Positions 1-30,018 of a stretch of DNA of 30,018 bases are shown here, in pieces; within the stretch, counting starts at the first letter, position 1, and every line of letters starts with the position of its first letter. Position numbers and translations under genes: made by a program. The notes beneath the pieces are model-generated. The model did no database searches. It worked only from the letters and a program-made list of their open reading frames with translations, and was not told the DNA's origin. Source of the DNA: a virus. The stretch spans positions 1 through 30,018 of the IMG/VR virus record IMGVR_UViG_3300025070_000156; one strand, 5' to 3'.

Positions 1-2
1 AA

Positions 3-44
3 ATATTAAAACAGGCTAAAGAATTAGGAGGTGTAACAAGGTGA
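3..44 (+). CDS. 3' end of an unidentified upstream gene (partial)
   Basis: The first bases read as an open frame ending in ILKQAKELGGVTR and a TGA at 42-44. That stop overlaps the GTG start of the next gene as GTGA, the same four-base overlap style used by many genes in this window, and this is the main reason to believe the frame. Only 13 residues are visible, so no function can be given. The Shine-Dalgarno sequence of the next gene lies inside these last codons. Confidence 0.45.
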   Translation: MLKQAKELGGVTR

Positions 45-619
45 AAGAACTATTAGAAGCAATGATTGAGGTTAATGATCTCAACAAATCAAAAGGTGTA
101 ACGCAACGTGGCGGTAAAAAATACACGGAAGTATTTGTACGCATAGAAGCATTTAGAAAAGCATTTGGTACTAGCTTGGGCGTTGAGACTGAAATAGTTG
201 CTGACAACGGTAAAAATGTTGTGATAAAAGCAATGATTAAAAACAGCGATGGTATGATAATTGGATCGGGATATGCTGAAGAAGTGCGCGGAACGTCTAA
301 CGTAAACAAAACATCTGCGATAGAAAACTGTGAGACAAGCGCTGTAGGTAGAGCGCTTGCTAGTCTTGGTTTACATGGTGGTCAGTATGCTTCTATTAAT
401 GAAGTCGTTGCAGCGCAAAGAAAAGAAGAGGTGATAGATGCAAACTGGGAAGCTTTTACAGCTGAAAGAATTGCAGAGATACCAACCATTGCAAATTTAA
501 ACGAACTACAACAATGGGATGATCATTTTAGTAGCCAGCTTGATAGGCTACATTTAGAAGTTCCAAAACTATACGATAAAATACAACAAGAAGTTAACAA
601 AAGAAAGGCGTTCTTATGA
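41..619 (+). CDS. Putative phage single-strand DNA annealing / ssDNA-binding recombination protein (Erf/Rad52-like)
   Basis: This 192-aa protein has an alpha/beta N-terminal half and the motif TSAIENCETSAVGRALASLG at residues 91-110. Motifs of this kind recur in phage single-strand annealing proteins of the Erf/Rad52-like group, which pair complementary ssDNA during phage recombination and replication. Residues 24-85 alternate charged and hydrophobic positions, as expected for a beta-sheet. The C-terminal 60 residues are helical and Lys/Glu-rich. The start is GTG at 41, chosen because AGGAGGTG at 26-33 sits the right distance upstream. The stop overlaps the next ATG as ATGA, so the two are translationally coupled. 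The family call is from memory of the motif; an unrelated ssDNA-binding protein is possible. Confidence 0.6.
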   Translation: MKELLEAMIEVNDLNKSKGVTQRGGKKYTEVFVRIEAFRKAFGTSLGVETEIVADNGKNVVIKAMIKNSDGMIIGSGYAEEVRGTSNVNKTSAIENCETSAVGRALASLGLHGGQYASINEVVAAQRKEEVIDANWEAFTAERIAEIPTIANLNELQQWDDHFSSQLDRLHLEVPKLYDKIQQEVNKRKAFL

Positions 620-969
620 AACCACAAATGGGAAACAGTAACTTACAAATAGAAGGGTTTATGAACAACGGACAAGCCGTAAATATGACAGCTGCCGGAT
701 GGATTAATGAACCTAAAGAAATGAAAGGTAGCCCGGAAGCAATGGCTGCAATCGAACAAATACAAAGTTTAATGCTGCAACATAGATTAGTAGTAAGCTT
801 TCAAGTGCGCGCAAAGCAAGGTGATGATCCTACGCAATGGCCCAAAATAGGAAGCTGGACAATGTTCCCCAATCAAAGAGAACAGCAGCAACAACAAGCA
901 CCACAACAACAACAGGCACAACAACAATGGCAACAACCACAACAGCAAAGTGCGCCTTGGAGGAGCTAA
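616..969 (+). CDS. Gln-rich small protein, possible partner of the annealing protein
   Basis: This 117-aa protein starts at an ATG overlapping the previous stop by four bases. Residues 1-88 form a compact domain I do not recognise. Residues 90-112 are almost all Gln with scattered Ala, Pro and Trp, followed by SAPWRS. A Gln/Pro-rich flexible tail resembles the linker of single-stranded DNA-binding proteins, but the acidic tip usual in SSBs is absent. Position directly behind a putative annealing protein suggests a DNA-metabolism role (inference). The CAA/ACA triplet run is also open in the -1 frame, where it would read poly-Thr. Confidence 0.7.
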   Translation: MKPQMGNSNLQIEGFMNNGQAVNMTAAGWINEPKEMKGSPEAMAAIEQIQSLMLQHRLVVSFQVRAKQGDDPTQWPKIGSWTMFPNQREQQQQQAPQQQQAQQQWQQPQQQSAPWRS

Positions 970-1208
970 AGCCCTACCCGGCGTTAAAGAAGAAGTTTTA
1001 CGATGAAATGAAGGAGTTGGTTGAGCAGTACAAACACTTGACTATCAACAGTGCAGCTAAACAGCTTGGCATTGATCCAACAAACTTACGAACCTTAGCG
1101 TATAGAATGGGAATACCGTTTGAACGCAGTAATGGAAATGGAAAAACAAAAGTAGATGAAATGACGCGTAAGCGTCACATTACTTTACCTAATTTTCCGT
1201 GGGAATAA
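957..1208 (+). CDS. Small helix-turn-helix protein
   Basis: About 83 aa if it begins at TTG 957 (13-base overlap with the previous gene), or 66 aa from ATG 1008. The same frame stays open back to 837, but that stretch is the poly-Thr shadow of the Gln-rich gene and is not counted. Residues 29-52 (INSAAKQLGI through LRTLAYRMGI) look like a helix-turn-helix, preceded by a charged helix. The C-terminus is basic and ends LPNFPWE. Neither start has a good ribosome binding site: GGAGGAG at 959-965 has no start codon at proper distance. Reinitiation after the upstream stop, or a frameshift fusion with it, are both possible. Probable role: a DNA-binding regulator or recombination accessory (inference). 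Confidence 0.6.
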   Translation: MEELKPYPALKKKFYDEMKELVEQYKHLTINSAAKQLGIDPTNLRTLAYRMGIPFERSNGNGKTKVDEMTRKRHITLPNFPWE

Positions 1209-1213
1209 ATCGT

Positions 1214-1236
1214 GGGGCAGACGGAGGTTCTGCCCC
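1214..1236 (+). terminator. GC-rich hairpin, possible terminator or processing site
   Basis: An 8-bp perfect stem, GGGGCAGA (1214-1221) with TCTGCCCC (1229-1236), and a 7-base loop, starts five bases after the stop of the helix-turn-helix gene. No T-run follows (next bases are TGATAAACAATAAT), so intrinsic termination would be weak. The loop contains GGAGGT, which resembles a Shine-Dalgarno sequence but has no start codon near it. It may instead stabilise the 3' end of the upstream mRNA. Confidence 0.4.
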
Positions 1237-1270
1237 TGATAAACAATAATAAAACAATGAGGTGTACACA

Positions 1271-1492
1271 ATGATAAAAACATACTTTACATTTTTAATG
1301 ATAAGCTACGCAGTGCAAGGCGAATTAGTATCAACAAGTTTGTTGATGCCTAGTTACGATAGCTGTAGTCACAGCAAAGAAGTCTTTTACGAAACTTTAG
1401 ACAAAGCATATGGCTCTAAAAACATACATATATATTGCAAAGGCACTAACGTTATGTCAAAAGATTATATTAAACCAATGCTAAGACCATAA
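1271..1492 (+). CDS. Small exported or membrane-anchored protein with two cysteines
   Basis: This 73-aa protein begins with a hydrophobic segment (residues 4-16) resembling a signal peptide or anchor. A polar domain follows with cysteines at about 32 and 56, which could form a disulfide in the periplasm. ATG 1271 is chosen over the in-frame GTG at 1262 because GAGGTG at 1259-1264 is correctly spaced for it. It is the last gene of the + strand unit; its stop lies one base from the stop of the convergent - strand gene. The layout (hydrophobic start, Ser-x-Cys, about 25 residues, Cys-(Lys/Ile)) resembles the - strand gene at 3669-3830. Function unknown. Confidence 0.65.
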   Translation: MIKTYFTFLMISYAVQGELVSTSLLMPSYDSCSHSKEVFYETLDKAYGSKNIHIYCKGTNVMSKDYIKPMLRP

Positions 1493-1493
1493 C

Positions 1494-1652
1494 CTACTTT
1501 TTGTTCATCAAAGACTTTTGCTTTTTGTGCGACAAGACCTGACTGCTTTTTGTGTGCGTTGCGCCAGTGTGTAGCGTACCGTCCGACATTTTATGCGTCG
1601 GTCCTTTGTACTCTTTGCCGTTCGGCAAGTAATGTTTAGCTCCCTTTGCCAT
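1494..1652 (-). CDS. 52-aa basic protein with Gly/His/Thr-rich repeats and S-L-M-N tail
   Basis: The frame reads MAKGAKHYLPNGKEYKGPTH at its start and ends KKQKSLMNKK, with a TAG at 1494-1496. Residues 10-20 (LPNGKEYKGPT) and 22-33 (MSDGTLHTGAT) look like two copies of an x-x-G-x-x-x-x-G-x-T-H unit. Proteins of this kind, short, basic and starting MAKG, are common in marine phage genomes from memory. The start overlaps the tiny gene at 1636-1701 by 17 bases, consistent with translational coupling. GGCGG five bases upstream is a weak ribosome binding site. It is the last gene of the late unit. The S-L-M-N motif is shared with four other small proteins here. Function unknown. Confidence 0.7.
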   Translation of the reverse strand: MAKGAKHYLPNGKEYKGPTHKMSDGTLHTGATHTKSSQVLSHKKQKSLMNKK

Positions 1653-1701
1653 AGCCGCCATTCATTATAGATTTTTTAGGTTTACGTTTTTTTCCGTACA
1701 T
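1636..1701 (-). CDS. 21-aa Lys/Gly-rich micro-protein
   Basis: A 22-codon frame begins ATG at 1701, preceded by AAAGGAAAG, and encodes MYGKKRKPKKSIMNGGYGKG plus a final Ser. The upstream gene stops one base before its start (TAA then A-ATG), so coupling is likely. Its end overlaps the next gene. The S-I-M-N motif after a lysine cluster matches the tails of its neighbours, which argues that the frame is translated. Such a peptide could bind nucleic acid or another virion protein; this is speculation. Confidence 0.55.
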   Translation of the reverse strand: MYGKKRKPKKSIMNGGYGKGS

Positions 1702-1702
1702 T

Positions 1703-1912
1703 TTACTTTCCTTTCTTTTTATTCATCATAGAAATACGTTTGCCTTTACGAACCGCTTCCCCTTTAGATGAAGCGCCCCATGCTTTCAATGACTTCAACA
1801 ACGGAGTATCAGTACCATCTTTCTTTTTAGTTGGTCCCGGCATGTTACCCATACGCTGCAAGAAAGCTGCGCGTCTGCCGCTGTTACCAGTACGTTCGGG
1901 TGGTCTGGACAT
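1703..1912 (-). CDS. 69-aa basic protein with S-M-M-N tail
   Basis: A strongly basic protein starting MSRPPERTGNSGRRAAFLQR and ending RISMMNKKKGK. The ATG at 1912 is preceded by AGGTGA, which is formed by the last codon and stop of the upstream gene, so the two are coupled. No fold or family is recognised. The Arg/Gly-rich N-terminus and Lys-rich end suggest binding to nucleic acid or an acidic partner. Its place at the end of the late unit fits a minor virion or packaging-associated protein (inference). Confidence 0.75.
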   Translation of the reverse strand: MSRPPERTGNSGRRAAFLQRMGNMPGPTKKKDGTDTPLLKSLKAWGASSKGEAVRKGKRISMMNKKKGK

Positions 1913-1916
1913 TGCG

Positions 1917-2099
1917 TCACCTATTCATCATTGATTTTTTCTTAGGTTTCTTTGCAGTCTTTTCTGCGTCTTTAAAATTCTTTGCGGTAGGTGCGCCGGG
2001 TGTGCCGGGCTTCCTCATTTTTTCTCCACTTCCGGCAGCAATTCTAGCCTTTTTTAACCTGATATTCTCATAAAGACCATGTTTCTTTCCATGTGGCAT
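1917..2099 (-). CDS. 60-aa basic protein (GSGEKMRKPG type) with S-M-M-N tail
   Basis: It starts MPHGKKHGLYENIRLKKARI and contains AGSGEKMRKPGTPGAPTA at residues 22-39. From memory this core is widespread among small phage proteins of unknown function. It ends PKKKSMMNR. AGGAGA eight bases before the ATG at 2099 supports the start. It is the first of four consecutive basic small genes that follow the endolysin. Its own function is not known to me. Confidence 0.8.
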   Translation of the reverse strand: MPHGKKHGLYENIRLKKARIAAGSGEKMRKPGTPGAPTAKNFKDAEKTAKKPKKKSMMNR

Positions 2100-2108
2100 T
2101 GCTTTCTC

Positions 2109-2564
2109 CTATACCATTAACTCAAAATGTGGGCCATCAATAAACGGTCTACGACCTTGACTACGCCGTGTATCGACATAATCATTCATTGCAGCTTCCA
2201 TAGTTCCATCCCAATGCGCTATGTTTGGCACAGTCCATGCTGCGCCCCACCTTACAGGAACATCACAGGCTCTTGCGCCTTGCGCCATAGCATCAGCTAT
2301 ATCGTCATACAGATTTAGCTCCCAGCTTGCCCGGCTACCAATGTAAGCCATGAGATCTACAGCTATACCATCAATATGCTTAGACTTCATGGTTTGACTT
2401 GCACCTTTTGCAACCAATGCTTTTTGTTCTTCAATGGTTCTAAGCCCACAAATACAACCGAAATCAATTTTACTTACACCGATTGCGTGTTTAACAACAG
2501 CAACCATACGTTCGTCTACACCTTCTAATCTTTCAAGGCTACGCTTTCCAAGTCTAAAAGTCAT
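2109..2564 (-). CDS. Endolysin: M15-family zinc peptidase (L-Ala-D-Glu / D-Ala-D-Ala type)
   Basis: This 151-aa enzyme should cleave peptide cross-links or stems in peptidoglycan during lysis. It carries the M15 signature S-x-H-x-x-G-x-A-x-D at residues 61-70 (zinc ligands His63 and Asp70). The C-terminal DGPHFEL at 143-149 supplies Asp143 as probable catalytic acid and His146 as third ligand. GLRT at 40-43 is also typical. No signal peptide is present, so it needs a holin to reach the wall. Its start overlaps the stop of the upstream membrane-protein gene as ATGA. Length matches single-domain M15 phage endolysins; no wall-binding domain is present. Confidence 0.9.
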   Translation of the reverse strand: MTFRLGKRSLERLEGVDERMVAVVKHAIGVSKIDFGCICGLRTIEEQKALVAKGASQTMKSKHIDGIAVDLMAYIGSRASWELNLYDDIADAMAQGARACDVPVRWGAAWTVPNIAHWDGTMEAAMNDYVDTRRSQGRRPFIDGPHFELMV

Positions 2565-2830
2565 TGTTCAACAAACTCCTTTGTTCCACATAATCTTTCG
2601 TACACCATATCACTTGTGTAAGCTTCTGCCCACTTGTTTTCTGTGAATGTACAGAAAGCCCACAGATCATTTACATCTTGATCTATAATATCAAGCAAGT
2701 CTTGCTGCGCTGATACAGTACCTTCTAAATGTTCTATGTCGTGAACCATTCCACTTATATACCATACAAGAGCTACCAACTGAACAGCCATAGCAAAAAC
2801 TAAAGCTACTGGTATTTTCATATCAGACAT
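2561..2830 (-). CDS. Single-pass membrane protein of the lysis cluster (spanin- or holin-accessory-like)
   Basis: This 89-aa protein has one transmembrane segment at about residues 6-24 (PVALVFAMAVQLVALVWYIS). A short acidic coiled-coil follows (about 28-55), then a tail with two cysteines. ATG 2830 is chosen over an in-frame start at 2872 because GAGG sits about eight bases upstream and the longer version would overlap the holin gene. N-in topology with a periplasmic coiled coil is reminiscent of inner-membrane spanin subunits, but no outer-membrane partner was seen. It overlaps the endolysin gene by four bases. Confidence 0.7.
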   Translation of the reverse strand: MSDMKIPVALVFAMAVQLVALVWYISGMVHDIEHLEGTVSAQQDLLDIIDQDVNDLWAFCTFTENKWAEAYTSDMVYERLCGTKEFVEQ

Positions 2831-2834
2831 ATCA

Positions 2835-3215
2835 CTACCTCTTAAAGAACTTCTGTACGCCACGCACACCAAATGACGCTGAAATGGCGATACCTAAACT
2901 GTAAAAATACCAGTCTGGTGCTTTGGAGAGTTGTTCAAAACCGCGATCAACCCAACCTTCTGTTCCCGGTATCCAACATAAAATTAATGGAATACTTAGA
3001 ATTATTACAAAATATTCGTCCTTCCAACTTGATTGAGAACCTTGCGCCATCATGCGTTCCCAATCAGCTACTGAAGTTTCTTTGCTTAGAAGTATCTTTG
3101 CTTTTGCTTCAGCCTCAGTTAACTTGAGCTTGGCATCAGCCGCTTGCTTCTGAGTTTTAGCATTTAACCAACCGCCAGCAAGTTCAGCAATTGGTCCTAT
3201 GAACGCTTGTAACAT
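2835..3215 (-). CDS. Holin, 3TM family
   Basis: This 126-aa protein matches the Holin_3TMs pattern found in gene transfer agents and marine phages. It has an amphipathic N-terminus (residues 1-18), a charged coiled-coil (21-50) and then WKDEYFVIILSIPLILCWIP. The second hydrophobic pair ends DWYFYSLGIAISASFGVRG before a basic KFFKR tail. It should open the inner membrane to let the M15 peptidase out. GGAGGGTGAG upstream is a strong ribosome binding site. The start overlaps the stop of the EF-hand gene by one base (TAATG). Confidence 0.85.
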   Translation of the reverse strand: MLQAFIGPIAELAGGWLNAKTQKQAADAKLKLTEAEAKAKILLSKETSVADWERMMAQGSQSSWKDEYFVIILSIPLILCWIPGTEGWVDRGFEQLSKAPDWYFYSLGIAISASFGVRGVQKFFKR

Positions 3216-3562
3216 TACTCACCCTCCATTTTTATACTTGCCTTCTTCGGCTCTGCCTTTGCAGCATAGGCATTAAATCCCATAAACGCAGCAACAACAC
3301 CTGATGCAGCTATCACGTATACACTTGCAATATCTGTGATAAGACTAGCTGCTTTGTCGAAACCAAGAACAGAAGCTAACAATATAATAAACGGATAGAT
3401 CAACATGCCAGCAAGTGCAAACCCGGTAAACCTACGCTCTGCATTGCGCTTTAGATCCCGGTCTATCATTTCCAAACGTCGATCTTCTAAAGCAATTTTA
3501 TTCCATTCAGCACGTTCTATAACGCCATTACCGTTAGTATCTGCTTTGTCAAACTCTGTCAT
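3215..3562 (-). CDS. EF-hand membrane protein of the lysis cluster
   Basis: This 115-aa protein opens with a canonical 12-residue EF-hand loop at residues 8-19 (DTNGNGVIERAE): Asp1, Asn3, Asn5, Gly6, Ile8 and Glu12 of the loop are all present. A charged helix follows (residues 22-45), then two transmembrane segments at about 46-69 and 80-101. It could be a calcium-responsive holin, antiholin or membrane anchor (inference); only the loop and topology are visible. It sits between the holin and a 37-aa gene, overlapping both. A single EF-hand is unusual, so dimerisation would be expected if calcium is bound. Confidence 0.8.
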   Translation of the reverse strand: MTEFDKADTNGNGVIERAEWNKIALEDRRLEMIDRDLKRNAERRFTGFALAGMLIYPFIILLASVLGFDKAASLITDIASVYVIAASGVVAAFMGFNAYAAKAEPKKASIKMEGE

Positions 3563-3672
3563 CCCTTCGCCCTCGCATATGCAATTGCAATTCTTTTGTC
3601 GCGCGTAATTATAACAACTTTTCCGTTTTCATCATAGATAATATATTTGCTGCGCCACTCTTTTAATATCAC
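3559..3672 (-). CDS. 37-aa protein, unknown function
   Basis: A frame from GTG 3672 encodes (M)ILKEWRSKYIIYDENGKVVI followed by ITRDKRIAIAYARAKG. It is bounded by four-base overlaps on both sides: GTGA with the stop of the upstream gene and ATGA with the start of the EF-hand gene. A beta-hairpin (KYIIYDENGKVVIIT) followed by a helix is predicted by eye. Short proteins with the DENGKVV...RIAIAYA pattern are, from memory, common in marine phages. The exact overlaps make a chance frame unlikely. Confidence 0.7.
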   Translation of the reverse strand: MILKEWRSKYIIYDENGKVVIITRDKRIAIAYARAKG

Positions 3673-3830
3673 CGTTCAATTTTAATACACACTACTTTAG
3701 AATTATTACTGGTGACTAAAACCTTTGCTTGTACCTTACCTTGGTTGCAAGCTTCCTCATTGCTGTAGCTGTCTATATGGTAATGGTCGAATGTGCCACT
3801 TACCAGCTGTATCCATAGCAGAACCCACAT
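3669..3830 (-). CDS. Small exported protein with two cysteines
   Basis: Counted from ATG 3830 it is 53 aa. An N-terminal hydrophobic stretch (WVLLWIQLVSG) is followed by a polar domain with cysteines at about 27 and 47 (EEACNQGK and KVVCIKIE). The longer in-frame start at 3872 is rejected because 3830 is coupled to the stop of the upstream gene (TGATG) and begins right at the signal-like segment. The protein probably acts in the periplasm or is membrane-tethered; its role is unknown. Its layout parallels the + strand gene at 1271-1492. Confidence 0.65.
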   Translation of the reverse strand: MWVLLWIQLVSGTFDHYHIDSYSNEEACNQGKVQAKVLVTSNNSKVVCIKIER

Positions 3831-4306
3831 CACCAGCGCCCTTGATATTTGCCAATGAAATAGAAAATGCAAAACAAAATACCACCACTAAGCAAAAAAA
3901 TAAAACACCCAATAGCAAAGTTAATAGCCGCATCAATTTGCTCCTGTTTTTTATAAGCTGCTTCTTTTCGTATGCGCCGTTGCTCTGCCTCAATTCTTAA
4001 AATCTCATCCCACGCGCTTGGTCCGTATAAAAAACTGATTTCGGATCGGAGAGACTCCCTCATTTCGTCAAGTTTGCGCCTGTTGTTCCAAATTAAAATA
4101 GCGCTTTCTTCATCCGATCCTTTAAATGTTTTTTCCCAGAACGGTGGATTTTTTTGGCGTTCCTCTATGCGAGTAAAATCTGAAACAGCTTTCCCCCACG
4201 TAGCTAAAGAATTTCCCATTGACATGAGATCATCCCCGGCACTTATAGCTCCGCGTAAAGTTTTGTATGCGCCAGTGGCAAGGGCGATACAACTAACCGG
4301 GTCCAT
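3830..4306 (-). CDS. Conserved phage protein with C-terminal transmembrane segment
   Basis: This 158-aa protein starts MDPVSCIALATGAYKTLRGA, then has a helical domain with FKGSDEESAI and LYGPSAWDEI motifs. A basic coiled-coil (about residues 105-123) precedes a transmembrane helix at about 128-151. From memory, homologous proteins occur in marine cyanophages and pelagiphages near tail-fibre and lysis genes without assigned function. The position among membrane proteins suggests a lysis or virion-associated role (inference). AGCTAGG upstream is a modest ribosome binding site. Confidence 0.75.
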   Translation of the reverse strand: MDPVSCIALATGAYKTLRGAISAGDDLMSMGNSLATWGKAVSDFTRIEERQKNPPFWEKTFKGSDEESAILIWNNRRKLDEMRESLRSEISFLYGPSAWDEILRIEAEQRRIRKEAAYKKQEQIDAAINFAIGCFIFLLSGGILFCIFYFIGKYQGRW

Positions 4307-4310
4307 GTGC

Positions 4311-4508
4311 CTAGCTCAGATAAGTCATGCGTAATAACAACAGCAAGCTTGCGCCAGTTATACAAATCATTATTGCTTCCATGCGCTTAATACGATTATA
4401 CAAATCTTTAAACTGTATCTTCATTTCAGTTTTTATTTCAATAACGTCTTTCTCAACTTCGTCTATTCGAGAGTGTGCTTGTGAAAGTGTGCGTGTACGT
4501 TTATCCAT
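4311..4508 (-). CDS. Coiled-coil protein with C-terminal TM helix (XhlA-like topology)
   Basis: This 65-aa protein has a heptad-rich N-terminal helix (about residues 8-44: SRIDEVEKDVIEIKTEM and onward) and a single transmembrane segment at about 46-62. This topology is that of XhlA-type phage proteins that assist holins, although sequence similarity to XhlA is not claimed. AAGGA eight bases before ATG 4508 supports the start. It lies between the tail chaperone gene and the MDPVSC-type gene, so a role in lysis is likely but unproven. Confidence 0.7.
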   Translation of the reverse strand: MDKRTRTLSQAHSRIDEVEKDVIEIKTEMKIQFKDLYNRIKRMEAIMICITGASLLLLLRMTYLS

Positions 4509-4517
4509 GCTCTATCC

Positions 4518-5018
4518 TTACGGTTTCGTAGGCCAATCAGCATCTTCCAAATTAGGCCAGTTGCTATGAGTTGGTAGATCACGTAGAGCTTGCCTATAAG
4601 TCTTCATGTTGTCTGCCATAGTAACGTCTGACATGGCATGCCAATCTGTCTCTGCAAGCTTTGCATCTCTGGTGGCTCTGTTTGATGCAGCAACATTAGT
4701 GTCTAGTGTAGTTTGATAAGCTGCTTCATGTTCTGCTTTAGTAGTCTTCTTGCCATCCTCGTCAGTCGTATCAGCAAACATATCTTTTGCTACATACTTC
4801 TCAACCCAGTTACCTTTTGCATCTTGCTCTACACCATCACGCACACTTGTTTGATACCCTGTGGTTGTGGCAGCAGGGCTTAATAATACGGCATCTAAGT
4901 CTAACGCATCTAAAGTGTTTTGACTCCACACCTTTGGCAATGACATCTTAGGGTTTGCAGCCCTCCATTCACCTTGGCTTTTAACTTCGCCTGTTGTTCT
5001 GTTTCTATACTCACCCAT
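4518..5018 (-). CDS. Tail fibre assembly chaperone-like protein
   Basis: This 166-aa protein ends with the block YRQALRDLPTHSNWPNLEDA followed by DWPTKP. That C-terminal block (YRQALRD...WP.KP) is characteristic of phage tail fibre assembly (TAP/DUF4376-like) proteins. The N-terminal part (residues 1-75) holds EWRAANPKMSLPKVW and GVEQDAKGNWVEKY, a beta-rich domain also typical of the group. Position just downstream of three fibre genes fits a chaperone that helps fold or trimerise them, or a minor fibre component. Confidence 0.75.
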   Translation of the reverse strand: MGEYRNRTTGEVKSQGEWRAANPKMSLPKVWSQNTLDALDLDAVLLSPAATTTGYQTSVRDGVEQDAKGNWVEKYVAKDMFADTTDEDGKKTTKAEHEAAYQTTLDTNVAASNRATRDAKLAETDWHAMSDVTMADNMKTYRQALRDLPTHSNWPNLEDADWPTKP

Positions 5019-5044
5019 AGATTGATCCTTTCTTATAGGTTTGA

Positions 5045-7030
5045 TTATGCTATTGCGTAGTAAATGTAAGTGCCAGAAGCTAGATTACTTGTAAGTGTAA
5101 AGCCTGAGCTAAGAGGGTCTATTAAATCAGTGTTTGTAACTTCTGCATCTCTTTCATTAAATAAAATATAAGGATCATTTCCGGCTACAATACCTGATGC
5201 TGAGTTCCAAACGTACCAATCATTGTCACCTGCTTCCATGCTCCTAATCATTACAAAGCGGCTTCCGCTAGAAAACCCTGCGTCTACGTTTGTATCTGAA
5301 CCAGATGTATGACTTGTGCTTCCAATTTTAGAGATACCTGCTAATGTAGCAAAAAGGTAGGCTATGTAGGTTTCAGTTGACTTATTTACCCTATCGTTAT
5401 TGCCTAAAGAAAAAACACTATTAGTTGGGGCAGTGTCATTCCAGTAATCGCTACCTCCAAATTGACCACTACTTAAATTCAACCTGATAACATTTTGCTC
5501 TGGATTAGTTCCGCTGTTTAAACCTGTATGATACACAGCCCAATCTTTTGTAAAAGACCTACTCTTCACCCAAATCATCTCCGCAGGGACTGTTAAGTTA
5601 TGCGGAATAGTTCTATTGCTTCCTGTTCCTGTGTATGCACAAATATCGCAGAAAGAGGGTGCTCTTTTCCAATTGAACATTACATTTGTATAACCACTCC
5701 AATAACTTCCACGCACATACCCTGTCATGCTAGGACCATTTACAATATTAGATGATCCAGATTCTGCACCTGTACTATACGTTAAAAGGTTCTTGCGAAA
5801 CTCGTTTTCTTTAGCAATCCCACGCACACGATCAATTACAATATTGCTTTGCGTGTCGTTATCGTTAGTAACTTTATCAATAATTAAATCAACAGGAAAA
5901 CCAGTAGTGACAGTTGAGTTTGTTGAGCCAGAGACTTCTTGTACATTGAAAACCTTTGTTGCATCAGTTGGTGGATTTAATGGGCCACGCCTTATTGCTA
6001 TGTATATATACTTGTCACCGTTGTCATTTACTTCGCTACCCCCAGTGACCAACTGAAAACCATTTGCATTAAAGGATAAAGGCCCACTGTCACTGGCTTC
6101 TCCTGCAATAGCATTTGGCTGTAAAAAGTTTGCGTTGTCACCTATATACATCCCACGAAATATATCGTGCAGACGCCACTCTTTAGCAGTCGAAACATTT
6201 TTTATTAAAACCCACTGCGGTTCAAAACCTAGATTAATTACTGGGCCAGTATTCGAGCCATTACCATCGTAACCCCCACAAGAAATCACTGGGCTGTCAC
6301 CGTCACCCCCAAAGCCAGTTGCTGATCCGTCATTGGCGTGGTGTGCAAAGATATAAAAAACATAATCGCCACCCGAACTATAAAAAGTTAATTCAGTAGA
6401 AGTTGGCTGAACAACGGAAGTACCATTACCAAAAACAAACTGTGGAGCATTATAAGCTGATGTTGCATTTGTACTATTTAAAGCTAATGCACCAGTTGAA
6501 TTTGATCTATGCCAAACATACCATTCACTAGTCGAACTAGTACGTTTCGATATAATCATGCCCGGAGTTTGACCCAAAGAATGGCTTACTGTATTAGCCC
6601 CTGCACTTGTTGAACTTACTTTAACCACATCAAAAAACTTAGGGGCTTTTCTAAAACTCCAAGATACATAGTTAGGATAATTTTCTGGATTATTTTCGTT
6701 TACATCACCTGATGTTGTACTCGATATACCAAACCCTGTTGAGCTATGAGTTACAGAATATGATGTATCGTAATATGCTAATGTAGTATTAGATAATAAA
6801 GCTTTATTATTTGCATCCCTATCACTGCCAAAGAAAAAATGAGACGAATTTCCATTACGTTTTTTAATCCAAACCAAACCACCTTCGCCACTCAAGTCCA
6901 GATTATTGGTGATTGTATTTGCAGAACCATTTCCGCTATATGTGTAAGTCGAATAGACCTCGTCTACATCTAGCCCTGCACCTCCTGCTGCACCTGCAAC
7001 AGCTTTTAAAAGTTTAGCTAACTTTGCCAT
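5045..7030 (-). CDS. Tail fibre/spike-associated protein with five WVK-type beta repeats
   Basis: This 661-aa protein has a short basic helix (residues 1-12), a Gly/Ala hinge, then a long beta-rich Ser/Thr/Asn-rich body. Five related units start near residues 50 (GGLVWIKKRN), 157 (PGMIISKRTS), 271 (PQWVLIKNVS), 481 (PAEMIWVKSR) and 592 (SRFVMIRSME). Most are followed by a Trp-x-Val/Leu-(Trp/Tyr/His) strand. From memory this DUF7483-like module is frequent in marine phage fibres. It probably forms a distal receptor-binding part or a second fibre. AGAGGAA upstream supports ATG 7030. No enzymatic motif was seen. Confidence 0.75.
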   Translation of the reverse strand: MAKLAKLLKAVAGAAGGAGLDVDEVYSTYTYSGNGSANTITNNLDLSGEGGLVWIKKRNGNSSHFFFGSDRDANNKALLSNTTLAYYDTSYSVTHSSTGFGISSTTSGDVNENNPENYPNYVSWSFRKAPKFFDVVKVSSTSAGANTVSHSLGQTPGMIISKRTSSTSEWYVWHRSNSTGALALNSTNATSAYNAPQFVFGNGTSVVQPTSTELTFYSSGGDYVFYIFAHHANDGSATGFGGDGDSPVISCGGYDGNGSNTGPVINLGFEPQWVLIKNVSTAKEWRLHDIFRGMYIGDNANFLQPNAIAGEASDSGPLSFNANGFQLVTGGSEVNDNGDKYIYIAIRRGPLNPPTDATKVFNVQEVSGSTNSTVTTGFPVDLIIDKVTNDNDTQSNIVIDRVRGIAKENEFRKNLLTYSTGAESGSSNIVNGPSMTGYVRGSYWSGYTNVMFNWKRAPSFCDICAYTGTGSNRTIPHNLTVPAEMIWVKSRSFTKDWAVYHTGLNSGTNPEQNVIRLNLSSGQFGGSDYWNDTAPTNSVFSLGNNDRVNKSTETYIAYLFATLAGISKIGSTSHTSGSDTNVDAGFSSGSRFVMIRSMEAGDNDWYVWNSASGIVAGNDPYILFNERDAEVTNTDLIDPLSSGFTLTSNLASGTYIYYAIA

Positions 7031-7042
7031 TTTTGGCTTCCT

Positions 7043-7351
7043 CTAGGCGGCCCAAGGTTGCCCCAAGCCTGTTGTTGGAGTTTTTTGAACACCAATATTA
7101 TTAGCGATAGCTGTCTCAATACCATCTTTATCAAGAGCAGCTTGTGACCAAGCAATACAGTTAGCTTCCGTTACGCTGTCATACGCAATGAAGCCGCTAC
7201 CTAATGCATCTGGCTCATGGCCTGTCGTGCCGTATCTAGACGCTGAGTAATCACCATCGACGCCAGTACAACGCCAGTGAATAGTAGTAATGCCACCATC
7301 AGATAAGTTACGCTCAACTGTAGGTATAGTCCATGTATATGTAATTGCCAT
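7043..7351 (-). CDS. Small fibre-associated protein (MAITYTW family)
   Basis: This 102-aa protein starts MAITYTWTIPTVERNLSDGG, followed by ITTIHWRCTGVDGDYSASRYG. A helical middle (SVTEANCIAWSQAALDKDG) and KTPTTGLGQPW end are visible. From memory, proteins with this start are common next to fibre genes of marine phages and lack a defined function. AAGGAG before the ATG is a strong ribosome binding site. It lies between the two large fibre genes, with short gaps of about 10 bases, and may be a fibre tip, adaptor or chaperone. Confidence 0.75.
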   Translation of the reverse strand: MAITYTWTIPTVERNLSDGGITTIHWRCTGVDGDYSASRYGTTGHEPDALGSGFIAYDSVTEANCIAWSQAALDKDGIETAIANNIGVQKTPTTGLGQPWAA

Positions 7352-7360
7352 TTTTACTCC

Positions 7361-10168
7361 TTAAGCAAATGATCCTGCATATGCTGCGTATACATCTGAT
7401 CCAATTTTCCAAAGCACAATAGTATCTTTAGCGGTCAATGTAGGTGCAGCATTGCCACCTGATGAAACCCAATAGTTTACGGCTGTCCAAGCAACATTGT
7501 GTGACGCCCCTGCAAGTAACATTAGGACTACAGCCTCACCATCTGCCAAGCTGTCTGTAAACGTTACATCGCCTGTGAGGGTAACTGTTTGTATTGCACC
7601 ATTATCGTAACTAAGAGCTATAGAAGATGCGTAAGATACTGTAGTTGTTGTGTCTACAACACCGCCAGACAGGTAGAGGTCTTTCCATTTTACATCTGAA
7701 GCACCTAAATCAGAAGCACCAGATTCGTTTGTTCCACTTTCATCAGTTGCGACCAAAGCATTATTCGCAAGGCGAATACCAAAGTTAGTTGGGTTTACTA
7801 AGTAAGGTTTGCTACTTTTAACTCCAATCCCACCAATACGACCATCATCTGCATAAAGCCCCAGAATCTCACCGTCACCATTTCGCCTGTTAAACTGAAC
7901 AACCGCTGCATTGTTTACAACAAATTGGTTTGTATCATCCGAAAGCCTAACACCGTAAGAATTAAAACCAGTTGTTGATTTACCCACTAGCAAGTTACCT
8001 GATGTATCTACCCTGACCTTCTCTACGTTGGCAGTTCTAAAAATTAAAGGGTGGCTGCTTTTAGACCCAACATATGTACCGCTACTGTCAGCATAAAGTC
8101 TTCCATAAGCAGAGGTAATATCACCGAAGTCTATCATTCCACTAGACCCTGAGTCTACTGCAATGCCTGTTGATGTAGTGGCGAGTTGGGATTCGTTGTC
8201 ATAATAAAGGGTTACTGCTCCATTAGATGTACCATTTAGTATGTTTTCACCAGAAGCATTTTGGATACGAACATCTGTGCCTTGAAGGTATAAAGAGCCT
8301 GTGCCACCTTCTTTTACATAAGAACCTGATCCATCGTGAAAAATCTGTAGGTCAGACCCTGCTCCAAAGATGGCTTTGTCGTTGTCTCCAAAGTTAATAT
8401 CATTGCTGTTTACATCTAAGTTACCACCTAGCTGTGGGCTAGTATCATCTGCAAGAGAGCCAATGCCAGAAACATTAACAGTATTCCATGCTGAACCATC
8501 ATAAAATTTATAAGCATTACTTGTTGTATTGAAAAATAAATCACCTTCATCAAGGCTACTTGTCGGATCTGAAGAGCCAACACGATACCGTTCAGCAAAA
8601 CTATTAACACCAGAAATATTTGTTGCTACCGTATTAACATTAGTAATCGCACCACCAACATTGTTTACGTTGCCTATTGATCCAGCCACTGTTCCAATAG
8701 TATCAGTACCGCTTAAGTTTGTGGCAATCGTTCCAATGTTTGTAGTGTCTCCAGCAACCGTAGTAACATTAGCGCTAATCCCGGCAACCGTAGTCACATT
8801 TGATGCAATACCAGCAACCGTAGTTACATTAGCAGATATACCACCCACCGCATTGACGTTAGATATATTAGTAGCAACAGTGCCTATATCAGTAGCATCA
8901 CCAGCCACCGCTGTTACATCTGAGCTAATCCCGGCAACAGTCGTTACATTCCCCGATATACCAGCTACTGTTGTTACGTTAGAAGATATACCAGCGACAG
9001 TACCAATATCTGTACCGTCTGCCGCAACGGTTGTTACGTCAGAACTTATACCAGCTACTGTTGTGACGTTGCTACTTATTCCAGCGACAGTAGTTACATT
9101 AGCCGAAATGCCAGAAACAGTATTTATATGACCTTGGTCAGTCGTTGTTGGCGTTGTACGGAGCCAAGTAGTTGTACCTAAGTTGTAAACCATTAGCACA
9201 TTGTTGGTTGTATCGAAAAATAGCGCACCGTCTATAAGCGCATCACCGTCATTGTCTACAGTTGGATTGCCACCTGATGTAGATTTTGCTCCTAGGTATC
9301 GATCATCAAAACTATCAAGCGCAGCTTCCGATGCAGCTTGTGCAGTTTCACTATCGGTCTTTGCTGTTTCGGATGCAGTCTTTGCTGTTTCACTCGCGGT
9401 TGCAGAACTTGCAGCAGCGGTTGCAGAATTTGCAGAAGCGGTTGCCGAGCTTGCAGCAGCCGTGGCAGATGAAGCAGCAGCGGTTTGCGCTGTGGTAGAG
9501 GATGCAGCATCGACTATCAAGTCATACTTTGCGCTGTTTGCATTTGTTGTAAGGGGCTGAGAGCCGCTAGATGTATGCGCGGTATTTACCAAAAAGATAT
9601 TATTAGTGCTGGTATCTTTAACTATGTCTCGTGGATTATAAGCTGTACTAGCTGCCCAGTTGCCACGAAACGTTCCTAGCTCTTGGGCGATTGATAAGTT
9701 GCCAGCAGCATCAAAACTAAACAGTTTGTTGGCACGATCTGTTGCAGAGACTGTAAACTCAGAGTTAGTTATAACGTTTGTACGAGAGCCCTTGATAGCA
9801 CGACTAAGTTCTTCTTCATGTTTCTGCGCCATAAAGGTTAGCTTGTCTAAGCTTTCTTCTAAAGACTGCGCCGGGAACGGATCATTAGGAACAAGATCTA
9901 AACCTTGCGTAAGAGGCTGTTCACGTATGATAACAACCGTAACACCGCTTGCCGGGGCAGTTCCAAACACTACGTTACCGCCGCTAGCCGATCCTACACC
10001 TGTAACAGTATAGTGCGTTGTTATTGTTTGCGTTGTTTCCGTACCGTCAGCTGCACGTAAAATAACCGTAAGATCATCTTGATCAAAGATCTTAAAGGAG
10101 TAGGCAAAGGTTGTTAACGTGCCGTTGCCGCTAAATGAAACTTTATTTGTGCTACTAGATACTGTCAT
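7361..10168 (-). CDS. Tail fibre protein, T7 gp17-like N-terminus
   Basis: This 935-aa fibre begins with the T7 gp17 N-terminal attachment domain (about residues 1-150: FSGNGTLTTFAYSFKIFDQD; IIREQPLTQGLDLVPNDPFP; LEESLDKLTFMAQKHEEELS). That domain anchors fibres to the tail. Residues 217-290 are an Ala/Ser/Thr coiled-coil shaft. A DGALFFDTTNNVLMVYN module follows, then about 18 near-identical ten-residue units of the NVTTVAGISS type (about 345-525), then a second EGDLFFNTTSNAYKFYD module. A beta-rich C-terminal region should bind the receptor. AAGGA upstream supports the start. Its place after the internal-core genes equals gp17 in T7. Confidence 0.9.
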   Translation of the reverse strand: MTVSSSTNKVSFSGNGTLTTFAYSFKIFDQDDLTVILRAADGTETTQTITTHYTVTGVGSASGGNVVFGTAPASGVTVVIIREQPLTQGLDLVPNDPFPAQSLEESLDKLTFMAQKHEEELSRAIKGSRTNVITNSEFTVSATDRANKLFSFDAAGNLSIAQELGTFRGNWAASTAYNPRDIVKDTSTNNIFLVNTAHTSSGSQPLTTNANSAKYDLIVDAASSTTAQTAAASSATAAASSATASANSATAAASSATASETAKTASETAKTDSETAQAASEAALDSFDDRYLGAKSTSGGNPTVDNDGDALIDGALFFDTTNNVLMVYNLGTTTWLRTTPTTTDQGHINTVSGISANVTTVAGISSNVTTVAGISSDVTTVAADGTDIGTVAGISSNVTTVAGISGNVTTVAGISSDVTAVAGDATDIGTVATNISNVNAVGGISANVTTVAGIASNVTTVAGISANVTTVAGDTTNIGTIATNLSGTDTIGTVAGSIGNVNNVGGAITNVNTVATNISGVNSFAERYRVGSSDPTSSLDEGDLFFNTTSNAYKFYDGSAWNTVNVSGIGSLADDTSPQLGGNLDVNSNDINFGDNDKAIFGAGSDLQIFHDGSGSYVKEGGTGSLYLQGTDVRIQNASGENILNGTSNGAVTLYYDNESQLATTSTGIAVDSGSSGMIDFGDITSAYGRLYADSSGTYVGSKSSHPLIFRTANVEKVRVDTSGNLLVGKSTTGFNSYGVRLSDDTNQFVVNNAAVVQFNRRNGDGEILGLYADDGRIGGIGVKSSKPYLVNPTNFGIRLANNALVATDESGTNESGASDLGASDVKWKDLYLSGGVVDTTTTVSYASSIALSYDNGAIQTVTLTGDVTFTDSLADGEAVVLMLLAGASHNVAWTAVNYWVSSGGNAAPTLTAKDTIVLWKIGSDVYAAYAGSFA
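8620..9130 (-). repeat. Tandem ~30-bp repeats encoding decapeptide shaft of the tail fibre
   Basis: Within the fibre gene, about 510 bp consist of tandem units of about 30 bp. They encode variants of N/D-V-T-T-V-A-G-I-S-S, with every third or so unit replaced by a GTDIGTVAT/GDTTNIGTIAT-type variant. The DNA units are diverged in third positions but close enough to recombine. Such repeats build an extended shaft whose length can change by unequal recombination or slippage. Confidence 0.85.
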
Positions 10169-10222
10169 AACAAATCCTTACTTTGCGCAAAAATACCATA
10201 TATTGTGTCTGTTGTGTAGTTC

Positions 10223-12688
10223 TTAATTTTCAAAAATGTTTTCAAGTCTTGGTTTGCGTTCTGGTGAAGTTTCACCTGTTCCCCACCAATAATCTTGTCC
10301 GTAGTCTTTTCTAAATCGTCTTTCCATTTTACGCATTTTCTTTCCAGCTTTAGGATCTGCCCACAATTGTAATTGATCTAAAACATTTCTTTCTAGTCCT
10401 AAACGTAAATACCAAATAGAAGAACCCGGAGCGTATCTGCCAGTAAATTTTATAAACTCAGAAGCTGCTTTTGTATCTTCTCCTTTTGCAACTTCTAATA
10501 AATTACCAATTGTTAATTTTCTAATATCATTTGCAAACCCCACAGTTGGCCCAGCAATTGTTTCATATAAACCACGTTCATATCTATTTACATCTGAAAA
10601 TAAAAAATCACCATATATACCCAAGCCACCACCTTGCATAAAAGCAGCGCCCCAAAAATCTTCTGTGTTCATAGGACGCGGATCACGACCTTTTGACATT
10701 TCTTTTAACTGTAACGCTAATGCGCCCATAAGTGTTGTTGATATTAATAAATTAGTAAAGTACGCACCTTTGCCAGCCAATCCTTGTTGCGTCATGCCGC
10801 GTACTAAATGTGTATTAACAAGTGTTACGCCAAAGTTTTTATACATGGCAAATGATCTTGTAATTTCACCAGCTATTGTTCCCGGTCTGCTATCAGCTGT
10901 TAAAGCAACTCTACCGCGAATACTTGAAGATGGTACAGCAAAATTAGTTTCCGTATTTACCATTTCCAACACTCGCGTTGTTAAACTTTCAGCAACATCT
11001 GAAGATATATCTGTTCTAGATCTTATATCTGCCGGGCGTAAAAACTTAGCTCCACGCTCTTCATATTGTTGTGTATTCCTAATAATATCCCAACTTTGTT
11101 CATCAAACCCATAACGCTCAAAAGTGCGTTTAAAATTTGGATCTAAATCAGCAAATCTTTTATTTGCGTTACTTGCCATAGTACCAAGAAATTCCATACC
11201 AAACGCCCATCGACCAGCGCTTGTCATTGGCGATAGCAAAGAAGCGCGCATAACAAAATCCGCTGTTCTTCTTGTTATCTCTGGACCTGATATGTCTCCT
11301 ACATAACGCATTTGACCAGCTGCTAAACTTGTCCAACCTTCGGCAATTAAACCTAGACGTATTGCTAACTCACCTTTTTCTTTTGCACCTAGAGGATTAA
11401 GTAAATCTAAATACTGTGTTATTGTTGACGTTTGAGGTATACCAGCAAACGACCTTGCCATACGTTGAAAATTTAAATCAGTTATTGCAGATATAGCAGC
11501 TGATCCTAATTGTGCAGATTGAAGTATCTGTCGTGTGCCAGCCATTGTTGCAGCGAATACACCATTAACAGGTTCGTTGTTTCGACCTGTTATAGCCATA
11601 TACAATTCATCTATTTTTTTTGCTGTAGACCTTGCTTTGTTTTCTGCTTTAACGTCACCTGATGATTTTTTATTTAAAGTTTGCTTAAGAAAAGTAATTG
11701 TTGCATTCGGATTAGGACCAAGAATTTCTAATTGCGCTATGTCTCTTGACATATTTGTTACATGAGAAATCATAGTATCAAATGAATTAGGATTTCCAAA
11801 CTTTTCTTGGTACTGCATCCAACTGTCTGCATCTGCAAAAGATAAAAACCTATGGTCTTGCCGCCTGTTTCCTAAAGATTTACCATTTGATGCACCGCCC
11901 GGCGTAAGTTTATTCATACCGTCCGATTGTATCGTTTCAAAAACATCACGTAATACAACTTCTAATTTTTCGTCAGAAAAAGCTAAACCTGTGTTTTCAT
12001 CTATCATCTTTGTGCGGTCTAAACGCGGTGTTACAAAATCACGCCATGTTTCATATCCAGCTTTGCGAACCTCTAACATATCGTGTGATTGCGGCAATCC
12101 CCAATCCAGCCGTTTAGGTATTGCACCACCAGCCCGGTTAAAACGTTTACGCAACAACTCAGAAGCATCACGCCAACTTTGAGCTAACTCACGCGCGCTT
12201 ATATCGCCTGTATCTTCACCAAAAATTTCACGCACAACATTTTTTAGTTTAGCTTTTTGCCTTACTTCACCAATTGTATTTCTGCGAAACGTACCCAAAA
12301 TTTTAGACATTTCGCCAAAAGCTTCACCTTTTATAGCTTCTTCTCTTTGTGCAACACTGGAAAACCGTGAGTTACCATCTTGCTCAAAATGAGATAGTGC
12401 AGCTTTGTATATGTCTTGTTCACCTAATGACGTTCTGTAATCGTCAAGGTTTCTTGTTATTTGTTGCCAAGTACGTAGCTGCATAGATTTTTGTCTTTTG
12501 CGTTGCGTTGTTTTTCTTTGCAATGCGTTAAATGTATCAAGCCCAGCTTGCGATTGTGCAGCTGCATTATTCATTTTACCTTGGTATTGCTCTTCTAATT
12601 CATCAAACAAATCACGCGCTTCTTTCGCTTGGTCTTGCGTCAAAGCTCCTTCATTAACTGCGTCATCAATACATTTTCTAAAACTCAT
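10223..12688 (-). CDS. Large internal-core / ejection protein (helical, membrane-active segment)
   Basis: This 821-aa protein is mostly helical. The first 220 residues are charged and coiled-coil-like. The centre contains AATMAGTRQILQSAQLGSAA. A hydrophobic segment lies near residues 643-668 (YFTNLLISTTLMGALALQL), followed by DPRPMNTEDFWGAAFMQGGG. It ends in a basic stretch and WWGTGETSPERKP. Position after the 1096-aa protein and before the fibre matches the distal internal core genes of T7-like phages, so membrane-channel formation at DNA ejection is likely. ATG 12688 is preferred over the in-frame GTG at 12697: AAGGTG is correctly spaced for it and it gives an ATGA overlap. No lytic transglycosylase motif was seen. 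Confidence 0.75.
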   Translation of the reverse strand: MSFRKCIDDAVNEGALTQDQAKEARDLFDELEEQYQGKMNNAAAQSQAGLDTFNALQRKTTQRKRQKSMQLRTWQQITRNLDDYRTSLGEQDIYKAALSHFEQDGNSRFSSVAQREEAIKGEAFGEMSKILGTFRRNTIGEVRQKAKLKNVVREIFGEDTGDISARELAQSWRDASELLRKRFNRAGGAIPKRLDWGLPQSHDMLEVRKAGYETWRDFVTPRLDRTKMIDENTGLAFSDEKLEVVLRDVFETIQSDGMNKLTPGGASNGKSLGNRRQDHRFLSFADADSWMQYQEKFGNPNSFDTMISHVTNMSRDIAQLEILGPNPNATITFLKQTLNKKSSGDVKAENKARSTAKKIDELYMAITGRNNEPVNGVFAATMAGTRQILQSAQLGSAAISAITDLNFQRMARSFAGIPQTSTITQYLDLLNPLGAKEKGELAIRLGLIAEGWTSLAAGQMRYVGDISGPEITRRTADFVMRASLLSPMTSAGRWAFGMEFLGTMASNANKRFADLDPNFKRTFERYGFDEQSWDIIRNTQQYEERGAKFLRPADIRSRTDISSDVAESLTTRVLEMVNTETNFAVPSSSIRGRVALTADSRPGTIAGEITRSFAMYKNFGVTLVNTHLVRGMTQQGLAGKGAYFTNLLISTTLMGALALQLKEMSKGRDPRPMNTEDFWGAAFMQGGGLGIYGDFLFSDVNRYERGLYETIAGPTVGFANDIRKLTIGNLLEVAKGEDTKAASEFIKFTGRYAPGSSIWYLRLGLERNVLDQLQLWADPKAGKKMRKMERRFRKDYGQDYWWGTGETSPERKPRLENIFEN

Positions 12689-15600
12689 ATCGGACACCTT
12701 GATAAACGATCAATCATTACATCGTCTTGATCTATTTCTGACAACAGTTGTCGCGCAGTAACTGTACGAGCAACTACGTTATTATCTGCATCAATCATTT
12801 GTTCTACAGGAAATTCTGCGTCCAACAGGCTTTCTTCAAGCTGTGGAACCTCTACGCTTTCCGCGCGTTCCGAACGCGCTGCAATAACATCTGCGCCGCT
12901 GGCTCTTGCGCTCGTTTTATTGCCCGGCTCTCCACTTCTTCGTAATCGAAAGTCTGTGTTGGCAAGGAGGCCTCTGGTATCTTCGTTGATTGGCCTAACT
13001 GCGTCTTTTGCAACTTCATTGTTGATGCGCGAGTATCCATCTGCAACACCTTCCTTTCTAAGTATATTATAAGTCTCTGTTGGTAAATTGCCAACCTTTT
13101 CTATATATTTTGGATCTATTAGCCTACCTGTTGCAATAAAGCGCGCAATCATTCTTCTAAATGCTTCGTCAACATTTACCACCATATCAACTAAATCAAC
13201 TTCGTATCCGTTATCTTTTAAACGTTTTATAACGTCTTTTATTTTATTAGGATCAGAACCAACTTTCGGAACAACTAAATTATCACCTTGTTCCATTAAA
13301 TCACTAAAAACCAAATCAGCTAGTACAGAACTTTCTTCATGCACAGCGCTTGCGCCAATGCCGTTGTTAAATTCTGGCAAAATCCTTTTTGCTTCATCAG
13401 CATCCACTATAGAAGCGCCAAGACTACGCGCTATTGGGTTTGCAATGCTACTTTTACCGCTTGCTGGTGGACCCATAATAATTACTGCTTTTCGTTCTTG
13501 CCGTAAAGAATTAGCTGCATACTCTAATCCATCATCAACATAACTAAGCGTCCTTGCTCCATTAATAAGATACTCTAACGCTTCTTCCGCTGACGCATCT
13601 ATACGTGAGCCAATGCTATATTCTCTTGTTGCGTACCATTCGTCAGTGTTAAAGTTTGGTCTTTTTGCGGTTTCTGGCAAGCTGTTCATTGCGTCAACAG
13701 CTGTAACAATTGCCGGGTGTGACAGGATCTGTTCTTTTGACGCGCCAGTTTCTACTAGACGCCGCAAATCTTCTTGCAGCAATTCTGGTTCAGTTAAATC
13801 TGCTCTTATGTCTTCAGCGAGTGCTGCACTTTGTTGCGTTGTTGCATCACCATAAGGATCGTCAAACATATCTAAGTTGTTTTGGTCTTGCTCATTTCGT
13901 AACGCAACTTCTTGCGGTTCAGCATTGACAATGCGTCCAACATCGCCAACCTCTGCGCGTTCAAAGTCGCCCTCGTCAATTGCTCGTCTGACAGCGTTGA
14001 GAAAGCTTCTTGTAGCTTCGCCGTACGATCCTTGTTGTTTTGCAAGGGAAGCTGCATTTGAGAGCGCATCGGAGAGTTTGCCTTTTCTGTTTGCTTGGCT
14101 TTGGAGGAGCGCGATTGCTTTGCCATCTTCTACTGTCCTTTGTTTGTTTGCATCTTTTGCAAGCTGATTACCTTCACCTTCAATACGATCTGCATTACGA
14201 ACAAGATTTTGAAATGCAGATTTATCTTTACGTAATTGATTTTTAGCACGTTCTAACACTTTGGCGCGTTCTAAAAACAAACTTTCTGTAATTACCTGTT
14301 CTCCAAACAAACTATCTTGCGTTTCTTTTGTAACTCCTGTTTCAATTACTTGACGCACAATGCTTTCCGCTTGGAATTGCGTTGATGGATTTGTTTTAGA
14401 TAACACAGTCATTGCAGCATTTTGCATATCTGCATCAGTACCAATTAACCGACCAACAATTGCTCCGTATTCTGGTTGCACAACTTCATTTACTATCATG
14501 CCAAAAGCATTGTCGTTTAAATTTGCAAGACCTCTTGCTTGAGAAACAAACTGCGATCCTTTTGGAAAACTAGGATCATTTACTCGTTCTGGAGAAAATC
14601 TAAATATTTTTGCAGCATCTGTTACTGACCCTGTACCTTCGGATATATTTTTAAATGCAGCTGTAACCATTGCTTCTTCGGGTGTATAACCATCTACCTC
14701 ACGCAATTTACGCCCATATAATACTACTTCTTGGGTAGGGTCTTGTGATTTTATTCTTTTAGCCAATCCTAATCTTTGATGCCCATCTGCTATAAACTTG
14801 TTGCCATTGGCGTATTCATAAACAGTAACTTGTCCAGCCGCGTCTGGGTTCCACACAGTTACATCACGTAAACGTTCTGTTACACCATACTGATCACCAC
14901 CAGCTTTAAATTGAAATGTTTCGGCATCTACTTCTATTTCGTCTGGATCAAACTTAAATACTTGTCCATCTAAATTATCAGACTCAAAAACATTTTCTGG
15001 TTCTTTTATATTAGATTGCGGAGCGTCTGTTATTTTTGGTGCAACATTTTCTACTAATGCACGTTGCGTTTCTAATGTTCTTGCGTTGTGTTCTAGCTCT
15101 GCATTTGGGCCATCTAAAGGATTTTGCGCAGCGTTTTCTATTTCGCTATTGTACATAATTTCAGCGCCACGACTAACATCTGTTTCTTTAGCTGCGCCAC
15201 TGTTTATTAAAGATCGGTATCCTTTTTGAAGTTGATCAGCTGTAAGCTCAATGGTTTTGCCGCCAATTTTTATTACACCCACAAACGCAGCACCAGTTGC
15301 CGCTGCTGTTAAAACAGAATTTCTAAACTCTTCGTACCCATAATCAAAACCAAGTTCTTTATACCATGCAGCTACCGCTGGTTGATAAGCTGCTTCTATT
15401 GTTGAGTTAATTAGTGCTTCTCTAAACATTATTCCGACTAATGTTTTTGCACCCAAAGAAATTGGTGATGCAGCTGCGCTTACCGATAAGTTTACCGGGT
15501 CTACTGCTTCCGCTGCAAAAGCACCAGCATAGCTTGCAGCTGTCGGCAAAAACCCTTCTGCACGATTATAAACATCTTCACCTTCTTTAATATCTTTAAT

Positions 15601-15975
15601 TGATTTTTGTTTTGCATCGTTTCGTATTTTTGTTTTGTACTCTGGATCAAGAAGTAATGAAAAATCACCTTTTAAGTTTTCTAAATTATTACGTACATAC
15701 GTCTGTATCTTAAATATTTTGCGGTCATAATTTGCACCGCCAGCATCGTACCAAGGAAGAGGATGGTCAAAGTTCACACCAGTTTGCGCTTCTAGCTCTT
15801 CAATTACGTCACTTAGAAAACCTTGCTCATACCACCGGGCAGCTAATGGTTGTGCAGCTTGAGCACCTTTGTATGCAGCTGTAAAGTTTTCAGCAACGCC
15901 TGTTGTGGGGCTTGCCTTGCTTGGCAAGCTTTCTGCAAAAGTAGGATCGTTGTCTTGAAAATTTAAAACGCTCAT
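12685..15975 (-). CDS. Polyvalent ejection protein with ParB-like and Zeta-toxin-like kinase domains
   Basis: This 1096-aa protein sits among internal-core genes and is probably packaged and injected. Residues 1-330 are helical with Ala-rich hydrophobic stretches at about 141-183 and 219-240. Residues about 340-465 resemble the DdrB-type ParB/Srx-like nuclease fold: FKFDPDEIEV, then ADGHQRLGLAKR at 396-407 (Gly-His-x-Arg core), then a helical EEAMVTAAFKNISEGTGSV block. Residues about 829-985 form a Zeta-toxin/PezT-like P-loop kinase: Walker A GPPASGKSS (835-843), DAD (858-860), VHEESS (878-883), and FRRMIARFIATGR (939-951) with the arginines expected for nucleotide binding. Zeta toxins phosphorylate UDP-N-acetylglucosamine; the substrate here is unknown. 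No epsilon-like antitoxin lies nearby. AGAGGAT supports the start; both ends overlap neighbours as ATGA. Confidence 0.8.
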   Translation of the reverse strand: MSVLNFQDNDPTFAESLPSKASPTTGVAENFTAAYKGAQAAQPLAARWYEQGFLSDVIEELEAQTGVNFDHPLPWYDAGGANYDRKIFKIQTYVRNNLENLKGDFSLLLDPEYKTKIRNDAKQKSIKDIKEGEDVYNRAEGFLPTAASYAGAFAAEAVDPVNLSVSAAASPISLGAKTLVGIMFREALINSTIEAAYQPAVAAWYKELGFDYGYEEFRNSVLTAAATGAAFVGVIKIGGKTIELTADQLQKGYRSLINSGAAKETDVSRGAEIMYNSEIENAAQNPLDGPNAELEHNARTLETQRALVENVAPKITDAPQSNIKEPENVFESDNLDGQVFKFDPDEIEVDAETFQFKAGGDQYGVTERLRDVTVWNPDAAGQVTVYEYANGNKFIADGHQRLGLAKRIKSQDPTQEVVLYGRKLREVDGYTPEEAMVTAAFKNISEGTGSVTDAAKIFRFSPERVNDPSFPKGSQFVSQARGLANLNDNAFGMIVNEVVQPEYGAIVGRLIGTDADMQNAAMTVLSKTNPSTQFQAESIVRQVIETGVTKETQDSLFGEQVITESLFLERAKVLERAKNQLRKDKSAFQNLVRNADRIEGEGNQLAKDANKQRTVEDGKAIALLQSQANRKGKLSDALSNAASLAKQQGSYGEATRSFLNAVRRAIDEGDFERAEVGDVGRIVNAEPQEVALRNEQDQNNLDMFDDPYGDATTQQSAALAEDIRADLTEPELLQEDLRRLVETGASKEQILSHPAIVTAVDAMNSLPETAKRPNFNTDEWYATREYSIGSRIDASAEEALEYLINGARTLSYVDDGLEYAANSLRQERKAVIIMGPPASGKSSIANPIARSLGASIVDADEAKRILPEFNNGIGASAVHEESSVLADLVFSDLMEQGDNLVVPKVGSDPNKIKDVIKRLKDNGYEVDLVDMVVNVDEAFRRMIARFIATGRLIDPKYIEKVGNLPTETYNILRKEGVADGYSRINNEVAKDAVRPINEDTRGLLANTDFRLRRSGEPGNKTSARASGADVIAARSERAESVEVPQLEESLLDAEFPVEQMIDADNNVVARTVTARQLLSEIDQDDVMIDRLSRCPI

Positions 15976-18743
15976 TGTGATCCTCTGTTTAGGATGCCTT
16001 TAGAAGAAGTTAACACACGCTCAATAACCATTTTATTTTTTGGTTTTAATCCTTTGCTACGTAAAAATGCTGCAACTGCTTCTTCTGTTATAGAATTTAT
16101 ATCAGCCCCTTGCGCTTTTACAAAATCAACAAATTGTTCCGTTGCTTCATACCATCCAATACTAACAGCGTTAGCATCAGACATTTTGTATGTTTCAAAA
16201 ACTTGTTCTGCTAGTTTGCCGGTTACTTCTTTTTTGGTTTGTGAATTGTAAACTTTTCTAGTGCCAACATCTAACCAGTATTCTATATCTCCACTCATTT
16301 TTGTTCTATAAGCAGAATTTTGCAGTTTATCCCATGTTTTAGCATCTACAATGTCAGCATCTATTAACCTTGAGCCGCTTAAAAGTTCTAGCTGCGCTTT
16401 TTCTTCTTCAGTTAAATTTTGCAATTCAATATCTATTTGTGCAGCTTGTTCCGCTTCTTGTTGAGCAATTTCTTCTTTTTTTCTAACGTCTTTAATAGTT
16501 TGTAATAATTCTATTCGTTGTTTTGCTGGCTGTATTTCTTCATAAATAAATTCTACAGGTAGCCCGGTATCAGATCGAACAACTTGCTCATTTCCTACAT
16601 CGCCGTACAAAAATCCATATACATTACGTCCTCTATTGTCTTTTCGTGAAACAAACACAGAATAGTTTTGGTCCGTAACTTCTTTTAATATTTCTTGCAA
16701 GTTTTCATTTCTTGGGTCAAAACTAGACAAGTTTGTTGTTTTCGCCATTTCATTAATTGTTTGCAAGTCTAATGTTTTAATAGCTTCTTCAAACTCTTCA
16801 TCACTTGCATCTAATGGTCTAAAATACGATCTTCCATTGTAAACACCTACACCGCCACGCTCACCATCTTTTGAACCACCTAATGCGTAACTTATAATAC
16901 TATTAAATTCTTCTTTATCCATTTCAGCAACATTTAACCCTTGTTTCAAAACTCTTGCAGAAATAATTGCTTCAACAGCTTGTCGCGTTGTATTATTTAA
17001 TTGCGCTGCCATTCTTTCCGGCAACATAGAAAACGCACCTTGCATATAAGAACTAAATAAAATTTCTCCTTCACCATCAACAGCACTAGATAAAGAAGCT
17101 TTATTTTCTGCCATCATACCAGTTTGAATTTCAGAGACGGCAGAACTATTTATACCTTGTTGTTGCATAAGTCCGGCAATATGCCCAAGAAGCGGAGCAT
17201 CTTTACTTATTTGCCTAAATAAATGTTGTGCATCTTTACCAAGCGCCGATTGTATAGCACCGATTGCGTTCCGTTGGTCAGCAAAGCCCATATTATCAAA
17301 CACGTTATTTAACTGCACAACTTCACCATCGTCTAGAATTTTTGGTAAAAGACCACGCGCTGTACGATTATAGACACCATCTATTTCTCTATAAAGACTG
17401 TTTCGTATTTTTAAACCTTGTATGACATTGCCAATAGATTGCTCACTTGAAAAATCAAAGTTTATTCTTTTAAATTTACCAGCTAATAATCCGTTTTGTT
17501 GCGCAACTTGATACGGCGTATCGTCAATTCTTTTTTGAAATTTTGTTTGGTAATCTTCTAAGAAACTAATAACATTACGCTGACGTTCAGTTTCCGTTCC
17601 TTCTGCGCGTAAGTCATTTATATACTTTGTAATCTGGTTCGGGTTCATTTGCCGTACTTCATTACGTGCGGCAGTAATAGCTGCTAAATTTTCATACCCG
17701 GCAGTTATGTCTTTTGCTTCACCGGGCGGTAATATTTGAATAGCTTGTTTTACTTTTTTTTCAATATTATTGTAATCAGCTAAAGAAACATCAAACCCAT
17801 CAATAATTGCTTTTGTGGCTTCCTCAATATCATCCGCTGCGCTTTTAGCAAAAACTTCTTGAGTTTTAAGTAAATTCTCTTCTTCTATTGTTTTGCCATC
17901 AATCGCTTGTCGTGTCGATCCTACTGAGTTTAAAATCTTTGCCCGGTCCTCTGGACGCAATCTTTTTAGTAACTCAACTTCTATTAACCCATCACCACCA
18001 GCATCAATTAGTTCTTGCAAATCATCGTCACGCAGCGCTTTATGTATTGCAGAAAACTTTGTTAATGGTTTGCCACTTTCATCTACAAATTTCTGTAGCC
18101 GTCTATACGCAACATTATTAAGTAGAGCATACTCCTGTTCTTGTAATGCAACTGGATCAAAATCTAGCACAGTTGATAATTTGTTACTTTCAGCCCCGGC
18201 TTCTTTTAATAGCAAATCAAGATATTGTACTGTTTCCGCATCAACAGCTTTATCTTCTTTATCTTGCAAATATTGCCTATGAGTAGCTTGCGTATCTGCT
18301 TCTATCTTTTGATCAATAACAGTTCGTAATCTAAAACGTTGTTGTAACTCTTGCCTAGAAAACGTTTCGTCAAACCGTTGTAATGCTGACCGATCAGTTC
18401 CAACACTGTCACGCATCTTTGTGCGAATACTTTCAGTTGTTTTATTCCACTCAGGATCATCTCCATCTAAGACGCCCCAAGGTTTTTCTGATTTACTAAG
18501 TCTATTGTATTCTTCTGCTAATTGTTCTTGCGTACCAAGTAACGCATTACTAAGTTGTGCCTCACGCGCCATCTTATACCGCATTTGTGCAAACTGCCCT
18601 ACTTGGCTAACTGCCTCGCCAAAGACATTTCCTTTAGCTAGTGCTTGCTGCACATATGGTTCTGCCCTCATACGCGCAGTCATAGAACGACCCGGCGCTT
18701 GCGTAGAGATAGAACCTCTTGATTGATACCTTGGTATTTTCAT
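15972..18743 (-). CDS. Internal virion protein, T7 gp15 position
   Basis: This 923-aa, highly charged and almost fully helical protein starts MKIPRYQSRGSISTQAPGRS. Long coiled-coil stretches include about residues 45-165 and 725-770. A C-terminal portion holds a YWLDVGTRKVYNSQTKKEVT beta segment and a Lys-rich end. No enzymatic motif was found. Size, helical character and order (after a gp14-like gene, before the largest ejection protein) match gp15 of T7, which forms part of the internal core and the periplasmic DNA conduit. AAGGTGA directly upstream fits ATG 18743. Its stop overlaps the next gene as ATGA. Confidence 0.75.
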   Translation of the reverse strand: MKIPRYQSRGSISTQAPGRSMTARMRAEPYVQQALAKGNVFGEAVSQVGQFAQMRYKMAREAQLSNALLGTQEQLAEEYNRLSKSEKPWGVLDGDDPEWNKTTESIRTKMRDSVGTDRSALQRFDETFSRQELQQRFRLRTVIDQKIEADTQATHRQYLQDKEDKAVDAETVQYLDLLLKEAGAESNKLSTVLDFDPVALQEQEYALLNNVAYRRLQKFVDESGKPLTKFSAIHKALRDDDLQELIDAGGDGLIEVELLKRLRPEDRAKILNSVGSTRQAIDGKTIEEENLLKTQEVFAKSAADDIEEATKAIIDGFDVSLADYNNIEKKVKQAIQILPPGEAKDITAGYENLAAITAARNEVRQMNPNQITKYINDLRAEGTETERQRNVISFLEDYQTKFQKRIDDTPYQVAQQNGLLAGKFKRINFDFSSEQSIGNVIQGLKIRNSLYREIDGVYNRTARGLLPKILDDGEVVQLNNVFDNMGFADQRNAIGAIQSALGKDAQHLFRQISKDAPLLGHIAGLMQQQGINSSAVSEIQTGMMAENKASLSSAVDGEGEILFSSYMQGAFSMLPERMAAQLNNTTRQAVEAIISARVLKQGLNVAEMDKEEFNSIISYALGGSKDGERGGVGVYNGRSYFRPLDASDEEFEEAIKTLDLQTINEMAKTTNLSSFDPRNENLQEILKEVTDQNYSVFVSRKDNRGRNVYGFLYGDVGNEQVVRSDTGLPVEFIYEEIQPAKQRIELLQTIKDVRKKEEIAQQEAEQAAQIDIELQNLTEEEKAQLELLSGSRLIDADIVDAKTWDKLQNSAYRTKMSGDIEYWLDVGTRKVYNSQTKKEVTGKLAEQVFETYKMSDANAVSIGWYEATEQFVDFVKAQGADINSITEEAVAAFLRSKGLKPKNKMVIERVLTSSKGILNRGSQ

Positions 18744-18752
18744 TTTTTCACC

Positions 18753-19292
18753 TTACGCAAAACTAGGAAATTTTAAACCAGCATCGTAGCCAGTTCTAGC
18801 CGCCGATCCAAATCCCGAAATAAGACTTTGCATACCTTGCGCACGTAACGCACCAGCTGATGCACCACCTTCCATTCTTGTAAGGTCAGCCGTAAGTTGT
18901 ACATTTTCTTTTGCATCGGCAATCTGCATTTGAGTAACGCTATCGTTAAATCTGTTAACAGCCATATCGTATTCAAATTCTCTAGCGTTTTGCCTTAAAA
19001 CACGCATAGGCGTTCCTTGTGCAATGTCTATTCCAGCGTAGCCATAGTTAGCTATCACCGTTCCTTGCTGTTCAGAAAATCTAAATCTGTCTACTTTTTC
19101 ACGCAATAAAGCATTTGCATTAAGTATTTTGCTTTGCTTGTCGAGAAGACCAATGTCTCTTTCAATCAAATCAGCATTAAAGTTTGCAGCTTCTTGCGCT
19201 TTTTCAGCTGCTCTATCAGCAGAATTTTTTTGAGATATGCCACCTATTATTTGTGAACCACCTACAATATAAGTAAAAGCATTAGCAGCCAT
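18753..19292 (-). CDS. Internal virion protein, T7 gp14-like
   Basis: This 179-aa protein begins with a hydrophobic helix (AANAFTYIVGGSQIIGGISQ). It continues as a long helical region rich in Ala, Gln and Asn (GLLDKQSKILNANALLREKV; MQIADAKENVQLTADLTRME). It ends in Ala/Gly-rich segments (SLISGFGSAARTGYDAGLKF). That pattern is typical of gp14-type internal proteins, which insert in the outer membrane at ejection. It lies between the GNAT gene and the gp15-position gene, exactly as in T7 order. Confidence 0.8.
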   Translation of the reverse strand: MAANAFTYIVGGSQIIGGISQKNSADRAAEKAQEAANFNADLIERDIGLLDKQSKILNANALLREKVDRFRFSEQQGTVIANYGYAGIDIAQGTPMRVLRQNAREFEYDMAVNRFNDSVTQMQIADAKENVQLTADLTRMEGGASAGALRAQGMQSLISGFGSAARTGYDAGLKFPSFA

Positions 19293-19293
19293 T

Positions 19294-19749
19294 TTATATC
19301 AACCTTTTTGCAAAAACATTTTCTATATTCTCAAACCCAAGACGATCTAATAATTTATCAAAAGGTTTGTGTCGTTTGACGTTTATCATTAAGATAGACG
19401 CGCCGTATTCTTTTAATCTTTCTTCAGCAAATTTTATAAGCTTCCAACCAGTAAAACCTTTTCTATGTTCTGGTGCTATATAAATTATATCATTCTGTGC
19501 AAATATGTGATCTTGATAGTGCAAATTAGGAGCTACCGAAACAACAAAATACCCTATCATAATACCATCTTCTCGCGCTGTATAAATTTTTAACGCACCT
19601 ATGCTTTCGTATTTTTCATACATATCCCAATTAGGATTAAATTTTATTATATCTTTATTTAACGCTATTTCTTCGTAGTGCCTTATAAGCAACGGAATAG
19701 CGTCTGCTTTAGCTTGGTTTAATGTTTCTTCTGCGTATACTACTGTCAT
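19294..19749 (-). CDS. GNAT-fold acetyltransferase-like protein at T7 gp13 position
   Basis: This 151-aa protein shows the GNAT pattern: beta4 DIIYIAPEHRKGFTGWKLI (residues 87-105), where the HRKGFTG segment stands in for the usual Q/R-x-x-G-x-G/A acetyl-CoA loop. A helix follows (KFAEERLKEYG), then MINVKRHKPFDKLLDRLGFE and a final strand. T7-like gp13 proteins, required for virion assembly, occupy the same slot between tail tube B and gp14. A structural or assembly role is therefore as likely as catalysis. The acetyl-CoA loop is non-canonical, so activity is uncertain. The start overlaps the stop of the tube-B gene as ATGA. Confidence 0.8.
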   Translation of the reverse strand: MTVVYAEETLNQAKADAIPLLIRHYEEIALNKDIIKFNPNWDMYEKYESIGALKIYTAREDGIMIGYFVVSVAPNLHYQDHIFAQNDIIYIAPEHRKGFTGWKLIKFAEERLKEYGASILMINVKRHKPFDKLLDRLGFENIENVFAKRLI

Positions 19750-22010
19750 TTGTCAAAAGTGTTAAGCCTTGGATAAATTGCTAATACTGTCATTGGTAAC
19801 GGCTGTGTTTGACGTACAAATATTTTTGCATCATCATCGTAACCACCGGGAAATTCTATTTCTTTGTCACCAGTAAATAATGGCACAGCTGTATCCATAC
19901 TCATAGAACTATCTCTAAAAAATATTCTATCTAGATTGTTGGCATCTGGCCCTACTTCGATACCCACAGTTTCATCTAAACGTAATGTAACCGCATGTAT
20001 TCTTTTTGGTTTGCCTTGTGATGTGCCGTCTACAGATCCAGCCTCTAGACGTAAGGTTTGCATTTGACTCGTGTAACCAAAACCTATTGCCCCAGACGTA
20101 ATGTCAAAATCAAATGTAACACCAGCGCTAGATACTGCTTTATCAGCGTGTGTTGCACCGTTAGCAAGTATAGATACCGTTTGACCTTCTAGGTGTTGCA
20201 ACCCGGTTATAGAACCAGTTGCACTACCAGAGTACGACAATCCACTATCAACAAAAAATGCTGTTGTAGAAGCACTACCAAAATCAAAGTTTTTCATTAG
20301 CTCTATATAGCGTTTTGTCTGACTGTTAATAGTACGCTTCACAATCATATATAATTCATCTTCGCCGCTGTCTGTTGGTAAACTAATAATACTTTCAACA
20401 ACGGCTTGACCGCTTCCAAAGCTACCTCCAACAACATGCTTGTGCCAAGCCACAACTTCTTCTTCGCGTCGATACGTAAGACCTAGTAACGTACCATCTG
20501 CACGTAACGCCCATATAAGGCTCTCAGGTTCTTGCTGATAAGCAAATGCCGTAAGACCGCCCTCTGTTAGATGTTCTGCTAATATCGTAACGTCAGGAGC
20601 CGCATACCCACCTGTATCCACCTCACCAGTATACTTAAACTCTCGTACCTTTCGACCACCACGTTGAATAAACAAAGTTAGATCTGCAACTTGTACAGGC
20701 TCGTCATTTGTACAACCATAGTTGCTATACTTACGAATAACAGTTGTTGTTGCTGTAACCGGGCCACCGTTGGTTGTTGTAAGTACATATTCACCGCCAG
20801 ATGTACCAATGATTAATATTCTAGTAGCTGAGAGATAGCGTATAGCGTTCACTTTATTTGATGCAATTGTATAGATTAAAGCATCATTGTCCGCGCCAGA
20901 ACCTATTGTAAAGTTTTCGTAATCCGCTGATTTGCTAAAGAAAAGAGTTTGTGGATTATTATTGGTTGCAGCGAAAACAAGTCTTTGCTCAAAGAATGTA
21001 CACACAGATGGATTATTATCTGCCCCAAACAAAGCTGGAACACTTACATTTATTTTTTTTACAGTTCCACCAGAAGACCAAGCCGTATAGTTTGTAGTGT
21101 CAATATCATTGCCATCTATGTCTTTCAGCGTAAAAGTATGCGTTGTTACGTTTGCAACAGTAAAATATTTATCATTTAACTGCGTCATTCCAACAATGCT
21201 TTCAATCAAAACAGCATCGCCATTTGAAAAAGCATGTGTTTCATGCACCGTTACAACGCCCGGATTAGCTTGTGTTATACCTGTAATTGTTTTTGCGGCC
21301 TGTGGTTCGCCTAAATAGATAGCGTCTAGTGTCCAAGCATTGTGATCTGTACGTAATAATGTACGCACCTGATAGCTAGGATGCACCAAATACATAATAT
21401 CAGCTGATTGGGCAAAACGCAGATTAGGTATATCAGCTGTTAGGTATGGCGTAGCTATCTCATAAATCTTATCAACAGTTACACCGCTTGTGTATGTTGT
21501 AAATCCTGTTGTATTTATTGCAACGCCAAACAAATCAGTAAGCGTAAATGTATTAGTTGTAACGTTTGCTATTTTGTAATTTCTTGCAGTTAATTCTGTC
21601 ATGGCTGATGTATTAGAAAGATACACTTCATCGCCGTTACTCAAACCATGGCTGTTGCTTGTCAAAACACCCGGGTTAGCTTTTGTAATTGCACTAACTG
21701 TTTTTGCACTACCTTCTAAAACTTGCAAACCATTACGCAATACGCGCATATACAGATTGCCAAACTCTAGTACATACGTATCAGCTGTTTTAAACTCAAA
21801 CGGTATAAGCCTTGTTTGCGCAGAACTATTTTTAACTTCTCCTAAATATTCCGTTCCCGGTCTACGTGTTACGCCACCATGAGGCTGAACAATCATATTA
21901 GTTAGATCAGACAAACCTTCTTTGTATTTAGCAATAGAAACACGGCCCTCAAGCCTTGGTGATATTTCACCAGCCGTAAAGGTACTGAGAGCCGGGGCTG
22001 ATCGAGCCAT
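19746..22010 (-). CDS. Tail tubular protein B / nozzle-like protein
   Basis: This 754-aa protein starts with the block ALSTFTAGEISPRLEGRVSI followed by IVQPHGGVTRRPGTEYLG, typical of podovirus tail nozzle/stabilisation proteins. The body contains two related beta modules at about residues 108-185 and 244-320. Each starts NPGVLTS/NPGVVTV and has a LSNGDEVYL or FSNGDAVLI strand and an NVTT(N/H)TFTL strand, resembling the FCCH domain seen in many phage tail proteins. A propeller-like region with IGTSGGEYVL and FIQRGGRKVREF follows. It should form the distal tail tube below the tube-A ring. It directly follows tube A (TAAATG junction) and has GAGGTT as ribosome binding site. Confidence 0.88.
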   Translation of the reverse strand: MARSAPALSTFTAGEISPRLEGRVSIAKYKEGLSDLTNMIVQPHGGVTRRPGTEYLGEVKNSSAQTRLIPFEFKTADTYVLEFGNLYMRVLRNGLQVLEGSAKTVSAITKANPGVLTSNSHGLSNGDEVYLSNTSAMTELTARNYKIANVTTNTFTLTDLFGVAINTTGFTTYTSGVTVDKIYEIATPYLTADIPNLRFAQSADIMYLVHPSYQVRTLLRTDHNAWTLDAIYLGEPQAAKTITGITQANPGVVTVHETHAFSNGDAVLIESIVGMTQLNDKYFTVANVTTHTFTLKDIDGNDIDTTNYTAWSSGGTVKKINVSVPALFGADNNPSVCTFFEQRLVFAATNNNPQTLFFSKSADYENFTIGSGADNDALIYTIASNKVNAIRYLSATRILIIGTSGGEYVLTTTNGGPVTATTTVIRKYSNYGCTNDEPVQVADLTLFIQRGGRKVREFKYTGEVDTGGYAAPDVTILAEHLTEGGLTAFAYQQEPESLIWALRADGTLLGLTYRREEEVVAWHKHVVGGSFGSGQAVVESIISLPTDSGEDELYMIVKRTINSQTKRYIELMKNFDFGSASTTAFFVDSGLSYSGSATGSITGLQHLEGQTVSILANGATHADKAVSSAGVTFDFDITSGAIGFGYTSQMQTLRLEAGSVDGTSQGKPKRIHAVTLRLDETVGIEVGPDANNLDRIFFRDSSMSMDTAVPLFTGDKEIEFPGGYDDDAKIFVRQTQPLPMTVLAIYPRLNTFDK

Positions 22011-22616
22011 TTAGAACCTCGCCTCAATAAAATCGCTTGCTTCAAGTCTTTGTGGCGCTCCTTCAGTACCATCAACAAATCTAGCTTCTTTTAACTTTTC
22101 TTCATACAAAGATGCAGTAACTTGCACCATCGTAGTCGAGCCAGTAACTGCATACGCTACTTCCATAGCTAACCTAGCAGCTAAAGCTTCAATTAAATTA
22201 GCATCGTACTGTTGTGGATCAGTTACCCTAGAAACATATTTTATTTTAGCAATAGCTTCATCTGTTAATAATTTACGACCTTCAATTACAAACACCGGGC
22301 CACCGCTATTGTTAAACATATTGTCTTGTGGATAGGATAAAGTTCCGTTGCTAAATTCAGTTACACGTAAACAATACGGATCTGTTGGTAGTGCATATTG
22401 AAAAGCATAACCAAAATCAGGCGTTTCACTTTCTTTTGCAAGCTCTGATCTTCGCAACAAGCAGTTCCAAGGGTGCGCCCTAAAAACAGTATCCCTTACC
22501 GACTCGTACCTTTGATTAACTATACGCGCTGGCTTACTGTTTTCGTCAAGCGCTGTAATATTTGTAGCGCCTAATGTGTTAAGCGCAAAGTTTGCAATAT
22601 CAACTGTACTAGCCAT
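22011..22616 (-). CDS. Tail tubular protein A (gatekeeper, T7 gp11-like)
   Basis: This 201-aa protein has typical gp11 features: IANFALNTLGATNITALDEN at the start, then RIVNQRYESVRDTVFRAHPW (helix and Trp motif), YALPTDPYCLRV, and a C-terminal helix pair (LIEALAARLAMEVAYAVTGS). It connects the portal to the tail nozzle. Length agrees with the family. An intrinsic terminator lies immediately upstream, between it and the head genes. No strong ribosome binding site is visible besides GGAGAT close to the start. Confidence 0.9.
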   Translation of the reverse strand: MASTVDIANFALNTLGATNITALDENSKPARIVNQRYESVRDTVFRAHPWNCLLRRSELAKESETPDFGYAFQYALPTDPYCLRVTEFSNGTLSYPQDNMFNNSGGPVFVIEGRKLLTDEAIAKIKYVSRVTDPQQYDANLIEALAARLAMEVAYAVTGSTTMVQVTASLYEEKLKEARFVDGTEGAPQRLEASDFIEARF

Positions 22617-22627
22617 TTAAATCTCCA

Positions 22628-22655
22628 TAAAAAGAAAGGGGCGCAGACGCGCCCC
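22628..22655 (-). terminator. Intrinsic terminator between head and tail genes
   Basis: On the - strand the inverted repeat GGGGCGC/GCGCCCC (22638-22655, four-base loop) is followed by TTTCTTTTTAT. Seven G-C-rich pairs plus a T-rich tail make a good Rho-independent terminator. It sits just after the putative decoration protein and before tail tube A. Partial read-through would give more capsid than tail mRNA. Confidence 0.8.
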
Positions 22656-22661
22656 ACTCTA

Positions 22662-23123
22662 TTAGTCTAGAACGTACTTAACGGTAAGTTCAATAGTACC
22701 AGTGCCAGCGGCACCGCCCATTGTAACCGTTACAGGTACACCGTCCTCGTTAGCATCTAACTCTGTGCCGGAGCCTAGAGCTAGTGTAGCGATTACGTCC
22801 ACCTTTTGCGCTGATGTGGAAGCCGCCGCAGCTTTATAAGCTGCCGCTGCCGCGCTTACCGCTGTACCAGCTGCATTAGTATGTGCAGCGTAGCCAACAG
22901 ACAAGGTTGTAGATGAACCAAGTGCATCATGTGCAAGAGATCCTTCTAGCAATCTAGCGCCATCAGGCATGATAAACATTTCAATAACGTCACCAGACGC
23001 TAAAGAAGATGCCTCATAAGTACCATGAGCAACTCTAATTCTGCCGCTCATTTCGTTCGCCTTATTCATAACTACCGGGGTAGCTCGTGAATTAGTGCGT
23101 TGTGCTGAATAAACAGTAGCCAT
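22662..23123 (-). CDS. Putative head decoration / capsid-associated protein
   Basis: This 153-aa protein starts MATVYSAQRTNSRATPVVMN, continues SGRIRVAHGTYEASSLASGD and IEMFIMPDGARLLEGSLAHD, and has an Ala-rich loop (about residues 87-104) and a beta-rich end. Proteins with this pattern lie directly behind the major capsid gene in marine podoviruses and are usually assigned to the head. It is separated by only 12 bases from the capsid gene and followed by a terminator, so both should be made in large amounts. The exact role (decoration versus minor head protein) is inferred from position. Confidence 0.7.
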   Translation of the reverse strand: MATVYSAQRTNSRATPVVMNKANEMSGRIRVAHGTYEASSLASGDVIEMFIMPDGARLLEGSLAHDALGSSTTLSVGYAAHTNAAGTAVSAAAAAYKAAAASTSAQKVDVIATLALGSGTELDANEDGVPVTVTMGGAAGTGTIELTVKYVLD

Positions 23124-23135
23124 AATTTACTCTCC

Positions 23136-23996
23136 TTATTCGTTACAAGCTATTTCTACTACCTTATCTTCTTCCATGCGTGTAGCACCGACAGATTGGC
23201 AATAGTAAACTTGGGTTGCATATGACTTGTCAGCACGTTCATCAATGCGCGCTGATGGCTCTTTACCAACAGCTAGTTTGATGCCATCTGAAGCAAAAGC
23301 AATAACCTGACGGTCACTGTTACTATCAGTGTTCAAACGATTTGACACGATAAAGTTAAACCCAACAAATGTGTTAAGCTCACCTTGCGCCAACGCTTTG
23401 ACTGTGTTGAAGTCGGATGAAGTTACTGTTGTGTTATTTAACAAATCAGAGATTTGCTTTGGTGACACAACAATATGCCGTGTGATTGACGGATCAACAG
23501 AGTTTGAATCTAAAAGCTCTTTAGCACTTAGAAGCTTTGCAATTGTCAATCCAGCAGATCCATGAGCAATTTTCTGTCCAGATGGAAGCGCTGTAGAAGT
23601 AGCTCCCTCTTTACCAGTATTTGCAGTACCTAGAGCCGCAGTAATGATAACATCATCCATAGCACGACCCATAGCAGCAGCTGCCGCACGGCTGTAGGTT
23701 GAGGTAGGATCAGCAAGTAAACGCACTTTGTCTTGATCGTCAATCAAGTCGGCGTACTCGTAATCTGCCATTGTTACCATGCGTCTGCTATGTGGTGTGT
23801 CAACCAATGGCGTATCCGCATGGCGTGAGGTTCGTAGAACAGCTGACGCTGCACCTACTTGGTCAAAAAAAGCTTTTTCACCGTTCACACTTTCCGAGTC
23901 AACTGCATCTCGCAGCAACGAACCCATTTGCTGTGATAGCATTTGGATATTCGCGGAAAACTGTTGAACAAAAGCTGTATTTATTTGAGTAGACAT
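23136..23996 (-). CDS. Major capsid protein (HK97 fold, Phage_capsid_2-like)
   Basis: This 286-aa protein has the features of the podovirus coat family. An N-terminal helix arm (TAFVQQFSANIQMLSQQMGS) leads into FFDQVGAASAVLRTSRHADT and the MVTMADYEYADLIDDQDKVR strand and helix. A long spine helix follows (AAAAAMGRAMDDVIITAALG), then HIVVSPKQISDLLN and a conserved C-terminus (ATRMEEDKVVEIACNE). It assembles the icosahedral shell on the scaffold encoded upstream. AAGGAGAG ahead of ATG 23996 is a strong ribosome binding site. Its 129-nt leader may be structured. Confidence 0.9.
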   Translation of the reverse strand: MSTQINTAFVQQFSANIQMLSQQMGSLLRDAVDSESVNGEKAFFDQVGAASAVLRTSRHADTPLVDTPHSRRMVTMADYEYADLIDDQDKVRLLADPTSTYSRAAAAAMGRAMDDVIITAALGTANTGKEGATSTALPSGQKIAHGSAGLTIAKLLSAKELLDSNSVDPSITRHIVVSPKQISDLLNNTTVTSSDFNTVKALAQGELNTFVGFNFIVSNRLNTDSNSDRQVIAFASDGIKLAVGKEPSARIDERADKSYATQVYYCQSVGATRMEEDKVVEIACNE

Positions 23997-24125
23997 AAGT
24001 CTCTCCTTTACAGTTTCGATTAAAGTTTGCTGCGCTTGGTTATCCCTAATGGGGCCGTGCTACTGCTTTGGGCAGCTACTCCGCTTGTCTCACAAGCTTG
24101 ACGTTGTGGGCCTTTCGGTTATCCA
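23997..24125 (-). promoter_or_regulatory. Possibly structured leader upstream of the major capsid gene
   Basis: This gap is unusual in a unit where most genes overlap. On the - strand it can form consecutive hairpins. 24106-24126 pairs GTGG with CCAC around an inner CC-GAAA-GG. 24083-24097 pairs GCTTGT with ACAAGC with a 3-base loop. 24063-24075 pairs CTGC with GCAG. A weak CCC/GGG stem lies at 24044-24053. GGATAACC occurs twice, in the first hairpin and after the last one. No T-run follows any stem, so this is not a simple terminator. It could protect or process the capsid mRNA or regulate its translation. No match to a known riboswitch was recognised. Confidence 0.45.
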
Positions 24126-24938
24126 CTAGGTAAATTCACGGAGCCTTAACACCTCTGCGACTACCTTATCTTTATTAGGATGTTTCGCATCCCAATATGC
24201 ACCTCCCGGCACTGTAAGCTCGTCTATTTGACGCTGTGCCTCTTCCGGGGTCATAACTAATTCTGAAGGCTCACCAACAAGTTTATCTTCACCTATCTGC
24301 TCACCTAAACTAGCAAACATTTTTACAATCTCAGGAACATCACCCAATAATCGCCCATCTGCTAATTCTATACTATCAAACAATTCTGTACCGCCTAAAA
24401 ACGTTCTAGCAGCACTTTGCGCTAATTCTAACCGCTGGTCAAAAGCTTTACCATACTCTTTTTGTAATTCTTCAATACCAGCCTGTTTTGCATCATCAGC
24501 TTGTTGCGTTCTTAAATCTCTAAAACCATTTTCCTGTTCTGCTAAATAATTGGCAAACTGACTTGCTTGATTTTGCGTTAAGCCAGCTTCAAAAGCTTTT
24601 TCTCGCAAGTTGTGGGCAACCATTTCATTTAAACCGTCAACTTGTGTAAAATCATAACCATCTGAACTTTCTGGCGCGCCTAGTTTTGTATAGACGTTGC
24701 GCCATTCATCAGGCGTAGAATGTTTGCCGGGCAATGCAATTTTATCAGCGCCAATCATTCTTTGCGCATGTACATAACTTTTTGCTAATGTTGCCGGGTC
24801 TGTAAAATTACGTAAAGATGGTTCGCTACGCAAATCTTCTGGTAAACTTTCTAAAAAATTTATTGGTGCTGTTTCTGCTACAGCAACGGCTGGCGCAGCT
24901 TCTTGAGATCCAGTGTCTTGGATTGCCTCTTCACTCAT
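24126..24938 (-). CDS. Capsid assembly scaffolding protein
   Basis: This 270-aa acidic helical protein has the family pattern. A low-complexity N-terminus (residues 1-25) is followed by FLESLPEDLRSEPSLRNFTD and ATLAKSYVHAQRMIGADKIA. Then come PDEWRNVYTKLGAPESSDGY, a central coiled-coil (about 100-165) and a C-terminus with VPGGAYWDAKHPNKDKVVAE. It templates procapsid assembly and is removed before DNA packaging. It lies just before the coat gene, as in T7. AAGGA upstream and an ATGA overlap with the Bbp19-like gene support the start. Confidence 0.88.
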   Translation of the reverse strand: MSEEAIQDTGSQEAAPAVAVAETAPINFLESLPEDLRSEPSLRNFTDPATLAKSYVHAQRMIGADKIALPGKHSTPDEWRNVYTKLGAPESSDGYDFTQVDGLNEMVAHNLREKAFEAGLTQNQASQFANYLAEQENGFRDLRTQQADDAKQAGIEELQKEYGKAFDQRLELAQSAARTFLGGTELFDSIELADGRLLGDVPEIVKMFASLGEQIGEDKLVGEPSELVMTPEEAQRQIDELTVPGGAYWDAKHPNKDKVVAEVLRLREFT

Positions 24939-25144
24939 TTCATTTCCTTCTCTTCGGACAACATCCGAACGATCAGCAACACAGTTGCGCGTTGTCCTTC
25001 ATTAAATGCAGTTTCATAAGGATCGTTGGAAAACGTGGTTGTCTCAAACCCAAACCTAGATTTAAGATCACTCAACACTTTTACACCATCGTCAGACTTA
25101 AACGTGCGGCGATAGCTTAATTTTAATTCTTCTAGCTGTTTCAA
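24935..25144 (-). CDS. Bbp19-like small phage protein
   Basis: This 69-aa protein has the pattern RTFKSDDGVKVLSDLKSRFG ... TTTFSNDPYETAFNEGQRAT followed by VLLIVRMLSEEKE. This is the layout of the Bbp19-type domain found between portal and scaffold genes in many podoviruses. It overlaps both neighbours by four bases (ATGA each side). The function of the family is not established; a head-tail connector or assembly accessory is implied by position. Confidence 0.75.
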   Translation of the reverse strand: MKQLEELKLSYRRTFKSDDGVKVLSDLKSRFGFETTTFSNDPYETAFNEGQRATVLLIVRMLSEEKEMK

Positions 25145-26745
25145 ATTAATCCAGCCTCACTTACAGCTTTTAAACCGGGTCCAGCTTGTCCAACCAGTTC
25201 CGCAGCTTCTTGCTGTTGTTGAGCTTGCTGCGCTTGAGCCTGTGCTTCAGCTTGCTCTCTTCTCATACGCGCAACTTCTTCATTACTTTTAATTACACGC
25301 GCTGGCATACCTGTAACTTCTACAAGATACTGCACAAGCTTATCATCATCTAAATAATCCATTACAGGAGCTACTTCGCTTACTTGCATCATTATTTCAA
25401 AACCACGCAACATAGACTGCAAGTCGGTTAACTTTTGCGCTTTTGCTAATGGTGAAACATATTCAATATCTATTTCTTTACCTTGAAGCTCCTCCGGCGC
25501 GGCAGGGAGGAGGCCGTTACGGAGGAGCAATGCAAAAGATCTAGAGATTAGCGGCTGGAGCAATTCGGCTTGTAGCCTACCCAAGACAGGCCCAAGCAAC
25601 CGCATTTTCTCTTCATTCCTTTGCAAGACTTCCGTAGCGGTCATCGTCTGACTTTGACCAACTAACAATTGATCCACATAAAAAGCTTGACGTATAGCAT
25701 TACGTCTTTGCTCTTCCATATTTAGACCAAGAGGATTATTTGCACCTATATTTAAAGGCTCTAACCTGTCTCGTGTTCCTGTACGATAGAAGTTTAACGC
25801 ACCCGGCGTTGTTCTTACAGGCATCATAAAACCATCATCAGGAACCATTAATGGTGGATCTATTTGCTTTTGCGCTGCCTTAATTGTTGTTTCTGACATT
25901 TTGTTAAGCATTTTTACATCAGGTAACGCAGTCATTGCCGGGGATCTACCGTACTGGCTAACACTATCTTTAACAAAACGCGGTATCATAAACGGAAAAT
26001 CGTCAAACCCACTTTCCGAAAGAAGCGTTAAACCATCAGCAAGGTAGTACACTGAAGCAATCGGCTTATCTTTTGCAATCTTACCACCTACTTCACCGCG
26101 AGGGAAAACAGCGTGTATTATCTCATGCTCTTTGTACGGATCGTTTTTAATGTCTTTTTCTATTTTTTGCGGCAGCATCTTTTGCTCAAACTGCATACTA
26201 ATAGCGCGCGCAGACAATTTAAACTTACGATAAATTGTATCTACTCTGCCGCTGGAATTTTCACTTACACATATTTCCGCAATGTGCCGGGAAGCAAAAC
26301 GTAATCCATCTGGTTCAAACTCTACATATAAAGCAGCTGTACCAAATACTACTAGATCATAATACAATTCATGTATTTCTTGTTGGAAGTTTGATCTATG
26401 AAACGCTTGATACATCTGGTCTACGCACGTTTCTAGCCACTCATTTGCAACATCATTGCGCTGCAAATCTTGATCACGGTAGCGCATAGAAAACCAAGGA
26501 GTGCTTGGGGAAGTAAGCATACCATGTAAACTGCTAGACAACAGTTCAACGGCGTGTATAGCCGTGCCATCGTATATTAATTCAGTACGCTTATCACCTT
26601 GCGTTCTTTTCTTAACAATATCAGCTTTGCGCGGCAGCATATAATCCGCTAACTCTTGCCAATGCTTTTCCCAATTCGATCTTTGCGTTTGCAAAGTTCT
26701 GTAACGTCTGTCTAACTGCGCAACTAGGGGATCAACTTGTGCCAT
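25141..26745 (-). CDS. Portal protein (head-tail connector)
   Basis: This 534-aa protein matches the podovirus connector family: LDRRYRTLQTQRSNWEKHWQ, LADYMLPRKADIV, AVELLSSSLHGMLTSPSTPW, YDLVVFGTAALYVE and SQYGRSPAMTALPDVKMLNK. LVGQSQTMTATEVLQRNEEK lies in the crown/stem region. A Gln/Ala-rich coiled-coil tail (about residues 498-520) ends it, probably the internal barrel or a flexible end. Twelve copies form the DNA entry vertex and bind the terminase. The start overlaps the stop of the 67-aa gene by one base (TAATG). Confidence 0.95.
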   Translation of the reverse strand: MAQVDPLVAQLDRRYRTLQTQRSNWEKHWQELADYMLPRKADIVKKRTQGDKRTELIYDGTAIHAVELLSSSLHGMLTSPSTPWFSMRYRDQDLQRNDVANEWLETCVDQMYQAFHRSNFQQEIHELYYDLVVFGTAALYVEFEPDGLRFASRHIAEICVSENSSGRVDTIYRKFKLSARAISMQFEQKMLPQKIEKDIKNDPYKEHEIIHAVFPRGEVGGKIAKDKPIASVYYLADGLTLLSESGFDDFPFMIPRFVKDSVSQYGRSPAMTALPDVKMLNKMSETTIKAAQKQIDPPLMVPDDGFMMPVRTTPGALNFYRTGTRDRLEPLNIGANNPLGLNMEEQRRNAIRQAFYVDQLLVGQSQTMTATEVLQRNEEKMRLLGPVLGRLQAELLQPLISRSFALLLRNGLLPAAPEELQGKEIDIEYVSPLAKAQKLTDLQSMLRGFEIMMQVSEVAPVMDYLDDDKLVQYLVEVTGMPARVIKSNEEVARMRREQAEAQAQAQQAQQQQEAAELVGQAGPGLKAVSEAGLI

Positions 26746-26948
26746 TATCTATTCCTGTAACTGTTCATTAGGCTAGGTTTTTTCATTTTCAAACCCTCAA
26801 CAGAACCACCTTTTGTACGCCCAGCCATTTTCTGATTAAGCTTTTCTAACGGATCTATTGTTGCAACACCACCAATTGCAGCTGGCTGCATAGCGTCTCT
26901 ACCCATAAGCCCAGCAATATTAGACGGTTGTTTTTTATTCATTAACAT
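26745..26948 (-). CDS. 67-aa small protein next to the portal, S-L-M-N tail
   Basis: This basic protein starts MLMNKKQPSNIAGLMGRDAM, has ATIDPLEKLNQKMAGRTKGG in the middle and ends MKKPSLMNSYRNR. The lysine-then-S-L-M-N tail is the same motif found in the four small genes at 1494-2099. The start could be ATG 26948 or the second ATG two codons later (26942); GGAT upstream is weak for both. It is coupled to the portal gene by a one-base overlap. Its position between a 298-aa protein and the portal suggests a virion or packaging role (inference). Confidence 0.75.
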   Translation of the reverse strand: MLMNKKQPSNIAGLMGRDAMQPAAIGGVATIDPLEKLNQKMAGRTKGGSVEGLKMKKPSLMNSYRNR

Positions 26949-26951
26949 TTG

Positions 26952-27848
26952 TTATCCAGCCAACAAAGATCGTCTTTGTCTTAATCTTGGGTCTTCTTCT
27001 TCATCGTCACCTGTTAACAACCCTCTTGGGCCAGTGGCAATTGTTGCGCGTCTTCCTTTTGCGTACATCTCTACCGCTTCATCTTCTGCCGGGCCAACAG
27101 ATATAGCAGCTTCTTTTTCAGCTTGCCCACCAGCAGCATCGCCAGCCATACCACCGCCAGATAAAATACTAGCTACATTTGTAAAACTTTCTGTATCTTG
27201 CGTTATATCTCCAACAGTAGAACCACCAAATGCCGCCGCAGCGCCTTGTCCTACTTCCGATAGCGCCTCTTCGGCAGCATTGGCTTCGTCAGTATCACCA
27301 AGCTCTATATTCGTTTCGTCAACAATATCTGATCCAGCAGCTTCATCAGCGCCCTCTAACCGAGTTCCATCGTCATCTTCCCCTTCTTCCCCTTCGCCCT
27401 CAAGTTCCTCTTCTTTCTCAATATAAGCCGCCCCTATTTCATCTGCTAATCTTTTTACAGTTTTAACTTCATCTGATGTTTTACCATATATAGCACTTAA
27501 CTTTGTTCCATCACTTAATGTAATTGTAGAAGCCGTATCTCTTTTCTGTCCTAAAATACCACGCCCAGCCGTCGCATCCGTTTTTACATCTGCCTCAGAA
27601 TAAGTAAGCTGCTCCCCAGCTTCAGCTTTTTCTAAACCTTGTTTAAATGATGCAAATTGTTTCTGAACAGTAGCAGCATTTGTACTTCTACTAGTGTCTT
27701 TTTTTGTTGAAGCTAAATACGTTCTTTTGCCACTTGCATCCGTTTTAATAATTCTTGTACCGCCAGAACCAGCAATCGCAGAATACTTTGTGCCATCAGC
27801 TGTTGTATAACTGTCTACTTCTCTATAACCTTTATTAGCATCTGCCAT
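26952..27848 (-). CDS. Acidic 298-aa protein with internal duplication, probable virion or assembly protein
   Basis: Residues 13-31 (SYTTADGTKYSAIAGSGG) and about 107-124 (TITLSDGTKLSAIYGKTS) are related, sharing DGTK-x-SAI-x-G. Residues about 145-195 are very acidic (EKEEELEGEGEEGEDDDG). A Gly/Ala-rich stretch follows. The C-terminus reads GRRATIATGPRGLLTGDDEE and then RRSLLAG. A tail of the form R-x-A-T-I-x-T-G-P-x-G-L-L ... LL-(A/G)-G is, from memory, seen in proteins encoded beside podovirus portals. GGAGAG before ATG 27848 supports the start. No enzyme signature is present. A chaperone-like or DNA-mimic use of the acidic belt is possible but unsupported. Confidence 0.7.
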   Translation of the reverse strand: MADANKGYREVDSYTTADGTKYSAIAGSGGTRIIKTDASGKRTYLASTKKDTSRSTNAATVQKQFASFKQGLEKAEAGEQLTYSEADVKTDATAGRGILGQKRDTASTITLSDGTKLSAIYGKTSDEVKTVKRLADEIGAAYIEKEEELEGEGEEGEDDDGTRLEGADEAAGSDIVDETNIELGDTDEANAAEEALSEVGQGAAAAFGGSTVGDITQDTESFTNVASILSGGGMAGDAAGGQAEKEAAISVGPAEDEAVEMYAKGRRATIATGPRGLLTGDDEEEDPRLRQRRSLLAG

Positions 27849-27858
27849 CTATCTCTCC

Positions 27859-29136
27859 TTATGCAGCCTCAAACGGATTGTAATCCATTTCAGCCATTTT
27901 TTGAGGTGCTTCCATGCGCCCATTAGTTTCCCTAAGACCCACCGCCAAATACCTAAAAGCATCTGCTGCATGACTAGAAAAATCATGTACAGGCGTTGCC
28001 CTAAAACTTCTAGTGCGTTCATTATACGCCCGGTGATATTGCCTAAGACATTCCAAGCCATGCTTGCACTTCTCTCTATCAAACCATAAACGCGGTATCA
28101 ACATCTGCGCCGCGTGTATACCATCTTCTATTGGTAACTTAGGAACCACCCGGAAGTTCAACCCTAAATCCCACGCAACTTCTCTTCTGCTTTTTCCACT
28201 ACCTAACTCACGTACTTCAATATCATGCGGTGCATTATGCTCACCATACAAGTAATTCTTAGAAGAAAGTACCTTACAATAATGCGGTAACCCTTCCCCA
28301 CGCGCCTCATAATAATCAACTACATGAACCGCACGGCCCACATTCTGCGTAAAAAATATTGCAGTGCTATCGCCTACACCTAAATCCCACCAAGTATCTA
28401 CCCGAACAGACGGATCGTAGGGTACATTCGTAATCCTACCGCCAGCTTGCGCCTCTTCTAACTCCTTGCCATATACCGCACCCGGTACATTCGCGTTCCA
28501 ACTACACTCAAACTCTTGAGCATACTGGTCGCTAGACATCATAACCTTCGCCGCGTCTAATTCTTCCTGATCCAATATACCAGTTTCACTAGCCTTATAT
28601 ACAGCAGCTAACCAATCATCATTCGCTACAGCTTCCTCGTACTTCTCATAAAAAGCATTATGCCCCTTCGGGGTGCCAAGAAAAATACAAAACCCTTTCC
28701 GATCAGATAAAGCCGGACGCAACACCTCTGGAAACACATTCTCCGGCATATCCGCAACCTCGTCCATCACGCAGCCATCTAAATATATCCCACGTAAACT
28801 ATCCGGGTTCTCCGCACCCAACAAAGAAATCCTAGCACCAGTAGGTAAATCACACCGCAATTCCGTCTCATGGAAACGTACACCCGGTATCCTACCAGCA
28901 TACTCCTTTATATAATCCCAAGCCACATTCTTAGCTTGCCTATACGTAGGGGCCATATACGCCAGCCTAGGGTTGTTCTTCTCACACATTAACGCAGCAC
29001 GTAGTATATGATTAATAGCCCAAACAGTCTTCCCAAACCTACGGTGACAAACAACAACGCCCCACCGCTTCGCAGACATCTCACCATGCAACTTACGCTG
29101 CAACTCCCTAGGCTCATAAGGTATCTCAATGTGCAT
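27859..29136 (-). CDS. terL: Terminase large subunit
   Basis: This 425-aa packaging motor and nuclease has a Walker A-type HRRFGKT at residues 31-37, Walker B VMDE at 123-126, and the coupling motif GTPKG at 154-158. An RNase H-like nuclease domain shows DLGVGDST with Asp251, HNAPHD with Asp305, and SSHAADAFRYLA with Asp392 as the metal-binding triad. The adenine-binding region is PYEPRELQRKLHGEM. Length is short but complete for the family. It pumps DNA through the portal and cuts concatemers. It overlaps the upstream 58-aa gene by one base. Confidence 0.96.
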   Translation of the reverse strand: MHIEIPYEPRELQRKLHGEMSAKRWGVVVCHRRFGKTVWAINHILRAALMCEKNNPRLAYMAPTYRQAKNVAWDYIKEYAGRIPGVRFHETELRCDLPTGARISLLGAENPDSLRGIYLDGCVMDEVADMPENVFPEVLRPALSDRKGFCIFLGTPKGHNAFYEKYEEAVANDDWLAAVYKASETGILDQEELDAAKVMMSSDQYAQEFECSWNANVPGAVYGKELEEAQAGGRITNVPYDPSVRVDTWWDLGVGDSTAIFFTQNVGRAVHVVDYYEARGEGLPHYCKVLSSKNYLYGEHNAPHDIEVRELGSGKSRREVAWDLGLNFRVVPKLPIEDGIHAAQMLIPRLWFDREKCKHGLECLRQYHRAYNERTRSFRATPVHDFSSHAADAFRYLAVGLRETNGRMEAPQKMAEMDYNPFEAA

Positions 29137-29312
29137 TAGTGCCTAGTCTCGTCCTTGTCAAAATCCATCATTCCAATATTCTGCAACATTCTTTCATATA
29201 TATCAATCAACAATACCGCACTCTCATACTGCACAGTCGCTGTAGAGGCCTCCACAGTTAGCCTACGCAATTCGTTGATGTGACCTAGTAGAGCTACGTT
29301 TTCTTGCTTCAT
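29136..29312 (-). CDS. 58-aa helical protein between the terminase genes
   Basis: Counted from ATG 29312, it starts MKQENVALLGHINELRRLTV, is almost wholly helical with heptad-like spacing, and ends MMDFDKDETRH. The frame continues upstream to a TTG at 29507, but that extension is rich in Cys, Pro and Tyr, crosses a strong inverted repeat and looks non-coding. The ribosome binding site is weak (AGAAAG). Coupling to terL by TAATG suggests a packaging accessory role. No family recognised. Confidence 0.6.
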   Translation of the reverse strand: MKQENVALLGHINELRRLTVEASTATVQYESAVLLIDIYERMLQNIGMMDFDKDETRH

Positions 29313-29606
29313 GGGCTTTCTAAGGCTGTGTGAGGGGCAGATACTATAGGTTGGGTATATTATGTAGTTAGCAGGTGCGCGGCAGTTTTTGGGGGGTAGG
29401 GTCGGGCATATTCCCCAAAATGACCCTCTAATTCGCATAACATATATTATGTTAACACTTTGTAACGTTTTGTACTGCGCAAGTTCTGCTTTGTTCTGGT
29501 TTTGCAATGTCGAGCTAAGATGTTCTGCCTGTGTTCTGCAATCTGGCTGCCTCGCGCACGTAGCTGGGTCAGGCTGGATGTATTGTCATACTAACATACA
29601 CACCTA
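29313..29606. other. 294-bp non-coding spacer between terminase genes
   Basis: No plausible gene is seen on either strand. The spacer holds a G6 run, two inverted repeats that cannot form together (29387-29394 with 29413-29420, TTTTGGGG/CCCCAAAA; 29398-29403 with 29422-29427, AGGGTC/GACCCT) and an AT-rich 17-bp palindrome. It may hold a promoter for the head genes, an operator, or the packaging recognition site expected near the small-subunit gene. The sequence cannot decide between these. Confidence 0.55.
29438..29454. promoter_or_regulatory. 17-bp palindrome, possible operator
   Basis: TAACATA-TAT-TATGTTA has perfect 7-bp arms around a 3-bp centre, the form of a dimeric repressor site. On the - strand it overlaps AT-rich hexamers (TAATAT, TGTTAT) that could serve as a -10 element about 130 bp upstream of the 58-aa gene. 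No convincing -35 could be placed, so promoter assignment is tentative. Confidence 0.4.
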
Positions 29607-30017
29607 TCAATGCGTAACAACGATCTCCTCTTCCTCTGGTTCATTGGCGTTCACTGCTACATCACCTCCGGCCCAACTGATCGTAATAGCTGAGTTGCTT
29701 GGTTGATCTTCCTTCTTATCTCTAATGCCAAACGGCTGGTTGCGCGCAGCTGTCCATTTAAGCGTGTCGATCTCTAACCTACGCCGTTGCACTTCTGCGT
29801 TAATCATACGTGGGTCTGTTACTTCTGGCAGTTCTTCCATAGCTAACCTGTTGATATGATCGCTGTACCATTCGCTTTGAAGTATTCTTGCTTTGCGGTA
29901 CATTTCCCAAATTTCCTCGTCTGCTTGTACAGAGCGTGTAACGCTGCGATAGCTGGGCATATCACTTCCCTTAGTTATATCTACCAAGGTTTCACCTTCT
30001 GCAAGTCTATCGCATAT
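29607..30017 (-). CDS. terS: Terminase small subunit (5' end outside the window)
   Basis: The frame is open to the window edge and reads ICDRLAEGETLVDITKGSDM followed by PSYRSVTRSV. This is the helix-turn-helix DNA-recognition region of small terminase subunits (a DMPS-type turn). Next come the oligomerisation helices (EMYRKARILQSEWYSDHINR and NAEVQRRRLEIDTLKWTAAR) and the family end motif of Asn-Gln-Pro-Phe-Gly. It ends with an acidic tail EPEEEEIVVTH. It binds the packaging site and regulates the large subunit. A TTG at 29987 could be taken as start, but the domain clearly extends upstream of it, so the gene is partial. About 136 residues are visible. Confidence 0.9.
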   Translation of the reverse strand: MCDRLAEGETLVDITKGSDMPSYRSVTRSVQADEEIWEMYRKARILQSEWYSDHINRLAMEELPEVTDPRMINAEVQRRRLEIDTLKWTAARNQPFGIRDKKEDQPSNSAITISWAGGDVAVNANEPEEEEIVVTH

Positions 30018-30018
30018 C

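Follow-up and report, generated by a model that had tools for sequence, protein, structure and literature searches.

A modular protein of a podovirus ejection cluster carries a zeta-fold kinase in an exchangeable bay

Which role might a kinase with the fold of a bacterial toxin play in a protein encoded among the DNA-ejection genes of a phage? The question is raised by a gene in a 30-kb fragment (30,018 nucleotides, here called the window) of an uncultivated virus. The gene (12685..15975) lies on the minus strand, as do all features given below, and forms a single intact frame for a protein of 1096 amino acids, designated P0001; the plus strand across this region is full of stops. These exact ends had been given in a preliminary description, which left the strand unstated. 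The frame begins with an ATG at 15975 in a 4-nt overlap with the upstream stop and ends in a 13-nt overlap with the downstream gene. The upstream gene (15972..18743) encodes P0003, a large protein of 923 amino acids for which no family match was found and which is called gp15-like by position, and beyond it lies a gene for a gp14-like internal virion protein (18753..19292, phrog_418). The downstream gene (10223..12697) encodes P0002, a virion structural protein of 824 amino acids belonging to phrog_684 and homologous to phiV10 p20 and VP2 p19/epsilon15 gp17. These genes are part of a DNA-ejection cluster, the phage being short-tailed (a podovirus) and uncultivated, and the position of P0001 between the gp15-like and phrog_684 genes matches the gene order of phages phiV10, VP2 and SI2. 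As P0002 is of the epsilon15/phiV10/VP2 type, the slot corresponds to phiV10 p19/epsilon15 gp16, and the earlier label of a T7-like gp16 protein, inexact in its reference phage, was dropped. From this synteny we infer that P0001 would be present in the virion and be delivered into the cell.

A search with the whole of P0001 gave only a near-identical record, and relatives were recovered with the conserved neighbour P0002 as bait. Comparison of the slot in 80 contigs carrying the P0002 gene revealed a scaffold at the N-terminus and a tail at the C-terminus that stay constant while the segment between them is exchanged, so that the kinase is one of several exchangeable payloads, a point missed in the preliminary description. 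This bay comprises residues ~721–1047 (12835..13815), with limits taken from sister pairs with similar flanks. Its contents, typed with profiles built in part from the sequences they score, were a zeta kinase, a RelA/SpoT synthetase resembling Tas1, extra ParB/ART domains, or nothing (SI2, L023, L027, L030, L047 and L065); zeta and RelA/SpoT domains never occurred within one slot protein. In the sister pair L047/L017, flanks of 92% identity lie on both sides of a clean insertion of 274 amino acids, and in the pair L024/L086 flanks of 95% and 94% identity enclose different cargo. The P0002 tree requires thirteen cargo changes (minimum 2). Sequence comparison indicates that the content of the bay is exchanged by recombination. 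The alternative cargo matched the profile of Tas1 (Apk1; 6ox6), a (p)ppApp synthetase and type VI effector, with E=3e-27 and Pfam RelA_SpoT with E up to 8.9e-11; its K, K, D and E residues were invariant in 38/38 sequences. In contrast to Tas1, this payload, which is found in relatives and is absent from the window, would reach the cell, if it does so, through phage ejection, and its product would be ppApp or ppGpp. P-loop-like strings in L051, L052, L059 and L061 proved to be false leads, these proteins being devoid of ParB and carrying RelA/SpoT.

The scaffold (residues 1–335, 14971..15975) was delimited by profile matches and recurs in nearly all slot homologues whatever their cargo, including those of Vibrio phages ZCVPP1 and VP2. 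It showed homology to the slot proteins of the cultured phages SI2 (4.4e-49), ZCVPP1 (2.9e-26) and VP2 (VP2p18, 3.2e-16), and comparison with phiV10p19 gave no match. The tail (residues 1051–1096, 12688..12825) contains an invariant Cys1094. Gene DVVG_00008 of Dunaliella viridis virus SI2 shares scaffold, ParB module, tail and gene order with P0001 but has an empty bay and thus no kinase. Among 50,697 phage records no slot protein with a loaded bay was found, SI2 being the closest record from a cultured phage.

The segment following the scaffold is formed by a predicted ParB-like N-terminal domain of the CTP-clamp type (residues 338–470, 14566..14964) and a helical region (residues 471–690, 13906..14565), the first part of which resembles the DNA-binding domain of ParB/Noc; by dN/dS, both together are the slowest-evolving part of P0001. 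An AlphaFold model of residues 331–696 (pLDDT 82, pTM 0.67) retrieved ParB, Noc and Spo0J structures in the first 25 places of a Foldseek search (best E=5.3e-5, probability 1.00). The matches included Noc N-terminal plus DNA-binding domains as well as DNA-binding domains only, and the alignments covered nearly the whole target with modest TM-scores of ~0.35–0.45 on the target. The motif ADGHQR (residues 396–401, 14773..14790) is invariant in 33 aligned sequences and is the likely counterpart of the GERR box of ParB/Noc, which is replaced by GHQR in the homologues of P0001. Pfam ParB models matched neither residues 331–696 nor any of 30 homologues, profile–profile comparison with five chromosomal ParB proteins by hhalign (a shallow profile of five sequences) gave no match, and neither did the DdrB-type Pfam model in P0001. 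Hence it is the predicted fold by which we call this module ParB-like. The preliminary description as a ParB-like nuclease domain is borne out as regards the superfamily fold and the motif at 396–401; the term nuclease was not supported, as none of the 30 homologues matched a Pfam ParB model and the structural matches are CTP-dependent DNA clamps with their DNA-binding domain (7nfu, 7bnk, 6t1f). From these clamps P0001 differs by GHQR in place of GERR, by the lack of a match with the shallow five-sequence profile and by the absence of a ParA context. The late-gene context and the active-site arginine agree with the published description of DdrB-type domains. For a ParB CTPase in virions, a search of the literature returned a single unrelated paper.

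The payload in this genome is a P-loop kinase of the zeta-toxin fold (residues 793–1013, 12937..13599), an identification that profile, model and structural search together make secure. Pfam Zeta_toxin (PF06414) matched residues 825–965 with E=6.5e-16 and 58.8 bits (curated cut-off 22.3). With the AlphaFold model of residues 790–1014 (pLDDT 85.6, pTM 0.86), Foldseek ranked the zeta toxin of pSM19035 first (1gvn/3q8x; E=4.6e-11), followed by PezT (2p5t) and then AvrRxo1/XopAJ, and polynucleotide kinases were also among the matches. The kinase suspected earlier at about residues 829–985 was thereby recovered together with its motifs: the Walker A sequence GPPASGKS (residues 835–842, 13450..13473; K841 equals zeta K46), DAD (residues 858–860, 13396..13404; D860 aligns with the catalytic base D67), AVHEESS (residues 877–883) and RFIATGR (residues 945–951, 13123..13143; R945 equals R158, and R951 equals R171 by position beyond the printed alignment). 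Among 90 distinct sequences, the Walker A lysine and serine, the Asp67 equivalent and the Arg158 equivalent are invariant, and the Arg171 equivalent is kept in 80/90. Close pairs show purifying selection on the kinase domain, with dN/dS mostly 0.04–0.24. The zeta and ParB motif observations are far beyond chance. Three homologues of the kinase (L093–L095) are free-standing bacterial proteins, and a role in the virion is therefore not intrinsic to it.

The explanation that accounts best for these observations, and which we regard as likely, is that P0001 is a modular ejection-cluster protein carrying an exchangeable enzyme into the host, probably as a standard vehicle by which enzymes reach the bacterium when infection starts. 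The constant scaffold and tail would serve to pack and eject P0001, while the ParB-like module would hold on to DNA, either entering or of the host, in a manner that depends on NTP. The bay between this module and the tail holds a payload swapped by recombination. In this genome the zeta-fold kinase most likely phosphorylates a nucleotide-like or nucleotide-sugar metabolite other than UDP-GlcNAc and may so shift host metabolism or block a nucleotide-based defence; an alarmone synthetase resembling Tas1 occupies the same bay in sister phages. More tentatively, and with somewhat less than even confidence, one can propose that the virions of near-identical phages each deliver a different nucleotide enzyme free of immunity, either PxVG kinase or Tas1-like synthetase, and that each enzyme is joined to an NTP-gated DNA clamp of ParB type able to load onto the phage genome as it enters.

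A more restricted form of the carrier explanation, which we consider conceivable but doubtful, holds that abortive defences based on nucleotides or NAD fail because the payload alters a nucleotide signal or a cofactor, for example NAD. AvrRxo1 is a zeta-fold kinase with NAD kinase activity. AvrRxo1/XopAJ is the sole NCBIfam match of the kinase (E=1.9e-5) besides its Foldseek rank next to zeta/PezT, the alternative payloads are likewise nucleotide enzymes, and payloads that are dispensable and swapped fit an arms race; NAD binding, however, would be by analogy with AvrRxo1, to which identity is ~19%. It appears unlikely that the bay is a structural part or evolutionary passenger, its kinase acting in the producing cell as an aid to assembly, packaging of the genome or repair of DNA ends instead of being delivered as an effector. 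The structural matches with polynucleotide kinases would suit such a role, and the phages with a cargo-free slot indicate that the payload is not essential, but the catalytic residues are strictly conserved and the bay is also exchanged for a Tas1-type synthetase, an enzyme for which we know of no role in DNA-end repair or assembly.

Equally improbable is the reading of the kinase as a true zeta/PezT toxin that halts cell-wall synthesis by phosphorylating UDP-N-acetylglucosamine, with the ParB part acting as nuclease. Zeta toxin and PezT are indeed the nearest solved structures, sharing fold, Walker A, catalytic aspartate and two arginines with P0001, and a role of this kind was proposed for MuF-fused zeta domains by Iyer et al. 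2017 (PMC5512222). The loop binding UDP-GlcNAc in zeta (EGTxR; E116-G117-T118-G119), however, is replaced by PxVG, in P0001 PKVG (residues 903–906, 13258..13269), with V905 aligned to T118. Valine occupies the Thr118 position in 79/90 sequences and threonine is kept in seven; Arg120 is kept in three and replaced in 87, and the loop residue Glu116 is kept in none, its position being proline in 89. The other contacts, Thr128 and Glu100, are kept in 10/90 and 33/90 sequences. The change of threonine to valine at the Thr118 site abolishes the toxicity of PezT (PMC3062530), and with these substitutions UDP-GlcNAc is an unlikely substrate, contrary to the preliminary description, which had considered its phosphorylation and a block of wall synthesis. 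The alignment indicates a kinase with intact ATP and phosphotransfer residues and a lost UDP-GlcNAc site, and the ParB-fold matches, being CTP clamps, argue against the nuclease part of the same reading.

Unlike zeta and PezT, the kinase of P0001 is fused to a virion-type protein and lacks an antitoxin, as had been noticed earlier: both overlapping neighbours are structural genes with no cognate epsilon/PezA gene adjacent, and in nearly all relatives the slot stop lies ~-6 to +13 nt from the next gene, which leaves no room for an immunity or antitoxin gene. A toxin–antitoxin addiction module stabilising a prophage or plasmid state, although the usual setting of zeta proteins and the interpretation suggested for a zeta homologue of a TARA marine virus (PMC5332604), is therefore rejected as highly improbable, the kinase being a domain of a virion-type protein and the 30-kb window showing no integrase.

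P0001 is the podovirus counterpart of two described groups of phage proteins. Polyvalent proteins (PMC5512222), whose listed domains include DdrB-type ParB, RelA/SpoT and ART, with zeta-like kinases in MuF fusions and conjugative elements, are likewise multidomain proteins in a late-gene context, and P0001 resembles them in combining several effector-type domains, a ParB-fold module and a zeta kinase, in one ejection-cluster protein. It differs by its small fixed podovirus scaffold with a single bay between ParB and conserved tail, by the alternation of zeta and RelA/SpoT, by the absence of a detectable metallopeptidase domain in the slot and by a ParB part matching CTP clamps with a DNA-binding domain. 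With the MuF polymorphic toxins of temperate phages (PMC5576092) it shares a virion-type protein, exchangeable toxin domains and the proposed entry with DNA; these toxins include RelA-like domains, and adenosine 3'-pyrophosphokinase MuF toxins are described (PMC12226406). In contrast to MuF toxins, which reside mostly in siphovirus heads, P0001 belongs to a podovirus ejection cluster, gave no match to the Pfam MuF domain, carries its cargo internally rather than C-terminally and has no neighbouring immunity gene.

PxVG kinases form a defined clade of the zeta fold for which UDP-GlcNAc should not be assumed as the substrate. The slot protein also offers another reading for 'zeta toxin' genes of marine viruses, earlier taken as signs of lysogeny (PMC5332604). 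For such phages it would seem to defeat their own purpose to kill the host on which their progeny depends. If the proposed carrier function is true, a bacterial toxin enzyme of the type VI class and a zeta-fold kinase share a single swappable bay within a virion protein, and the loaded and empty bays of close relatives would represent a natural experiment on virion-delivered enzymes in the first minutes of infection.

The preliminary description had recognised a ParB-like nuclease domain and a Zeta-type kinase in a putative virion ejection protein. A frame check showed that this protein, P0001 (1096 amino acids), is encoded by one intact gene at positions 12685–15975 on the minus strand of the window, a fragment of the viral genome, and the motifs named earlier were found in its translation. 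The gene shares 4 nt at its ATG with the stop codon of the upstream 923-amino-acid gene, and its end runs 13 nt into the start of the downstream virion structural gene P0002 (824 amino acids). P0002 falls into phrog_684 (E = 9e-183), and homologues of it occur in the podoviruses phiV10, SPN1S and VP2, among others. In phiV10, the annotation of the gene immediately preceding the P0002 homologue notes similarity to epsilon15 p16; VP2 shows the same gene order at this slot. The gp14-like gene of the window was assigned to phrog_418, an internal virion protein; a GNAT acetyltransferase gene (phrog_1249; 19294–19749, minus strand) lies between it and the gp12-like tail gene. As the ejection proteins of podoviruses are packaged in the virion and exit the capsid together with the DNA or ahead of it (PMC8954989; PMC13320782), P0001 would, by analogy, be delivered into the host at infection.

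Because a search with whole P0001 retrieved a single near-identical record, the neighbouring P0002 was used as bait, which yielded 80 viral contigs; the protein preceding P0002 could be extracted from 71 of them, near-copies and truncated ones being included in the counts. Nearly all 71 slot proteins share an N-terminal scaffold and a 45-residue C-terminal tail with a conserved cysteine, while the bay that separates the ParB module from the tail varies from about zero to 560 residues. Its cargo was a zeta kinase in 15 proteins, a RelA/SpoT-type domain in 41 and neither in 15, and never both; the typing profiles were derived in part from the sequences they score, and independent support for both assignments came from Pfam, PDB profiles and Foldseek. 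The bay is empty in L023, L027, L030, L047, L065 and the cultured Dunaliella viridis virus SI2, and L081 consists of scaffold and tail only. One clade (L048–L063) has RelA/SpoT (Pfam up to 8.9e-11) but no ParB, in some members with ART-PolyVal; an ART-PolyVal-like domain was seen in L048, L050 and L057 (E about 1e-4). In the 1467-residue slot protein L074 the order is permuted, with RelA/SpoT ahead of ParB. The cysteine near the C-terminus (C1094; 12688–12705) has counterparts among the last few residues of the slot proteins of SI2, VP2, ZCVPP1 and phiV10 and of aligned contigs, proteins that are barely alignable elsewhere; it is possibly part of a packaging or membrane motif.

Cargo exchange is recent and clean at the DNA level. 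The empty L047 and the RelA/SpoT-bearing L017 share 92% identity up to residue 721 and then from residue 736 across the following gene; an insertion of 274 residues separates these flanks. L024 and L086 differ in cargo between flanks 95% and 94% identical, and a similar pattern was found in L014/L046, L024/L026, L045/L072, L043/L064 and L041/L040. On a P0002 tree of 50 rows we counted 13 cargo-state changes against a minimum of two; as this is a quick tree with some long branches, single events should not be over-read. For example, the RelA/SpoT phages L045 and L072 group inside the clade that holds the zeta phage of the window, and the zeta phage L066 is sister to the empty SI2.

The RelA/SpoT-type cargo of ParB-bearing slot proteins is hardly detected by Pfam. 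A profile of 18 such cargo sequences matched the type VI toxin Tas1 (6ox6; E = 3e-27) and, more weakly, other alarmone synthetases; all 38 distinct rows retain the two lysines, the aspartate and the glutamate of the synthetase site.

The Zeta-type P-loop kinase was borne out by a Pfam Zeta_toxin match to residues 825–965 (E = 6.5e-16) and by an AlphaFold model of residues 790–1014 built on ten homologues (pLDDT 85.6, pTM 0.86), which retrieved zeta toxin (1gvn/3q8x; E = 4.6e-11) as best PDB match, followed by PezT and then by the type III effector AvrRxo1 and polynucleotide kinases. In a comparison of 90 distinct homologous sequences from viruses and some bacteria, no substitution was seen at the Walker lysine, at either aspartate of DxD or at the position equivalent to Arg158; the position equivalent to Arg171 holds arginine in 80. 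UDP-GlcNAc, the substrate of zeta and PezT kinases, is disfavoured here by the binding loop: HMMER alignment to 1gvn and 2p5t, gap-free near the site, places P-x-V-G where zeta has E116-G117-T118-G119-R120 (proline in 89/90, valine at the Thr118 position in 79/90, Arg120 retained in 3/90). Glu100 is retained in a third of the homologues and Thr128 in 10/90. Thr118 contacts UDP-GlcNAc, and exchange of the PezT threonine for valine gave a non-toxic protein (Mutschler et al.; PMC3062530). The kinase is likely an active phosphotransferase with a substrate other than UDP-GlcNAc. Given the similarity to AvrRxo1 and the company of alarmone synthetases, nucleotides or dinucleotide cofactors would be the first candidates. 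Free-standing bacterial proteins of about 306–344 residues from Flavihumibacter, Burkholderia and Massilia contigs (L093, L094, L095) belong to the same PxVG clade and possibly reflect its source or cellular function. The clade is also present in other phage proteins of 316–3293 residues (L149–L198) in which the tail of the slot proteins is absent, so that it spreads among distinct virion carriers.

The proposed ParB-like nuclease domain found no ParB match in sequence libraries, and stands as a predicted fold. A model of residues 331–696 from 30 homologues (pLDDT 82, pTM 0.67) gave ParB, Noc and Spo0J as its first 25 structural matches, of which Noc 7nfu was the best (E = 5.3e-5, probability 1.00). 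The alignments covered nearly the entire two-domain targets; separate matches to DNA-binding domains alone were weaker, and sulfiredoxin ranked far lower. Since TM-scores were modest and profile-profile comparison with five chromosomal ParB proteins gave no match, we restrict the claim to a predicted ParB-like two-domain fold. The motif ADGHQR is invariant and probably occupies the place of ParB GERR. This part is the slowest-evolving of the whole protein (dN/dS mostly 0.00–0.15 in close pairs). In L025, L026, L046, L064, L072 and L080, a second ParB-like domain (ParB_N E = 0.0015 in L025), with DGNSTY replacing DGHQR, precedes the RelA/SpoT domain of the cargo region.

The general class is that of the polyvalent proteins, for which ParB-type, RelA/SpoT and ART domains were described, together with zeta-like domains in MuF fusions and conjugative elements (Iyer et al. 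2017). Phage-encoded (p)ppApp synthetases are also known (PMC12691689). The MuF polymorphic toxins of temperate phages likewise carry exchangeable toxins, including RelA-like ones, but theirs have immunity proteins, whereas the slot has no adjacent immunity gene. Within the literature searched, this absence and the predicted ParB clamp-like fold appear to be new, as do the podovirus ejection-slot version of the class with its internal bay between constant parts and the alternation of a zeta-fold kinase with a Tas1-like synthetase.
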